From Methanolobus bombayensis (GTDB lineage Archaea > Halobacteriota > Methanosarcinia > Methanosarcinales > Methanosarcinaceae), in NCBI RefSeq assembly GCF_017873415.1, contig NZ_JAGGKD010000003.1, forward strand, positions 1-64,000: a stretch of 64,000 nt of DNA, in the 5' to 3' direction. Shown here in pieces: positions 1 to 64,000 of the stretch. How positions within the stretch are numbered: position 1 is the first letter of the stretch; every line of letters begins with the position of its first letter. The translations under genes were made by a program, and so were the position numbers. The notes beneath the pieces are model-generated. The model had not been told where the DNA came from. It made no database searches and was given only the letters and a program-made list of their open reading frames with translations.

Positions 1-486
1 TGTTGAAAGGTGATGTTCAATTGGAATTTGTTCAGTTTTAACCATAATTTATTATTATAGGTTATAAGTAATAAAAGTTTGGTTAGTAACTATAATATAG
101 TACTTAATCAAAAAATAAATATAATTGGTGATAAAGAAAAGATCAAAACGATATTGTATAATCTGCTGGACAATGCTATTAAGTTTACAAATAAAGGCGG
201 CCTGGTGAAAATCGAGGTTACAAGTATAGATAACACAATTCTTTTTTCAGTAAGAGATACAGGAATAGGCATTGATCCTGAAAAACTGGAAACTATATTT
301 TATCCATTTGTACAGATCGATGGTTCTATTTCCAGAAGATATAATGGTACAGGGCTTGGACTGGCGCTGACAAAAAAACTTGTTAAAATGCACGGTGGAA
401 ATATCTGGGTAGAAAGCGAAACTGGAAAAGGCAGTAATTTTATTTTTAAGATTCCTGTAGATCCGGAAAATAAGGAATATGAATAA
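1..486 (+). pseudogene. Decayed sensor histidine kinase (C-terminal ATPase part)
   Basis: The intact part encodes a GHKL ATPase (HATPase_c) domain of a histidine kinase. The N box (NLLDNAIKFTNKGG), G1 box (DTGIGID), F box (FYPFVQIDG) and G2 box (NGTGLGL) are all present, and the product ends soon after FIFKIPVD. The open frame begins after an in-frame TAG at 58-60, so a TTG at 79 would be the first usable start and there would be no HisKA domain. Bases 3-38 read LKGDVQLEFVQF in another frame and stop at TAA 39-41. Joining that to the downstream frame (NHNLLL, stop, VISNKSLVSNYNIVL) restores the usual linker between HisKA and HATPase. This suggests one frameshift plus one nonsense codon, hence a pseudogene. 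The 5' part lies outside the window. A short stand-alone ATPase protein cannot be excluded. Confidence 0.65.
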
Positions 487-515
487 ATCTTTGTATTGAT
501 TTTTGGTTAAAAAGA

Positions 516-3500
516 TCATCCATTCAATTCATGTAAATTCTTCAATAACAATTCAAATTGATGATCCAGTTCTGAGATCAGGGAATCAACATCATTTAGA
601 TTCTCTTGTTTTGTCATTTCTTCTATTTTTCCTGCAATTTTACTTAAAGCAAAGGCACCTATGTTTGCAGATGATTTTTTCATCTTATTAGCATAACTGT
701 TAGCAGTTTCTTTTTCCCCTTCACAAAGAGCATCTTTTAAAAGGTCCACACTTTTTGGAATCTCTTTCACAAAAACAGCGACCATATGCCCGGCCAGATC
801 TTCATCCCCCATCATTTTATCCACCAAAAATTCTCTGTTAAAGACCATTTCAGATGAAATCGATGAATACTGTTCTACATCCAATTTGTTTTTAAGAGAC
901 TGTTCTTCTTTTATTTTAAGTGACCATTTATTCATCAGTTTGCTAAGTGTTTTTAATGAAAAAGGTTTTGCAATATAGTCATCCATATCGGCTTCAAAGC
1001 ATTTCTCTTTGTCACCCGCCATAGCATGTGCTGTTATTGCAATGATAGGAACTTTATGATCAAGGGCTTCAGATTCTTCATCCCTTATATGATGTACAGT
1101 TTCAAATCCATCCATTACAGGCATTTGTATATCCATCAGAACAATATCATATGGATTGTTTTTTAGAACTTTGATGGCCTCAAAACCATTAATTGCAACA
1201 TCCACTTCAAAACCTAGTTTTTGAAGCATACTCTTTGCAACCATCTGATTTGTAAGATTGTCTTCTACCAGTAACACTTTCAGATCATCGTTTTCAGTCT
1301 TCTGTGTTGAGGAATCAATCCCTCTCTGAACATTGGGATTCCGGATCCATTTGTTTTTATCTTGTATCAACTTATCAAACTTGACTGTAAACCAGAACTC
1401 TGAGCCTTCATCCATTTTACTTTTGACACCTATTTCACCTTCCATCATTTCCACAAGCTGTTTTGAAATAGCAAGCCCCAGTCCTGTACCTCCATATATA
1501 CGGGAAGTTGAACCGTCGACCTGGCTGAATTTATTGAACAAAAGATCCATTCTGTCAGCCGGTATGCCAATACCAGTATCTTTTACAGAGAAATGTAGCA
1601 TTATACTGGATGCATCTTCAGCTTCTAATTTAACATTTGTAGTTACTTCACCATGCTTTGTGAATTTGATTGCATTTCCAATAAGGTTTGTAAGTATCTG
1701 TTTTAATCTTCCCGGATCCCCCATTAAATATACCGGAACATCATTTTCGGTTTCACAGATGAAATCAAGTCCTTTCTTTTGAGCTTTGAATGATAAAAGT
1801 TTCATTATTTCATCAAGCGTTTCCTTCAAATTAAACTCAACATTTTCCAGTTCTAATTTGCCAGCCTCTATTTTTGAGATGTCAAGTACATCATTTATCA
1901 ATTCAAGTAACGATTCACCACTTAACTGCACAGTCTCCAGATAATGTCGTTGATTACCACTAAGTTCAGTATCAAGAAGAAGATCGGTCAGACCAAGAAT
2001 TCCGTTCATCGGTGTACGGATCTCATGAGACATGTTAGCCAGGAATTCTGATTTCGCTCTGTTTGCTGCTTCTGCCTCTGATTTGGCATTTCTTAAATCA
2101 GTTATATCAAATCCATACTCTACAATTCCTCTGACATTACCGGAATCATCTTTAATTGGACTTAAGGACAATTTGAGTGCTTTTCCTGTTTTGATCTCTC
2201 TCATATCATCAGGACTAGTTTCATCCAATACAGTTTCACCTGTTGAAAGAACTTTATATGCTTTGCACCACGGACATGGAGCATCCCTTTTCATAAACAC
2301 CTCATAACATTTTTTGCCAATCAGATCGCTTGCGGAATTGTAATCAGTTAATTTCAATCTGAAATCTATATTGTTAAGAGTAATTATATTGTAATCTGCA
2401 TCCATCACATTAAGGGTACCCGGAAGGATGTTCACTATAGATTGTAACAAGTCCTCTTTCTCTTTTAATAACATCTCTGTACGTTTTTGCAGGGTAATAT
2501 CCGACATAACAGTAATTAGACTTCTATTTCCATGATTTTCTATAACCGCACCTGAAAAGAGGCCATAGAGAATATCACCTTTTTTGTTCCTGACTTCCAT
2601 CTCTATACCTTTAAAAGAACCTGTTTTTTGAAGGTCGTCGAAGGCTATTTTATGTATTTCCGGTTGAACGATAATCCCAATTTCATTTGGAGACCGGCCG
2701 ATCACTTCTTTCCTCTGGAATCCAAGTTTATCTAAAAAAGCATTGTTGACTTCAAGATATTTCCCTTCCATAGAAGATACGGCAATAGGATTTGGATTGT
2801 TATTAAAGAGCTTCTGGAATTTGTCTAGGGCTGCCTGCTGTATAGACAGATCTCTGGAAAGTCCGAACAAACATCGCTGGCCGTTCCATTCTCCAAACCA
2901 TACCCTTGTTTCTACAGGAATATGGTCTCCAGACTTGTTTTGAAGAGGAAGTGGACAGCAATCCATTTCTCCTCTGAAAATTGAATCTAATATATTTTCA
3001 GCTTCTTTCTGGTACTCAACGGGATGAAGATCTAAAATGTTCATCTTTTTTATTTCTTCTTCGTTGTAATTGAGTTTCTCATTGAATGCTTTATTTGTAT
3101 GCAATATTTTTCCTTCAATTGTACATACGGTAACAATATCATCCAGGGTTTCAAAGAAAACATTAAAATTCTGTTCTGATTTTTTACGGGCGGTTATATT
3201 ATTGAAAGTCATCATTATATAACTACATGGGTCTTCACTGTTTTCTTTCAATAAATTAAATAAACCATCTGTCTCTTTTCTCCCTTTGATCTCCATGTAA
3301 AAAATCTTTTCATTTTTTCCTTTTAACCGCAGTTCCATCGTCTTATCTTCAGGTTTTTTAAAAAAGGCCTTAAAGCGGGACATATAGATGACCCTGTCTT
3401 CTTCAAGTATATATTTTGACAATGGTTCATTTATGCATTCATATTCAGGAATATCAAGGATTTCGCAAAGTCTCTTATTAGCTTTTCTCAGAAAACCTTT

Positions 3501-3746
3501 CTCATCCAGTAATGCATAGCCTATTGGAGCTTTATCAAAAAGATTATAATAGTTTTCCCGTTGACGCAAAAGTTCGTCATGGATGCTTTTTAGTTCTTCA
3601 TTCTGGAGTTCCAGTTCAATTTGATTGACCCTGAAGTTGTGAATAATGGATTCAATATCTTCATTGGAAAGATCCTCAACATTATCATATTCATCCTGGA
3701 GGAGTTTTTCTGCTTTGTTTTTCAGGCATTCAAGATTATCATCCAT
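516..3746 (-). CDS. Hybrid sensor histidine kinase, PAS4-HisKA-HATPase-REC-HPt
   Basis: Soluble hybrid kinase of 1076 residues with no membrane segment. It has four PAS-type sensor domains (roughly residues 65-185, 195-305, 310-425, 435-555), HisKA with the phospho-acceptor His574 in [15 protein letters not shown], an HATPase domain (about 670-790; [23 protein letters not shown]), a receiver (about 820-945) with Asp872 in VLMDIQMP, and a C-terminal HPt-like helical domain (about 965-1070). In that last domain the usual HPt histidine is Asn1020 (codon 687-689): SYANKMKKSSANIGA against [14 protein letters not shown] in the neighbouring kinase. The fourth PAS has a Cys-rich loop (APCPWCKAYK). 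The start at 3746 is chosen because GGAGAG lies 6-8 nt upstream; an in-frame start at 3791 lacks one. It lies 53 bp downstream of the next kinase on the same strand, so the two may be co-transcribed. The signal is unknown. Confidence 0.93.
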   Translation of the reverse strand: MDDNLECLKNKAEKLLQDEYDNVEDLSNEDIESIIHNFRVNQIELELQNEELKSIHDELLRQRENYYNLFDKAPIGYALLDEKGFLRKANKRLCEILDIPEYECINEPLSKYILEEDRVIYMSRFKAFFKKPEDKTMELRLKGKNEKIFYMEIKGRKETDGLFNLLKENSEDPCSYIMMTFNNITARKKSEQNFNVFFETLDDIVTVCTIEGKILHTNKAFNEKLNYNEEEIKKMNILDLHPVEYQKEAENILDSIFRGEMDCCPLPLQNKSGDHIPVETRVWFGEWNGQRCLFGLSRDLSIQQAALDKFQKLFNNNPNPIAVSSMEGKYLEVNNAFLDKLGFQRKEVIGRSPNEIGIIVQPEIHKIAFDDLQKTGSFKGIEMEVRNKKGDILYGLFSGAVIENHGNRSLITVMSDITLQKRTEMLLKEKEDLLQSIVNILPGTLNVMDADYNIITLNNIDFRLKLTDYNSASDLIGKKCYEVFMKRDAPCPWCKAYKVLSTGETVLDETSPDDMREIKTGKALKLSLSPIKDDSGNVRGIVEYGFDITDLRNAKSEAEAANRAKSEFLANMSHEIRTPMNGILGLTDLLLDTELSGNQRHYLETVQLSGESLLELINDVLDISKIEAGKLELENVEFNLKETLDEIMKLLSFKAQKKGLDFICETENDVPVYLMGDPGRLKQILTNLIGNAIKFTKHGEVTTNVKLEAEDASSIMLHFSVKDTGIGIPADRMDLLFNKFSQVDGSTSRIYGGTGLGLAISKQLVEMMEGEIGVKSKMDEGSEFWFTVKFDKLIQDKNKWIRNPNVQRGIDSSTQKTENDDLKVLLVEDNLTNQMVAKSMLQKLGFEVDVAINGFEAIKVLKNNPYDIVLMDIQMPVMDGFETVHHIRDEESEALDHKVPIIAITAHAMAGDKEKCFEADMDDYIAKPFSLKTLSKLMNKWSLKIKEEQSLKNKLDVEQYSSISSEMVFNREFLVDKMMGDEDLAGHMVAVFVKEIPKSVDLLKDALCEGEKETANSYANKMKKSSANIGAFALSKIAGKIEEMTKQENLNDVDSLISELDHQFELLLKNLHELNG

Positions 3747-3799
3747 TATTTGCTCTCCTTTCCTTATAATTATCTCGATCTTACATCTCAAATTTAGTT

Positions 3800-6700
3800 T
3801 TAATTCATTTCATCTATAAATTTTTCTAAGTGCAATCTAAGTAATTCTAATTGCTTTTCAAGTTCCGGAATTGAAGAAATTGTTTCTTCAAATTTGTTTT
3901 TTTCACATAATACTTCAATTTTTTTGATAGTTTCATGGAATGCCAGAGCACCAACATTTGCAGAAGAACTTTTCAGTGTATGGGCATAATTATTAATATC
4001 GTTCTTTTTATTTTCATAAATAGCTGTTTTTAAATTATTAAAATAATTAGGAATATCCTTGAGAGTAATAGAAACAAGATGTTTTGCAAGATCTACATCA
4101 TTCATGGTCTTTTCCATAAGTATTTCCCTGTCAAATACTATTTTTTCTGTGGAAATTGTACCTTCTTCCGTTGATGGGTTATTTCCGGGAAGATCCCCGG
4201 ATAATATCCTTGTCCATTTTTCTATTAATTTTCTAAACTCTGCTAAAGAAAAAGGTTTTGAAATGTAATCGTTCATTCCAGCTTCAAGACATCTTTCTTT
4301 GTCACCTGCCATTGCATGTGCTGTCATTGCAATAACAGGAATATTCTGGTCCAGAACCGCTGATTCTTCATTTCTTATGTGCCTGGTGGCATCCAATCCG
4401 TCCATCAAAGGCATTTGTACATCCATCAAAACAATATCATATGGAAACCTTTTGAGAGCAGCGATAGCTTCGAAGCCATCTTTTGCAAGATCAGCCTTGG
4501 CACCTATTTTTTTTAACATACCCTGGGCTACTATCTGGTTTGTTATATTGTCTTCAACAAGCAAAATTCTCAGATTTCTGTTATCATCGCTAATAAATGA
4601 TTTATTTTTCTCAACATCTGAAAGTTCCTTTTCTTGTTCTCTGTATTTCAGACTTTTATTAAAAGGTATCCTGAACCAGAACTCAGAACCTATTCCCTCT
4701 TTGCTGTTAAAGTCTATCTCCCCGTTCATCATTTCAACAAGTTGTTTGGAAATAGCAAGTCCTAAACCACTTCCTCCAAAACGACGTGACGTTGAACCAT
4801 CAGCCTGAATGAATTTGTTGAACAAAAGATCTTTTTTATTTTCGGGTATACCTATACCTGTGTCCTTTATAGAGAATTTAAGAAAAGCTTTTGATTCTGT
4901 TTCTGACTCAAGACTGATATTAACTGAAACTTCTCCATTTTCTGTGAATTTGATCGCATTTCCAATCAGGTTTGTCAATATTTGTTTCAGTCTGGTAGAA
5001 TCCCCCATAATATGTGTGGGAACTTCAGGTTCAATTTTACATTCAAAGTTAAGTCCTTTATCAGAGGCTTTCAGGGACAGTAATGAGTCAAGTTCTTTCA
5101 AAAGGTCCTGTAGATTCAACTCAATATTTTCGAGTTCCAATTTTCCCGCTTCTATCTTTGAAATATCCAATATATCATTGATAAGTTCTATCAGTGCCAT
5201 GCCACTTGTATTAACAGTTTCCAGATAATTTCTTTGTTCATCGCTGAGTTCTGTATCCAGAAGTAGATCTGTCATACCAAGAATACCATTCATGGGAGTG
5301 CGAATCTCATGGGACATGTTGGCCAGAAACTCTGATTTAGCAATATTTGATGCTTCTGCTTTGATTTTACTTTTTTCCAGTGACTCGTAATTTCTGCTGT
5401 TCTTCAGTGCGATGGCAGCATATTCACCAAATGATTTTGCAAGCCTGGAATCGTTTTCATCAAAATTTCCTTCTTTATAGGCAAAACCCATTATTCCTTT
5501 AGTTTTACCTTCTATGTTCAATGGTGTAAAAAGAACATTAGGCAAGTCCATGTGCCCATGCGGCATGTATTTTGCCCATTTGCTGTTCATGAAATCATTT
5601 TCATATACTACTTTGCCTGTATTATATGATTCAGCACGTAAACCTCTGACAGGCATTGGAAGATCAGGGTCCACCGAACATGGTAGCCCTCCATCTTCTA
5701 AGAAGAGTAATTCGTTCTCTTCTCCTGTTTCTGACAAAAGTGCCACATATCCTGCTTTTGCCCCTATTGCCCGTGCACATGCATCAAATATATGTTTTGC
5801 TACTGTTTCAAAATCATTGATATCAAGGATGAACTGTGTTACGTTCAAAAGTTCCTGTATTTCTTTTTCTTTTTGAATAGAGGTATTCAATGCCTGCAAT
5901 AATTCAATATCAGCTTTTTTTCTATCTTCTATATCTGTTTTAAATGCAATTATCTGATCATCTGAAATCTTTGCAGCTGTCATACTCCACCATCTTTTGG
6001 TTCCGTCTTTTTTTACAAAGGGGATCTCGAGATTAGATGAACCTCTTTTTTTAACTTCATTGAATTTGTCTATCAGATATTCATGGTCTGAAAAGGGGGT
6101 AATGTCAAAGATATTCTTTTCCAGCAATTCTTTTTCCGAATACCCTGTCATCTGACATGCAGTTTTATTCACTTCAATATAAGAACCTTTTTCATTTGCA
6201 ACAAAAATACCTTCAGGAGCATTGTCTACGTAGCTTCTGAACTTTGCTTCACTTTTTATTATCTCTTTTTCGATTTTTTTTCGATCAGTGATATTTATAT
6301 GAGATATGACAACTTTACGTGGAAAACTATTGGTTGTCCCAAAAGGATGAACTTTTCCCACAAACCAGCGTTCTTCATCAGGTGAATTGCACGGGTATTC
6401 AAGTTCAAAACTATCACTAAATCCCGAAATAACATCTTCAATTCCTTTAACGAACTTTAACGCTGTATCCCGATCTTCACCTTTTGATTCTTTTGATATT
6501 TGAATGTAGTTCGTACCTACACTTACTTTTTCAATGTCAGCGGAGTTATCAATAGCAAAATTATCCCAGGCTTTGTTTGTTATAAGGATATTGCCCTTTT
6601 CGTCAAGCACACAAATATTTGAATCTAAAGAATCAAGAATAGTTTTATCCAGATTATTTAACTCTTCAATTGTCATTTCTGAAATATTAGTATCAGTTGC

Positions 6701-7087
6701 GTCATTAACAATTAAATATATCAGAATTTTTTCTTCAAATGATATCGGGCAACTATAGACTTCAACATCACGTATTTCGCCGTTAGCCAGTTTATTCTTA
6801 AATAAAAAATAGTTTTTTATTTTATTCTTTGACTCTTCTATTGCCTTTTTTAACTCATCTTCAGGAAGATAAGTTATTTTATAGAGATTTTTATTTGTGA
6901 TCTCTTTAAATGTCCAGCCATAATATTTGCATGCTGCATCATTCGCATCGATTATCTCTAAAGTTTCAGGATCCATTAACAACATTACTGTCTGGTTGTC
7001 TTTGAATAAAGCTCTGTACATTGCTTCACTCCCTGATACATTTTCTTCTGTATTTTCTATTTCAGATCCGCTGATATTTCCAGACAA
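3800..7087 (-). CDS. Hybrid sensor histidine kinase, PAS3-GAF-HisKA-HATPase-REC-HPt
   Basis: Soluble hybrid kinase of 1095 residues. Domains in order: three PAS domains (about 20-130, 145-270, 275-392), a GAF domain (about 415-565), HisKA with His593 in [15 protein letters not shown], HATPase ([23 protein letters not shown]), a receiver with the acceptor Asp in VLMDVQMP, and a C-terminal HPt domain with an intact acceptor His1036 (codon 3980-3982) in [14 protein letters not shown]. It can therefore in principle run the full His-Asp-His relay. From HisKA to the end it is very similar to the kinase just downstream, so the pair looks like a duplication with different sensor modules. The start is TTG at 7087, preceded by GGTGAT at the spacing this genome also shows elsewhere; no nearby in-frame ATG fits better. 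It is followed by a long AT-rich gap that must hold the promoter. Confidence 0.92.
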
Positions 7088-7748
7088 TTCATCACCTTCA
7101 TAACAATTGTTTCAGGCATATAGATCTCATTCAGAGATTATGTTGGTTTTATACATCTCACTATTATACAACATTATACTTATTTATGGTATTATGACCA
7201 AAATCGAATTATATGTGTAATATTTGCACTCATTCGTTTTTAACATATTGTATATATAAGTTTCATAAATAAGAACCTCACTCTACAATAAAAAGTATAG
7301 TGAATACGCTTTATATTTTTTATCTTGGTAAATTAGAACATTCTTCTCAGAGCTTTATCATTAATCTAAACCAAAGAAAAAGTATGAGTTTTCTATCGAG
7401 TTTATAAATAACCCATATTATGGATTAATAACTTCATCTAATGAATACTAAATGATGCGATTCAAGTCAAGAAATCTACAAAATCATTTTATTCTTACAA
7501 ATCAGTTAGTCCAAGAGATTAGCAAAGATACATATTCCTAAATATAATTAAATAGTACTATATACTTAAGAAATGGCATAACACAAGTCAGCGTATAAAA
7601 AACAAAACAGTAAGCCAATCGGATTTATCAAAATCCTTTTAAATGTACTCATATTGAGTTGCCCACAGAATAGACAAAATGAATTTAATTCTTTAGCAGA
7701 ATAAAGAATAAAAAATGAGATTAAGAGAGACTACCTAAAGTTTTAAAA
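7088..7748. other. AT-rich intergenic gap between the kinase pair and the tRNAs
   Basis: About 660 bases with no convincing gene on either strand. The sequence is strongly AT-rich with stops in all frames. The half next to the kinase start must contain its promoter (several TATA-like stretches around 7165-7190 and 7250-7260), and the half next to the tRNA contains its 3' trailer. I see no strong hairpin, no repeat family and no tRNA-like fold other than the two tRNAs listed. Confidence 0.5.
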
Positions 7749-7823
7749 TGGGCCTAACCGGATTCGAACCGGTGACCGCTCGGTTATGAGCCGAGCGCTC
7801 TAACCTGGCTAAGCTACAGGCCC
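7749..7823 (-). tRNA. tRNA with CAT anticodon (tRNA-Ile2 likely; tRNA-Met possible)
   Basis: A 75-nt cloverleaf on the minus strand: acceptor stem GGGCCTG paired with TAGGCCC (one G-T pair), discriminator A, anticodon stem CTCGGCT/AACCGAG around CAT, and T arm ACCGGTTCGAATCCGGT. No CCA is encoded. A CAT anticodon can be elongator Met, initiator Met or the modified Ile2 (agmatidine at C34 in archaea). The GGGCC acceptor and the CTCGGCT/AACCGAG anticodon stem look like archaeal Ile tRNAs, and archaeal initiators normally start with AGCGGG, so I favour Ile2. No intron is visible. It lies 20 nt downstream of tRNA-Asn, probably in one transcript. Confidence 0.88.
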
Positions 7824-7843
7824 AATGCGAAAAAAGTTTGAAG

Positions 7844-7916
7844 CGCCGCAAACAGGGCTCGAACCTGTGACATTCTGGTTAACAGCCAGACACTCTACCA
7901 ACTGAGTTATTGCGGC
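7844..7916 (-). tRNA. tRNA-Asn (GTT)
   Basis: A 73-nt cloverleaf on the minus strand: acceptor GCCGCAA paired with TTGCGGC, discriminator G as usual for Asn, D arm with CTCAGTTGGTAGAG, anticodon GTT in a CTGGCTGTTAACCAG stem-loop, and T arm ACAGGTTCGAGCCCTGT. No encoded CCA and no intron. It is the first tRNA of a two-gene unit. Confidence 0.95.
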
Positions 7917-7960
7917 TCTCAGCAAGGCGCTTAGGCGCGAATTCCTCTAATGCAGTTATT

Positions 7961-7970
7961 GCTTTTAAAC
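7961..7970 (-). promoter_or_regulatory. Probable TATA box of the tRNA pair
   Basis: Read on the minus strand this is GTTTAAAAGC, about 50 nt upstream of tRNA-Asn. Transcription would start about 25 nt downstream and leave a 5' leader of about 25 nt, which holds a small GCGC-TTAG-GCGC hairpin (7927-7938). Placement rests on pattern only. Confidence 0.35.
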
Positions 7971-8160
7971 CTTTTGATTGTATGGCATTTTTCATCTTTT
8001 TTAGCACCTATTTTGAAGCAAATTTTATTTGAATATTGACTCCATCATCATTATGATAATAATATATCCTGTAACATATATGTTCCACTAGAAACAAAGG
8101 GGTTGAATGCCAGATAGACTTAATATAAAGTAACATTTCACTGTTACATACCATTTATTT

Positions 8161-9216
8161 TTAATAAGAAAATTCCGCTAAGTCTTCGGTAGAAATGTCC
8201 TGATCATCACATACCACTTTTATTGGCGCACCACAACGTGGGCAAGTGCAGTTATCAGCCATCTCAAGTGACTCAACTCCAAACATTCCCCTTTTTATAA
8301 CCATCTCCCCACACTTTGGGCAGAAAGTGTGTTCATGGCCATTTCCTGGAACATTACCAATGTATACATAATCCAGACCTTCTTCCTTTGCAACGGAATA
8401 AGCCATCTCCAGAGTGCTCACCGGAGTAGAAGAAATATCCTGCAATTTATAATAAGGATGGAAACGCGTAAAATGAACAGGAGTATCCGCACCCAGATTA
8501 TCATATATCCACTTTGACATCTTTCTTATCTCTTCCTCAGAAGCATTAAGTGTAGGAATAACAAGATTTACAACTTCCACATGCATTCCCAGCTCTCTTG
8601 CAAGTTTTGCTGACTCAAGAACCGGTGCAAGTTTCGCACTTGCAATATCCCTGTAGAACTCCTCTGTAAAAGCTTTGATGTCAACCCGGTAAGCATCCAG
8701 ATAGGGAGCGATCATTTTCAGAGCATCAGGGGTCATGTAGCCGTTTGTAACATAAACAGTGGCAAGACTTTCTTCCTTTGCAAGTCTGGCACAATCATAA
8801 GTGTACTCGAACCATATGGTCGGCTCATTATAAGTCCATGCAATTGACCTTGCCCCGGAAGCTACGGCTCTTTTCACAGCATCTTCGGGACTCATTTCAA
8901 TGGCATGTGCTTCATCTATACTTATCTGCGAAATTGTCCAGTTCTGACAATGTTTACATCTGAAATTGCAGCCGATGGTTCCCAGAGAATAGACCATTGA
9001 ACCCGGATAAAAATGATAAAGAGGTTTTTTCTCTATCGGGTCCAGAGCTTCACTGGAAACCACATTATAGTTTAATGTGTATAGTGTTCCTTCCCGATTC
9101 TCCCGCACGGCACAAAAACCACGTTTTCCAGGTGAGATCCTGCACCTGTGGGCACATAGTTTGCACTGAACCTTTCCATCATCAAGTTTCTCATATAGCA
9201 TAGCTTCCTTTATCAT
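8161..9216 (-). CDS. amrS: AmmeMemoRadiSam system radical SAM enzyme (AmrS)
   Basis: 351-residue radical SAM protein of the family formerly annotated as pyruvate formate-lyase activating enzyme-like. The 4Fe-4S cluster motif CxxxCxxC is CNFRCKHC, in the context GTIGCNFRCKHCQNW typical of AmrS. An N-terminal cysteine cluster (CKLCAHRCRI and GFCAVR) and a C-terminal zinc-ribbon-like CPKCG/CPRCG pair are also present. Family knowledge: AmrS is encoded widely in archaea together with AMMECR1 and Memo homologues and its reaction is not established; neither partner is in this window. The gene stands alone between the tRNAs and the pilus operon, with only 65 bp to the end of the pilus operon, so some read-through is possible. 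Confidence 0.9.
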   Translation of the reverse strand: MIKEAMLYEKLDDGKVQCKLCAHRCRISPGKRGFCAVRENREGTLYTLNYNVVSSEALDPIEKKPLYHFYPGSMVYSLGTIGCNFRCKHCQNWTISQISIDEAHAIEMSPEDAVKRAVASGARSIAWTYNEPTIWFEYTYDCARLAKEESLATVYVTNGYMTPDALKMIAPYLDAYRVDIKAFTEEFYRDIASAKLAPVLESAKLARELGMHVEVVNLVIPTLNASEEEIRKMSKWIYDNLGADTPVHFTRFHPYYKLQDISSTPVSTLEMAYSVAKEEGLDYVYIGNVPGNGHEHTFCPKCGEMVIKRGMFGVESLEMADNCTCPRCGAPIKVVCDDQDISTEDLAEFSY

Positions 9217-9281
9217 CAGAGATCCCCATTTGAAGATTTGATCTCATCATTGATGAAACTAAGCATTTAAGCGTGAACTAC

Positions 9282-10214
9282 TCATGACAGAAGATTCAGT
9301 CTTGCATCAAAATATGTTTTTGTTACATTGATATGGATATCTTCCCCGGCACTACCTTCAAGGAAAAAAACAACTGCAGTATCATTTGAACTTACTGAAT
9401 ATTCAGATGAGTCAATACCTGCATCATCAGCCATTAATTCAAAATAGCTCTCCCATGACGCAGGATAAGAAGTATGCAGGGTCATTGTCATATCTGTGAA
9501 AAGAACCCCATCCCAGTAAAGAGAGTCAGATCCATTTGTTCTGAAATTGACCTCTTCAATGGAATTACTGCTGATAGATTTTCGTTGACCATTCAGATCA
9601 ACTAAGTTGAATTCCACAGTAATATTACTGGAATTGTCCATTTTCCTGATATCCATTTGAGGACCAAGACGCATCAATGAAAAACTATTCTGTGCCAGGA
9701 TGAGAGCTCCGCCTTCATAAACATAGTTCTGATTTACATAATAAGCATTATCAGACCTGTAACTTACAGTACCAAGATCCAGAAGAAAAGAATCACTATC
9801 GTAATCTACTCCCGGTGTAGTACCCACAATACTCAGTCCGAAATCACCTTCATTAATTGTAAGTCTTCCACTTGACTTACCGGGACTGAATATTGGAAGT
9901 GAGCCACCACCCATTTTCACGGGTACACTTACAGAAAGACTGGTTGAAGGCTCAGTTCTTGCATAACCGGAAAGAAGATCAAGCTCGTTCTTCATCTCTG
10001 CCATATCATAAAAGACATCATCCATATGTGACTTTTCAGCAGAGGTTTTCCATTCAGGGATATACTGCACGTAAACAAGAGTTATAACAGAAACCAGTAT
10101 GCCAAAAAGGAGAACAGCAGATACCACTGTAGAAATGGCCTTTTCAGAAGACATGAATGCCTTCATTTCATCCTGTCTACTTCTCATACCAGAATTATTT
10201 TCCATTCCATTCAT
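9282..10214 (-). CDS. Archaeal type IV pilin-like minor subunit
   Basis: 310-residue secreted protein. A short charged head is followed by one hydrophobic helix (about residues 24-50; SEKAISTVVSAVLLFGI onward), the layout of archaeal type IV prepilins, where a prepilin peptidase cuts just before the helix. The rest is a beta-rich exported domain without recognisable family motifs. The ATG at 10214 overlaps the stop of the preceding gene (ATGA), so the two are translationally coupled. Being last in an operon with a GspE-type ATPase, a TadC/FlaJ-type membrane protein and a large pilin-like protein, it is best read as a minor pilin or pilus-associated subunit. The cleavage site itself is inferred. 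Confidence 0.75.
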   Translation of the reverse strand: MNGMENNSGMRSRQDEMKAFMSSEKAISTVVSAVLLFGILVSVITLVYVQYIPEWKTSAEKSHMDDVFYDMAEMKNELDLLSGYARTEPSTSLSVSVPVKMGGGSLPIFSPGKSSGRLTINEGDFGLSIVGTTPGVDYDSDSFLLDLGTVSYRSDNAYYVNQNYVYEGGALILAQNSFSLMRLGPQMDIRKMDNSSNITVEFNLVDLNGQRKSISSNSIEEVNFRTNGSDSLYWDGVLFTDMTMTLHTSYPASWESYFELMADDAGIDSSEYSVSSNDTAVVFFLEGSAGEDIHINVTKTYFDARLNLLS

Positions 10215-12178
10215 GGATTCGTCCTCGCATAGTAGTCTGCCATATCCGACTCATCCAGCGTTACATTGTAAATTTCAAGTTCATCAAGATAAGCACGCAA
10301 ATAATAGTTGTTGCTTCCATAGTTCTGCCTGCCGACCCACATATCGTTATTGTTGGGTGCAAGTGAAAAACCGTTCATTGAAAGTGATTCAACAAATGTG
10401 GCATCTTTATAGAAGTTAACATCACTTCCGTCAACAACAACTCCTATCTGATACCAATTGTTTTGTGCAAGATTCATCCCTGATGTCTGCACATAATGAT
10501 AACCGGAGCTTGTCCACTCAAACCAGAGTTCACCACCGCTAACAAAAAGATCGAAATTATCCTGATCATTAATTCCTTTACCTATGATACAGACATCATT
10601 ATTAGTTCTCAGCCTTAGCCAGAACACCAGACTCATGTTTTGATCAAAGTCAAGTGATCCATCATCAGAAATCACAAGATAATCACCATTTCCATCAAAA
10701 TACATAGCTGAACCATTTATTGATTGACCCTGGGACCATTGGACATCGTAGATATTTGCGTCATTATCACCAATGCTGTCATAAGCAATTGAACCTGAGC
10801 CTTCATCGAACTTCCATCTTGATACAGGAAGTACAGATGAAACTTCTGGTTCTTCGTTTTGCTCAGGAGACGAAAGCTGGTAGTAGCCACTACATGTAAT
10901 ATATGTGCTGGAAGAATCGAAATTAACCTGAGTACTTCCTGAGCCATAGAAACCAATGTTTGAAATGTTAATAGCAGAATCATTTGTTTGCCAGTTAATT
11001 ATGACATCACCATCTGCTTCGAGGTAAGTCTGGCTTAAATCGGATGGAAGCTCATACCTTAAAGTCGAATAGTAATTCGATATTGGCTGTACATACAAAT
11101 CAGTAACCTGACCAGTGTCCTGCAGAACATCATTTATGTATAGATTGGCATTCAAATCAAAGGTTGATATCTGGGAATTACCTATATTCATCGAAATGCT
11201 ACCTGTTGTCTGATCATTTACAACTTCAAGTTTAATGTCATCATTCTGGTTCAAATTGTATCTGGTACCTTCTATGTCTATATATCTGTAATTACCATCA
11301 TTGGTAAAGCTGATATATCCACCATCTTTAATTACGCCACCTTTTGACGGTGTGTTCAGAGTAATCTGATCTGCAAAAGTGCCTGCAGGAGCTACGACTG
11401 TTACGGACTGGGAAGTACTATCCGTGTTGCCATCGTTATCGGTAACAGTAAGACTTAGAGTAAAAATCCCCTCAGCAGAGTACTGGTGAGTTGGATTCTG
11501 ATCCGTAGATGTTCCTCCATCACCAAAGTTCCATGACCATCCTACAACAGTTCCGTCAGGATCTGAAGACAGATCAGTAAGAACAACTGGCTCGTATGTA
11601 CCCGGACTCGGTGGTGAATATGTAAAGGCAGCAGATGGTGATTGCTGCTGACTGGTATTACCATTTCCACTGGTTCCTGAATCGATTCCGGTTTCCTCTC
11701 CAAGAAGTGAACCACTTTCGATTACAAAATTAGAATCTTTCTGCAACAATATCATACCTACGTAATCATCCTCATTGATAGTGGTATTCCATAGAACATC
11801 TGCGTCAATGACTATGGTTTGTCCGAGATTCCAACTATTACTTCCAATTATCTGCTCGAGTTGGGATGAAGAAAGGTCCCTGCGTGTACCATTAAGGTTC
11901 AGAACTACCTCAACCTTGTTAAGGTCGATACTTTCTCCTCCTGTATGTCTTATGTAGACAGTATCAGAATTCACATCCACCCAGCCATCTATATCAGCAT
12001 GCACAATATCATCAGATTCAAGATATGAGAATATAAAAACAGCTATAACTGAAAATGCAAGCACAGCTATTGCAGTTAAAAGAACCTCACCTATTATCTC
12101 GGAAACTGCATTATCATCCCGAAAAAGTTGTTTGATCCCGGATTTGTTATTAGTGCTATGTTCAAGCTGTGTTCCCAT
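10211..12178 (-). CDS. Type IV pilin-like protein with PKD and LamG-like domains
   Basis: 655 residues from the ATG at 12178, which follows GAGGTGA by about 6 nt; an in-frame TTG at 12220 lacks a site and overlaps the preceding gene. The N terminus is an archaeal Pilin_N region (DDNAVSEIIGEVLLTAIAV and a long hydrophobic helix). It is followed by a PKD domain (about residues 180-265; signature WNFGDGGTST), a beta-rich middle region, and a C-terminal concanavalin/LamG-like domain (about 450-650; RWKFDEGSGS, AMYFDGNGDYL, LDELEIYNVTL). The mature protein would stand on the cell surface, anchored or assembled through the pilin helix, with domains commonly used for carbohydrate or protein adhesion. 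It sits 11 bp after the TadC/FlaJ-like gene. It is much larger than ordinary pilins, so it may be a tip adhesin rather than a fibre subunit. Confidence 0.85.
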   Translation of the reverse strand: MGTQLEHSTNNKSGIKQLFRDDNAVSEIIGEVLLTAIAVLAFSVIAVFIFSYLESDDIVHADIDGWVDVNSDTVYIRHTGGESIDLNKVEVVLNLNGTRRDLSSSQLEQIIGSNSWNLGQTIVIDADVLWNTTINEDDYVGMILLQKDSNFVIESGSLLGEETGIDSGTSGNGNTSQQQSPSAAFTYSPPSPGTYEPVVLTDLSSDPDGTVVGWSWNFGDGGTSTDQNPTHQYSAEGIFTLSLTVTDNDGNTDSTSQSVTVVAPAGTFADQITLNTPSKGGVIKDGGYISFTNDGNYRYIDIEGTRYNLNQNDDIKLEVVNDQTTGSISMNIGNSQISTFDLNANLYINDVLQDTGQVTDLYVQPISNYYSTLRYELPSDLSQTYLEADGDVIINWQTNDSAINISNIGFYGSGSTQVNFDSSSTYITCSGYYQLSSPEQNEEPEVSSVLPVSRWKFDEGSGSIAYDSIGDNDANIYDVQWSQGQSINGSAMYFDGNGDYLVISDDGSLDFDQNMSLVFWLRLRTNNDVCIIGKGINDQDNFDLFVSGGELWFEWTSSGYHYVQTSGMNLAQNNWYQIGVVVDGSDVNFYKDATFVESLSMNGFSLAPNNNDMWVGRQNYGSNNYYLRAYLDELEIYNVTLDESDMADYYARTNP

Positions 12179-12188
12179 AAACTTCACC

Positions 12189-14135
12189 TCAGATGAAAAA
12201 TGTAAACAAAAGGTAAGCAATAGACATCATCATGATGGAATGTTTGTAACCTGAATGAATACTTCCACTTCCCATTTTTCCTGCCACCAGACCGGAGCAG
12301 AATCCCTGTATCATGGCTGCATGGAAAAACAGAAGGGTATATTTCTCAAGATCAAATGTCGTTGACAGACTCAAGCCTGAGATCGTGCCTTCGGTCGATG
12401 CAGGCATTGCAGGAAGGAAATACGCTGCCAGTATGTAAACAATGAACAGAAAGACCATGAAAGAAATATAGATGATGAAAACATACACAAACATCTCAGC
12501 ATTACGCTCTTTTTTAAGCTGTCTCTGGATATCAGCATCATGAGCTGCTATGGTCAGCACACTTTTCAGATCACTGGTAGCCTCATTTGCCTTTATAATA
12601 AGATTGATTATACGTCGTGTCATTTCAGTTCGTATCCTGAATTCGAACTTTTTCAATGCATCATCAAGCTTTGTTCCCCATGAAATATCGTTTACAAGAC
12701 GCTTTACCTCTGAATGAAGAATACCTATCTTAAGCTGCATGCTCATAACGATAGCATCTACAAGAAGGATACCTGCCTCGTTAATGCTGGCAAGATTATT
12801 AAGAAAATCAGGAATATTGGACTCGATCTGCTTCACACGATAGGATCGCAATTCATCAAATATGATGTAAGGCACCAGCAGAATTATAAGTGCTATGAAT
12901 ATCTGGTCATCGACTATGCTTACAGTCAGAACATTGAAACTGTTGATATAGATGATATTGGCAACATTAATGTACGCATTAATTGCATAAAACAGATATA
13001 TGAGCGATGCTGGCACAGTAATAAAAAGAATATATGATGGATTATTTGTGAAAAGTGCAAGAGGATTTGTAACCTTGTCTACAAATTTGATTATCTTGGT
13101 ATAGTAATACATCTTTTTTCTTTTATTTTCATCATCAGGTTCTCCTTCTTTTAATTCCACGTGGGAAAAAGCATTAAGTTTCTTTTCCACAACATAGAAA
13201 TCAGGTATCTTTGGGTTATCATTCGTCAGTGAATTAAGAAGAAGAAGAAAGATTACCGTTCCAATCGGGATTATCATATAAACTATCAAATTAAGAATGC
13301 TGGCAGAACTTGAATTAACAAGACCCAGGACAACGAGGATTGTGATCAGGAAGAGCGGACCAGCAACAAATGCTGAGATATATACTTCTGCGAGCACACT
13401 TAGAGTCTCAAAGAATATTTTCTGCTCTTTTGTGGCGGTGAGACGGTACTGGTCATTTTTTGCCTTAAGGTAGGAAGTAACATCTCCACCACTGGTCACA
13501 ATAGATGTCAATCCGTCAAGGAAATCCTTGAACTTCTTGGAAGGGGTCCTCTGCCCGGCACGGTCAATTGCCTGGAGAAGATCAGTGCCATAATATTCCA
13601 TATCCTTCACAATGAAACCAACTTCTTCCGCTGCAGAACCATATATATGGTAATTCTGTGCCAGAGATTTCATTATATCAATAAGATTCATTCCACCTCC
13701 ATGACTCATTGCATAGAGATATGCAGTTGTATGTGGAAGTGACTGATTTATGAGAGTACTTCTCACATTTGCCTGTACCTCAGGTATTGACATGAATATA
13801 TAATATGTAAGTGAAGATGCAATTATTGAAAATATGGCAGCAAGTCCGATACTTAACAGTATATGGAAATTTGACCATATCCATGGATACTCAGTACCAA
13901 CACCAAGCATATGCGGCCTTACATTCCCAAGCAGGTAGTAGCCGGCAAACAAACCTATAAAACCTGCAATAAGCGCAATTAAAAGTGAAAAGAAATAAGT
14001 CTGAGCAATGTATTGTTCGATCAGCATACCCAGTCCGGCTTTACGTATCAATACACGCTGGTCCTCATATCGATGGATATGTCTCCTCACATATTTTCCG
14101 AATATCAGATGGGCAGCTGTATCAATAATATCCAT
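12189..14135 (-). CDS. Type II/IV secretion system F-domain membrane protein (TadC/FlaJ-like)
   Basis: 648-residue polytopic membrane protein, the platform that works with the GspE-type ATPase to assemble pili. Two T2SSF-type regions are separated by hydrophobic segments: TM clusters near the N terminus (residues 45-135), the middle (about 240-300 and 360-435) and the C terminus (about 540-645). Cytoplasmic helical bundles carry the family's conserved glycine turns (TSGGDVTSYL in the first region). GGAG stands 8 nt before the ATG, and the gene starts 11 bp after the ATPase. Its length and duplicated F domains fit archaeal TadC/FlaJ relatives rather than short bacterial TadB or TadC. Confidence 0.88.
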   Translation of the reverse strand: MDIIDTAAHLIFGKYVRRHIHRYEDQRVLIRKAGLGMLIEQYIAQTYFFSLLIALIAGFIGLFAGYYLLGNVRPHMLGVGTEYPWIWSNFHILLSIGLAAIFSIIASSLTYYIFMSIPEVQANVRSTLINQSLPHTTAYLYAMSHGGGMNLIDIMKSLAQNYHIYGSAAEEVGFIVKDMEYYGTDLLQAIDRAGQRTPSKKFKDFLDGLTSIVTSGGDVTSYLKAKNDQYRLTATKEQKIFFETLSVLAEVYISAFVAGPLFLITILVVLGLVNSSSASILNLIVYMIIPIGTVIFLLLLNSLTNDNPKIPDFYVVEKKLNAFSHVELKEGEPDDENKRKKMYYYTKIIKFVDKVTNPLALFTNNPSYILFITVPASLIYLFYAINAYINVANIIYINSFNVLTVSIVDDQIFIALIILLVPYIIFDELRSYRVKQIESNIPDFLNNLASINEAGILLVDAIVMSMQLKIGILHSEVKRLVNDISWGTKLDDALKKFEFRIRTEMTRRIINLIIKANEATSDLKSVLTIAAHDADIQRQLKKERNAEMFVYVFIIYISFMVFLFIVYILAAYFLPAMPASTEGTISGLSLSTTFDLEKYTLLFFHAAMIQGFCSGLVAGKMGSGSIHSGYKHSIMMMSIAYLLFTFFI

Positions 14136-14146
14136 TACGGATGCTC

Positions 14147-15838
14147 CTAAATGTTCTGTTCTATCATCACATGAAGAGTGTCTGAATCAATTGCATCAAG
14201 AACCCCATCCGGATTTGCATCATAAGCCTGTACCACAAGTGATAGGCGTACGTAATCACGCATATTCTTCTCACGAAGGTATTCCAGGATATGTGCTCTT
14301 CTATCCAGCTCTTCTGAAAGTCTTTGCCTGTCCCATCCTTTTGAAAGCATTACCTTGTTAAGAGTATAAGAATCACCAGTCTTCATGAAAGTATCACTCA
14401 CCGGATCCCAGCGATAGAGTTCGTTTATCTGAATATAACCGGTTTTTGAGTCAATGCCTGTAATTTCCACCAGACTCTGAGTTCTGCGAACCCTTTTGTT
14501 ATTTACGAATGTCTGCACCTGAATACCAAGAATATCAAGGGACTGGAGCATCACGTGGGGAACATTCAGTGGGGGACTGTCAAGCCTGTTGACAACAGTC
14601 TGTACATCACCAGCGTGCATTGTTGAATACGTGGCGTGTCCTGTTGATATGGCCTGGAATAGTGTGAGAGCCTCCTCACCTCTGATCTCTCCTACAAGAA
14701 TATATTCAGGTCTTTGCCTGAGAGCTGAACGTAGCAGATCATACATGGTTATCTCACCTGCATTGTTCATACTCAGTGGTTTGCGGGTGACACCTGCGAT
14801 CCAGTTGTCATGGTGAAGTGTCAGTTCTCTTGTATCTTCAATGGATACAACCTTTGATAATGATGGAATGAAAAGTGATACTGCGTTGAGCATGGAAGTT
14901 TTACCTGATGCAGTACCCCCGGCAAATATGGCACAATCTCCGTTTTCCATAGCAAGCCAGAAATATGCCATCATTTCAATGCTGCATGTATTATAGTTTA
15001 CAAGATCTATAGGTGTTATCGGATCGCTGCGGAATTTCCTTATGGTAAATGAACTGCCTCTTGTGGTAATCTCTTTTCCGAGGGTTGCCTGAAGACGTGA
15101 ACCGTCAGGAAGTGTAGCGTCCACCATGGGCTCACCTATAGATATGTGTTTTCCACTTTTCTGGCAGAGTTTTATTACCAGAGAATTGAGTTCCTCTTCG
15201 TTAAAGGCAATATTAGTCTTGATATTACGGTATTTATTATGATACATGAAGACCGGAATATCTACACCATCACATGAGATATCCTCGATATTCGGATCCA
15301 GCATCAGTGAATTGATACGATCGTGTCCCAGGAAATTACGCTTGAGATAGTAGAGTATCCTGTAAGTTGAAGATATTTCCAGACTTGCATGATACCTGTT
15401 AAAAAGAGTTAGCGCGTGCTCCATGAGCGCGGTTTCCTTGTCTTTCTCTGTATTTACGCCACCAAGACTCAGAATATCCTGGAGATCATCGTATACTCTT
15501 TCAAGGATGTCTTTTTCATATAAGGTCAGCATTGGCTCAACAACATGATAATGATAGATGTTGCCTCTTTCCAGAATGACGATGAATGAATAGGGTTCAT
15601 TTACCCAGTAACGTTCAACCTCATTAAATCCTTCAGGAACCTCAAACTCCAGCAATGGACCGTCTGACTCCGGATCATAATCAGGAATTCTGGTACGCGG
15701 ATGTCTAATGGAATAAATTCCAGATCTAATAGTGTCAACAAAAACAGACAATCTGGAAGGCTTTTTTTCGTTATTCGGAGAAATCTCCTCCTTTGGAGAG
15801 AGATTGTCTTCAATTATAAGTTCCTGGGGCTCCATCAT
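14147..15838 (-). CDS. Type II/IV secretion ATPase (GspE/TadA/FlaI family)
   Basis: 563-residue hexameric AAA-type ATPase that powers pilus assembly from the cytoplasmic side. Visible motifs are the Walker A FAGGTASGKTSML (around residue 310), the Asp box (VSIEDTRELTL), Walker B (YILVGEIRGEEAL) and the His box (STGHATYSTMHAG). The N-terminal domain carries VDATLPDGSRLQATL, typical of the family. First gene of a four-gene operon followed by the platform protein and two pilin-like proteins. A TATA box lies about 26 nt before the ATG, so the message is probably leaderless. No prepilin peptidase gene is nearby. Confidence 0.93.
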   Translation of the reverse strand: MMEPQELIIEDNLSPKEEISPNNEKKPSRLSVFVDTIRSGIYSIRHPRTRIPDYDPESDGPLLEFEVPEGFNEVERYWVNEPYSFIVILERGNIYHYHVVEPMLTLYEKDILERVYDDLQDILSLGGVNTEKDKETALMEHALTLFNRYHASLEISSTYRILYYLKRNFLGHDRINSLMLDPNIEDISCDGVDIPVFMYHNKYRNIKTNIAFNEEELNSLVIKLCQKSGKHISIGEPMVDATLPDGSRLQATLGKEITTRGSSFTIRKFRSDPITPIDLVNYNTCSIEMMAYFWLAMENGDCAIFAGGTASGKTSMLNAVSLFIPSLSKVVSIEDTRELTLHHDNWIAGVTRKPLSMNNAGEITMYDLLRSALRQRPEYILVGEIRGEEALTLFQAISTGHATYSTMHAGDVQTVVNRLDSPPLNVPHVMLQSLDILGIQVQTFVNNKRVRRTQSLVEITGIDSKTGYIQINELYRWDPVSDTFMKTGDSYTLNKVMLSKGWDRQRLSEELDRRAHILEYLREKNMRDYVRLSLVVQAYDANPDGVLDAIDSDTLHVMIEQNI

Positions 15839-15859
15839 TGGTTATTATATAATACCAAG

Positions 15860-15869
15860 TATATAAAAA
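15860..15869 (-). promoter_or_regulatory. TATA box of the pilus operon
   Basis: Read on the minus strand: TTTTTATATA, centred about 26 nt upstream of the ATG at 15838. This is the distance expected for a leaderless archaeal transcript starting at or next to the start codon. No ribosome binding site stands before that ATG, which agrees. Confidence 0.6.
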
Positions 15870-15942
15870 GTCTTTGATTTTTATTTTTATAATAACTACG
15901 GAAATGATAGGAAAATAAGAAAAATAAATGAACCATCCACAC

Positions 15943-16842
15943 TTAAGCTGGAAGTTCAAGTTTACCGAAGTTCTCCTCATATCGTGCCTTCATGGCATCC
16001 CATGTTGGAAGATCAGTCTGGCATCCGATGCTCTGAACAGCAAAAGAAGCAACTGTGGAACCTATCTTGCCACATACTTCCAGTGGGTAGCCACGTGTGT
16101 ATGCAAGAAGGAAACCGGCTCTGTAAGCATCCCCTGCACCAGTAGGGTCAAGTGCTTTAACAGTAACTACTGGTATTATTACCTCAGTTCCACTGTTGTA
16201 GATTCTACTGCCGCTTGAATCATAAGTTACAATTACAGTTTCGATCATGCTGAGAATATCGTCCATTGATTTCTCGGTCATGTCGCAGACACGCTGAATC
16301 TCATGCTTGTTTGTAAAGAGGATATTGGTGTTCTCAAGGATGCTTTCAAGATTTTCTCTTGAATAGGTTATAAGGTCCTGTCCCGGATCAAATGAAACGA
16401 ACTTTGCCTTTTTGGCTATCCTTGCATTATATGTTGAGTCTGATGTCGCAAGATGTACAAAATCAACTTCCGGTGGTTCCAGACTTTTAAGTTCTACGGA
16501 TGCTCCCCAGTGGAAATATGTACTCTGGTTGTGCTCCCTGTCAGTGAAAACAAAAGCTCTTGTGCTCTTATGCTCAGGGAATCTGTAGAGAAGTGACAGG
16601 TCAACACCGTGCTTCTCAAATTCACCCTCATATCCTGATGAAGCGAAATCCCCGCCAACAGCAGATATAAGCTGAGCATTTCCCCCAAGTATTGCTATTG
16701 CAACTGCAATATTGGCAGCTCCTCCTCCGTAGTATTGGTGGTAATCAATAATTGGATGGGATTCATTGTGAACTGCAATATTCTCAACATCAAAAAGAAG
16801 ATCTATCGCTGCATGTCCAACAACAGTTATTGCCCGGTCCAT
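15943..16842 (-). CDS. PfkB/ribokinase-family carbohydrate or nucleoside kinase
   Basis: 299-residue PfkB-fold kinase that transfers phosphate from ATP (or another donor) to a sugar or nucleoside hydroxyl. The N-terminal signature YYGGGAANIAVAIAILGG and the C-terminal PfkB signature DPTGAGDAYRAGF with the catalytic Asp are both clear. The substrate cannot be read from sequence; archaeal homologues include nucleoside kinases and ribokinase-like enzymes. It lies 9 bp after a DUF555 gene with AAGGTG before the ATG, at the end of a run dphB-herA-DUF357-DUF555-pfkB that is probably co-transcribed. Confidence 0.88.
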   Translation of the reverse strand: MDRAITVVGHAAIDLLFDVENIAVHNESHPIIDYHQYYGGGAANIAVAIAILGGNAQLISAVGGDFASSGYEGEFEKHGVDLSLLYRFPEHKSTRAFVFTDREHNQSTYFHWGASVELKSLEPPEVDFVHLATSDSTYNARIAKKAKFVSFDPGQDLITYSRENLESILENTNILFTNKHEIQRVCDMTEKSMDDILSMIETVIVTYDSSGSRIYNSGTEVIIPVVTVKALDPTGAGDAYRAGFLLAYTRGYPLEVCGKIGSTVASFAVQSIGCQTDLPTWDAMKARYEENFGKLELPA

Positions 16843-16851
16843 GTGAACACC

Positions 16852-17193
16852 TTACTCGAATTCCTCTACGTCAACAACAGCGAGAGGAACATCCCTTAAT
16901 GCGCGACCGATAACTGATTTCGCAATTCTGGATGCGTGCTCAGGGCTTTCAGCATCAAATACTTTCATTTCAAGAACAAGACCGACAATTGCGGTGTTAG
17001 CAGCAATGAAAACACTGCTGATAGGTTCTTCACATGCAGGACAGAAGGTTGTTCCGATGTCTACCTCCACATAGTCAAGCTTTGGATTCAGGCGCTTTCC
17101 TGCCTCAGAAATTGCAACACCTATTGCATCATCTGCTGATTTTACGTCTCTGACCAACCAGGCGGCTTCAAGTATAACATGATAATTTGACAT
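16852..17193 (-). CDS. UPF0212/DUF555 family protein
   Basis: 113-residue small soluble protein of the archaeal DUF555 (UPF0212) family, found mainly in methanogens and relatives and without known function. The Cys pair in [11 protein letters not shown] looks like half of a metal site. Start chosen by GGAGA about 7 nt upstream of the ATG. Gene order (after HerA and DUF357, before a PfkB kinase) suggests a housekeeping setting, but no role follows from that. Confidence 0.85.
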
Positions 17194-17238
17194 TAGATCT
17201 CTCCGATTTAAACTTCATTTCTTCTTCAATTAAATATT

Positions 17239-17520
17239 TCATATTGTAAACAACACGTCATCATCGACGTCAAAAAGGCCAAGTCTTGCTCCTGCGTCAA
17301 GCCATGCATGTCCGTAACTGAAACAGACAAGAGCATTGACAGGGTCATCAATTTCAACAAAGTGAAGACCATCATTATAGTATGAACTTGCCATATTGTG
17401 ATAATCTCCGGCTACTGTGTACATATGAGATTGCGGGATCGGGGCAATTTCAGCCTTTTTCAGCGCTTCTTTTAATAGTCGCTCATATCTCTTAACTTTT
17501 TCATTCAGGTCAGCAGCCAT
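17239..17520 (-). CDS. DUF357 family protein
   Basis: 93-residue, largely helical protein of the archaeal DUF357 family: an N-terminal amphipathic helix (LNEKVKRYERLLKEALKKAE) followed by two TPR-like helices with many aromatic residues (AGDYHNMASSYYNDGLHF, CFSYGHAWLDAGARLGLF). Function unknown. A strong GGTGATC ribosome binding site precedes the ATG. It lies 34 bp after herA and 45 bp before the DUF555 gene, so operonic. Confidence 0.85.
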   Translation of the reverse strand: MAADLNEKVKRYERLLKEALKKAEIAPIPQSHMYTVAGDYHNMASSYYNDGLHFVEIDDPVNALVCFSYGHAWLDAGARLGLFDVDDDVLFTI

Positions 17521-17554
17521 TATAGATCACCTGTTCAACTGTATTCATAGTTAA

Positions 17555-19333
17555 TTATCTGTTCGCCCTGAAAAGTTTCTTGAACAACTTACCACCGCCC
17601 TCTGAACCTTCATTATCCCTGTTTTCAACACGTGGTGGCCGTGAAGGTTTTCTTTTGGGAGGGGGGGTAAAAGCTGAATCCTGAACCGGTGCATCCATTA
17701 CCGGAATATCCAGAATATCATTACTCTGCTGTGTTTCTACTGAAGGACTTGCAGAAACTGCAGGATCAGATACTGAGCCGGGGGCTGGAACAGAGGCAGA
17801 AGGTTCATTACCTGCTATTAATTCAGGTGGTGGCGGAGGAGTATGTGTCCTTGCGGCATGGAGAACATTAACAGATTCACCACCATGTTTGGATTTTCTT
17901 ATCCTTATATCCACAAGCACCGGTCGTTCGATCTCATTGCTCACAAGCATGGCAACGCCTGGTGGGAGGCGCATAAGTTCTTCCTCAACATAAGAAGTTA
18001 CTCCCTCCAGGCCCTTACTGATAGCCTTAAGATCATTAGGATTTGTGACTTTCATTATTACCTGTGTACCGCACTGTGAGAGAACATTCTTGTCAACTCT
18101 TGCAGGTCTCTGGGAAACAACCATCATACCAAGACCGAACTTACGACCTTCTGATGCGATAGTCCTGAGAATGTCAGTACTGGTGGTTTTACTAAAACCT
18201 TTTTCAGGAGCATAATTATGTGCTTCCTCAACAACGAGCATACCAGGTGGGATCTGATTGAGCTTACGTGCCTCAAATAGACCGGAACAAAGACTGGCAA
18301 CTATCATGCTCTGAAGTTCTGGAGCAACTCCCTTGAAGTCAATTACTGCAGCTTTTCCCTTCTGGAAAAGTTCGCTTATAGAAGTCGGATTCGGTGAAAG
18401 TATGTTGGTATCCCTTATCTGCTCGAGGGCATTGATAACAATCCACTTTGCCTTGCTTTTATCGTTACCAACTTCAAATATAATATCATCAATAGTGTAT
18501 GTCTCCATCTCAGCACGTAATTTCTGAATTGCTTCGTACAATATACCAGTGTGTGTGGTTGAGAAATTATCAGGGAAAACCGACGTAAGATCCCTGACAG
18601 TCAGATTCATACCATTGAGCCTGAACAACTCATCCGCATCAGGATTGATTGCCTTGCTTGCAGGAGTATATACTGTGATATTGTTTCCGTAACCCTTGGG
18701 TTTCACACCAAAACGTTTGAAATCTTCCGGACTTCCCTCGCCTTCTACCTTCAAAGATGAATACTCGCTGTGCGGATCTATAATAAGCATAGGAATATTT
18801 TGATCAAGCAGTTCTTCCAGGAGCACGGACGCTGTATATGACTTACCGCTTCCTGTCTTTGCAAGGATACTGCAGTGTTTCTGCACAAGGCTGTTGACAC
18901 TTAACTGCACTTTGATATTGGTGCCTTCAAGCATTCCGATATTCATTTCATTTCCTGTGAGCCCGAGCACTGATCTTGTAAGTCCCTCATCTGCTGCAAA
19001 TATGGGGCTTCCCGGACTGAAAGGGATCACTGGTGCACGGAGCATTCCTGTCTCATCCCTTGAACCGATTATTATCACTTCGGCAACAATCTTGTCAGCA
19101 CTTTTATCGGCACGTTGTCCCTTCATAGCTTCTTCGATTGAAAAGGAATCGCTGTACCGTTTTATGGCCATTACCTGACCTAGTACCCATGTGTGATCTT
19201 TCTCGTCCGATGACGCATCATGCCATACTTTGACGTATGCGCCCCTATACACTTTGGAACTGTCAAAAACCATTACTTTGAACTCAAAGGTTCCTGTTTC
19301 TCCGAAAATAACGCCTACTGAACCTCTTACCAT
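17555..19333 (-). CDS. herA: HerA-like DNA translocase/helicase ATPase
   Basis: 592-residue hexameric ATPase of the HerA/FtsK (DUF87) superfamily. It has an N-terminal HAS-barrel-like region (about 1-110), Walker A AKTGSGKSYTASVL (about 158-170), Walker B GMLVVEEAHNYAPE, and the following SEGRKFGLGMMVVSQRP motif with the arginine finger region. The C-terminal 110 residues are proline- and serine-rich, then basic (PPPKRKPSRPPRVENR), and are probably a disordered DNA- or protein-binding tail. Known role of the family: DNA end resection with the nuclease NurA and Mre11-Rad50. No nurA, mre11 or rad50 gene is adjacent here. GAGGGATGA precedes the ATG. Confidence 0.88.
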   Translation of the reverse strand: MVRGSVGVIFGETGTFEFKVMVFDSSKVYRGAYVKVWHDASSDEKDHTWVLGQVMAIKRYSDSFSIEEAMKGQRADKSADKIVAEVIIIGSRDETGMLRAPVIPFSPGSPIFAADEGLTRSVLGLTGNEMNIGMLEGTNIKVQLSVNSLVQKHCSILAKTGSGKSYTASVLLEELLDQNIPMLIIDPHSEYSSLKVEGEGSPEDFKRFGVKPKGYGNNITVYTPASKAINPDADELFRLNGMNLTVRDLTSVFPDNFSTTHTGILYEAIQKLRAEMETYTIDDIIFEVGNDKSKAKWIVINALEQIRDTNILSPNPTSISELFQKGKAAVIDFKGVAPELQSMIVASLCSGLFEARKLNQIPPGMLVVEEAHNYAPEKGFSKTTSTDILRTIASEGRKFGLGMMVVSQRPARVDKNVLSQCGTQVIMKVTNPNDLKAISKGLEGVTSYVEEELMRLPPGVAMLVSNEIERPVLVDIRIRKSKHGGESVNVLHAARTHTPPPPPELIAGNEPSASVPAPGSVSDPAVSASPSVETQQSNDILDIPVMDAPVQDSAFTPPPKRKPSRPPRVENRDNEGSEGGGKLFKKLFRANR

Positions 19334-19395
19334 TTTTCATCCCTCAAATTCATGGTCTTCGGTATTATGTTTATTATGTGTTATTATATCTTCCC

Positions 19396-20199
19396 TCAGT
19401 CATCAAGACCTTCAAGTATCTCTGCAGGTGCACCCAGCAATTTTACAAGGGCTTCTGCTTCTATAAAATGAAGAGATGCAGGAATTACCAGTATATGTAA
19501 AGGTTCCCCGAAATCCTCTTTCTTTAAATCATGGGCATATCCTGCCTTAACAACAGGTGCTTCGGAACCTGCTCTGGCAATCCCCACAGCAATGGCATTT
19601 TCCATGACACCTTCACCACGTTTCTCCTCTACTTCTAAAAGCAGGGAAAGAGCCTGGTTCACCGTCATGTAACCTTTATCTTTATCGATATCGAGAAAGA
19701 CAAGAGTATGCATATTGTGCTCTTTGTTAAGCTTGATAGTATCATAAGGAGTTTCAGATACTACCGTGACACCACGACTGCTGGTAAACGGATGAGGGAT
19801 TGTTGATGCTTTTCCGAAACGATAGTTCTGAAGGCCGGACAGTCCGCAGATAGCAGAAGCAATTGAAGAGCCATGTATGAGCTTGCTTTCGATACCAAGA
19901 TCTTTTGCACGTAGTCTCAGATCAACATGGGTTGTTGAAACCATGGTGTCACCTCCTGTGAGGAAAGCCACGTTCTTATCTTTTGCTTCAGCAAGCCAGT
20001 CAGGAGAGATTTCCACGTCCTCTCTGGAAAGAAGGTTTACTTTTTTTCCGTAGAGTGATTCGAGTTCTTCCAGCGAACTACCCATGAGTCTTGATGTGTA
20101 GAATTCAACAAATACCATATCAGCATTTTTTATAGCTTCAAGTCCTTTCAGGGAGATATCTTTCCCGTCAAAAAGGCCCAGTCCTATGAAAGTGAGCAT
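19396..20199 (-). CDS. dphB: Diphthine synthase
   Basis: 267-residue SAM-dependent methyltransferase (tetrapyrrole-methylase fold) that methylates the modified histidine of elongation factor 2 in diphthamide synthesis. The N terminus MLTFIGLGLFDGKDISLKG and the GGDTMVSTTHVDLRLRA segment (SAM loop) are typical. The start at 20199 is chosen because DphB proteins begin exactly there; an in-frame start at 20352 would add 51 residues rich in hydrophobics with no family match and would leave almost no space for the divergent thermosome promoter. First gene of the run that continues with herA, DUF357, DUF555 and pfkB. Confidence 0.95.
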   Translation of the reverse strand: MLTFIGLGLFDGKDISLKGLEAIKNADMVFVEFYTSRLMGSSLEELESLYGKKVNLLSREDVEISPDWLAEAKDKNVAFLTGGDTMVSTTHVDLRLRAKDLGIESKLIHGSSIASAICGLSGLQNYRFGKASTIPHPFTSSRGVTVVSETPYDTIKLNKEHNMHTLVFLDIDKDKGYMTVNQALSLLLEVEEKRGEGVMENAIAVGIARAGSEAPVVKAGYAHDLKKEDFGEPLHILVIPASLHFIEAEALVKLLGAPAEILEGLDD

Positions 20200-20401
20200 A
20201 GTCCGCAAATATGTCCTTATTGGATAAATGCTTTGAGAATGGCAGGGAATAATTAAAGAAGCATTAATGTATAGCCAGAAGGGCAGCAGAGTGAATGGAA
20301 ATGAGAAAAGAAGTCGTAATATTTTTATAGAACCACATACAGTTAGTTTCACTCATACATGAAAATGTAGAATTATACTGATATAATTTATTTATACTAT
20401 T

Positions 20402-20407
20402 GGAGGT
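20402..20407 (+). promoter_or_regulatory. Strong ribosome binding site of the thermosome gene
   Basis: GGAGGT, ending 8 nt before the ATG at 20416, close to the full anti-SD complement. A TATA-like stretch (TGATATAATT, about 20378-20387) lies upstream, so this message should have a leader, unlike many others in the window. Confidence 0.7.
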
Positions 20408-20415
20408 CTGAATTC

Positions 20416-22053
20416 ATGGCAGGATATGGCAATCAAGCACAACAACCTATAGTCATCGTTGATCCTAGTAAAGAGCGCACAACAGGAAAAGATGCATTAT
20501 CAATGAACATCGCTTCTGCACAGGCAGTTGCAGGCATCATTAAAACAACTCTCGGTCCAAAGGGAATGGACAAGATGATGGTAAACATCATGGGAGATAT
20601 AACCCTTACAAACGACGGTGCAACAATTCTTGAGGAAATGGAGATCGAACACCCAACCGCAAGAATGATCGTTGAAGTCGCAAAGACACAGGAAAAGATC
20701 GCAGGAGACGGTACAACCAGCGCAGTGGTCCTTGCAGGTGCGCTTCTTGAAAAGGCACAGAAACTGATAGAGACAGGTGTCCATCCAACTGTTCTTGTAA
20801 AAGGATATACAATGGCAACCGGAAAAGCTCTTGAGATCCTTAACGATTACTCTGTGAATGTTGACAAGACTGACAGGGAAATGCTTGAAAGAATAGCAAA
20901 CACTTCCATTACCGGCAAGGCGTCAGAAATGGCAGGCAATCACCTTTCAAAGATCTGTGTTGATGCTATCTATGCAATCGAGCATGAAGGAAAGGTTGAC
21001 GTTGACAAAGATATTGTACTGGCAAAGGAAATCGGGGGAACTGTTCAGGACACAGAACTCATTAACGGTATTTCTATAAGAAAGGAAGCGCTTCACAATG
21101 AGATGCCACGCCGCATCGAGAACGCAAAGATAGCACTTATTGATACCGAACTTGTATTTGCTAAGACAAACACAACTTCCAAGCTTCAGGTTGATAATGC
21201 TGATCAGCTGTTCGACTTCAAGGAACAGGAGAAAGCAAACTTCAGAAAAACAATCCAGAAGATCATTGACACCGGAGCAAATGCTGTATTCTGTTCCAAA
21301 AAGATTGATGACTATGCACTCCACTTCTTCAAGGAAGCAAACATGTACGCAACAAGACGTGTCAAGGATGAGGATATGGAAGTACTTTCATACTCCACAG
21401 GCGCTGCTCTTGTTAGAAACGTAAACGAGATCACAGCTGATGACCTTGGATACGCAGAACTTGTAGAACAGGAAGATGAACACGAGGAGAAGACCTACAT
21501 CAAGGGATTCAAAGATGCGAAGACAATGACCATCATTATTAAAGGTGGTTCAGAACATGTGACCGATAATGTTGAGCGCGTGTTCGATGATGCACTTCAT
21601 GTTGTGAAATCTGTATACGAGGATGGTAAGATCGTAGCAGGAGGAGGAGCATCCGAGATAGAGGTCTCACAAGCCCTCAGAAGCTATGCCTCAGGCATTG
21701 AAGGTCGTGAACAGCTTGCAATTATCGCGTTTGCAGATGCCATTGAAGAGCTTCCAAAAGCTATTGCCACAAACTGTGGATTTGATAGCATTGACACAAT
21801 TATTGAACTGCGTTCAAAACACGGAACTATAAAGAATGCTGGTCTGGATGTTGAATCAGGCGAAGTTGTTGATATGCTTGAGAAAGGGATCGTTGACCCT
21901 CTGAGAGTCAAGACCCAGGCAATCAAATCTGCGTCAGAAGCAGCAATCATTGTACTTCGTGTTGATGATATGCTCCGTGCAAAGGAACAGGCAATGATGG
22001 ATGTTAAACCTGAGCACAACATACACAACTACGATATGGCAGGAATGTTGTAA
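20416..22053 (+). CDS. Thermosome subunit (group II chaperonin)
   Basis: 545-residue subunit of the archaeal ATP-driven folding chamber (CCT/TF55 family). Visible motifs: TLGPKGMDKMM (ATP P-loop), NDGATILEEMEIEHP, GDGTTSAVVLAGALL with the catalytic Asp, and the C-terminal equatorial GGGASEIEVSQALRSYA. The C terminus ends HNYDMAGML and lacks the Gly-Gly-Met repeat tail found on many thermosome subunits. Methanosarcinaceae usually encode several subunits, so this is one of a set; which one (alpha, beta, gamma) cannot be decided here. It has its own promoter, a strong GGAGGT site, and a hairpin terminator directly at the stop codon. Confidence 0.96.
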   Translation: MAGYGNQAQQPIVIVDPSKERTTGKDALSMNIASAQAVAGIIKTTLGPKGMDKMMVNIMGDITLTNDGATILEEMEIEHPTARMIVEVAKTQEKIAGDGTTSAVVLAGALLEKAQKLIETGVHPTVLVKGYTMATGKALEILNDYSVNVDKTDREMLERIANTSITGKASEMAGNHLSKICVDAIYAIEHEGKVDVDKDIVLAKEIGGTVQDTELINGISIRKEALHNEMPRRIENAKIALIDTELVFAKTNTTSKLQVDNADQLFDFKEQEKANFRKTIQKIIDTGANAVFCSKKIDDYALHFFKEANMYATRRVKDEDMEVLSYSTGAALVRNVNEITADDLGYAELVEQEDEHEEKTYIKGFKDAKTMTIIIKGGSEHVTDNVERVFDDALHVVKSVYEDGKIVAGGGASEIEVSQALRSYASGIEGREQLAIIAFADAIEELPKAIATNCGFDSIDTIIELRSKHGTIKNAGLDVESGEVVDMLEKGIVDPLRVKTQAIKSASEAAIIVLRVDDMLRAKEQAMMDVKPEHNIHNYDMAGML

Positions 22054-22088
22054 AGAGGTTAAAACCTCTTCACCATACCTTTTTTTAT
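22053..22088 (+). terminator. Hairpin plus T-run terminator of the thermosome gene
   Basis: AAGAGGTT (22053-22060) pairs with AACCTCTT (22063-22070) around a 2-nt spacer (effectively a 4-nt loop), followed about 10 nt later by a run of seven T. The stem begins on the last base of the stop codon. Confidence 0.75.
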
Positions 22089-22235
22089 TCTTTTTAATCA
22101 TTTTACTCATTCGTAATTTCTTTTTGTATCTCAATTAGTTTTCTACATTGGCAGAAAACAATGTTACTAACTAAATTAACTCACGGATATATCAGCACAA
22201 TTGAATATGATTAATCATGACAAATAAACCAAATC

Positions 22236-22245
22236 TATATATACT
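22236..22245 (+). promoter_or_regulatory. TATA box of small-protein cassette A
   Basis: TATATATACT lies about 34 nt before the ATG at 22274. The start codon would follow a leader of only several nt, and no ribosome binding site is present. The equivalent box of copy B lies 404 bp further on. Confidence 0.55.
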
Positions 22246-22273
22246 ATAAATCACTTGTATATCATGATAAATC

Positions 22274-22378
22274 ATGACAGAACACTACTACAACAACAAC
22301 ATAAATCTAAGTAAGTTTGCCGGAATGATGACCGCCCTTGCAGCTGCAATGATGGGATATTATTCACTCATGGCATGA
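22274..22378 (+). CDS. 34-residue small protein, copy A
   Basis: A 34-codon gene, unrecognised. The N-terminal half is polar and Asn/Tyr-rich (MTEHYYNNNINLSKF); the C-terminal half is hydrophobic and Met/Ala-rich (AGMMTALAAAMMGYYSLMA), enough for one short membrane helix. The ATG at 22274 is the first start after an in-frame TAA at 22268. Support for a real gene: the whole cassette is duplicated at 22678, the frame is kept, and all four nucleotide differences inside the frame change the amino acid (H4R, N11D, A24T, G28V) without any stop. Translation would be nearly leaderless. I know no named family that fits. Confidence 0.75.
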   Translation: MTEHYYNNNINLSKFAGMMTALAAAMMGYYSLMA

Positions 22379-22396
22379 TTCAGATCCTGCCATGAG
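22367..22396 (+). terminator. Stem-loop spanning the stop codon of small protein A
   Basis: CTCATGGCA (22367-22375) pairs perfectly with TGCCATGAG (22388-22396) around a 12-nt loop that begins with the TGA stop. An A/T tract (AAACTTTTAATT) follows. The same structure exists in copy B with different loop bases. It may be a terminator or a 3'-end stabiliser. Confidence 0.6.
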
Positions 22397-22677
22397 AAAC
22401 TTTTAATTACAATAATTACTTTCCTCGAACTAATTTAATCGATTATTATATATAGAATTAATGAATTCATTTTATCGGTAGCAGACATTATAATCTTAAA
22501 AACTATAGGATTTTTAGATTTGTTAATTTGTTATAATCATTCAGCAGGCATTTTCATAGGGCAGATCAATTTCTTTCTGAGCTGAGTTTAAGTAACCGAT
22601 ATATTCAGAAATGATTAATCATGATAAATAAACCAAACCTATATATACTATAAACTACTTGTATATCATGATAAATC

Positions 22678-22782
22678 ATGACAGAACGCTACTACAACAA
22701 CAACATAGATCTAAGTAAGTTTGCCGGAATGATGACCGCCCTTGCAACTGCAATGATGGTATATTATTCACTCATGGCATGA
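22678..22782 (+). CDS. 34-residue small protein, copy B
   Basis: Second copy of the small gene, 30 of 34 residues identical to copy A, with a polar N-terminal half (MTERYYNNNIDLSKF) and a hydrophobic C-terminal half (AGMMTALATAMMVYYSLMA). It has its own palindromes, TATA box and stop-codon hairpin, so it is an independent transcription unit. The net charge of the N-terminal half differs from copy A (H4R, N11D). Function unknown; a membrane-associated peptide or small partner protein would fit the composition. Confidence 0.75.
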   Translation: MTERYYNNNIDLSKFAGMMTALATAMMVYYSLMA

Positions 22783-22800
22783 TCCGTATCCTGCCATGAG
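22771..22800 (+). terminator. Stem-loop spanning the stop codon of small protein B
   Basis: CTCATGGCA (22771-22779) and TGCCATGAG (22792-22800), 12-nt loop starting with TGA. Same stem as in copy A; the loop differs at two positions, which supports conservation of the stem. Confidence 0.6.
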
Positions 22801-22885
22801 AAACTTTTAATTACAATAATTTCTTTCCTCCAACCCCTTTTGGCCAAACAGGGACTTTGAAAGTTTAATTAAATACTTTTTAAAA

Positions 22886-23482
22886 TCATATCTGGTCATC
22901 TGAAAGACCATAGAATGCCTTATAATCATCAATTGCTTTTCTTGCCTGATTAGGATATTTATCAAGCATGCATTCAAGGAATTCGTCTCGTGAAGTGAAC
23001 TCCTTCATCCTGTTTATTATCTTCCTTGCATATTGCTTTGAAGAAGGATTATCTTTCTGTATCTCGAAAGTAAGACAAAGTGCGTCCTGTGGAAAATATT
23101 TCCTGCGAATGTATGGTGCCACAGAACCAAGAAGCACATCATGATCAAGTCTGCTGAATGCCGGCACACCGATACGCTTCAATCTTCCTGCACCTGTCAG
23201 CTTTTCAAGGTTCCCAGCGGAATAGGAATGAATCTCAATGTAGACTTCAGGTTTCAATTCCTCCACAGCTTCAATTATAGAAGTCCCGATTTCTGTAAAA
23301 TAGCGGTCATCTAGTGTTGAAACATAGTTTCCCTTATTCACAAGAGGAATAATTGCAAGTGTCCCGGTCTGCGGAGCCTGTATACTTTCAAGAATGTCGG
23401 TGGTATCCTTCCATTCCTCACCGTGCAGACCTGCCACAAACAACCTTACTGGTCTTCCTTCCCCAAGTATTCTGTATGACAT
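22886..23482 (-). CDS. DUF2119 family protein (M14/aspartoacylase-like fold)
   Basis: 198-residue protein of DUF2119, found in methanogens. Two short motifs resemble the zinc ligands of the M14 carboxypeptidase/aspartoacylase fold: GLHGEEWKD (His and Glu of HxxE) and YIEIHSYS (second His). Hydrolysis of an amide bond is therefore plausible, but the substrate is unknown. It begins 42 bp after an S4-domain methyltransferase on the same strand, so the two may share a transcript. It converges on the small-protein cassette B. Confidence 0.8.
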   Translation of the reverse strand: MSYRILGEGRPVRLFVAGLHGEEWKDTTDILESIQAPQTGTLAIIPLVNKGNYVSTLDDRYFTEIGTSIIEAVEELKPEVYIEIHSYSAGNLEKLTGAGRLKRIGVPAFSRLDHDVLLGSVAPYIRRKYFPQDALCLTFEIQKDNPSSKQYARKIINRMKEFTSRDEFLECMLDKYPNQARKAIDDYKAFYGLSDDQI

Positions 23483-23524
23483 GTTGATCCTAAATTTGTT
23501 TATTAGACAGCCTGATTCGATCTT

Positions 23525-24199
23525 TCACAGATTTTCAGAATGACCATTTTTCTGTGCGACTATGTATATCTCCTGCCTGTCTGAGTCCAGAACATCAAGT
23601 ATCTTTACGCCAAAAGATTCAACTTTAGCGATAATGGGTTTACTGTTCCTCTCTTTTCCCATTTTGATAACCTGAAGCAACTTACCTTTGTCCCTTAACA
23701 GCGGTAACACTCTTTCAAGAGCTGCCAGTGAATCCATTGGTTCCAGTGTCATATCACTGAGAATCACATCCACAGGTTCCGGTGACATCTCATCAAGAGG
23801 AATCTGGAAGACATCACCAAACATCACAGTAACATTTTCCTTTTCGCTGACAATTTTCCCAAGTTCAGTATCAAAATCCCTGCTGAATTCCACACCTTTT
23901 ACAGATGAAGCTACCTCAGATGCCATCATCAGAAATCCTCCCGCACTGGAACCCAGATCAAGCACTTTATCACCTGGAGAGATCACACATGTTGCATCCT
24001 GTATCCTTTTGAGTTTGAAGTAACCTCGAGGCATATCAAGTCCCTCGACAACATCAATATCTGAATCTGCACTGATGTCTTTTGAAGGCTTTTTCACAAT
24101 GGAACCATTGACCTGCACACTTCCATTTAGTATGGCTGTCTTGGCCCTTCCTCGCGATTTAAAGAATCCTGTTTCCACAAGGTATGCATCCAGTCTCAT
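23525..24199 (-). CDS. S4-domain SAM-dependent RNA methyltransferase (TlyA/FtsJ-like)
   Basis: 224 residues: an N-terminal S4 RNA-binding domain (about 1-60; MRLDAYLVETGFFKSRGRAK, GSVQVNG) joined to a Rossmann methyltransferase with the SAM motif KVLDLGSSAGGF, the acidic motif VILSDMTLEP and the lysine strand LLQVIKMGKER, an arrangement like RrmJ/FtsJ and TlyA 2'-O-methyltransferases. The RNA target, presumably rRNA, is an inference. The start matches the usual S4 N terminus. It is divergently transcribed from the BASS transporter 90 bp away. Confidence 0.87.
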   Translation of the reverse strand: MRLDAYLVETGFFKSRGRAKTAILNGSVQVNGSIVKKPSKDISADSDIDVVEGLDMPRGYFKLKRIQDATCVISPGDKVLDLGSSAGGFLMMASEVASSVKGVEFSRDFDTELGKIVSEKENVTVMFGDVFQIPLDEMSPEPVDVILSDMTLEPMDSLAALERVLPLLRDKGKLLQVIKMGKERNSKPIIAKVESFGVKILDVLDSDRQEIYIVAQKNGHSENL

Positions 24200-24289
24200 G
24201 GTTCAATTAATAAGGAAACGTACTATTTATATTATAGTTCCACATTGAACGGAAAGTTTCACAAGGGATTATTTCTCAGGAACTATATA

Positions 24290-25210
24290 ATGATAAAGAA
24301 ATTCACCTCCCTCTTCCCAGTATGGGCTATTCTGCTTTCAGTTATGGCTTTCATCTACCCTTCCGTTTTTTCACCATATAAAAGTGCTATAACCCCACTT
24401 CTGGGTGTTGTGATGTTCGGAATGGGAATCACACTTTCTGCAAATGATTTCCTGCTGGTGCTCAAAAGACCAAAGGTCATAGTCCTCGGAACCGCACTAC
24501 AATACATTCTGATGCCGCTTATCGCATTCATCCTGTCATACGTACTGAATCTTCCCCTTGGGATCATGGCAGGAATGGTACTCCTAGGAGCATGCCCCGG
24601 AGGAACTGCATCAAATGTAATCTGCTATCTTGCAAAAGGAGATGTGGCTCTGTCAATCACACTCACATCGGTTTCCACACTGCTTGCATTCATCCTGACA
24701 CCTGCACTTACCTGGCTTTACATCGGACAGGCAGTGCCTGTAGAAGTTGGAAGCATGATGCTGAGTATCGTGAAAATAGTACTTGTGCCTGTAGCACTTG
24801 GAATTTTCCTGAACACATTCTTCGACAAACACATTGAACGTTTCAGGCATGCGTTCCCTGCATTATCAGTAGCTACAATCGTTTTTATCATTGCAATAAT
24901 AATCGCTCTGAATAAAGACAGCATACTTGTTGCCGGGAAACTGGTTATCGTTGCAGTCATTCTTCACAATGGATTCGGACTTGTCAGTGGATACCTGCTT
25001 TCAAAGAAGCTGGGATTTGATGAGAAGGATGCCAGAACAATTGCAATTGAGGTTGGAATGCAGAATTCTGGGCTGAGCGTTGCACTGGCGGTGAAGTATT
25101 TTTCCTCGTTTGCGGCTCTTCCGGGTGCGTTGTTTAGTATATGGCACAATATTATGGGTTCTGCCCTTGCAGCATACTGGTCATCAGACAATGACAAAAC
25201 AAGTTTATAG
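24290..25210 (+). CDS. Bile acid:sodium symporter (BASS) family transporter
   Basis: 306-residue inner-membrane protein with nine to ten hydrophobic helices. The family signature GACPGGTASNVICYLAKGD, with the crossover helix next to it, and the second repeat (EVGMQNSGLSVALA) are present; these form the sodium and substrate sites in BASS transporters. The substrate is probably a small organic anion but cannot be read from sequence. Start at 24290 (MIKKFTSLF) places the first helix at the N terminus; an in-frame TTG at 24245 would add 15 polar residues. The next gene begins 11-35 bp downstream, so probably a two-gene unit with the HAD phosphatase. Confidence 0.88.
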   Translation: MIKKFTSLFPVWAILLSVMAFIYPSVFSPYKSAITPLLGVVMFGMGITLSANDFLLVLKRPKVIVLGTALQYILMPLIAFILSYVLNLPLGIMAGMVLLGACPGGTASNVICYLAKGDVALSITLTSVSTLLAFILTPALTWLYIGQAVPVEVGSMMLSIVKIVLVPVALGIFLNTFFDKHIERFRHAFPALSVATIVFIIAIIIALNKDSILVAGKLVIVAVILHNGFGLVSGYLLSKKLGFDEKDARTIAIEVGMQNSGLSVALAVKYFSSFAALPGALFSIWHNIMGSALAAYWSSDNDKTSL

Positions 25211-25221
25211 AATGCAAACCG

Positions 25222-25926
25222 ATGCTTCTCCCACATGGTGATGATTTGCTAAAAGCTGTAATATTCGATATGGATGGTGTACTTGTTGATTCTATGTCTG
25301 ATCATGCAGAAGCTGTTCAGCATATTTTTGACGAAATTGGCGTTGAAATGGATAAACAGGATATCTTTGAGAGAGAAGGAGAAAGAACCGTTGATATTAT
25401 GAGATTCCTTCTTCAGAAAGGAAGCGGAGATGCATCACAGTTTGATATACTAAATATCGTTGAGAGATATATTGCGGAATTTAACAGGATAGCAGAATTC
25501 AGAGTCTTTGAAGGGATGCCGGAATGTCTTACAAATATTAAAGAAAAATTTGAGCTTGCTGTCGTTTCAGGTTCTGACAGACCTATTGTTCAGGACATCA
25601 TTGAATCCGAATATCCGGGAATTTTCAGAGAACTTGTCACAGCAGATGATGTTGAACGTGGGAAACCCAATCCTGATCCATACCTGAAAGCTGTTGAAAT
25701 GCTTGGCATTTCAAGTCATGAAGCAATTGTGATAGAGAATGCACCCATGGGAGTTGAATCTGCCAAAAAAGCAGGATTATGTTGCCTGGCAGTGCCTACA
25801 TACCTTGATGCTGAAAAATTCCACCTGGCAGATATGGTTATTGAAAACCACACCCACCTTGTAGAGTTCCTGAATGAACTGGAACCGTCTTATGAATGTT
25901 CACGGTCGGAATTATCAAAATCGTAA
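25222..25926 (+). CDS. HAD-superfamily hydrolase (phosphoglycolate phosphatase/beta-PGM-like)
   Basis: 234-residue HAD phosphatase with an alpha-helical cap. Motif I FDMDGVLVDS (nucleophile and acid Asp), motif II VVSGSDRP, motif III Lys in RGKPNPDPYL and motif IV VIENAPMGVESAKKAG are intact. The substrate is a phosphorylated small molecule, not specified. Start is uncertain: ATG 25222 has no ribosome binding site, whereas TTG 25246 follows GGTGAT at the spacing seen for other genes here and begins LLKAVIFDMDG. The 3' end overlaps the convergent old yellow enzyme gene by 37 bp. Confidence 0.88.
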   Translation: MLLPHGDDLLKAVIFDMDGVLVDSMSDHAEAVQHIFDEIGVEMDKQDIFEREGERTVDIMRFLLQKGSGDASQFDILNIVERYIAEFNRIAEFRVFEGMPECLTNIKEKFELAVVSGSDRPIVQDIIESEYPGIFRELVTADDVERGKPNPDPYLKAVEMLGISSHEAIVIENAPMGVESAKKAGLCCLAVPTYLDAEKFHLADMVIENHTHLVEFLNELEPSYECSRSELSKS

Positions 25927-26999
25927 TTGCATTTTATACCACTCTCATCGGAACACAGGTTACATGAAACACATTTTGCGACCTCTGTCTCACCATTTTT
26001 GATATTTGTCACAAGGTCTGGTTCGCAAATGAGAGGTCTGGAAAGTGATATCATATCAGCATATCCTTCATCGAGCATTTGTTCCATGACAACTTTTGAA
26101 CGTATACCGCCTACCAACATAACAGGAACATCCACTGCTTCCTTTATCATTTTAGAATAGCCCTTGTAGTATGCTTCTGAATCAGCACTCTTTATTTTGG
26201 TCCTGAACATCTCCTGTCCTGCTTCAACGATTCCGCCACTGACCTCTATGGCACAGACACCATTTGCAGCCAGTATCTTTGCTATCTCCACGCATTCCGG
26301 TGCATCAAGAACATTCTTTGTGCCTTTGGGGAAACCGTCGGTTGCATTCAGCTTGACAAGTATCGGGAACTCATTTCCAATCATCTCATGTATCCTGTCG
26401 ATTATGTCAAGGATGATCTGTGTTCTCTTCTCAGTTGAGCCTCCCCACCTGTCCTTGCGCCTGTTAGTGTATGGAGAAATAAAATTGCTGAGCAGGAAAC
26501 CATGTGCGACATGTAACTGAACTCCATCAAAACCTGCTTCTTTTGCCCTTCTTGCAGCGTTGGCAAAATCTTCGATACTTTCAAGAACTTCAGCTTCCGT
26601 CATTTCCTCCGGTGTGACACCATTTTTTTTATTTGTAACAGGAGAAGGTGCGAGTATGACCGGATTGGAAGCTGACATCATTGTCTGCCTGCCACCATGA
26701 ACTATCTGGACAACTATCTTACTTCCATGCTCATGTACCCTGGAGACTATTTTCCTGTAAGGTTCGATGAACTTATCATCATAGATTCCCTGCTGAAGAT
26801 TGTCACTTTTCCCATTTGGATTGACGTATGCATATCCGGTGATTATAAGCCCGACTTCTCCACGTGCAAGCTCTTCATACATGCCACCAATTCTGTCAGT
26901 AGGTGTGCCATCAGGCTCTGCCATCCACTCATGAGTAGCAGAACGTACAAAACGATTGGGAACTTCCATGTTCCCCAGAATAATAGATTCGAACAACAT
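25890..26999 (-). CDS. NADH:flavin oxidoreductase (old yellow enzyme family)
   Basis: 369-residue TIM-barrel flavoprotein. FMN and substrate site motifs are visible: NRFVRSATHEWMA, VVQIVHGGRQT, GVQLHVAHGFLLSNF, SPYTNRRKDRWGGS, and the C-terminal CVSCNLCSDESGIKC, which resembles the 4Fe-4S cysteine cluster of the larger 2,4-dienoyl-CoA reductase branch although the downstream flavin/NAD domains of that branch are absent. It should reduce an activated C=C or a related electrophile; the natural substrate is unknown. Its last 37 bp overlap the end of the convergent HAD gene. It follows ccmC by 41 bp on the same strand. Confidence 0.9.
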   Translation of the reverse strand: MLFESIILGNMEVPNRFVRSATHEWMAEPDGTPTDRIGGMYEELARGEVGLIITGYAYVNPNGKSDNLQQGIYDDKFIEPYRKIVSRVHEHGSKIVVQIVHGGRQTMMSASNPVILAPSPVTNKKNGVTPEEMTEAEVLESIEDFANAARRAKEAGFDGVQLHVAHGFLLSNFISPYTNRRKDRWGGSTEKRTQIILDIIDRIHEMIGNEFPILVKLNATDGFPKGTKNVLDAPECVEIAKILAANGVCAIEVSGGIVEAGQEMFRTKIKSADSEAYYKGYSKMIKEAVDVPVMLVGGIRSKVVMEQMLDEGYADMISLSRPLICEPDLVTNIKNGETEVAKCVSCNLCSDESGIKCNYDFDNSDREHS

Positions 27000-27040
27000 G
27001 CAGGAATATTGATGGCAGAAGCTTATATGCTTTTCTTAGA

Positions 27041-27751
27041 TCAGGAATGATTGTACTTCATTTCTTCAAGCTCTTCCTTCAAAGCTTCATTGTTAATCCT
27101 GTAGACCAGCAGTGAAGCAAAAAGCAACGCAAAAGCCAGCATGTTAACAGCAAGTGTCAACTGAAGTGATGTTCCTTCCAGTCCACCACCACTGCTTCCG
27201 TATGAAGAACCACCGAACATCAGCGGGTGGGCTGAGCGCCACAGCCTGATGGAAAGGAAGCTAAGTGGGACTGAGATGAATCCTACAATTCCAAATACAG
27301 CCGCAAGACGCGCTCTCTTCTCAGGTTCCTCCAGTGCCTGACGCAGCATCAGGTAGGCAAGATATACAAGGAAAAGCGCAAGTGAGGTTGTAAGCCTCGG
27401 CTCCCATATCCAGTACCATCCCCATGTAGCTTTTGCCCAGATTGAACCTGTTACAAGTACAAGAAATGCAAATACTACACCTACCTCGGCGGCTGAATGG
27501 GCAACGATGTCCCATTTGCTACTGTTTCCTTTAAGGTGCATTATACTTGCAATGAAAACAACAGTGAACGCAAGATATGATACCATAGCTATTGGCAGGT
27601 GGAAATAGAATATCTTGAAACTGCTGTCAAGTATCTCACCGGCATTGCCTTTCATCTGGGGCACATAGAAAAATATCATCCCGATGGCAATTAACATAAC
27701 AGGAGCCGTAATTATTGCAAGTACCTTTTCTTTTTTCCTGTCAATGAGCAT
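27041..27751 (-). CDS. ccmC: Heme exporter / cytochrome c assembly protein CcmC
   Basis: 236-residue membrane protein with six predicted helices. It carries the tryptophan-rich heme-handling WWD-type motif (ATWGWYWIWEPRLTTSL), flanked by conserved histidines (FYFHLPIAM, RSAHPLMFGG). CcmC holds heme at the outer face of the membrane for transfer to the chaperone CcmE in system I cytochrome c maturation. It is 106 bp after ccmB in the order ccmA-ccmB-ccmC. The C terminus (about 25 residues) is a short charged tail. Confidence 0.9.
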   Translation of the reverse strand: MLIDRKKEKVLAIITAPVMLIAIGMIFFYVPQMKGNAGEILDSSFKIFYFHLPIAMVSYLAFTVVFIASIMHLKGNSSKWDIVAHSAAEVGVVFAFLVLVTGSIWAKATWGWYWIWEPRLTTSLALFLVYLAYLMLRQALEEPEKRARLAAVFGIVGFISVPLSFLSIRLWRSAHPLMFGGSSYGSSGGGLEGTSLQLTLAVNMLAFALLFASLLVYRINNEALKEELEEMKYNHS

Positions 27752-27857
27752 GATTGTTCTTCTGCCTAATTAAAACTCCTTGTTTAAATGCTTTTCATAA
27801 CTCATGACTTTGACCAGAAGAAGATTCTAATTTATTCATCTCGATTATATTCGATTT

Positions 27858-28532
27858 CTAATCCATCACAGTATATTCGAACACAAGCTGCCCTACTACA
27901 AAGAATATCAGGTCATACACAACAAGCAACCTGAGTTCCGAAGCAATACTACCAATTCCTCCATCTGTAAGTATCGTCCCGGTTGCCATAACAGCAGGAA
28001 TTATCACTGGAATTATCAACGGCAACAAAAGCACTGGAAGCATGATCTCCCTTGCCCTTGTGCTTGCTGACAATGCTGAAAGCAGAGTTCCCACACTTAC
28101 AAAACCGAATGTTCCCAGAAAGATTACAAGTGCAAGTCCGGGAATTCCACTGATGTTGTAGTTGAACAGAACTATGAAGATTGGTATCGTGAGTAATTCA
28201 ACAATGAACATCAGGATTGCATTTGATATTGTTTTCCCGATGTAGATCGAACTCCTGTCAATTGGTGAGAGTTTCAGTCCTTCAAGACAACCATTCTCCA
28301 TCTCACCTGCAAAAGAACGTGAAAGTCCAAGAGTGCCTGCAAAGGTAAAAGCTACCCAGAGCACACCGGGAGCAAGTTTTTCTACAAGTTCTGTCTGGCT
28401 GAGAACATCCCCGAATGAGATGCTGAAAATAACTATGACAATAAGCGAGAAAATAAGCATGGAATTAAGCATCTGCTTTGTGCGAAACTCTGATCTGAGG
28501 TCCTTTGCTGCAATGTAGAGGCTTTTCTTCAT
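27858..28532 (-). CDS. ccmB: Heme exporter permease CcmB
   Basis: 224-residue permease with six hydrophobic helices, the CcmB partner of the CcmA ATPase. Family features: an N-terminal cytoplasmic stretch (AAKDLRSEFRTKQML), the SFAGEMENGCLEGLKLSP loop and LPLIIPVIIPAV in a later helix. It starts 18 bp after ccmA. CcmAB is thought to energise release of holo-CcmE rather than to carry heme itself. Confidence 0.92.
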   Translation of the reverse strand: MKKSLYIAAKDLRSEFRTKQMLNSMLIFSLIVIVIFSISFGDVLSQTELVEKLAPGVLWVAFTFAGTLGLSRSFAGEMENGCLEGLKLSPIDRSSIYIGKTISNAILMFIVELLTIPIFIVLFNYNISGIPGLALVIFLGTFGFVSVGTLLSALSASTRAREIMLPVLLLPLIIPVIIPAVMATGTILTDGGIGSIASELRLLVVYDLIFFVVGQLVFEYTVMD

Positions 28533-28550
28533 AATCTCACCACAGGCAGG

Positions 28551-29306
28551 TTAGACGTTACTAATGCCCTCTGCATCCGTATCCTTTTCCACTATTGAAA
28601 GGTACTGTTCTTTGAACTCTTCCACGCTTTCAATTTCAGTTTTTAGTTTGTCAAAGCGTATCTCTCCCCTGTCCATTATGAGCATGCGGTCACAGAGTTC
28701 AAAGGCTCGCTCGATGTTATGTGTGATCATGATCCTTGTAACATCTGAATCTCCAGTACCCATGAGCACACGCTCAAAATTAGCAGCAGCATGCTGATCT
28801 AGTCCGGTATATGGCTCATCCATGAGTAAAATTTCAGGCTGATGCAGCAATGCCCTTGCAATTGAAAGCCGCTGTTTCATTCCTCTTGAGAATGAACCGG
28901 CACGCTCATCTGAACGCTGAAGAAGATTTACACTTTTCAGAATGGAATCAACTCTTGAGTCGATGTTATCATTCTCAATTCCGTACATCCGGGCAAAAAA
29001 AACAAGGTTCTCCCTTGCTTTCAGTTCATCATAAAGATAAGTCTCATGAGATATGGCACCTATCATTCCCCTTATCTTTTCAGGATGCTTTTTGGCATCA
29101 ATTCCATTAACAAGAATACTTCCCCTGGAAGGATTGATGATAGTGGACATTATCTTCAGAAGAGTGGTCTTTCCGGCTCCGTTGGGACCGAATATTGTAA
29201 CAAACTCACCTTTTTTGATCTCAAGGTTGATGTTGTTCAATGCTTTCCTTCGCCCGAAGCTCTTTGAAAGACCTGTGATAGAGATGATACTGTCAATTGG
29301 AGCCAT
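28551..29306 (-). CDS. ccmA: Heme ABC exporter ATP-binding protein CcmA
   Basis: 251-residue ABC ATPase: Walker A FGPNGAGKTTLLK, signature region GSFSRGMKQRLSIARALL (degenerate LSGGQ: SFSRG), Walker B ILLMDEPYTGLD and H-loop MITHN. The neighbouring CcmB and CcmC identify it as the heme-exporter ATPase rather than a generic ABC-2 ATPase. A TATA box about 29 nt before the ATG suggests that ccmABC can be transcribed on its own, apart from the molybdopterin protein upstream. Confidence 0.92.
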   Translation of the reverse strand: MAPIDSIISITGLSKSFGRRKALNNINLEIKKGEFVTIFGPNGAGKTTLLKIMSTIINPSRGSILVNGIDAKKHPEKIRGMIGAISHETYLYDELKARENLVFFARMYGIENDNIDSRVDSILKSVNLLQRSDERAGSFSRGMKQRLSIARALLHQPEILLMDEPYTGLDQHAAANFERVLMGTGDSDVTRIMITHNIERAFELCDRMLIMDRGEIRFDKLKTEIESVEEFKEQYLSIVEKDTDAEGISNV

Positions 29307-29330
29307 TAGAGCTATATTTACATTTTCAGA

Positions 29331-29340
29331 TTATATAAAT
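29331..29340 (-). promoter_or_regulatory. TATA box ahead of ccmA
   Basis: On the minus strand ATTTATATAA, centred about 29 nt before the ATG at 29306. It implies a leaderless or near-leaderless ccmABC message. Confidence 0.55.
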
Positions 29341-29360
29341 TAGTGTTTTGTATCGGATGA

Positions 29361-30038
29361 TCATCTCTCAAACGCAGGCCCACCTACATCTGCATTGTTA
29401 TTATATCCGGCAGTTTCCCAGTATCCCTTGTAAGACTCATCAGTAACCTCAATTGAAGTTATCCATTTTGCCCATTTGTAACCATACTTGTCCTCAGCTA
29501 CAAGTTGCAGAGGGAATCCCCTGTCTGCAGGCAAAGTTATATCGTTGAGCTCATAGGCGAGCATTATGTCATTTTCAACAATGTAGTCAAGATCAAGACT
29601 TGTAGAATAGCCATCGGCTGAGTAGAATATAACCGTAGCTGCATTATTGTTTACACCGGTCTCATTGAACAACGTGTTCATTGTTACTCCAGTCCATTTT
29701 GCATCAAATCCCCAGCCTTCAACACAGTCCATACGCACGAACCTTGAAACAAATGGATATTCAAGGAGTTGATCATACGTGAAGTTCATAGGATTGTCCA
29801 CCATACCATAAATCCTGAGCTCGTATGTGTCCTGATCTATGTACTGGGTTCCTTTAATGCCATTATTACGTTGCTCGGATATAGGAGTCAGTTCTTTTCC
29901 TTCAAAAACAGTAGCTTCACCTGAAGTATTGATTTCCTGCTGTCCCTTCTGTGAATCTTCGGTGCATCCGCTGACTGAAACAAGAACTATGATTACCAGA
30001 CAGCTTATCAAAAGAGTGTATTGCCTGAGCTTTATCAT
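29361..30038 (-). CDS. Molybdopterin-dependent oxidoreductase-like lipoprotein
   Basis: 225 residues. N-terminal signal with lipobox (VSVSGCTED), so probably lipid-anchored outside the cell. The remainder is an oxidoreductase molybdopterin-binding (sulfite oxidase/MsrP-type) domain: FVRMDCVEGWGFDAKWTG holds the conserved Cys that ligates Mo, and ADRGFPLQLVAEDKYGYKWAKWI is the usual C-terminal motif. The reaction is an oxo transfer of unknown substrate. It sits between a winged-helix gene (16 bp upstream) and ccmA (54 bp downstream). Proximity to heme-export genes suggests electron exchange with a c-type cytochrome, but that is an inference. Confidence 0.85.
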   Translation of the reverse strand: MIKLRQYTLLISCLVIIVLVSVSGCTEDSQKGQQEINTSGEATVFEGKELTPISEQRNNGIKGTQYIDQDTYELRIYGMVDNPMNFTYDQLLEYPFVSRFVRMDCVEGWGFDAKWTGVTMNTLFNETGVNNNAATVIFYSADGYSTSLDLDYIVENDIMLAYELNDITLPADRGFPLQLVAEDKYGYKWAKWITSIEVTDESYKGYWETAGYNNNADVGGPAFER

Positions 30039-30053
30039 TAGATTACCACCAAA

Positions 30054-30347
30054 TCAGATGCATTCAAGAAGCTCTATTCCCTTATTACTCAGGGAATATT
30101 TATCCTCGATCTTGTTGAGAAATTCTCCATTTATAAGGAACTCTGTATGATACTTGAATACTTTTTCATCAAGATCGGTATTTTCCAGAATTTCACTCCT
30201 TGTAGCTCCGAATGCACCAATTGCCCTTATAAGTTGACGCCTTATTGGGTGTGAAGCTGCCTTGTGAGCAAGTTCATGCTCCGCTTTTACCCTTTCCCTC
30301 TCAGAAGGCTTTGCATCTAGAAGATCGTCGAGATCATCGTCCAGCAT
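30054..30347 (-). CDS. Winged-helix transcriptional regulator, small
   Basis: 97 residues. After a charged N terminus (LDDDLDDLLDAKPSERERV), a winged-helix fold like ArsR/MarR is visible: AAS HPIRRQLIRAIGAFGATR, the recognition-helix region DLDEKVFKYHTEFLI and a wing YSLSNKGIELL. No metal-binding cysteines. It is first in the run winged-helix, molybdopterin protein, ccmABC, with GGAGGAG before the ATG. An inverted repeat just upstream of that site (30367-30384) could be its own operator. Confidence 0.75.
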   Translation of the reverse strand: MLDDDLDDLLDAKPSERERVKAEHELAHKAASHPIRRQLIRAIGAFGATRSEILENTDLDEKVFKYHTEFLINGEFLNKIEDKYSLSNKGIELLECI

Positions 30348-30366
30348 TTCCTACTCCTCCTAATTT

Positions 30367-30384
30367 CACTATGCAAGTATAGTG
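30367..30384. promoter_or_regulatory. Inverted repeat upstream of the winged-helix gene
   Basis: CACTAT-gcaagt-ATAGTG, perfect 6-bp arms, starting about 20 bp before the ATG at 30347 and just upstream of GGAGGAG. Position and symmetry fit an operator for a dimeric regulator, most simply the adjacent gene product. Confidence 0.4.
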
Positions 30385-30522
30385 TAAAAAGTGTTGTGCC
30401 GGAAATGTGTTAGAATAAACTCTCAGATTGAAATACAAACAAGAAAATTACAAAAATTAGAGTTGTATAATTGATTTAAAAGAATTCAGATGCTTGCTTT
30501 CATCTTTGTAGAATTTATATAA

Positions 30523-30614
30523 AATATAAATGCTGGCTTGTTGAAAGCAAACAATTTTGTTAATGCAAGAGGGTGCATTTATCTGAGGGGATCGTTGTTG
30601 CCAGCATTTATATT
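30523..30614. repeat. Long inverted repeat, possible structured RNA or terminator
   Basis: AATATAAATGCTGGC (30523-30537) and its exact reverse complement GCCAGCATTTATATT (30600-30614) enclose 62 bp. The right arm ends 8 bp before the stop of the hypothetical gene at 30622. A TATA-like ATTTATATAAAA (30512-30523) abuts the left arm on the plus strand. No flanking target duplication is visible. Confidence 0.6.
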
Positions 30615-30621
30615 AATGTGA

Positions 30622-31008
30622 TCAAGCCACTGCCTTTTCTGCGGTGCAGACATGTTTCATCTCCATTGATGTTTTCAGTGACTCTTTTGCGACGATTCCC
30701 GGGTCAGCAGGCAGGAACGTAAGACTTCCGTCCTTGTATCTCATAGGAGATCCAATAGCCTTGTAATATTCGTTCTTTAGGCTCTGTATTGCCGCTACCA
30801 CGGTTTCGTTATCATACTTCGAATTGCCAAGGTTTGCAAATGCTACGCCAAGCAACAAATTGTTTGCATGTAATGCAAGGTGCAAATGCCATGTGTCCTT
30901 GTCAACGAACTCATGAATTTTAATATCCATAACCAAATTGCTTTCATTTTCCCTCAATGTCACAATCTCCTTGTAATTGACTGCAATCACTACATTACAT
31001 GAACTCAT
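30622..31008 (-). CDS. Hypothetical protein
   Basis: 128 residues from ATG 31008 (MSSCNVVIAVNYKEIVTL). An alpha/beta soluble protein, not recognised. A longer frame opening at 31101 would add a hydrophobic stretch, but it overlaps the preceding gene, and a TATA-like AAATATAAT about 26 nt before the 31008 ATG supports the shorter, leaderless start. The middle (DTWHLHLALHANNLLLGVAFANLG) and the end (KHVCTAEKAVA) show no motif I can name. It follows a DUF457 membrane protein on the same strand and is followed by a long inverted repeat. Confidence 0.65.
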   Translation of the reverse strand: MSSCNVVIAVNYKEIVTLRENESNLVMDIKIHEFVDKDTWHLHLALHANNLLLGVAFANLGNSKYDNETVVAAIQSLKNEYYKAIGSPMRYKDGSLTFLPADPGIVAKESLKTSMEMKHVCTAEKAVA

Positions 31009-31093
31009 ATAAAAGCAGTTTGTTATTATATTTAGAATGATGTACATGAATAAAATTAGCATGTACTTAATACGGACCATCATGTTCACAGAG

Positions 31094-32203
31094 TCACTCA
31101 AACATGCCTGAAGGCATTGGTTTACTATACTGAACGTTTCTTTTTACATAGACCTGATAGTTTTCACCATCAACATCAAATACAAAAACATATTCAGTTT
31201 TAAAGTAGGCCCAATACTCAGCAAACGGATTGCGGGCATCGCTAAGAACCACTGTGACATTGGAATCATAAGTTGAAACATTGTACACCGGATAATCTAC
31301 TTCTCCTGGAAGACTTGAATTGTACAGAGACAGTGCCCTTTGTATATATGGAGCAGAGGAATCCTGATCACATGTACATTTTTTCACAAATCCTTCTTCT
31401 TCTATACCAGACAAGTAACTTAAGGTAAGGATTTTGTATGCGGTGTCGTTGAACTCATATGCAGAAAGGAAAGTTCCCAATGAAATCGGATAAGAATTCT
31501 GATAGCTAATATCGTAACCTTCAGTTCTTTCGATATCTGATATTAAAACTGCTTTTGCCAGCGGATTGAAAGCACACCATAAAACAAATATGACCAGTAG
31601 TTTCCTATAAAGTGATCTGTGTTCTCCTTTTGAAATACCAGTAAGCCAGCTACCATTGATCTGAAAAAATGAGCGAATAAGACTATTTACTTTTGAAGAT
31701 GCATGCGTAACATTAACATAGCTACCATTGTTTTTGCTTTCACGGACGCGGCCTGCCAGAATATAGAATATTGGTACAAAAGAAATGAGTGTTACCACCG
31801 GATCGAAAAAACCAATTGCACCTATTGTTGATGGTTCATTTATAAAAGGAAAAAATGGCCTCATTTTCCAGCTTGTGACGTAATCCAGGTATATGTGACT
31901 GAATAACGCAGCACCTGAAACAATAGTGAGCATCCGATCTTTTTCCCGATACCATATATAAATGATTATAATCAAAGAATAAATTATTGAGTGCATGAAC
32001 TCTCTGTGACCCATCATATAGTAGAGAGCATTATACATCGGGTGACCAAGATAACCGTCTATTGCAAGGAACAACGCATTCAATATGAAATCCAGATCAG
32101 GCAGTATTGACATGAAAGCAACTATCTTAATCTGCCTTTTATTCAATCCTGCAACTGACGCTATGAGTAAACCGATTCCCAGATGTGACAGTGTATTTAC
32201 CAT
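31094..32203 (-). CDS. YdjM/DUF457-family membrane-bound metal-dependent hydrolase
   Basis: 369 residues from ATG 32203, preceded by GGTGAGGATGACAGG; a TTG at 32221 is the alternative. The N-terminal 150 residues show the family's His/Asp pattern among membrane helices: NTLSHLGIG, SILPDLDF, GHREFMHS and FSHIYLDYVT. A further helix (about residues 200-220) is followed by an extracytoplasmic beta-rich domain of about 150 residues. The family is presumed to hydrolyse a phosphoester, without a proven substrate. Confidence 0.82.
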   Translation of the reverse strand: MVNTLSHLGIGLLIASVAGLNKRQIKIVAFMSILPDLDFILNALFLAIDGYLGHPMYNALYYMMGHREFMHSIIYSLIIIIYIWYREKDRMLTIVSGAALFSHIYLDYVTSWKMRPFFPFINEPSTIGAIGFFDPVVTLISFVPIFYILAGRVRESKNNGSYVNVTHASSKVNSLIRSFFQINGSWLTGISKGEHRSLYRKLLVIFVLWCAFNPLAKAVLISDIERTEGYDISYQNSYPISLGTFLSAYEFNDTAYKILTLSYLSGIEEEGFVKKCTCDQDSSAPYIQRALSLYNSSLPGEVDYPVYNVSTYDSNVTVVLSDARNPFAEYWAYFKTEYVFVFDVDGENYQVYVKRNVQYSKPMPSGMFE

Positions 32204-32279
32204 CCTGTCATCCTCACCCAATATAGAAGATGTTACTATTTCTTTTTATATTTTTGGAGGATGCTAATGACCAATTAGC

Positions 32280-32708
32280 TCAGTATTTTCCAAGAGCCTT
32301 CGAAACGAACCTGTGGAAACCATGAATGCTTCCACTACTACCAAGATACATCATCGGACATCTTCCTGTTATAATCTTCAGACCCTGCTTATACTCCAGA
32401 TGATTGACATCACAAGTATCTGTCCTCCAGTGAACCCAGAAATCAGTGATTCCCTTTTCTGTCAGTTTTTCAATTACCCTGGCAGGTTCGCTTTTTGTAA
32501 TGCCAATTATCACATTTTTAACGCTGTCAGGAACCTCCGATATTTCCTGGATCGAACCTTCAATTGGCTTATCAGAATAATCAAGCACTGCGACTGATTT
32601 TCCTCTTTTTTTGAGCTCAGAGATCGTCCACTTCATGGCAGGCTTTGTACCATCTGTTATAACAAGGAAATTATCTCTTTTCCAGAATTCTTCCTGCTTT
32701 GTAACCAT
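32280..32708 (-). CDS. CoA-binding-domain (YccU-like) protein
   Basis: 142-residue single Rossmann domain of the CoA_binding family related to the N-terminal part of succinyl-CoA synthetase alpha. Seen: FLVITDGTKPAMKWTISELKKRG (nucleotide loop), VKNVIIGITKSEPARVIEKL, and the C-terminal CPMMYLGS motif of YccU-type proteins. Ligand and role are unknown. Divergent from the methyltransferase gene at 32848. Confidence 0.82.
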   Translation of the reverse strand: MVTKQEEFWKRDNFLVITDGTKPAMKWTISELKKRGKSVAVLDYSDKPIEGSIQEISEVPDSVKNVIIGITKSEPARVIEKLTEKGITDFWVHWRTDTCDVNHLEYKQGLKIITGRCPMMYLGSSGSIHGFHRFVSKALGKY

Positions 32709-32847
32709 ACTATCCTATCCTTCCTTGTGTGCTTCCTTCAGGAAGTTTATATCTCATGGTATAAGAGTTCTTTTAAAAAGCACCAAAGTGATACATTCAC
32801 ATACAGGTATCATAGACTGTTTAAGCAATGGGAACAAAGAAAAACAT

Positions 32848-33447
32848 ATGTCAATAATTTCCAAGTACAACCGTGCATCCTACGTTTTTGACACTATGGA
32901 GATTCCTATGGAACACATATGGTTCAGTAAATGGAGAAAAGAGATTTTATCTGAATTGTCCGGCAGGGTGCTTGACCTTGGGATAGGAACCGGGAAGAAT
33001 ATACCCTACTATCCAGATGACTGTGAAGTTGTCGGAGTTGACATAAGCGACAAAATGCTTGCTCATGCAAATAAGAGATTGAAAGAAAAGAAAAATATAT
33101 CCCTTTACCAGATGGATGCTGAAAACCTGGGATTTAAGGATGACAGCTTCGATTATGTTATCACTACGTTTGTCCTGTGTTCCATACCAAACCCTGTTGC
33201 TGCACTAAAAGAGATAAAACGTGTATGCAAACCTGATGGCATGGTTATCAATCTGGAGCATATGAAAAGTGACAACAGAATTATTGCTTTCATTGAAGAC
33301 CTATTCAACCCACTTACAGTGGCAATTATGGGAGTGAACATCAACAGAAAAACAGTTGAAAATGCAAAAAAAGCTGGTCTTAATATTCTTGAAGTTCAGA
33401 ATAAGGCTCTATTGGATGTTTTCAGGTTGATAAAGTCTAAACCCTGA
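32848..33447 (+). CDS. Class I SAM-dependent methyltransferase (UbiE-like)
   Basis: 199-residue methyltransferase. SAM-binding motif I VLDLGIGTGKNIPYY, the acidic end of strand 2 VVGVDIS, YQMDAENLGFKDDSFDYVITT and motif VCKPDGMVINLEHM follow the UbiE/COQ5-like order. The start at 32848 (MSIISKYNRASYVFD) matches such proteins; the open frame continues upstream to 32611 but that part is antisense to the CoA-binding gene. Substrate unknown. A convergent terminator separates it from the PEF-CTERM gene. Confidence 0.88.
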   Translation: MSIISKYNRASYVFDTMEIPMEHIWFSKWRKEILSELSGRVLDLGIGTGKNIPYYPDDCEVVGVDISDKMLAHANKRLKEKKNISLYQMDAENLGFKDDSFDYVITTFVLCSIPNPVAALKEIKRVCKPDGMVINLEHMKSDNRIIAFIEDLFNPLTVAIMGVNINRKTVENAKKAGLNILEVQNKALLDVFRLIKSKP

Positions 33448-33461
33448 ATAAAAATAAATAT

Positions 33462-33480
33462 GGCGAATTAATTATTCGCC
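33462..33480. terminator. Bidirectional hairpin terminator
   Basis: GGCGAAT-taatt-ATTCGCC, perfect 7-bp stem between the convergent methyltransferase and PEF-CTERM genes. Its last base is part of the PEF-CTERM stop codon. Confidence 0.65.
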
Positions 33481-34136
33481 TACTCTCTCTTGAATATGAA
33501 TGCCAGTCCGATGATTGCAGCTATTGGAAGAGCGATCGTTGGGAATTCAGGTATTTCCTCTGTGTTTGGAACATCTGCTGTGACCTTGATGTCAAGGAAA
33601 CTTGCTGTTCCGCGATCCTTTCCACGAATTGCAATGAGGTTTGTGCCCTCGTTAAGGATGCTGTCATCTACATCAAACACAAAGCTATCCCAACTTGGGC
33701 ATCCATCATGTGTCTGCATACCATTGGACACATCCACGCCGTTGACGAAAACTTCAACATCATTATCAATAGCAACGTGCACTTTAAGGTCACTTGTGCC
33801 TGCCGGAAGATTGAACTCTTTTCTTACAGCAATATATGAGTTTACAGGCCACTCTGTCTTCACATACTGTTCATCAGTAAGGACACAACCAGAATAGATT
33901 GATCCAAAGCCAGCAACTCCTGAACTAAAAACGGAATCATCAAAATCAGGATTTGCAAAGTTACCAGCTTCGTCACTGTCAACTATCTTGTATTTGTAAC
34001 CGGAATCGCCATAAGGAATAATAACTGTATCATCAGCAGCTATTGCAGTCATTGACAATGTTGCTGTAAGAAGGAATATACTTGCAAGTGAGAGAGCCAA
34101 GACTCTCTTTATATTAAAATTTGTTTTTGTTTTCAT
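33480..34136 (-). CDS. Exported PEF-CTERM surface protein
   Basis: 218 residues from ATG 34136 (GGTGGT 4 nt upstream). N-terminal signal peptide (VLALSLASIFLLTATLSM to AIAA). A beta-sandwich exported domain contains LPAGTSDLKVHVAIDNDVEV and a lectin-like VFVNGVDVSNGM segment. The C-terminal sorting signal reads EIPEFPTIALPIAAII followed by GLAFIFKRE: the PEF motif, a hydrophobic helix and a basic end. Such tails are processed by archaeosortase (PEF-CTERM variant). No archaeosortase gene is in the window. It is probably a cell-surface protein of unknown binding target. Confidence 0.85.
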   Translation of the reverse strand: MKTKTNFNIKRVLALSLASIFLLTATLSMTAIAADDTVIIPYGDSGYKYKIVDSDEAGNFANPDFDDSVFSSGVAGFGSIYSGCVLTDEQYVKTEWPVNSYIAVRKEFNLPAGTSDLKVHVAIDNDVEVFVNGVDVSNGMQTHDGCPSWDSFVFDVDDSILNEGTNLIAIRGKDRGTASFLDIKVTADVPNTEEIPEFPTIALPIAAIIGLAFIFKRE

Positions 34137-34446
34137 TTGTACCACCATTGGATCAAATACCTGGAAAGAGATTCCAAAACAAAACAGTATGTAAGTATCT
34201 GTAAAGCTTTGACCAGATTTCTTTCAGCCCTTGATCCTATCTATATTTTAAGTGGTGTAAAAAGTATATATAATTTGTGATATTGTGCACCATCAAATTT
34301 TATAGAGACTGATATAATTTGCAATGTTGAATAGCAATATCAAAAAGCTAAACAGGAAAAAGATAAGAATAAAAGAAAAAGTGACGAAATTAAATTCCAA
34401 GAAAAAGTCAGTATTTTTGTGCATCAACTTGAAACGACATAGAATT
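34137..34446. other. Gap holding the PEF-CTERM gene promoter and a long leader
   Basis: About 310 bases without a supported gene. On the minus strand ATTATATATAC (34264-34274) is a good TATA box. Transcription from about 34243 would give a leader of about 105 nt before the PEF-CTERM start, unusual among the short-leader genes here. The rest is AT-rich and includes the 3' side of the ArsR gene. Confidence 0.45.
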
Positions 34447-34740
34447 TCAGCCGAATATTTTATTCAGGTCATCAATTCCCATTTCAACATCAAATTCTTT
34501 CAGTTTATAGAATTTCTTTGCACGGTTATCATTATCTTCAAGCCTCAAGTCACTTTCAACAAAGCCAGCTTTTTCCAGTCTCTTTAAGTGAAGCTGTATA
34601 ACCTGACGAGACAGATCAAGTTCCTTTGACAGGTCATATATGTATCTCTCCCTTTCTGATAGCAGATAAAGGAGTTTCAACCTGACAGGATGAGAAATGG
34701 CCTCTCCGATAGTTATAATCTGTTGAAGTGTTTTTGTCAT
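34447..34740 (-). CDS. ArsR-family winged-helix regulator
   Basis: 97 residues with a clear winged helix-turn-helix: AISHPVRLKLLYLLSERERYIYDLSKELD, recognition helix LSRQVIQLHLKRLEKAGFV and wing SDLRLEDNDNRAKKFYKL. No Cys-rich metal site, so its signal is not a thiol-bound metal of the ArsR type. It lies 72 bp downstream of a small membrane/coiled-coil gene on the same strand. Confidence 0.85.
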   Translation of the reverse strand: MTKTLQQIITIGEAISHPVRLKLLYLLSERERYIYDLSKELDLSRQVIQLHLKRLEKAGFVESDLRLEDNDNRAKKFYKLKEFDVEMGIDDLNKIFG

Positions 34741-34812
34741 CTGAGAACCCGCTTTATTTAGTTCTAAGGTCTATAATATTGAGAATGTTGAATAAAAGCA
34801 TAAGCAAATAAA

Positions 34813-35037
34813 CTAAATTTCATCAAGTTTATCCTTTATATCCTGAACCATCTTTTTGATGTCTTCTACGTCTTTTTCAACCCTGGCCAGACGTTCGTTA
34901 TTTTCAGAACTCCCTGTACCAGACTTATTGAGGAGTGTAACTGTCACCCAGACAACTAAAAAGACAATGAGTATGTTCAAAAGCAAGCCCCATATTCCAA
35001 AACCATACATGCTAGTGCCCATCATTTTAATATTCAT
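34813..35037 (-). CDS. Small membrane protein with C-terminal coiled coil
   Basis: 74 residues: a transmembrane helix (about 12-36; FGIWGLLLNILIVFLVVWV) and a charged coiled coil (ENNERLARVEKDVEDIKKM onward). The start may instead be an internal ATG at residue 5 or 6, which is better spaced from GGATGA. It probably shares a transcript with the ArsR gene downstream. Function unknown; the shape suits a membrane anchor or dimeriser. Confidence 0.65.
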   Translation of the reverse strand: MNIKMMGTSMYGFGIWGLLLNILIVFLVVWVTVTLLNKSGTGSSENNERLARVEKDVEDIKKMVQDIKDKLDEI

Positions 35038-35140
35038 CCTTAAAAATTATATTTTTAATAAAGAGTATATGGAAAGAAAAGTATTACTACTTTTCGACCT
35101 TCCACACTTGTTTATTGAAATAGATTGATAATAATCAGCA

Positions 35141-35635
35141 TCAATAGCCACAGCCACCGTATCCACCATAGCCGTTTCCACGCATGTTACGTCCGCCCTG
35201 GTAATACTGACCCTGTGTGGAATCTGCATAGAAATCTTCTATGACATCACCGGTGTATGAATCGATACGACCCTGTTTGATAGTATCATCATCTGTGTAA
35301 GTGAATACCCACCATCTGCCCATCTGGTAGACATCGGATTCTGCTATTTCCTGATCAGTTGCAGCTTCTGCAATATCAATGGCATCATCGACATTGTCTA
35401 CTGCAATCTCAACTGTTGTTCCATCAGTTGCATATCCTCCATAAACCGGGCAGTCAGCATATCCATAGCCATTCATGTATCCATTAGCATATCCGACACA
35501 TTGTCCTGCCCATCTGGACATCTGTCCGAAGAATGTACTATCATCATTTTCATCTGTTGCTGCGCTTGCCATTCCAATCCCTGCAATTGCTGTAATGAGC
35601 ATACCAGCAAGGAGTATTGTTGTAGTTTTTTTCAT
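35141..35635 (-). CDS. Exported PepSY-like protein with Gly/Tyr-rich tail
   Basis: 164 residues. Signal peptide (TILLAGMLITAIAGIGMASA), then a Gly/Tyr-rich linker, a PepSY-like domain (VEIAVDNVDDAIDIAEAAT, VYQMGRWWVFTYTDDDTIKQ, DSYTGDVIEDFYA) and a Gly-rich end (GNGYGGYGGCGY). Two cysteines occur in the N-terminal part of the mature protein. It is exported and soluble or surface-attached; its role is unknown. A strong inverted repeat and a TATA box precede it, so expression is probably regulated. Confidence 0.8.
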   Translation of the reverse strand: MKKTTTILLAGMLITAIAGIGMASAATDENDDSTFFGQMSRWAGQCVGYANGYMNGYGYADCPVYGGYATDGTTVEIAVDNVDDAIDIAEAATDQEIAESDVYQMGRWWVFTYTDDDTIKQGRIDSYTGDVIEDFYADSTQGQYYQGGRNMRGNGYGGYGGCGY

Positions 35636-35674
35636 TGTTTACACCTTCCTGCATCACAGGAGTATATAGTCCTG

Positions 35675-35700
35675 CATATGTAGTCTTAACACTACATATG
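35675..35700. promoter_or_regulatory. Inverted repeat upstream of the PepSY-like gene
   Basis: CATATGTAGT-cttaac-ACTACATATG, perfect 10-bp arms with a 6-bp spacer, 40-65 bp before the ATG at 35635 and directly upstream of the TATA-like ACTATATACT (about 35662-35671 on the minus strand). The size fits a dimeric regulator. Its place upstream of the TATA box fits an activator, or a repressor of the second TATA (about 35714-35725). Confidence 0.5.
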
Positions 35701-35806
35701 TATGATATATCCATATATAAGGATTTTGTTGAACTGCAAATATACATCTCTTTTTAGCAGTCGTGAAAAATAAGTAAAAATATTCTAAAAACGATGATGA
35801 GAACTA

Positions 35807-36445
35807 TTATTTTTTTCTTTCAACATACCATCCTACAAGCGGCGGTATCCAGCAAAGGTTTGCAGCAATTGCTTCAAGGGCTGTGAAGGTCTGCGTGGTA
35901 GGACTAAACCCAAGAAAACGTGCACTTAAAAGACCTATTGGTACGATGAATATAACACCAAGGCTTGCAAGCATCACAGGATGATGTACATACCTGGTAA
36001 AAGCCCCGTCCCATGAACCTTCTTCTCTCTTCAAAAAGAGCAGGCCTGATATGTTTGCACCTATCTGATCACTGAGAGAGTAGAAATAAGGTATATAAAA
36101 TCCCCCAATACCATAGACATCAACACCTGCAAGCCGGCTTCCAAGATCGATCACCCAGGGAACTGCAATACCAAAGAGCTTACCCCATCCATATGCTTCT
36201 GCCATTGTCTGACTGCTGGGTTTTAAGTGCTGGCGTATTGAATAAACTCCTTCAAATATACTCTCTCCTTCTCCGGCAAGGGTCCTTACCAGCCATTGCC
36301 CGATAGGACTTCGCTGATAACCATAGGCATCCAGCAGTAGACCTGTTATAAGACCTACAATATAGCCCGGAAATGTATATTTGATGAGTTCTGAAAAGTT
36401 CTCAGTTTCAAACTCTTCTGCATTGTCTTCTTCAGATTCTTCCAC
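35807..36445 (-). CDS. Multi-pass membrane protein, unknown function
   Basis: 212 residues. Acidic N terminus ([16 protein letters not shown]) followed by about four hydrophobic helices ([64 protein letters not shown]) and a short basic end. I do not recognise the family. It lies 47 bp downstream of the ornithine cyclodeaminase-family gene on the same strand, so the two may be co-expressed. Confidence 0.65.
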
Positions 36446-36492
36446 AATAATTCTATTTTGTTTTTGGTATAAGAATTTCCTGATTCCAGTTT

Positions 36493-37473
36493 TCAGAACA
36501 ACTTCACACTTTTCCCGATACCCAGTTCAACAGCTTTAGTATAGACCATGTTCGCAGTCACAAGATCCTGAACAGCAAGTCCTGTGGAGTCAAATATCGT
36601 AATATCTTCATCTGACTGCCTTCCCTGCTTAACTCCTGCAACCACCTCTCCAAGTTCTGCATGGATATCCGATTCTGAGATAACTCCCTGAGATAGCGGC
36701 ACGTTAACCTCTCCTGAATGAGATGCCTGTATGATGTCATCAACAACAACATTTGCTTTAGTCAAAAGTGAAGATTCAAGTTCCTGTTTGCCCATGGCAT
36801 CGGCACCTATGGCATTTATGTGAGTTCCTTCATGAATCCATTCAGATTTTACAATCGGTTCTCTTACAGGTGTTGTTGTTACAAGGAGATCGCAATCACA
36901 TACATCCTTAATATTTCCCTTAAGTATGAAATCACAACCCACTATATGTTTCATATCCTTTACAAATGATTCGCAATGAGAGAGATTCCTGCAGGTAACC
37001 TTTAACTCCTCTATATCCATAACTTCTGACAATGCAAGTAATTGGGTTCGAGCCTGACCACCCGTACCAACCATACCTATCACATGGGAATCGGGACGTG
37101 CCAGATATTTTGCAGCAACTCCACCTGCAGCACCCGTTCTCATATCAGTTACATGTGTACCATCCATGATCGCAAGAGGAGCACCGGTTTCTGTGGAATT
37201 GAGAACCATGACGGCCATCACAGTTGGAAAACCTTTTTCCCGGTTATCAGGATGAACGTTGACAATTTTTACGCCTGCAATATCTTTTTCTTCCATAAAC
37301 GATGGCATTGTCCGCAAATCCCCATTATGCTTATCAAAATAGAGATAGGATTTCGGCGGCATCTGTACTTTCCTGAGACCATGCTCCATGAAGCCGTTTT
37401 CAACAGCACTTAAAGTAAGGGGCATATCAATAATACTTCTAACATCAGACTGATCAAGCCACAGAACATCCAT
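36493..37473 (-). CDS. Ornithine cyclodeaminase / alanine dehydrogenase family protein
   Basis: 326 residues. Rossmann NAD(P) motif [21 protein letters not shown], the substrate-lysine region [14 protein letters not shown], the catalytic-Asp region [13 protein letters not shown] and the C-terminal [10 protein letters not shown] are all typical of the OCD/mu-crystallin family. Archaeal members include alanine dehydrogenase (interconverting alanine and pyruvate) as well as ornithine cyclodeaminase and imine reductases; sequence alone does not decide. Start: ATG 37473, about 10 nt after GGAG; GTG at 37479 is the alternative. Confidence 0.85.
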
Positions 37474-37557
37474 TTCCACAACACTCCTTTGTTAAAATAT
37501 ATGAAACATGTCAGTTTGAAAGAATAAAAGCCTGTTTATTAATATTGAAAACATAGC

Positions 37558-37566
37558 TTATATAAT
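37558..37566 (+). promoter_or_regulatory. TATA box of the 37.6 kb gene pair
   Basis: TTATATAAT centred about 26 nt before the ATG at 37588, giving a leaderless message. A second, very similar TTATATAATAT directly touches the ATG, so this 30-bp region is a short tandem duplication of a TATA-like element. Confidence 0.55.
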
Positions 37567-37587
37567 ATAAGATACTTTATATAATAT

Positions 37588-38499
37588 ATGAAGGTATGGA
37601 ATCAAGCAGACATGCCAAAAAAAGATATCTCTGAACTTATAAGAACAGGAGATAAGATGGTAGAACTTCTAGAAGAAATGTCTGCAAATAATGAGAAAGA
37701 ATATCAGAAAAACCGTAATATCTTCATTTCTGAATACAGTAAATGGTATACAAAATGTTTGCCACTCATTAGAAGTATGGTTCCTGACAAGGCCACAAGA
37801 TTTGAAAGCCTGTATCACACAAACAAACGCACAGGAATGAACGAATACACATACACTGTACAGGATTATATACACGGGATATATTTTAAGGATAAGCCAA
37901 AAAGTTATACTGATGCTATAATCTCAAAAAGGATTAAGGAACAGAGAGATATTCTGCAGGCATCTGTGGCAAGGACCAGTGATTTTTCATTCGAGATGGA
38001 ACGCTTTGTAAAAATAAATCCACTACAAGGCCTTGATTCATCCGCAATTGTAAAACAGAATAAGCTCATTGACATCAATTTTTTTGATGAGCACTATAAC
38101 TCCATCCGTGCAGAGATCAATACCTGTTTCAAACAGGGTTTTTACATGGCAAGTTTTTTACTCTCAAAAGAGCTCATACAAAACCTGCTGGTGGATCTTA
38201 TCAGAACTAACTTCCCCCTGGCAGGCGAAGGACACCGCTCACTTTACTATAATTATCTGAATGAAAGGTTCAGGGGAACAGGAGAACTCCTTAAAGCAAT
38301 CTCTGAAAAAAAACAGGACTTTGATATTAACCCTGAAGCAATAGACTATCTTATAGAACTTGTCAGTTCCATGGAACCTAAATTAAAACCTGAAGGTCAC
38401 AGTTTCGGCATGATTCCAAAAAAGGAAGAAATTCAAGAACTGAGAATTGAAGAAACAATGGACCTTATCATCGAAATTATCAATTTTATCAAAAAATGA
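37588..38499 (+). CDS. Hypothetical protein upstream of a PAS kinase
   Basis: 303-residue soluble, mostly helical protein that I do not recognise. An N-terminal helical region (about 1-70) with KKDISELIRTGDKMVELLEEM is followed by a middle part and a segment KQGFYMASFLLSKELIQNLL that recalls the helix pair of HEPN/DUF4145-like proteins, though the typical HEPN Rx4-6H motif is not evident. The C terminus is again helical. It has a leaderless promoter and is followed 30 bp later by a histidine kinase, suggesting a shared signalling role. Confidence 0.7.
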   Translation: MKVWNQADMPKKDISELIRTGDKMVELLEEMSANNEKEYQKNRNIFISEYSKWYTKCLPLIRSMVPDKATRFESLYHTNKRTGMNEYTYTVQDYIHGIYFKDKPKSYTDAIISKRIKEQRDILQASVARTSDFSFEMERFVKINPLQGLDSSAIVKQNKLIDINFFDEHYNSIRAEINTCFKQGFYMASFLLSKELIQNLLVDLIRTNFPLAGEGHRSLYYNYLNERFRGTGELLKAISEKKQDFDINPEAIDYLIELVSSMEPKLKPEGHSFGMIPKKEEIQELRIEETMDLIIEIINFIKK

Positions 38500-38529
38500 T
38501 ATGATATCGATCTTAATATAGGAATTGCC

Positions 38530-40473
38530 ATGAAAGCAAGCAGACCATTGGATAAAGACCTAGAGGAAGAGAATAATAATCTTAGAAAACGTATTGAAGA
38601 GCTGGAACTATCTTTAAATTCTCTAAAAAAAGGCAGGAAGGATGAATTATACAGGAAAAATATCCTGTTTGAAGGTCTTTTAAGATCAGTGCCTGAACTT
38701 GTTTACTGGAAAGATAAAAATGGGAAGTTTCTTCTGTGTAACACTGAATTTGCAAAGTCCTTTGGAATGAAAATTGAAGAAATAGTGGGAAAAACTGACT
38801 ACGACCTTCACAGTAGAAAAGAAGCTGATTCTTTTAGAATGAACGATAAAAAAATTGCCCGAGAAAAAGAACCTGTCAAAAATGAAGAATGGGTGACTTT
38901 TCCGGACGGAATAAAAAAGTTCTTTGAAACATATAAAGCACCTTTGTACACCAATGAAGGTGAATTCATAGGCATTATGGGGATAAGCAGGGATATTACC
39001 GAACAACGCACAAAAGAAAAAGAACTTTCAAAATCTCATGAGCAACTTCTTTCAGTAATTGAAGCATTTGACGACCCCGCATATGTTGCTGACCCTGTTA
39101 CCTACGAACTTCTTTTTGCGAACCGTGCAATTAAAAAAGACATGGGAGACGATATTGTCGGTGAAAAATGTTACAAAGTACTTCAGGGATTTAGTGCTCC
39201 ATGCTCATTCTGTACCAATCAGCTGATATTTGGAGAAAATATTGGAAAAAACCATATCTGGGAAACTCAGAATATTAAAAATAAACGCTGGTACCGTTGT
39301 ATTGACAAAGCCATCGAATGGCCTGATGGACGTATGGTAAGATTCGAGATGGCTGTTGACATACACAAGGAAAAAACTTCACAGAAGGCCTTGAAGGAGA
39401 GTGAGGAAAAATACAGGACATACATAAACAGTTCACCTCACCCTACATTTGTTCTTGATGATGACGGAAATTACATTGATGTAAATCCTGCAGCCTGTAA
39501 AGTAACAGGTTATTCTAAAAAAGAACTACTTAAAATGCATCTTTATGATACATTCCCGCAAAATGAAATTCCTCATCGTAAAAGCAATTTTGAGGAAATG
39601 AAACACACCGGAAGGTTTTCTGGCGAGTTTGCATTTATGAACAAAAACGGAATTCAATTTTATCTAGCAATTGAAGCCCTCAAAATATCTGATAATCGTT
39701 TCCTTTCAATATGCACGGATGTAACAGAGAGAAAAAAAGCAGAAGATGAATTACTTAATGCAAAAATTGTTGCAGAGAATGCTAACCGCACAAAGAACGA
39801 GTTCCTTGCGAATATGAGTCACGAATTGCGTACTCCTCTGAATTCTGTCATAGGATTTGCAGACGTATTGATGAGCCAGGTCTCAGGAGAGATAAATGAC
39901 AAACAGGCAAAATACATCAATAACATCTCCCACAGTGGAAAACATCTGCTTAATATCATAAATGAGATACTTGACATTTCAAAGATAGAATCCGGTAAAA
40001 TGAGATTGTATAAAGAAAATATCTCAGTCATAGAAACTTTTGCCGAGATAATTGCCACCCTGCAACATACTGCAAGCAGGAAAGAGATCAAGCTAGATGT
40101 CAATCCCTGGCCTGAGAACGAATGTGTGTACGCTGACAAAGCAAAACTAAAACAGGTACTCTATAACCTTGTAGGCAACGCAATCAAATTTACCAATGAA
40201 GGTGGTTCGGTTACCATCGGAACAAAAAATGATGGAGAGTTCATCCATATATCTGTTACTGATACTGGTATTGGAATTTCATCGGAAGGGATGAAAAAAT
40301 TGTTCAAACCTTTTACACAGCTTGAATCTTTTGAATCAAGGAGCCATGAAGGAACCGGACTGGGCCTTGCACTTTCCAGAGAACTTGTGGAACTGCACGG
40401 AGGAAACATCCGTGTTGAAAGTGAACCCGGCAAGGGAAGCACTTTTACTTTTACCCTACCTGTCTGCAAATAG
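38530..40473 (+). CDS. PAS sensor histidine kinase
   Basis: 647-residue soluble kinase. N-terminal coiled coil (about 8-40), three PAS domains (about 45-165, 170-290, 295-410), HisKA ([19 protein letters not shown] with the acceptor His; about 425-490) and HATPase (about 535-645; NLVGNAIKF, DTGIGIS, EGTGLGLAL). The middle PAS has a Cys-rich loop (KCYKVL, then APCSFCTN) like the fourth PAS of the kinase at 516-3746. There is no receiver or HPt, so the phosphate must pass to a separate receiver protein. Probably co-transcribed with the hypothetical gene 30 bp upstream. Confidence 0.92.
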   Translation: MKASRPLDKDLEEENNNLRKRIEELELSLNSLKKGRKDELYRKNILFEGLLRSVPELVYWKDKNGKFLLCNTEFAKSFGMKIEEIVGKTDYDLHSRKEADSFRMNDKKIAREKEPVKNEEWVTFPDGIKKFFETYKAPLYTNEGEFIGIMGISRDITEQRTKEKELSKSHEQLLSVIEAFDDPAYVADPVTYELLFANRAIKKDMGDDIVGEKCYKVLQGFSAPCSFCTNQLIFGENIGKNHIWETQNIKNKRWYRCIDKAIEWPDGRMVRFEMAVDIHKEKTSQKALKESEEKYRTYINSSPHPTFVLDDDGNYIDVNPAACKVTGYSKKELLKMHLYDTFPQNEIPHRKSNFEEMKHTGRFSGEFAFMNKNGIQFYLAIEALKISDNRFLSICTDVTERKKAEDELLNAKIVAENANRTKNEFLANMSHELRTPLNSVIGFADVLMSQVSGEINDKQAKYINNISHSGKHLLNIINEILDISKIESGKMRLYKENISVIETFAEIIATLQHTASRKEIKLDVNPWPENECVYADKAKLKQVLYNLVGNAIKFTNEGGSVTIGTKNDGEFIHISVTDTGIGISSEGMKKLFKPFTQLESFESRSHEGTGLGLALSRELVELHGGNIRVESEPGKGSTFTFTLPVCK

Positions 40474-40572
40474 ACTTTTTACTTTTTTATTCTTTAGCTT
40501 CGAACAAATTCGCAGTTTTAGTAAGAGTTTTATCTGTTCAGGTTCATTAGACTAATGGGGGAGTGAAGAGTT

Positions 40573-41049
40573 ATGAAAAATAACAATACATTCATAGGAA
40601 TAATAGTACTGATTACAATTGTACTTGTTACTATTGCCACTTTTTCATTGGGATGTGCAGAGCCACCGGTTATTCCGGAGAATGAGTCAGTTCCAATGGA
40701 AGAGAACAATAGTGAATATATTTATGGTGATGCAACCGTTGAAAGCATACAGATACTGACACTTGAATCATTCCCTGTCCAGATACGTGTAGTTGCATCA
40801 GGTTATCTGCCTGATGGCTGTACATCCATAGATGAAAAAACAGTCTCATATGACGAAGAAACTAAAAGCTTCACAGTTCACATCACAACCAGAAGACCTG
40901 CAGATAAAATGTGTACTGAGGCACTGGTACCATTTGAAGAAACGATTGCTCTGGATGTTTACGGTCTTGAGAAAGGAAGCTATACAGTAGATGTGAATGG
41001 TATCAATGAAGAGTTTGAACTTCAGGTAGACAACATTCCACAAGAATGA
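40573..41049 (+). CDS. Secreted lipoprotein, unknown function
   Basis: 158 residues. Signal peptide with lipobox (TFSLGCAEP), then an acidic linker and a beta-rich domain (DATVESIQILTLESFPVQIR, GYLPDGCTSID, ALVPFEETIALDVYGLEKG). Two cysteines of the mature part could pair (DGCTSI, DKMCTEA). GGAG precedes the ATG by about 9 nt. It is probably anchored on the outer face of the membrane; the family is unknown to me. It converges on the double-receiver kinase with only 10 bp between stop codons. Confidence 0.75.
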   Translation: MKNNNTFIGIIVLITIVLVTIATFSLGCAEPPVIPENESVPMEENNSEYIYGDATVESIQILTLESFPVQIRVVASGYLPDGCTSIDEKTVSYDEETKSFTVHITTRRPADKMCTEALVPFEETIALDVYGLEKGSYTVDVNGINEEFELQVDNIPQE

Positions 41050-41065
41050 GTGCCGGTACTCATTC
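41044..41065. terminator. Bidirectional terminator overlapping two stop codons
   Basis: GAATGAGT-gccggt-ACTCATTC, perfect 8-bp stem followed by CTTTT on the plus strand. The left arm holds the TGA of the lipoprotein gene (41047-41049) and the right arm holds the stop of the convergent kinase gene (41060-41062). Confidence 0.65.
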
Positions 41066-44000
41066 CTTTTCTGTTGAAAGATTCTCCACTTTTTTGATGC
41101 ATGCTAAAAGATCCTGTTTATTGAATATTCCTTTCTGCATTACAAAAGACACATTCTTATCGAGTTCTTCCTTTTCATGAACTTCCAGATCTTTGGCAGT
41201 ACAGATTATTATAGGAATATCAATAGTTTCAGGATGTTTCTTCAATTCCCTTATAACATCAAAACCATCTACTACCGGCATCATCAGATCGAGTACTATA
41301 ACATCGGGGGAACACTTAAGAGCTTTGTCTATTCCCTCTTTACCGCTGGAAACCGTGATCACATTATAGCCTTCCGTTGAAAGCACTGAATCCATGAGTT
41401 CAAGCACAGAAGGTTCATCATCTATCACAAGAACGTTAACTTTTTCACAAGAACAATATTTTCTTAATCTTTCAAGTGATGAAAGAAGTTCCTCCCTGTC
41501 GACAGGTTTCACGAAATAATCAAATGCTCCCCATATAATGCCCAGTTTTTTTTCATCTATAATGGAGATAATTACAACAGGTATGTCTTCAGTCCCTTCG
41601 TCCTTCTTGAGGGTCTTAAGAACATCCCATCCATCCATTTCAGGTATCATGATATCAAGAGTGATCGCAAATGGATGAAGTTCCTTTGCAAGTTCCAGAG
41701 CCTCATTTCCATTTTCAGCAAACCTAACATTATAACCTGCTTCCTGTAAAGTAAAAGACAGAATTTCCTGTGATTTTGTATCATCCTCAATCACAAGAAC
41801 AAGGGGACGATCATCTGTTGAGTCATCTGATTTTTCGATATCAGGGATAAAGGAACATCCGGAACTTTCATCAAAGTCCCCTGTACTTTCACTATTGGAG
41901 TCAGACATATCTGATTGGGAAATTCGAGTAAAATCAACAGGCATTTCAAAAATGAAGGATGAACCGGAGCCTAACTCACTTTCCACCCATATTTTTCCGT
42001 AATGCTGCCCCACAAAGTTCTTTACAAGAACCAGACCAAGTCCTGTGCCTTCGTAAACCCTGCAGCTTGAGGAATCTATCTGAGTGAAAGACTTAAAGAG
42101 CTTTTCCTGGTCTTCCTTTGAAATACCAATTCCAGTATCTTTTACTTCCACGCGGACACAATCTTCCTGCAACCTGACAGAAACTGTAATGCAGCCGTCA
42201 ATACCTGTGAATTTTATGGCATTACTCAGCAGATTATAGATTATTTGTTTGAATTTGCCTTTATCTGCATTTATAGTGATCCTATCGGGATCCATATCAA
42301 TAATAAGTTTGATATCCTTTTTTCTGGCCAGAGGCGAAATGATAGATCTGATCTCATCAAGGGAATCACCTATCTCAAATTTCTCCGGATGAAGAGTCAT
42401 CTTCCCTGCTTCTATCTTGGACAGGTCCAGGATATCATTTATAAGGCTCAGCAGATGTTTACCACTCTTGGAGATATTATTAACATACCTTTGTTGTTTA
42501 TTATTAAGAGAACCAAATGTTCCTTCTGCCAGTATATCAGCAAAACCAATTACCGAATTAAGGGGTGTTCGCAGTTCATGGCTCATATTCGCAAGGAACT
42601 CACTCTTGGTGCGACTTGCTTCCTCAGCAGTCGTTTTCGCAGCAAGCAGAGCTGCTTCAGCTTCTTTCCTTTCGGAAATATCCACAAGAACACCAGCAAT
42701 ATGCAGCGGTTCACCAGCCTCTGAATATTCAACCACTTTTCCTTTGTTGGAAACCCACCTGTATTTACCATCCTTTCCACGGATGCGATATTCACATTCT
42801 GCTACATTGATTGTTTTATTAAGAACATCATCGATCGCCGATACAGCACAATCCACATCATTCGGATGAATACGCCGCTGCATCCATTCAAAATTACGAC
42901 CAATTTCCTCTTCATGATAGCCTATAATGTCTGCATATCTCTTGTTAAAGATTAGATAATCATCTTGCAGGTTAACATCCCATGTACCTTCATTGCTGCC
43001 TTCAAGAACTCTTTTAAGGTGTTGTTCACTCTCCAAGAGGGATTTTTCCATCTTCCTTCTTTTAAGAACTATGGCCATTAGAGTTGAAAACATATGTAGC
43101 GTATCAAAATCATCAGAATTCCATGCGCGTGTTCCTTCAACCTCGTCCAGGCCCACAAATCCAATAAGATTTCCTTCCGTGAATACCGGCAGAACAAGGA
43201 CTGACCTGATATCCTGCATCTCCAATATCTCTTTTTCAGCCGATGCCTCAGGAGGTAACGATGAAGTATCAGTTATGTTTATTATTTCATCATTTTTTAA
43301 TTTAGACATCCACCAGGGAAACATATCAGATGGTAATTCCTGAAGTTCATCTTTCTGAGTTTCTACACCTTCCGAACACCACTCATGTGTGTTGCTCATT
43401 GATGCACCGTCCTCACTTATAAAAAAAAGATAAGAACGACTTGCCCCACAAAGAGTGCCGATTTCCATCAGAGACATGTCTATTGCTAAATCAACATCTC
43501 CGGGATAGGCAAACATTGAAGACACATTTAGCATTGTCTTTTCAATGGAGTGTTTTCTTTTCAACAGTTTTTCCGCTTCATTCTTGGAAAATATCTCCTT
43601 TTCAAGTTTGGAGTTAAGATTATTAACGTAAAATACACTTGCTGTAGCAATAATCAGTAAGAACAATATAGCTAACAAAAAATACTTCATCCTTTCCAGA
43701 AGATCCATTAGATCTATCTGTTCCTGGAATGGACCTTCTTTTATTTCCATCAGGCATTCAATAACAGAATTATAATCCTGCGATACTGTCCAGCCTGCAA
43801 CATCCTTAATGCTACTTGTGTCTGTCACACCAAATGGCATATTAAGAAGAGAAACAGAAACTCTTTCAGAAATGGACTTGGAAGTATCAGGAGCTTTGGC
43901 AAAGACCCAGCCGGGATATATTCTTGTACTCACTAAAAAGGGATAGTTGTCATATTCCTGAGGATGAACTACCTTAAAATCACTAATGTTGATTTTGCCT

Positions 44001-44659
44001 TCCATGTGCATTTTTTCGAGTATACCTGAAGGAAGGACACCCACATCAAAATCACCGTTTTCTATAGAATGTGCTATGTTTTCGGGATTATTGTTGAACT
44101 CAAGGGAAGCAAAGTCAGATTCAGGAACAATACGATGTTCTATAAACTCCCTTTTTGCTACCCACCAGCCCTCATTTGAAGGAGTATCCATTACGAGAAA
44201 AGAAAGACCTATAGTATCTGCCATGTTGGCAATATCTTCCCTGTCTTTTTCAGTAAACACAACTGATCCAAGGTAATATGTGGACTGATACTGAACATAA
44301 TCCGGTGGGAGATAGGCAACTGTTTCCATAGTTGCAATACTGCTGACACCATTGGAGTTTTCAAGTATAACGAACGTTGCAGGATCGACTATAAGATAAT
44401 CAATATTACCAGAGGAAAGACCTTCCTGAATGGAACCGAAATCCATTGGAACCATTTCAAATGTGAACTCCGATATCTGTGATGACAGATAATCATCAGT
44501 ACCATTGAGCCTTTCAAAAGATGCCTGCCGGGTATCTCCTACCAAAACCCCAATAACAAGTGTATCATTATCATTCAAAGCTTCAGCACCAATAGTCCCG
44601 GAGAAAATAAACAATATCATTAATGCAAATGAAAATATTTTTATTACATTTACTTTCAT
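41060..44659 (-). CDS. Hybrid histidine kinase with PhnD-type sensor and two receivers
   Basis: 1199 residues. Signal peptide/first helix (1-25), an extracytoplasmic periplasmic-binding-like domain of the PhnD type (about 30-275; VIGVLVGDTRQASFERLNG, YLIVDPATFV, YQSTYYLGSVVFTEK), a transmembrane helix (about 320-345), GAF (about 375-530), PAS (about 545-665), HisKA ([15 protein letters not shown]), HATPase (NLLSNAIKF, DTGIGIS, EGTGLGLVL) and two receivers (acceptor Asp in AITLDIMIPEMDGW and VIVLDLMMPVVDGF). PhnD-like domains often bind phosphonate or other small anions; the ligand here is unknown. Its ATG overlaps the stop of the upstream kinase (ATGA), so the pair is translationally coupled. 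Confidence 0.92.
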   Translation of the reverse strand: MKVNVIKIFSFALMILFIFSGTIGAEALNDNDTLVIGVLVGDTRQASFERLNGTDDYLSSQISEFTFEMVPMDFGSIQEGLSSGNIDYLIVDPATFVILENSNGVSSIATMETVAYLPPDYVQYQSTYYLGSVVFTEKDREDIANMADTIGLSFLVMDTPSNEGWWVAKREFIEHRIVPESDFASLEFNNNPENIAHSIENGDFDVGVLPSGILEKMHMEGKINISDFKVVHPQEYDNYPFLVSTRIYPGWVFAKAPDTSKSISERVSVSLLNMPFGVTDTSSIKDVAGWTVSQDYNSVIECLMEIKEGPFQEQIDLMDLLERMKYFLLAILFLLIIATASVFYVNNLNSKLEKEIFSKNEAEKLLKRKHSIEKTMLNVSSMFAYPGDVDLAIDMSLMEIGTLCGASRSYLFFISEDGASMSNTHEWCSEGVETQKDELQELPSDMFPWWMSKLKNDEIINITDTSSLPPEASAEKEILEMQDIRSVLVLPVFTEGNLIGFVGLDEVEGTRAWNSDDFDTLHMFSTLMAIVLKRRKMEKSLLESEQHLKRVLEGSNEGTWDVNLQDDYLIFNKRYADIIGYHEEEIGRNFEWMQRRIHPNDVDCAVSAIDDVLNKTINVAECEYRIRGKDGKYRWVSNKGKVVEYSEAGEPLHIAGVLVDISERKEAEAALLAAKTTAEEASRTKSEFLANMSHELRTPLNSVIGFADILAEGTFGSLNNKQQRYVNNISKSGKHLLSLINDILDLSKIEAGKMTLHPEKFEIGDSLDEIRSIISPLARKKDIKLIIDMDPDRITINADKGKFKQIIYNLLSNAIKFTGIDGCITVSVRLQEDCVRVEVKDTGIGISKEDQEKLFKSFTQIDSSSCRVYEGTGLGLVLVKNFVGQHYGKIWVESELGSGSSFIFEMPVDFTRISQSDMSDSNSESTGDFDESSGCSFIPDIEKSDDSTDDRPLVLVIEDDTKSQEILSFTLQEAGYNVRFAENGNEALELAKELHPFAITLDIMIPEMDGWDVLKTLKKDEGTEDIPVVIISIIDEKKLGIIWGAFDYFVKPVDREELLSSLERLRKYCSCEKVNVLVIDDEPSVLELMDSVLSTEGYNVITVSSGKEGIDKALKCSPDVIVLDLMMPVVDGFDVIRELKKHPETIDIPIIICTAKDLEVHEKEELDKNVSFVMQKGIFNKQDLLACIKKVENLSTEKE

Positions 44660-47600
44660 TTGCTCACCCAGCAGGAACCATGAGATGTTTCGTTTTCTGA
44701 CTTTTCATGGAGACTGCCAAGGATTTCCAGCAGATCCTCTTTTGAGAATTCGCCTTTTTGAAGCACAGTTAATGCATTGTTATTGAGATAATCCATCTCA
44801 TCAGCTTGCATATCCTTCGCGGTGCACACGATAACTGGTATTTCTATTGTCCGTGGATCAGACTTTAAAGTGGATATTACCTGTAAACCACTGACATCTG
44901 GCATCATCAGATCTACGATCATTGCATCGGGAAGAGTTTCAAAAGCCTTTTCAATACCTTCTTTTCCACCACCTGCAGTGATTACATCATAACCGAAAGA
45001 GCTTATCATCTCGGATATCATTTCAACGACCATTGGATCGTCATCGATTACCAGTGTCTTAAAGGAGGTTTTTCCTGACTTTTCCACCAGATTGGAAAGT
45101 ACATCCATAAGACGATTCGAATCAACAGGTTTTGTAAGGTGATCCACAACACCAACAACCATTCCCACATCTTTTTCACCAAGAGATGACAGAACCATCA
45201 CAGGTATAGAGGATGTGCAATTATCTTTTTTCAGGTTCTCCAGTATTTGAGTACCATCCATTCCCGGAAGGTTCAGATCGAGAGTGATGGCAAACGGATT
45301 AACATCTTTTGCTATTTCAAGTGCTTCTGCACCATCTTCTGCCAGTATCACCCTGAATCCTGCTTCATTTAACATGAAACTCAAAAGTTCACTTGAATTC
45401 GGGTCATCTTCCACCACAAGTATAAGAGGTTCTGTACCATCTGATCCTTCAGGCTTGATAATTGTCAGATTATCTGCTGTACTTATGATCGAAGTCTGGA
45501 TCTCACCTTTGTCATCGTCCATTGCAGCAATTTTGGCATTAAGATCTTTGTCTTTAAGGTTCAGAGGAACTTTGAGATAAAACGTAGAACCTTTTCCCTG
45601 TTCACTATCAACCTCAATAGTACCACCATGAAGTTCAAGGAGGTTCTTTACCAGAGCAAGACCAAGACCTGTACCTTCAAACTTGCGGTTACTGGCTGAA
45701 TCAAGTTGCACAAACGGCTGGAAAAGTTTATTCTGATCTTCTTTAGGTATACCTATACCATTGTCATGAATACCTATCAGCAGTATCTGATCCTTCATCG
45801 AAATATCTATATTTACCTCTCCGCCATCAGGAGTGAACTTTATTGCATTACCTATAAGGTTATACATTATCTGTTTCAACTTACCCCGATCAGCATTAAT
45901 GAAAATACTTCTGGGAACCATATTGAACTCCAGCAGAATACCTTTCTTTGAAGAAAGCGGCTTCATCATTAGATTAAGATCAGCTACCAGATCAGAGAAA
46001 TCAAATATTTCGTAGAAGAGTTCCATCTTTCCAGCTTCTATCTTTGAAATATCCAGGATATCATTAATTAGATTCAGCAGATGTTTTCCGCTATGAGATA
46101 TGTTGTCCATGAACTTGTATTGCTTTTCATTAAGTTCTCCAAAACTTCCGTCAAGTAGCAGATCTGAGAAACCAATTACAGAATTCAGAGGTGTGCGCAG
46201 TTCATGACTCATGGTTGCAAGGAACTCACTCTTTGTACGGTTTGCAGCTTCTGCATGGACTTTAGCATCCATTAACTCTTTTTCAGCGTTTTTCATATGA
46301 GTTATATCAATGAAACTCTCAATAAAGAGCTCATGTCCACCAAAATTAACTACTTCAACAGATTTGAGAATAGGTATTTCTGTGCCATCTGACCTAATAA
46401 GCATACGTTCTGACCTGTCAAGTGACTGATGTAAATTGCTTATCGGACAATTTCCTTTTTCAGTCGGGCAGATGAAGTTATGACAAACACGACCTTTGAG
46501 ATCTTCTTTTTTGCGACCTACCAGTTCCAGAGCAGTTGTGTTGACATCCACAATCTCATGGGTGTGAGCATCAATAAGAAAAACACCACAATTAATGTTG
46601 TCTATAATAAGGCTCATTCTCTCCTGATTCTCATGCTCCAGTCTTTCAATTTCCTTTCTTTCTGTGATATCACGAATAATTAACTGGACAGTCGAATCTG
46701 CCTTATCTATCAGAGTAGCAGTTACTTCGGCATCAAGCAACGTTCCATCTGCTTTTTTGATCTGCAGTTCCTCTTTACTGAAGTTATTTTTGATAGAATC
46801 ATTTATTAAGAAATGTAAAATCTCCTGTTTATCTTCACTCACAAGATCATCTAACTGTATACCAATAATACCCAGGTCAGAATCAGTTACAAACAGGCGT
46901 GCTTTGTCATTAAGATCCTGTATGAGTCCTTCTTTCACAATGAAAATAGCATCATTGGACCTTTCAAAAAGTGATCTGTATTTTTGTTCTTTATCATGGA
47001 GAAGATCTTCATCTCTTTTGATTTCAGTGATATCCTTGAAACTGAGAATTCGTCCAATAACTTTATCCTTGCGGAACAAGGGAAATGTTGAGACTTCAAA
47101 GTAAGTACCATCTGTAAATTGAATGACTACAACATTACTCGCTGTTGTCATGTGATATTTGCGCAGCATGGAAACAAGATAATCATAATTGATCATTCTG
47201 TCTTTAAGATGATCAAGTAGCTTGAGACCATCCTTTTCAACGAGAATGTGTTCCGGAATATCCCAGAGATCAATGAATTTTGACTTGAAATTTGTCATCC
47301 TATAATTTTCATCGATGACAATGACTCCTTCTGAGATTGATTCTATGATTGAAGAAAGAAGAGTTTCTCTTTCATTTAATGTTTCTGCCATATGATCTAT
47401 GCTGAAGGCAAGTGATGATATTTCGTCATTTCCAGATAATTCCATACCTTCATACGAAGATAAATCAGCCTCTGCTACATCTACATTTTTCTTAAGAATA
47501 GATAATCTGGAAAGAATACTGTTTTCAAGGAATACTGTTCCTGCAGTACCGTACAAAATTCCTGCAAAAATAATCACATAAAGAAGATATCCGAATGTAG

Positions 47601-48420
47601 ACTTTGCTTTCTGATATATTATTCGTGGACTGGATATCTCAAGAAGCAATGCAGGTTCGCCATAGACATCATTGATCACTGTGTATCCAAGTACAGTATT
47701 CTCACTAATGGATTCGATGTAAAGCTTTTCAGGCTTGTTAACTGTCAATACCACTTTATTTAAAATGTTTTCATCCAGGTTGACACCCTGAAGAACATGA
47801 TAAGTTAATTGAGTATTATATACTTCTGAGAAAAAATCAGCCATTTCAGGAGTGAAATAAGAACCAATAATCAATGTTCCGTTTGAACTGAAATTGTCCA
47901 TTGGGTCCTGGATTGTATGTGATGCAATCATAAGAGGACCTTCAGGCAATATTACGATACCTGAAGAAATATAATTATTGGACATTGAGGAGAATATGGA
48001 ATTATTGTTGCTATAGATAATGGAAAGAACTTCATCAGAAACTGGAACTTCAGTATCCAAATTATAATCATAGGCTTTTTTGTAAACTAAATTGTTAGAA
48101 TTATCAACGACTACAACAAGATTTACAGGTACTAATTCATTTTCATTTTTAAAAAAGTTTGAATCCGCATAATTGGAATTATTGTTCAATATTACTTTAT
48201 TCAGACTGGGGTTGGTTCCCATATTCTGAGCCGTAATTTCAAGACTGTAAATTCCCCGGTCAAAAAAATCAATGGCTTTATCCACATCATCAGTAACATC
48301 ATGACGTTCAAGATCCTCAAAACTCTGGAAAATGATAGAACCTGAACTTATGTATAAAGTTAAAACCAGGAAGAAAAGTGTCAAACCGAAAACTATCAGC
48401 GTCTTTGAGCGTAGTTTCAT
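44656..48420 (-). CDS. Transmembrane hybrid histidine kinase with two receivers
   Basis: 1254 residues from ATG 48420, preceded at 3 nt by GAGGTGG; the TTG at 48432 is less likely. Transmembrane helix (about 5-27), extracytoplasmic sensor domain (about 28-280; Cache-like layout by position only), second helix (about 280-300), HAMP-like linker, three PAS domains (about 355-475, 485-605, 610-725), HisKA (FLATMSHELRTPLNS), HATPase ([25 protein letters not shown]) and two receivers (AITLDLNLPGMDG, AMIVDLMMPDVSG). The third PAS has a Cys-rich loop (RVCHNFICPTEKGNCPI). It follows a lone receiver gene by about 34 bp and overlaps the PhnD-type kinase by 4 bp, so a three-gene operon. Confidence 0.92.
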   Translation of the reverse strand: MKLRSKTLIVFGLTLFFLVLTLYISSGSIIFQSFEDLERHDVTDDVDKAIDFFDRGIYSLEITAQNMGTNPSLNKVILNNNSNYADSNFFKNENELVPVNLVVVVDNSNNLVYKKAYDYNLDTEVPVSDEVLSIIYSNNNSIFSSMSNNYISSGIVILPEGPLMIASHTIQDPMDNFSSNGTLIIGSYFTPEMADFFSEVYNTQLTYHVLQGVNLDENILNKVVLTVNKPEKLYIESISENTVLGYTVINDVYGEPALLLEISSPRIIYQKAKSTFGYLLYVIIFAGILYGTAGTVFLENSILSRLSILKKNVDVAEADLSSYEGMELSGNDEISSLAFSIDHMAETLNERETLLSSIIESISEGVIVIDENYRMTNFKSKFIDLWDIPEHILVEKDGLKLLDHLKDRMINYDYLVSMLRKYHMTTASNVVVIQFTDGTYFEVSTFPLFRKDKVIGRILSFKDITEIKRDEDLLHDKEQKYRSLFERSNDAIFIVKEGLIQDLNDKARLFVTDSDLGIIGIQLDDLVSEDKQEILHFLINDSIKNNFSKEELQIKKADGTLLDAEVTATLIDKADSTVQLIIRDITERKEIERLEHENQERMSLIIDNINCGVFLIDAHTHEIVDVNTTALELVGRKKEDLKGRVCHNFICPTEKGNCPISNLHQSLDRSERMLIRSDGTEIPILKSVEVVNFGGHELFIESFIDITHMKNAEKELMDAKVHAEAANRTKSEFLATMSHELRTPLNSVIGFSDLLLDGSFGELNEKQYKFMDNISHSGKHLLNLINDILDISKIEAGKMELFYEIFDFSDLVADLNLMMKPLSSKKGILLEFNMVPRSIFINADRGKLKQIMYNLIGNAIKFTPDGGEVNIDISMKDQILLIGIHDNGIGIPKEDQNKLFQPFVQLDSASNRKFEGTGLGLALVKNLLELHGGTIEVDSEQGKGSTFYLKVPLNLKDKDLNAKIAAMDDDKGEIQTSIISTADNLTIIKPEGSDGTEPLILVVEDDPNSSELLSFMLNEAGFRVILAEDGAEALEIAKDVNPFAITLDLNLPGMDGTQILENLKKDNCTSSIPVMVLSSLGEKDVGMVVGVVDHLTKPVDSNRLMDVLSNLVEKSGKTSFKTLVIDDDPMVVEMISEMISSFGYDVITAGGGKEGIEKAFETLPDAMIVDLMMPDVSGLQVISTLKSDPRTIEIPVIVCTAKDMQADEMDYLNNNALTVLQKGEFSKEDLLEILGSLHEKSENETSHGSCWVSK

Positions 48421-48454
48421 GTTCCACCTCAAGAACTCTTACGCAAAAAGAGCA

Positions 48455-48826
48455 TCAGTTTGAAGCTTCAAGGTGATATTGGATCTTTTCCTTAAAACTG
48501 TGGATATCTATTGGTTTGGAAATATAATCGATGCATCCTGCAGCAATGAAACGCTCATCGTCCCCGCGCATTGAATGGGCTGTCAGGGCAATTACAGGAA
48601 TATCTTTTGTACTTCCATCTTCCTTTAAACGTGAAAGGACTTCTAGTCCGTCCATTTTAGGTAACTGGATATCCAGAAGGATCAGGTCAAACTCTTTCTC
48701 TTTTACCTTTTCCAGAGCTATGAACCCATCCTCTGCAGAAGTTACCTGATAGCCATAGGATTCCAATAGGTCCACAGTGAGTTCCATATTTACAGGATTG
48801 TCCTCAATTACAAGTATGTTGCACAT
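48455..48826 (-). CDS. Single-domain response regulator (receiver only)
   Basis: 123-residue CheY-like receiver: acidic pair VIEDNPVNME, acceptor Asp in LILLDIQLPKMDG, conserved Thr in VIALTAHSM, and Lys in YISKPID. No output domain, so it acts by protein contact or as a phosphate shuttle. First gene of the operon with the two double-receiver kinases; a natural partner for either, or for the receiver-less kinase at 38530. Confidence 0.93.
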   Translation of the reverse strand: MCNILVIEDNPVNMELTVDLLESYGYQVTSAEDGFIALEKVKEKEFDLILLDIQLPKMDGLEVLSRLKEDGSTKDIPVIALTAHSMRGDDERFIAAGCIDYISKPIDIHSFKEKIQYHLEASN

Positions 48827-49140
48827 TTTTTCCCTCGAGATATTTAGATCCCTCTTTGCTTGTACCCTTAAAACATCAACAATATCCGGAGAACATTGGA
48901 AATAGTTCTAAGTCACTAATACGGGAGATAAATATAATAAATGAATGATAATTTTATGTAGTTGGTTACTCTATAAAAGCATATCGCATAATAATATTCG
49001 CTGTTAACAATTTAGAAAAGTAAATACACTTGCCACAAAATATTGTCAGACAAAACTGATTAATTGACCAATGAGAAATGAATTCATATAGAAGGTCCAT
49101 TTCTTTAATACCGGCAGAATCTGGAAAAGAGGAAAACTGA
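48827..49140. other. Divergent intergenic region
   Basis: About 310 AT-rich bases between the receiver gene (minus) and the CinA/NMNAT fusion (plus). It should hold both promoters; GAGG lies about 10 nt before the ATG at 49141. No tRNA, repeat or strong hairpin seen. Confidence 0.45.
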
Positions 49141-50334
49141 ATGGAAGATAAAATAATGGACATAAACAGGTCATCTTTCAGAATAGTACTGACAATAACA
49201 GGTGGTGGAACTGAAGTTATTGGAAAACTGTTACGCCATGGAGGAGGATCTGATACTCTCCTTGAAGCAATTGTACCTTATTGTAAAGAATCATTACATG
49301 ATCTGATCGGGAAAAAACCGGAGAGCTATGCATCTGCTGAAACCGCAAAGAATATGGCAATGGCAGCCTACCGCCGTGCACTTTTCCTGGATTCAGGCTC
49401 AGAAAAATCAGACCCTTTAAACCTGATAGGAATTGGAATTACATGTAAACTTGCCAAAAGGGGAAATGAGCGTGAAGGCAGAAGTCACGAAGTCTATTTT
49501 GCAAGTCAGTCATGTAACAGGACTACTGTATCAGGTATTGCTTTTAATTGCATCGATGGAAGGGAAGAACAGGAAAGAACTGCTGCGAATTATATCCTTG
49601 ACTCAATAGCTTCCCTTTGTGACCCGAAAAAGTATGATGAACAGAATATCCTGATGGGGTCTGCTGATGGAAAAACATTGATAATTAAAAGTGAAGAGGA
49701 AGTCGATAATGAGATTGCTGATCTGTTATTAAAAACACTGGAAAGCATTAATTCAGGAGAAAATGCAACTCCAATGAAAGTAGATCTTGGACAAAGCTCC
49801 AATGAGCCGGGTATAATTATGTCAGGTTCTTTTAATCCCTGCCATAAGAATCATGTTGAAATGGCCATGATAGCTTCAGAAAAATACAACATGCCAGTTG
49901 ACTTCGAAATATCATTAGCTAACGTGGACAAGCCTCCTGTTGATTACATATCCCTTAAAGAAAGACTTGAATCAGTCAGAAACTGTATGCAGGATATGAA
50001 AAAAGGGGCGTCAGGAAATATCCATCTAAGTAACTCCCCTCTTTTTGCAGACAAGGCTGTTCTTTTCCCGGGTTCAGTTTTTCTTATAGGTACTGATACC
50101 CTTAACAGACTCTTTAATGTCAATTACTACAGAAAAGGCGAAGATATGCAAAGCCTAATAGAGCACTTCAAAAAACACAATATAAGGTTTCTAGTGTTCA
50201 GAAGAAAAAATGCAGACATATGTGAAGATTTTGATATCCCTGATATTTGCGAGATAGTCTCATATGATTGCTACGCTGATGACGGTACTTCCTCCACGAA
50301 GATAAGAAATGAGAGAAAATGCAGTTTCATATAA
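49141..50334 (+). CDS. CinA-like domain fused to a nucleotidyltransferase (NMNAT-like) domain
   Basis: 397 residues in two parts. Residues about 14-160 resemble the CinA C-terminal (PncC, NMN amidohydrolase) fold: LTITGGGTEVIGKLL, GGGSDTLLEAIVPYCKESL and ETAKNMAMAAYRRAL. The usual ESCTGG reads LTITGG here, so the catalytic Ser is Thr or absent. Residues about 222-390 form a HIGH-type nucleotidyltransferase: GSFNPCHKNHVEMA (HxGH variant HKNH), VFLIGTDTLNRLF, and the C-terminal SSTKIR motif. Such a pairing would join two NAD-precursor steps, or NMN-like repair, in one protein; this role is inferred. ATG 49156 is a possible later start. The 3' end overlaps the convergent hypothetical gene by 8 bp. 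Confidence 0.8.
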   Translation: MEDKIMDINRSSFRIVLTITGGGTEVIGKLLRHGGGSDTLLEAIVPYCKESLHDLIGKKPESYASAETAKNMAMAAYRRALFLDSGSEKSDPLNLIGIGITCKLAKRGNEREGRSHEVYFASQSCNRTTVSGIAFNCIDGREEQERTAANYILDSIASLCDPKKYDEQNILMGSADGKTLIIKSEEEVDNEIADLLLKTLESINSGENATPMKVDLGQSSNEPGIIMSGSFNPCHKNHVEMAMIASEKYNMPVDFEISLANVDKPPVDYISLKERLESVRNCMQDMKKGASGNIHLSNSPLFADKAVLFPGSVFLIGTDTLNRLFNVNYYRKGEDMQSLIEHFKKHNIRFLVFRRKNADICEDFDIPDICEIVSYDCYADDGTSSTKIRNERKCSFI

Positions 50335-50734
50335 TCCTGCATGCATTGTATATGGAAGGACAGCCCCTCATATCATTTGTCTTTATGATATCTGCATTAA
50401 CTGCATTTGCAAGTTTATGAACAATATCCTTTGCTTTTGCTACACACTCAGCATCCATATCATCCCATTTACCAGATGATATGTTATCAAGTGTCTCTTT
50501 TAGCAGTGAAAGCTCATCATTTGAAACCCAGTTTTCACTAGTTACACAGCAATCACTTTCTTTACTCAGGTTCCTCAGATCACTAAGCATATCATTAAGT
50601 CTGGAGCTTGTTAACTCTTCATTAAACCTGTGTTCAGACGGAATTACATTTTCTTTCTGATAATGAACTTCCGCCAGGAACAGGAAGCGATCACACTCGT
50701 GGAACCAGTCCCTAACATCATATAGTATATTCAT
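50327..50734 (-). CDS. Hypothetical protein
   Basis: 135 residues from ATG 50734 (GTG 50740 is the alternative). Mostly helical (DVRDWFHECDRFLFLAEVHY, SRLNDMLSDLRNLSK, ECVAKAKDIVHKLANAVN) with several cysteines (HECDRF, SDCCVTS, RGCPSI, NACRII). No family recognised. Its end overlaps the CinA/NMNAT fusion by 8 bp in convergent orientation. A TATA-like TTTTATATGA lies about 38 nt upstream. Confidence 0.6.
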   Translation of the reverse strand: MNILYDVRDWFHECDRFLFLAEVHYQKENVIPSEHRFNEELTSSRLNDMLSDLRNLSKESDCCVTSENWVSNDELSLLKETLDNISSGKWDDMDAECVAKAKDIVHKLANAVNADIIKTNDMRGCPSIYNACRII

Positions 50735-50949
50735 ACCCACACAGGAAATGATTTGACTTCTATCATATAAAAGACTATGGAATTAAAAATATACATAAGT
50801 CATCTCATAGAAAGGCAAATGTTGCACATTATTAAAATTATGTTTTTAATTCTTCGATCCAATTTATTTTTATAGTACTTCCTGTACGAAAAAAAAGGAT
50901 TACAACACCCTTTTAAACTTTTGAGTCTAAAAGAAAATATATAGAAGGT

Positions 50950-51258
50950 TTACAGATCTTCATCATTTACCGGAAAATATGAAAACCAGAGTTTTTCACC
51001 CCTGTAACTTAGCATATTCATCCGTTCCCTGGTCATCAGGTCAAAGAGTTTTTCAATTCCCGGAGGATAGGAACCCATTGCATTCATTGGAACAAGTGGT
51101 TCCCCATCAACCATTTCCACATAGTATAGATCAGAGCCAAAATTTCGGATGAAACTGACATCATATGCAATGAAAATATCAATAACATCATTTATTGACA
51201 AAGTGGGAATGGAATGTTGAAGATGATGATCATCGAGCTCTATAAGATTGTCATGCAT
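50950..51258 (-). CDS. Hypothetical protein
   Basis: 102 residues, soluble alpha/beta (PTLSINDVIDIFIAYDVSFI, NFGSDLYYVEMVDGEPLVPM, IEKLFDLMTRERMNMLSYRG). Family unknown. The composition is balanced and acidic (ends VNDEDL), unlike the AT-driven frames around it, which supports a real gene. No ribosome binding site before the ATG. Confidence 0.6.
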   Translation of the reverse strand: MHDNLIELDDHHLQHSIPTLSINDVIDIFIAYDVSFIRNFGSDLYYVEMVDGEPLVPMNAMGSYPPGIEKLFDLMTRERMNMLSYRGEKLWFSYFPVNDEDL

Positions 51259-51661
51259 GAATTAAGATTAACAACATAGAATAAAAATTGAATGTTACAG
51301 TTGGATAAGATATTATACATTTTAATGACCATAAAGAAAAATCTACAATAAAAAGCTCTTTTATTAAAGTCATATTTTTGTTGTATATTTCAAATTTGAA
51401 ATACCAAACAATGATGTTTGCTATTGTCCAAACTATTTTAACAAATAGATTAAAAAGCTTAGCAAAAATTCCTATTGAAAATATGAACAATTATGTCCGG
51501 GAATTCCATAGTACTTAATCATAATAATTATGCTCTTATGAATTATGAATTGTATGCAGAGATAATTCAATAAACTGTAACTGATGAAATGTAAGAAAAG
51601 TGCATAAACCGCACATGAATAAATGTATGGATTAATCATACGGTAATAAGACACCGATTTT
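51259..51661. other. AT-rich gap
   Basis: About 400 bases between two minus-strand genes. Two short open frames (51251-51490 and 51472-51654) are Ile/Phe/Lys-rich translations of AT-rich DNA without ribosome binding sites; I do not accept them. Presumably it holds the promoter of the 50950 gene. Confidence 0.5.
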
Positions 51662-52189
51662 TCAATATTTATGACGAGTCGTTCCCTGTTCTATTGACAT
51701 TTTCAAAACCTCTGGTTCCTTGGACCCTAACATCAAACGTTTCCCGTTTGTAAATGTTAGCAACAAGCCCTTTTTACCACTTATATTGTAGGCCTTGCCT
51801 TTACGACCATACCTTATGCCCCATCCTCCATAATCCTTCAATGGACTATACCTGACTGCTTCAGCAGAACTTATGTCACTAAAGGTAAAATGCTTGAAAG
51901 ACAGATGTATCGGGAAAAACTTCACGTAAAGCCCACTGTTGCGCACCTCAACAACAAGACGAATGGATAAGATGAAAATAGGAAGAATTATCCCAATCAG
52001 TACCAGATTTATCAGCATTCCCCTATCAGACAGGGGATTATTTCCAAAAGAGCGGTCATATACCAACTGTTCTATGGCAAAATACCAAACAAGACCAGTG
52101 GTCGCAAGCAAAAGAATCAACAACCATAATTGCCGGAATTTCTGAACCTCACGGAAAATAATCGAATCTGAATTATCATCGTAAGTCAT
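51662..52189 (-). CDS. DUF6141-like membrane protein
   Basis: 175 residues from ATG 52189; an in-frame start at 52213 adds eight hydrophobic residues. Two transmembrane helices (LWLLILLLATTGLVWYFAI and LINLVLIGIILPIFILSI) are followed by a cytoplasmic beta domain (RNSGLYVKFFPIHLSFKHF, YGGWGIRYGRKGKAYNISG, LLLTFTNGKRLMLGS) with the look of the bacterial PH-like membrane proteins. Role unknown. Divergent from cutA. Confidence 0.75.
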   Translation of the reverse strand: MTYDDNSDSIIFREVQKFRQLWLLILLLATTGLVWYFAIEQLVYDRSFGNNPLSDRGMLINLVLIGIILPIFILSIRLVVEVRNSGLYVKFFPIHLSFKHFTFSDISSAEAVRYSPLKDYGGWGIRYGRKGKAYNISGKKGLLLTFTNGKRLMLGSKEPEVLKMSIEQGTTRHKY

Positions 52190-52239
52190 CAACAAAAATA
52201 AGAAACTGAACATATATAATCATTGTTAATATTCTAACT

Positions 52240-52560
52240 ATGAGGGAACAAACAATGTATTCTATTGTGTACAGTACTACCGAAAGTAGAGATGAAGCCC
52301 GGAAAATTGCCGGTGAACTTGTGAAAAGTAAGCTTGCTGCATGCGTCAACATACACCATATCGATTCGATATATTCATGGGAAGGCCAGATAGAGGAAGA
52401 TGAAGAATTTGCAATCTCTGTAAAAACAACAACATCAAAAGTACAGAAGGTTACTGACAGAATAAAAGAAATGCATAGCTATGAGCTTCCTGCAATAGTA
52501 TCGTGGGAGATCAGTGGCGATAAAGAATACCTTGAATGGATATCAGAAATTACGGATTGA
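52240..52560 (+). CDS. cutA: Divalent-cation tolerance protein CutA
   Basis: 106-residue CutA1 family protein, a trimeric ferredoxin-like fold. Motifs: SIVYSTTESRDEARKIAGEL, KSKLAACVNIHHI, SIYSWEGQIEEDEEFAISVK and HSYELPAIVSW. Known from bacteria as a copper-tolerance locus product, though its biochemical role is debated. Full family length; single gene with its own promoter. Confidence 0.95.
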   Translation: MREQTMYSIVYSTTESRDEARKIAGELVKSKLAACVNIHHIDSIYSWEGQIEEDEEFAISVKTTTSKVQKVTDRIKEMHSYELPAIVSWEISGDKEYLEWISEITD

Positions 52561-52637
52561 CCCAAAAAAGGAAATAAGGAAACGGATTGCAAAAAACTGC
52601 AATCAATCTAATTAAGATCTCTTGTATTATCTTATAC

Positions 52638-53723
52638 TTACCTCTGATGAATGATAGTTCTGACAGGGAAAGGAATCTCGATACCTTCTTTCTCGAATTC
52701 AGCATTGATCTTAGTGTTTACCTCATTTATCACTGTGAATTTCTCACCAGGATGAGTCACCCACATTACGATTGCAAAATCAAGACTTGAATCACCATGG
52801 TTATCAAACCTGACATAAGGTGAAGGGTCATCAAGCACGAAATTCACACTTTTTGCAATATCAGTCAGGATGTTGCGGACCTTTTCAACATCTGAACCAT
52901 AAGCAACGCCAATGGTTACCTTGACCATCATTGTCTCTTCAGGAGAAGTATAATTGGTTATCTTGCTGTTGGCAATTATACTGTTTGGAATCACTATCAT
53001 GTTGTTATAGAGATTCTTGATCCTGGTACTGCGAATACCCACTTCCTGAACTATGCCAATCTCACCATCATCGATCTCGATCCTGTCTCCTGGTTTAAAA
53101 GGCTGGTCAAAATAAATGGAGATTCCTCCGAAGAACTGTGAGATCGTATCCTGTGCAGCAAAGGCAACTGCCAGACCTACAATACCTGCTGAAGCAAAAA
53201 GAGGCAGGATGTCTGCGTCCCACACACCCTTCAATATCGCAAGAATACCGAAGAAGACAATTAGCACGTCAACTATGTTCTTGAACAGAGGCAGAAGCTC
53301 ATCATCCATCCTGGTGTCTGTCTTCCCGACAAGATGTGAGAAAACATGCTTGAAAAGGATCTTGTCTATCCTCAAAAGAGCAAGAATCCATAAAATACCC
53401 AGACCTGTAAGAAGAAGACCCATGATTATCTCTATAGCAGTATTTCCAGGGAAGACAATTTCTGCCGAAATGAAAGCTCCCATAAACACAACCGTATAGA
53501 ATATTGGTTTTTTAAGTGCATCAACAATAAGGTCATCGCAATCATAACGCGTCTTTGCAGCATAATGCAGGAAGACCCTCTTAAACAGGAAGTCTGCGAT
53601 GAAAGCCAGTATAACCGATGCAACAACCACAACTGTAGCAGCCACAATGTCCGAACCAAACACTCCGGACTGGGATTGCATAAATTGATTGATATAAGCA
53701 GGGATTGTATTATTCAGAAACAT
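52638..53723 (-). CDS. Small-conductance mechanosensitive channel (MscS family)
   Basis: 361 residues from ATG 53723. N-terminal helices (about 25-45, 65-85 and 95-120), then the pore helix with glycine/alanine spacing (FASAGIVGLAVAFAAQDTISQFFGG), the beta domain GDRIEIDDGEIGIVQEVGIR, STRIKNLYNNMIVIPNS, and the C-terminal domain ending EKEGIEIPFPVRTI. The channel opens under membrane tension to release solutes after osmotic downshock. A longer frame to 53888 is rejected because a TATA box (53744-53753) lies 25 nt before ATG 53723, giving a leaderless transcript. Confidence 0.93.
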   Translation of the reverse strand: MFLNNTIPAYINQFMQSQSGVFGSDIVAATVVVVASVILAFIADFLFKRVFLHYAAKTRYDCDDLIVDALKKPIFYTVVFMGAFISAEIVFPGNTAIEIIMGLLLTGLGILWILALLRIDKILFKHVFSHLVGKTDTRMDDELLPLFKNIVDVLIVFFGILAILKGVWDADILPLFASAGIVGLAVAFAAQDTISQFFGGISIYFDQPFKPGDRIEIDDGEIGIVQEVGIRSTRIKNLYNNMIVIPNSIIANSKITNYTSPEETMMVKVTIGVAYGSDVEKVRNILTDIAKSVNFVLDDPSPYVRFDNHGDSSLDFAIVMWVTHPGEKFTVINEVNTKINAEFEKEGIEIPFPVRTIIHQR

Positions 53724-53743
53724 GTTGCTTGTTTTGAGTATTT

Positions 53744-53753
53744 CATATATAAA
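53744..53753 (-). promoter_or_regulatory. TATA box of the mechanosensitive channel gene
   Basis: On the minus strand TTTATATATG, about 25 nt before the ATG at 53723. It decides the start codon of the channel gene. Confidence 0.6.
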
Positions 53754-53826
53754 CTTTTTTAAACTAACAAAGGATTTTGGGAGTACATATTCCCAGCAAG
53801 AAGGATAATATAGAGCCTTGCAAATT

Positions 53827-54531
53827 ATGCGAATAATGAAAGAAACAAATTCAGAAATTGCAATCATGTGGGTTGAAAAGGGACTCAATGAAAAAGACTC
53901 TGAGAAAAAACTGCATTATTTAGATATGGCACTGGAGCTTGATTCCAATAATCCGGTGGCGCTCAACAACAAAGGCATGCTTCTGCATAAAATGGGAAAG
54001 TTCCATGAAGCTATCGAGTGCTATGATAGAATCCTCAAACAATATAACATGTCCAGATATATTCCAGCTCTTTATAACAAATCTTTGACGTTGAAAAAAA
54101 TGGAACTTTTTGAAGCTGCCCTGACCTTTATGAACAGGGCACTGAAACAACAGCCAGATAATGAAAAAATTAAAAAGCATGTTGAAAACCTGACACTTAT
54201 CGTTGAAGGAAGAGGAGAGATCAGGCCGCGCAGGGAAGCACAGATACCAAAAGAGAAACTTGCTGTCAATAAGGTATACACACAATGGGAACCTCCGGCA
54301 GTAAGCACACTACTTGCTTATGAGATGAAATGCAGTCACAAAGACATAAAATATTACAAGGGTTTTGGGGAAGACCTTGTTAAAGAGAAGATAATCCAGG
54401 ACAAGCTTAACCAGAGAATATATTGCTGCGGAACCTGTCGCTTCCATAAAAATGACCTGTGTCAGCATAAAGACACAAAATCTATGTTGATCTCATCCAG
54501 TGCCATATGCAGAAACTTCAGGCCAGAATAA
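53827..54531 (+). CDS. TPR-repeat protein with C-terminal cysteine cluster
   Basis: About 234 residues. TPR-like helical repeats span about residues 10-120 (KKLHYLDMALELDSNNPVAL, NNKGMLLHKMGKFHEAIECY, NKSLTLKKMELFEAALTFMN, RALKQQPDNEKIKKHVENL). After a basic linker the C-terminal 60 residues hold a Cys/His cluster (CCGTCRFHKNDLCQHKD, AICRNF) that probably binds metal. It serves as a protein-interaction scaffold of unknown partner. Possible starts: TTG 53818, ATG 53827, ATG 53836; none has a strong ribosome binding site. Confidence 0.75.
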   Translation: MRIMKETNSEIAIMWVEKGLNEKDSEKKLHYLDMALELDSNNPVALNNKGMLLHKMGKFHEAIECYDRILKQYNMSRYIPALYNKSLTLKKMELFEAALTFMNRALKQQPDNEKIKKHVENLTLIVEGRGEIRPRREAQIPKEKLAVNKVYTQWEPPAVSTLLAYEMKCSHKDIKYYKGFGEDLVKEKIIQDKLNQRIYCCGTCRFHKNDLCQHKDTKSMLISSSAICRNFRPE

Positions 54532-54545
54532 AAAATGATTGAAAT

Positions 54546-54596
54546 AAGCTAACTATAAGCTAAATATAAAGCTAAGAGAAAGTGAATACAAGCTAA
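54546..54596. repeat. Four AAGCTAA direct repeats
   Basis: AAGCTAA at 54546, 54557, 54569 and 54590, that is at steps of 11, 12 and 21 bp, close to whole helical turns. They fill the gap between the convergent TPR and top6A genes. Confidence 0.6.
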
Positions 54597-54611
54597 AAGG
54601 ACAGAAGGGTA

Positions 54612-55721
54612 TCAGAGGATACCCAGGTCAGTCAGACGCTCCGGAAGATATCTTTCCGTCACAAAATCGAGACCTTTTCCTGCAAAGGCCTGCTGTTCTG
54701 CTTTTTTGTTTATTTCAAGCTGCAGGTTTATTTGTTCTTTCCAGTAATCGCTTTCGAACCTTGGATCAGTAAGTTCACTCCTCAGTGCAGCAACGTCTTT
54801 TTCCGTAAGTTTATCCGTTGACAGTTCATATTCCACAATATCAGAAGGCTGAACACCAACAAACTGTGCACCGGGTGTTGCCATATATTCGGAAAGGTGG
54901 GCACTCTTGATAGCACCATATGCAACTGAAGCGAAGATACGATACGACCACGGGTCACCGTCAGTAAAAACAACCACCGGAAGGTCCAGTTCTTCATTCA
55001 TCCTTTTAATTATGCGACGTGTGGAACGGGCGGGCTGCCCTTTAAGGTGCACAAGGATGGCATCGTTTCGTTCATCAAAACCGTTCTCAATGAGCCTTGC
55101 ATACATACCACCAGTCTCAATAGCGATTATAAACTTGGCATCAGTATCGAGGAACTCGATATTTTCCACATTGAAAGGAATCTGATAACCACTTTCTCCG
55201 ATATCTTCCTGACAGTGTATCACACGGTCTCCACGCTTTGTTTCTTCACGCAGACGGAGTGGACCGAACATAGTTGCACCATCTTCCTCAGGACGCATGT
55301 GGAAATATTCTCTTTGAAGGCCGGAAATGATCTCCAGATCCTCGACCAGCCTATCACTTTCAGGTTGCTCGCGGAATTTTGCTACATCCCAGTTCTCAGA
55401 AATATAATACAACTCCCTTAACGTTGAACCCCTGTCCTGACCAAGATGATTCTTTATAAGGAAATCTATAACATGAGAGGTTTTCAATAACTGGAAAGCA
55501 CCTTTTACAGTCTTTGCACTTCTCTCGGTTTCCCTGTCGCCATAAACCCATACATCACTGTCTTCACTGTATTCTATATTCGCTTTTGTACGGCTTGGAA
55601 GAGAAACACTGGGAACAATTTCATCAATGAAATTATCATAAAGTTTCCCTGCAAGACCAAGCAAACGATTGCTTGCCATCTCATCATGTTCTTTTTTCTG
55701 TTGAGAAAGATTATCTGCCAT
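54612..55721 (-). CDS. top6A: DNA topoisomerase VI subunit A
   Basis: 369-residue Spo11/Top6A protein, which makes the double-strand cut through a 5'-tyrosyl bond. The catalytic Tyr lies in [13 protein letters not shown], and the TOPRIM Mg site in [14 protein letters not shown] and [17 protein letters not shown]. Together with subunit B (4 bp upstream in the same operon) it relaxes and decatenates DNA. Full family length. Confidence 0.97.
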
Positions 55722-55725
55722 CTAT

Positions 55726-57588
55726 TCACCCCTTTATAGCTTTTGCACCTGTAACAAGTTCTTCATCAAGACCCTCCACGATCAACGTAGGAAGTCTTGA
55801 AATACCTTCCTCATCCAGAGTGGCTACAGAATAACTGAGAACTTTGGAGGCTCCGGGAGAAACACTGAGCTTCCATATGTAATCAAAATCACTCCCCATG
55901 TTTATGACCTTAGGTTCTGGAACTGCATTTTCAATCTCGAAAGGAACCATATCATGCACTTTGAAATTCTGCTTTTTACTTGTGTAGTTCTTGGCCCTGA
56001 TGGAGATATTTGCACCACCATTGCCATCTGGCTGTACTATTCTGTCAACCAGAAGATTACCCATAACTTTTGCAACAACAGGATTTATGTCAGGAACATC
56101 ACGTTCAAGTGTTTCAGCAAGCTTGCTTGCCATCTTTGGTAATACTTTTGTGATAATAACCTCTTTTTCACGTCTCTTTTTAAGATCGTTACGTTTGTTA
56201 AGATACCTGTTCATCTTTCTGGCTACTTCCTTGATGGCAAGCTCTATTTCATCCCTTATTTCAGGAATTTCTGCCACAGCATCTTTGGATTCGGAAGTAA
56301 AAGGAACATTTGTCGATGCTACGTGTACAAGAATTACCACAGGTCCGGTTGGTAATCCACCACCAGGTTGATTCAATCCGTATTGCTTCCACTTAACAGA
56401 CTCAATTGCATGAGTGATAACACATCCACCCTGCTGATACAGAAGAGGAACCCTGTTGGCAAAACGCATGATATCAACACGGTCATCTTTTTGGAGTTCA
56501 CCACCATAGGCAATACCCACTTCAACTATGAACGGATTGCCTGAGAAAACCGATGCATTTCTGGTAGTAGTACCTATGAAGTCAACACTGAATTCCTTCT
56601 CAAGTCCCTTATAGATCAATTCCTCACCTATAGGAGATAAGCAATCAGTTGGTGGAGCCATTAACTTTACTTTAGAGAAAGCATCAAGCAATTTACGAGA
56701 CTGGTCCCTTGTCATCTCATGAGGGTCGAGTTCAGGATCAAGACCTGATGCCTTGCATATTTCTTCTGCTGCAAGATGACCTATCTTTGAGAAAGAATAA
56801 CGCAGGAAAGGAGATAATTTCTGTCTCTCCGTATACCTCAGCATTTTCATGAGAGTTCCAAGTTCAATACCATGAGGATGCGGCAGAATTTCTTTTGCAG
56901 GAACAGGGAGTTTGTCTGTTGCCCTTTCAAAGGTCTCCTGATTTCCATCAGGCTCAATAAGAGTGATCCTGGCGTGAGGATTTACAATTGCTGTGGCCTT
57001 GAGATATTCGTAAATTGACTGGCGTCTTCCTTTCACATAGGAAGCTTCCATTTCCATTTCAATACGTGTACCGTGCGGACGATCCCAGTCAACAACATCA
57101 TCCGTCAGAATTTCCGGATCATTGGTACTGGTATTGATCATTAGTTCGTAATAGTGTGCAGGGTTACCATGACCAATCTTAGAAATGATCTTTGTATGAT
57201 GTCCGGATGTTAGCTGTGAATACAAAACTGATGCCGATATACCGATACCCTGTTGTCCACGGCTCTGTTTGAGGGCGTGGAATCTTGAACCATATAGAAG
57301 TTTTGCAAACACCTTTGGAATCTGTTCCTTGATAATTCCAGGTCCATTATCCTCTATTATGATAACCACATTGTCCTTTCCTGAGCGTTCTATCTGAAGG
57401 AAAATATCAGGAAGTATCTCAGACTCCTCACATGCGTCAAGTGAGTTATCCACTGCTTCCTTGACCGTTGTTATCAAACTGCGTGGTGCAGAGTCAAAAC
57501 CAAGTATTTGCCTGTTCTTTTCAAAGAACTCGGCAACACTTATTGATTTTTGATTTTTTGCAAGTTCTTCTGCAATTGGATTTTCCAT
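55726..57588 (-). CDS. top6B: DNA topoisomerase VI subunit B
   Basis: 620-residue GHKL ATPase subunit. Bergerat motifs: [16 protein letters not shown] (N box), [10 protein letters not shown] and [14 protein letters not shown]; the switch lysine lies in [10 protein letters not shown] and the following strand region. The transducer domain follows and the C terminus is an Ig-like domain ([20 protein letters not shown]). ATP binding closes the two B subunits to pass one duplex through the break made by subunit A. Promoter region upstream (57589-57760) is AT-rich. Confidence 0.97.
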
Positions 57589-57761
57589 AAAAATTTCTTC
57601 CTCATCCGTTATTGGTCACGATCCATTATGACCAGAAAATAATATCTCCGAATATATAAAAATGTTTTTTCAGGACCACTGATCATAATACATTCGAGGT
57701 CACTGAATACCAAATAACCATACGATAAGTAGCGACAATTGTTTTATTCGATTATTTTACA

Positions 57762-57995
57762 TTATTTGAGTTCAGCACCCACAATCGTTTGTGTTGCAGT
57801 GACCGAGTCTGCTTCACGAATAATATCAACTATACTGTTCAGTGTCCCGAGATCATCCACTTCAATGATCACAACAAAATCATATTCACCAAATACATGA
57901 TAAATATCCTTAATACCTTCAATCCTGTTGAGTTCATTGTAAGCTATCCTTTCGCTGCCAGGCAGCACATTGACCATAGTTACTCCAATTACCAT
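57762..57995 (-). CDS. Stand-alone RAM (Lrp/AsnC ligand-binding) domain protein
   Basis: 77 residues from ATG 57995 (MVIGVTMVNVLPGSERIAY), a single Lrp/AsnC C-terminal RAM domain: YNELNRIEGIKDIYHVFGEYDFVV, then DDLGTLNSIVDIIREADSV. It has no DNA-binding helix-turn-helix, so it may bind amino acids or pair with a full-length Lrp regulator. A start at 58043 would add 16 residues without family support. Confidence 0.85.
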   Translation of the reverse strand: MVIGVTMVNVLPGSERIAYNELNRIEGIKDIYHVFGEYDFVVIIEVDDLGTLNSIVDIIREADSVTATQTIVGAELK

Positions 57996-58126
57996 TGTAT
58001 CACTTAGACAGAAGTGGAGTACAAGGTATTTAGAAGTTTTCAATATGAAGCATTAGAAAGCTCAAAAACAAACAGAGAACTGTATAATTGATATTCAGGA
58101 CCAATAGGCACTTTTTTGCAAATCAC

Positions 58127-58146
58127 ATCATCATTATTATGATGAT
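58127..58146. promoter_or_regulatory. Palindrome upstream of the candidate small RNA
   Basis: ATCATCAT-tatt-ATGATGAT, perfect 8-bp arms, 9 bp upstream of the TATA palindrome at 58155. Position fits an operator for the transcript at about 58181. Confidence 0.4.
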
Positions 58147-58154
58147 AAGCAAAA

Positions 58155-58166
58155 GCTATATATAGC
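58155..58166 (+). promoter_or_regulatory. TATA box in a perfect palindrome
   Basis: GCTATATATAGC, a 12-bp palindrome. Transcription in the plus direction would start about 25 nt further at about 58181-58186, just ahead of the GC-rich structured stretch. Being symmetric it could also serve the minus strand. Confidence 0.5.
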
Positions 58167-58180
58167 AATAATATCATACT

Positions 58181-58258
58181 AGGATTTGATGAGCGGGTTA
58201 TCCTCTTTTTGACAATAACCCCCACTCCCCAACCCGCTCATACTCCACTCCACTTTTT
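58181..58258 (+). ncRNA. Candidate small non-coding RNA with alternative hairpins
   Basis: A GC-rich island in an AT-rich, gene-free gap, preceded by a palindromic operator-like site and a TATA box and ended by TTTTT (58254-58258). Outer stem: TGAGCGGGTT (58190-58199) with AACCCGCTCA (58231-58240), perfect 10 bp. Inner alternative stem: GGGTTAT (58195-58201) with ATAACCC (58215-58221), perfect 7 bp. The two stems share the GGGTT bases, so they exclude each other. No ORF on either strand is convincing. The RNA class is unknown; no C/D-box D motif and no known riboswitch core could be matched. Confidence 0.5.
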
Positions 58259-58861
58259 GATAATAATTCACTAAAAATAGCGATGAGTCCTGTTTTTTAT
58301 TAATTGTTCCCCCACAGATGAAAATCGTGATTTTACAAAATAAAATTATGAGTTGTCACACCAAAACATACATTTGTTTTATAAAAATAACATGATGCTT
58401 TTTTCCATAATGTTGCACAATTCATACTTAATAACACTACTTTCTAAATAAAAACATATGATGATGCTTGTAGTTCTGATCTGAAATACTAGTGAATAAA
58501 TTAGCAGAAGAAAATAATGCAAAATAATAACTGACTATTCCAGGAGACTTTACAAAAACAAAAAACCAAACATTACCAATCAGTTAGTGAAACATCAATA
58601 AAAACGACACTTATAGTTTAAAACGCAATGATGCGATAATAAGATAGATATCACCTCATATATAGTACATAACATAAAAAATATTATAACTTATATATCA
58701 AAAATAAGACATATATTAAAGCATATGATTAGATGCATGTTATATAATATATACATACATGCATACATATATATATATATATATTGATTCCCCGCTTGGA
58801 TGCGTTTTCTATAAAAGATAGCACTCAATGATAACAAAAATAATCCTGTAAAGAGCAAGGA
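58259..58861. other. Long AT-rich gap with an (AT) tract
   Basis: About 600 bases without a gene on either strand, downstream of the candidate small RNA and of rfcL (convergent side). It ends with CATACATGCATACAT followed by an (AT)n tract at about 58762-58786. I see no Orc1/Cdc6 gene, no origin-type repeat cluster and no further hairpin as strong as the one at 58190. Confidence 0.5.
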
Positions 58862-60370
58862 TTAAAAATCAAAGAGAGTTTTTTGCGGTTTCTTTGGAAT
58901 TTCTTTTTTAGTATCTTCAGAACTCCCAACTTTATCATCAGCATCCTTCTGCCCGGATTGTGAAGATGGACCATTATTTGATCTGGGTAAACGGTCAAGA
59001 CTAAGTTGAGAAGGATCTTTTTTAGGAGCTGCCTTTTCCACAAAAAAAGCAGGTTCATCTGATGGAACAAAGGTCTGACGAATCTCCTGAGCTTCATCAT
59101 AAACTGCCTGAAGCTTTTTTGTGACCTTTTTTGAACCTTTCAAATATAACAGCTCATCCAGAGTCAGACCAAGAGTAGCAACAACATCCACAGCATATTC
59201 ATCCTGCTGAATAAGTCTCGAATACATACCTGCTACTTCCAGACGTGAAAAGCGCATTGATTCATTACAATGAGAACCTATCTTCACAGCGATGTTGTTC
59301 CTCATATTCCTTCTGGAACGCATCTGACCCATCTTTCTCCACAAAGAAGGTGGTTGATACTTAACAAAACCACCACGTACGCGGGATTTTGATACCACCG
59401 TACCGCCAGTCATTAACATCCCTGCATAACGCCACATACGATAATTCTGACGCCTTCGTACACGTCCCAGGAAACGGTCTGAACGAGAGAGATAGGAATA
59501 AGTATTGACAATATCAGGCGTCAGAGGCTCTTCACCTTTGCCCGTATACTGATGCGGGAGATTTTCATCTACCCAGTGAATAAGATCCTCTGGAGTTTCA
59601 TCCAGATTATAGGTTGCCTCCAGAGCAGAAGAGACATCCTTTCCCTTGAAGATACGTCCCACTACTTTGAATATGGATTCTTTGTTATCCCTGTCAGAAG
59701 TGGAAATATCCTCTACAAAAATCTCAGTACGGCCCATTGAAATAGCCTGAAGATCATTAACAGCACTTCGGAAATCGCCATCTGCAGAACCTGCAATTTT
59801 CTCAATGACGCCGGCACCGCACATAACACCTTCCTGTGCAGCAATCTTCTTGAGAGCAGGGATCATTGAGCGGGACTGAACAGAACCGAACTTAAGCTCG
59901 AGACACAGGGAACGTAAAGTCGATGAGAGCCCATAGATGTCATTGGCAATAAGAACAATAGGCTGACTGGATTTCTTTATCACATTAACAATGGCACGGG
60001 CGCCTCCTCGGTCACTATTCCCATGAAGATTATCAGCTTCATCGAGGATAACAAGCCTTTTTTGAGAATTACCGGTAAGTGTTTGCATAGTAGAGGCAGA
60101 ACCTGCAACCTTTTCAATAACACCTGCTGTTCGCTGATCACTGGCATTGAGCTCAATGACCTCCCACCCCATATCTCTGGCAAGTGCATGTGCGGATGAA
60201 GTTTTCCCGATACCTGCCTGGCCATGCAATATTGCTGCCCTTTTATCAGGGATTCCGAGTTCCCATTGCTCGCCCCATTTTCTGAGGTCACCTATTACTT
60301 TCTTGTGACCAACCACATCATCCAGTGAGACTGGCCTGTACTTCTCTGCCCATTCCATCTGCACAGTCAT
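58862..60370 (-). CDS. rfcL: Replication factor C large subunit
   Basis: 502 residues from ATG 60370. AAA+ clamp-loader ATPase: Walker A ILHGQAGIGKTSSAHALA, Walker B LVILDEADNLHG, sensor 1 IVLIANDIYGLSSTLR, then the three-domain RFC body. The C-terminal 80 residues are a charged, disordered linker that ends in a PIP-box (QKTLFDF) which docks on PCNA. Loads the PCNA sliding clamp together with RFC small subunits, encoded elsewhere. TTG 60382 is an alternative start. Divergent from mtxX, 88 bp apart. Confidence 0.96.
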   Translation of the reverse strand: MTVQMEWAEKYRPVSLDDVVGHKKVIGDLRKWGEQWELGIPDKRAAILHGQAGIGKTSSAHALARDMGWEVIELNASDQRTAGVIEKVAGSASTMQTLTGNSQKRLVILDEADNLHGNSDRGGARAIVNVIKKSSQPIVLIANDIYGLSSTLRSLCLELKFGSVQSRSMIPALKKIAAQEGVMCGAGVIEKIAGSADGDFRSAVNDLQAISMGRTEIFVEDISTSDRDNKESIFKVVGRIFKGKDVSSALEATYNLDETPEDLIHWVDENLPHQYTGKGEEPLTPDIVNTYSYLSRSDRFLGRVRRRQNYRMWRYAGMLMTGGTVVSKSRVRGGFVKYQPPSLWRKMGQMRSRRNMRNNIAVKIGSHCNESMRFSRLEVAGMYSRLIQQDEYAVDVVATLGLTLDELLYLKGSKKVTKKLQAVYDEAQEIRQTFVPSDEPAFFVEKAAPKKDPSQLSLDRLPRSNNGPSSQSGQKDADDKVGSSEDTKKEIPKKPQKTLFDF

Positions 60371-60458
60371 GTTATTACCCAATATTCAGGAAAAGTAATT
60401 AATGTTTGCACCACTTTGTTGTTCTGATAGATATTATTGATGGTTAGAGGTATCATCC

Positions 60459-61316
60459 ATGGGATCAAAAAGTACGGAAAATCTCCTGGGCCTTATAGAA
60501 AAAAGGGCATTAGAAAACAGGGCAAGAGTTGCCATTGGAGTACGTAACCCAAACCCCAAGATGTTGAAAAGTGCCAGGGATGCACATGAAGCAGGATACG
60601 CAAATGTTCTGCTTGTAGGCAATAAAAAAGAGATTGAAGAAACAGGTACAGATCTGGATATTATCGGAACAAATGATCCTGAAAGAACCCTGGGCGACCT
60701 GCTTAAATCAAGATACGTGGATGCTGCTGTAAGGGGTACTGCAGGTGCATCTCAAACACTTTCACACCTGAAAAAAATACTTAAACAGGATAGCCTTCAC
60801 AGAATTGCATTATTGCAAACAAGTAAAGGAATACCGTTTTTCATCGCCCCTGTCGGAATTGATGAAGGGAACGAACTGGCTGACAAGATCGAGTTCATAA
60901 AACTGGGAATAGAATACATACGGAGATTCAACATAGAACCTGTGGTTGGCATCCTCTCAGGCGGAAGGCTGGGAGACCTGGGGAGAAATATCCGGGTTGA
61001 TCAGACACTTGCAGAAGGTGACTTCATCGTAAACAGGATAAGAGAGCATGGAATAGAGGCAAAGCATCATACCATCCTGATCGAGGATGCAATAAAAGAA
61101 GCTAATTTCATACTTGCCCCTGATGGGATATCAGGTAATCTGATATTCAGAACCCTGGTATTCCTCGGAGGAGGAGATGGGCTGGGAGCACCCGTCCTGA
61201 TGGATGATTACGTCTTTGTTGATACATCAAGGGTAGGCGGACATTACACAAAAGCAATTATGCTTGCCAGTGCACTGGTTGGAAAGCAGGATACAAAGGC
61301 AACTGACGAACAATAA
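60459..61316 (+). CDS. mtxX: Methanogenesis marker protein 4 (MtxX)
   Basis: 285-residue protein of the MtxX/methanogenesis marker 4 family, found in methanogens and resembling phosphotransacetylase-type folds. Motifs: [63 protein letters not shown] and the glycine-rich end [16 protein letters not shown]. Its exact role is not established; the family is a marker for methanogenesis, which supports the organism call. Confidence 0.93.
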
Positions 61317-61414
61317 CGTAATATACTGGATACATAGAATCTAATAATTATATTTATTAAATTCATTTTATTTCATTGGAAATAGCATTATAAGAAATCA
61401 ATAATGCACAGGGA

Positions 61415-62188
61415 ATGAGCGACATGGAAGCTGTACTGATAAAAGCAAAAACTATCTCTTCGGCATGGTCCCAGTTGATCCATGAGATCTATGAGAAGGG
61501 AGAGGAACATAAGCCCGACTATAAAACTATGACAAAAAGGGTTCACGCCACCATATACATAGAGGATGTGAACAATAATCAGGTAAATGATGCCGTACCT
61601 TTTGGAGCTAATCTTATATCCAAATATAAGGAAGAGCTCACAGAAGAATATGCAGACTGGTACAATTCCCTGGCTGACGATGATAAGAGAAAATTCGACT
61701 ACTGTTATGCTAAGCAGTTGTTCAGGTATGGAGAGGCTGCATATAATACAGTTAAGGCAAATGTTGAGAATCTACGCCCCGGATCCAGAAGACATGTAGG
61801 CGTGCTCTGGGAAAATGAAGTGCATATACCTAAATTCGAGGATCAGCCTTGCTGGATAGCTTACAAGGTCGAACAACTGAATGAAAAACAAGTACGAATT
61901 TATCTGCTTTACAGATCATGGGACGCATTTGGCGGATTCCCTGCGAATATACCGGCAATTGTAGAAGGATTCAAAAAGGTATTCAGAGAAAATAATCTGG
62001 ATATTGAGATAGAATCATTGATAGCAACCGGATGGGACACTCACATCTATGACACCGATCTGCAGGCTGTTGAAAAAATATTCAAGGCCAATTCACTTTG
62101 CCCAATATGCAAATGTATAACTCCAAAACACTCATTTATCCAGACAACAAAAGGTAAAGCATGTCCCGAATGTAAGAAATCAATGTAA
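61415..62188 (+). CDS. Thymidylate-synthase-like protein with C-terminal zinc ribbon
   Basis: 257 residues. Residues about 120-220 carry the ThyA catalytic pattern: GSRRHVGVLW, the nucleophile region QPCWIAYKV (Cys146, usual PCH is PCW), RSWDAFGGFPANI (Arg167, Asp170, Asn178) and the dUMP-sugar motif THIYDTDLQAVEK (His210, Tyr212). The N-terminal half is divergent from bacterial ThyA, as in archaeal forms. Residues 229-253 add a zinc-ribbon tail (CPICKC, CPEC). Likely reaction: methylation of dUMP (or a related pyrimidine) at C5; the methyl donor in a tetrahydromethanopterin-using methanogen is uncertain. ATG 61424 is a possible alternative start. Followed by a hairpin (62248-62282). Confidence 0.8.
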   Translation: MSDMEAVLIKAKTISSAWSQLIHEIYEKGEEHKPDYKTMTKRVHATIYIEDVNNNQVNDAVPFGANLISKYKEELTEEYADWYNSLADDDKRKFDYCYAKQLFRYGEAAYNTVKANVENLRPGSRRHVGVLWENEVHIPKFEDQPCWIAYKVEQLNEKQVRIYLLYRSWDAFGGFPANIPAIVEGFKKVFRENNLDIEIESLIATGWDTHIYDTDLQAVEKIFKANSLCPICKCITPKHSFIQTTKGKACPECKKSM

Positions 62189-62247
62189 TCTTACATTTAT
62201 CTCATTTTTTAGATTATTTTTATAATAGATTTCCATTCACATTGAAT

Positions 62248-62282
62248 GTAACGGCCCCCATGATCTTGTTTTTAGCCGTTAC
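62248..62282 (+). terminator. Stem-loop downstream of the thymidylate-synthase-like gene
   Basis: GTAACGGC (62248-62255) and GCCGTTAC (62275-62282), perfect 8-bp stem, 19-nt loop containing TTGTTTTTA. Terminator or the base of a small structured RNA; no clear T-run follows. Confidence 0.45.
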
Positions 62283-62347
62283 TACACTCATTTTCATACA
62301 CAACAAGCAACATACATAATTTTTAAAATATAATTCCATTAATTATA

Positions 62348-62378
62348 TATGTATGAATTATGCATACATATGTATGAT
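62348..62378. promoter_or_regulatory. Operator-like TATGTATGA repeats
   Basis: TATGTATGA at 62348 and again at 62370, exactly 22 bp apart (two helical turns), with an inverted CATACATA between them. The right part forms the perfect palindrome CATACATATGTATG (62363-62376). It ends about 33 bp before the ATG of a ribbon-helix-helix protein, a class that often binds such repeats to control its own gene. Confidence 0.55.
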
Positions 62379-62410
62379 TCCATTATTTGATCACAAAGGA
62401 GAGTTTGCCC

Positions 62411-64000
62411 ATGAAAAGACTTACTATCAGCATGTCCGATGAACTTTTTGACAAATTGAATGCTATTGAGAACAAGAGCCTGTTCATCAGAAAGCTAGTA
62501 GAAAGAGAACTTGATGCAATGGAAAGTTCAACTACTGAAGAAGCCATTCCATGGAGCGAGAGTTTCGGCATCCTCAAAAATGACGTAAATATCATTTTTG
62601 GCAGACTTGAAGAAATGGAAAATAAACTGGCAAAACTAAAGGATCAGCATGAAGAACTCTCACCTATTCAGGAATCAGCCAATATGCAGCAATCCTTTGA
62701 AGAAGATCATCAAGAACCTACCACACCCATAAACACAGAAAATGAACCCGTAGCAACCACAGCAGATGCTTCTGTGGAAGAAGTAAATGTTGCAGAGACA
62801 AGAGAAGAAAAAACTGCTGCGATGGATGAAGCCATCGGTGCTTTGAATGATATTGGAACTGAAAACAATAACGTATTTTCAGATTCATTGATCACCCCTA
62901 AAGCCAGCGTTGAAGCAAATATCCCATCGAATGAAGAAAGTGAAATAAAAACTAATCCTTCGGTTGAACCTTCAATTCAAGAACAAATTCTGTCCCCGGA
63001 AACAGCCCCCTATGCACCAGCTATTGAAAATACAGTACCAACAGGCATAGATATTCATAAACCACCCGAACAAGTTATGCCTGAAAATAAGCCGCAAATT
63101 CCTGAAAATGGACAAGAACCAGAATTGAGTGTTCCTATGCCAGAGATGGAAAAAAATTCTAATACCGAACCTCCAGAAGATCCAGCCCATGAACACAAAC
63201 TCTCAGAACTGGTCATGGAAAAGATTAACAAAACTGATGGAGAGGATCAGAATGACATTGCAGAAAACGAAATTCAACTTACTTCTTCAGAACAAACCGG
63301 ACATCTTTCACCTGAGGAGAAGAACGCACAACCGGAATTCAAGATGCCGGACCTAAAACCACCGGAAATGGAAAATGAACAAACGGGTTTCCAGATACCG
63401 GACCTAAAACCACCGGAAATGGAAAGTGAGCAAAGTGGATTCCAGATGCCGGACCTAAAACCACCGGAAATGGAAAGTGAGCAAAGTGGATTCCAGATGC
63501 CGGACCTAAAACCACCGGAAATGGAAAATGAACAAACGGGTTTCCAGATACCGGACCTAAAACCTCCGGAAATGGAAAATGGAACAGGTGGGTTTGTAAT
63601 ACCAGAATTTGAAGAAACATCCAATTCCGAAAAGAAAGCAGAAAAACCGGATTTTGCAATTCCAGATTTGAATGTACCTGATACCCCCAGCCCCAATGAA
63701 CAGGATCAAGTACCCCCATTTATGGCTTCTGGGACAGAAGCACCTGATTTACAGAATGAAACTCCTCAAATGCCATCAGCGGAAACACCAACTTCTCCGG
63801 TGCAGAATAGTGATTCAAAACCAGATAAACTTGAGACTAATATCCTTATGTACATGCCACGTGGAGCAAAGGTGAAAAAGGAAATCATCAAAAGCCTTGT
63901 ATCACGACAGTTCAGCCAGGATGATATTGAAAAGAAGATACAGGAACTTGTAGTAAGAGAAATACTTGTATTAAAGCAGGAAAATGGAGTTGAACAACTC
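62411..64000 (+). CDS. Ribbon-helix-helix protein with long repeat linker (3' end outside the window)
   Basis: Open from ATG 62411 (AAAGGAG upstream) for 530 codons to the window edge with no stop, so partial at the 3' end. Residues 1-40 form a CopG-type ribbon-helix-helix (MKRLTISMSDELFDKL, then SLFIRKLVERELD). A helical segment follows (about 55-80), then about 390 residues of Glu/Pro-rich disordered linker with five 17-residue repeats of PDLKPPEMENEQTGFQ type (63344-63598), and near the end a structured part (YMPRGAKVKKEIIKSLVSRQ, DIEKKIQELVVREILVL) that looks like a winged helix. Two DNA-binding ends joined by a long linker is unusual. No stop codons or frameshifts are seen. Function unknown. 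Confidence 0.85.
   Translation, partial: MKRLTISMSDELFDKLNAIENKSLFIRKLVERELDAMESSTTEEAIPWSESFGILKNDVNIIFGRLEEMENKLAKLKDQHEELSPIQESANMQQSFEEDHQEPTTPINTENEPVATTADASVEEVNVAETREEKTAAMDEAIGALNDIGTENNNVFSDSLITPKASVEANIPSNEESEIKTNPSVEPSIQEQILSPETAPYAPAIENTVPTGIDIHKPPEQVMPENKPQIPENGQEPELSVPMPEMEKNSNTEPPEDPAHEHKLSELVMEKINKTDGEDQNDIAENEIQLTSSEQTGHLSPEEKNAQPEFKMPDLKPPEMENEQTGFQIPDLKPPEMESEQSGFQMPDLKPPEMESEQSGFQMPDLKPPEMENEQTGFQIPDLKPPEMENGTGGFVIPEFEETSNSEKKAEKPDFAIPDLNVPDTPSPNEQDQVPPFMASGTEAPDLQNETPQMPSAETPTSPVQNSDSKPDKLETNILMYMPRGAKVKKEIIKSLVSRQFSQDDIEKKIQELVVREILVLKQENGVEQL
63344..63598 (+). repeat. Five in-frame 51-bp tandem repeats
   Basis: Units at 63344, 63395, 63446, 63497 and 63548, each 17 codons. 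The order of variants is N-type, S-type, S-type, N-type, then a degenerate last unit (GTGGFV). Units 2-4 are nearly identical at DNA level, which suggests recent slippage or unequal exchange. The repeat is coding and kept in frame. Confidence 0.9.

Follow-up and report, generated by a model that had tools for sequence, protein, structure and literature searches.

The window, a 64,000-nucleotide stretch of Methanolobus bombayensis DNA, carries two small cassettes arranged as a direct repeat (positions 22207–22430 and 22611–22834; 224 nt per unit, 94% identical, spacing 404 bp), each of which holds a 34-codon open reading frame (ORF) with its own promoter elements and 3′ signals. The features of the region are as follows.

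20416–22053, + strand: thermosome subunit gene, the constant left neighbour of locus 1
22207–22225, + strand: operator box A of copy 1, ATGATTAATCATGACAAAT, upstream of the TATA box; the same element precedes cdhA
22236–22244, + strand: TATA box of copy 1, TATATATAC, recognized by sequence and conserved in 46 aligned cassettes
22260–22279, + strand: operator box B of copy 1, TATCATG-ATAAAT-CATGACA, overlapping the predicted transcript start and holding the start codon; the palindrome is also found at the acs promoter
22274–22378, + strand: small protein gene, copy 1, MTEHYYNNNINLSKFAGMMTALAAAMMGYYSLMA, 34 amino acids plus stop codon
22367–22396, + strand: stop-codon hairpin of copy 1, CTCATGGCA ... 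TGCCATGAG
22420–22429, + strand: pyrimidine-rich 3′ tract of copy 1, TTTCCTCGAA (consensus TTTCCTCCAA), conserved in locus-1 cassettes
22611–22629, + strand: operator box A of copy 2, ATGATTAATCATGATAAAT
22640–22648, + strand: TATA box of copy 2, recognized by sequence and from the 46-cassette alignment
22664–22683, + strand: operator box B of copy 2, TATCATGATAAATCATGACA, which includes the start codon
22678–22782, + strand: small protein gene, copy 2, MTERYYNNNIDLSKFAGMMTALATAMMVYYSLMA, 34 amino acids plus stop codon
22771–22800, + strand: stop-codon hairpin of copy 2
22824–22833, + strand: pyrimidine-rich 3′ tract of copy 2, TTTCCTCCAA
22886–23482, − strand: gene for a 198-amino-acid protein, M14/desuccinylase-like by eye and with no NCBIfam match, the constant right neighbour of locus 1

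The paired units, their 404 bp spacing and the palindromes, TATA box and stop-codon hairpin within each had been recognized in a preliminary description of this DNA and were recovered here, with a unit length of 224 bp. Comparison of the two copies also confirmed its count of four base differences within the ORF, all of them nonsynonymous, which correspond to the changes H4R, N11D, A24T and G28V. Absent from that description is the placement of the start codon within the second palindrome of each unit (22260–22279 and 22664–22683). Neither 34-codon ORF is preceded by an evident Shine–Dalgarno sequence, the pyrimidine-rich tract probably marks the transcript end, and a search of positions 20000–25000 of the window against Rfam returned no match.

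The existence of a real small-protein family with duplication, proposed earlier from the two copies, is borne out by orthologues and by multiple copies at syntenic loci. An initial protein search, which covered 60 genomes, detected copies in the majority of same-genus genomes and, at its sensitivity, nothing convincing elsewhere; restriction to one genus was nevertheless rejected, since a family-wide search with a profile of both subfamilies (E ≤ 0.01) recovered members in 19 of 27 same-genus genomes and in six genomes of a second genus, most of the latter at the PaaI locus. The family thus totals 25 of the 112 genomes of the taxonomic family, in two genera and at syntenic loci. Its members are 34–39 residues long, start with MTE or MIE, contain a hydrophobic helix and a YYS motif near the C-terminus, and are located at the thermosome or the PaaI locus; named carriers of the start motif include Methanolobus profundi, M. 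vulcani, M. psychrotolerans, Methanolobus metagenome-assembled genomes (MAGs) and one Methanosarcinaceae MAG. Searches of Pfam, NCBIfam (for the two window proteins only), PHROG and PADLOC gave either no match or sub-threshold chance matches, and the family is a previously unannotated one, missed by current annotation libraries. A viral or mobile origin was rejected, the 21-base start motif having no match in viral contigs and PHROG giving no significant match. An intact ORF is missing from both loci in five or more same-genus genomes, among them G026, probably M. psychrophilus R15.

Locus 1, which contains one to three copies, lies between the thermosome gene and the gene for the 198-residue M14-like protein wherever the flanks are available. 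Locus 2, found in the M. bombayensis genome at G000:C2:90637-90750, is single-copy and situated between a PaaI-like thioesterase gene and, usually, a PAS histidine kinase gene. In the second genus the gene occupies the locus-2 position, with PaaK, DUF2099-like and PaaI genes on one side and a JAB-like gene on the other, and one genome harbours an additional copy elsewhere. For this reason locus 2 is probably ancestral, the thermosome locus being a duplication within Methanolobus. Several copies from one and the same genome cluster in the cassette tree, for the most part weakly supported. In genome G014, copies 1 and 2 are separated by a 24-codon piece of the M14-like gene (L037:5321-5392); it is a probable scar of, and fits, unequal tandem duplication. 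Genome G010 carries a family copy at a third place (L119:3860-5055), divergent from a gene for a 267-residue protein resembling a helix–turn–helix (HTH) regulator; this protein has no NCBIfam match and is possibly the regulator of the elements described below.

In the consensus of 46 aligned cassettes, box A reads ATGATTAATCATGATAAAT; a TATA box comes next, and box B with the start reads TATCATGATAAATC and then ATGACAGAA. Box B is an inverted repeat, TATCATG-N6-CATGAYA, with the start codon in its right arm. The operator-plus-TATA element occurs twice in the window, compared with 0.02 matches expected from dinucleotide shuffles, and the composite pattern of boxes A and B was matched in 19 of 60 genomes with zero control matches, always in front of a family member, one of which (in G023) has a decayed ORF. 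Box A alone proved too unspecific as a genome-wide marker at three mismatches. Since one report on a Methanolobus gives a TATA-to-start distance of ∼19–22 nt (PMC5378194), the mRNA is likely to start inside box B and to be nearly leaderless. The dyad layouts of the two boxes differ, and the boxes might bind different proteins. Archaeal operators that lie upstream generally serve activation, and those that cover the start generally serve repression.

Both boxes recur at genes of acetyl-CoA metabolism. A pattern consisting of TAATCRTGAYARA followed by TATA after 11–19 nt was searched for in 12 genomes; the 19 matches listed fall in eight of the 12 genomes, with zero control matches, and every one of them lies either at a small-protein gene or ∼150–170 bp upstream of cdhA (two pairs among the 19, in G030 and G009, overlap at one site each). 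In the M. bombayensis genome the pattern is present in exactly four places: the two window copies (C3:22212 and C3:22616), locus 2 (C2:90575) and C4:67470, 165 bp before cdhA, the gene assigned to CO dehydrogenase (CODH)/acetyl-CoA synthase. Two such sites precede cdhA in all 11 Methanolobus genomes examined and one precedes it in G028, G030 and G033, which represent three other genera; by the same test, none of the three cdhA copies in G036, a 4.2-Mb genome, has the element in front of it. The Methanolobus sites (L274:1200-1345 and orthologues) form two successive operator-plus-TATA units ∼125 bp apart, which suggests two co-regulated promoters. A scan for box B revealed, apart from the small-protein genes themselves, a conserved site, with at most one mismatch, directly after the TATA box upstream of acs (acetyl-CoA synthetase) in seven of seven genomes; promoter conservation was sampled in these seven genomes for acs and in 16 for cdhA. 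CdhA was identified by TIGR00314 (929.8 bits, cut-off 781) and Acs (acetate–CoA ligase) by TIGR02188. The small gene therefore combines the cdhA-type upstream box with the acs-type downstream box, and on the strength of these shared elements it is very probably a member of an acetyl-CoA regulon, under regulation common to cdhA and acs. No physical linkage of the small-protein genes to cdh or acs genes was found, and no binding motif for a cdh regulator was found in the literature searched. Since G026 and G015 retain cdhA, acs and their sites without an intact small-protein ORF, the small protein is not essential to the acetyl-CoA pathway.

Further candidate sites were observed. In M. bombayensis, a site resembling boxes A and B with one mismatch (G000:C14:5111-5133; L114) lies upstream of the gene for 2-isopropylmalate/citramalate synthase, another acetyl-CoA-consuming enzyme, and another candidate lies near a DUF166-like gene. 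A perfect TATCATG-N6-CATGATA is present in G026 and G015 (L263 and L265) between a gene resembling an AsnC-type regulator and a DUF22-like gene.

The ORF itself is under constraint. Median ω is 0.14 at locus 2 and 0.20 at locus 1, heterozygosity at codon positions 1, 2 and 3 is 0.23/0.11/0.43 and 0.18/0.09/0.32, third positions being the most variable, shifted frames are mostly closed, and the recent paralogue pair G016a/c differs by six synonymous changes and one nonsynonymous change. Codon comparison demonstrates purifying selection at the protein level, and there is hardly room for doubt that the small protein is coding and its family real. Selection to diversify, suggested earlier from the four replacements between the window copies, does not hold, because four nonsynonymous changes out of four would arise without selection with a chance of ∼0.42. 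Of the preliminary interpretation, the protein family, its duplication and its helix stand and diversification falls; the second locus and the operators common to cdhA and acs had been missed.

Stable structure is also predicted in the transcript. The stop-codon hairpins of the window have z-scores of about −5 against mononucleotide shuffles, and by the same measure the locus-1 hairpin scores −3.5 to −7.9 in 10 of 11 copies tested, the exception being G009, which has none. In the 34-residue lineage a 10-nt deletion altered the reading frame, so that LMA took the place of the ancestral C-terminus YHGVI/V, yet it left the hairpin arms TCATGGCATGATC...TGCCATGA intact, and G004 has an unrelated but equally stable hairpin at the same place (z = −7.6). 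In five genomes (G006, G023, G026, G015 and G021; L176, L177, L178, L180 and L188) the locus-2 ORF is eroded, while promoter relics in the form of a box-B-like palindrome, GTACCACA and a 3′ hairpin with identical AACAAATGGCCTGCCACCCATTTGTT are kept; these copies are possibly an mRNA gene turned into a non-coding RNA gene and may equally be decaying relics. The deletion, the G004 hairpin and the eroded locus-2 copies speak for a dual-function or mainly regulatory RNA, in which the transcript itself would be the main product and the peptide secondary, the active part being the stop-codon hairpin at locus 1 and the conserved 3′ untranslated region at locus 2. The strong codon-level constraint, the intact frames in the copies of 25 genomes and the missing hairpin of G022b and G009 argue against it, and as a full account it is judged unlikely, while an additional RNA role of the small-protein transcript is plausible.

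A short hydrophobic peptide with its own promoter and in tandem copies also invites comparison with type I toxins held in check by an antisense RNA, in arrays like those of Ldr and Ibs. Conservation is nevertheless confined to the sense promoter, the ORF and the 3′ elements, nothing points to an antisense gene, the loci are fixed and vertically inherited, PADLOC and PHROG gave no significant match and viral contigs no match, and the operator is common to housekeeping acetyl-CoA genes, all of which makes a toxin highly improbable. The chances are similarly slim for a thermosome-linked stress peptide, or for a cold-box small RNA (sRNA) as in M. psychrophilus R15. The constant position beside the thermosome gene would fit the former, and PMC5378194 describes, in R15, nine sRNAs that are induced by cold and have an upstream motif in common; however, locus 2, probably the ancestral one, has no thermosome neighbour, the motif of the cassettes recurs at cdhA and acs instead, and G026, the probable R15, has a single relic locus rather than the nine or so expected, so that identity with the cold box is not supported. 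Finally, a non-coding repeat or chance ORF, conceivable for a short frame in an AT-rich intergenic region, can be dismissed in view of the ω values, the conserved frame under purifying selection and the orthologues in another genus.

The preferred reading, to which we assign a probability of roughly 0.55 as a whole, is that of a co-regulated helical small protein which modulates acetyl-CoA/acetate metabolism; it builds on the family, the protein-level selection, the locus history and the shared promoter elements, all established by sequence comparison. The two ORFs would be tandem copies of a genuine small protein with a polar N-terminus and one hydrophobic helix. This architecture, already put forward in the preliminary description, agrees with the AlphaFold2 model, a single helix spanning residues 3–33 (mean pLDDT 83), and with the best 19-residue hydropathy of 1.26–2.16 across members, which ranges from borderline to clearly membrane-like; as the value is borderline (1.26) for some members, this may be an amphipathic helix and not one that spans the membrane. 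Each copy would be transcribed from its own, nearly leaderless promoter, which carries two sites, probably for a single dimeric regulator. One, box A, directly precedes the TATA box, as it does at the cdhA operon; the other, box B, spans the transcript start and the start codon and corresponds to the site that follows the TATA box of acs. Because its promoters combine these two types of site, the small gene would be expressed in step with CODH/acetyl-CoA synthase and acetyl-CoA synthetase. The protein may then act as a membrane-associated modulator of an acetyl-CoA/acetate enzyme or transporter, both its presumed membrane location and its presumed partner being part of this proposal, in the manner of sP36 on ammonium transport in Methanosarcina mazei. 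The shared operators of CODH/acetyl-CoA synthase and Acs, the lack of an enzyme-like domain and the sP36 precedent make such a modulator the most likely role, at slightly less than even odds. More tentatively, in methylotrophic methanogens the small protein (or the peptide together with its RNA) could be dedicated to balancing CODH/acetyl-CoA synthase against acetyl-CoA synthetase under an undescribed TATCATG-N6-CATGATA regulator, with operator and translation start residing in the same bases.

Little is understood of the way in which methanogens change over between acetyl-CoA formation from CO2 plus a methyl group and the uptake of acetate. The analysis predicts one specific operator that cdhA, acs and the new small-protein gene have in common, and that occurs at cdhA in several genera of the family. 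With it come a short list of targets and a bait for the affinity isolation of the regulator.

Among known systems, the Ldr and Ibs type I toxins are short hydrophobic peptides encoded in tandem cassettes, from which the Methanolobus cassettes differ in showing no antisense partner, in their fixed vertical loci and in their metabolic operator. MreA/TrmB-type control in M. acetivorans, as described in PMC4158304 and PMC12918732, likewise involves a regulator of acetate and methanogenic carbon genes. According to the former, no binding motif could be identified for MreA, and identity with it is not supported, since the element was not found before the three cdhA copies of G036. The small-ORF proteins and dual-function sRNAs of M. 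mazei, such as sRNA154 (PMC11456600), resemble the present family in having a short ORF with almost no leader, set in a small transcript that is structured and regulated. Genus and operator are different; for the present family, codon-level selection and tandem duplication are demonstrated and translation is predicted. According to PMC10714827, the 61-residue sP36 of M. mazei relocates to the membrane and binds AmtB1. It serves nitrogen metabolism, in contrast to the cdhA/acs operators of the present family. The likeness proposed is one of role, sP36 being a small protein from a related genus that has its place in nutrient assimilation and targets a transporter at the membrane.
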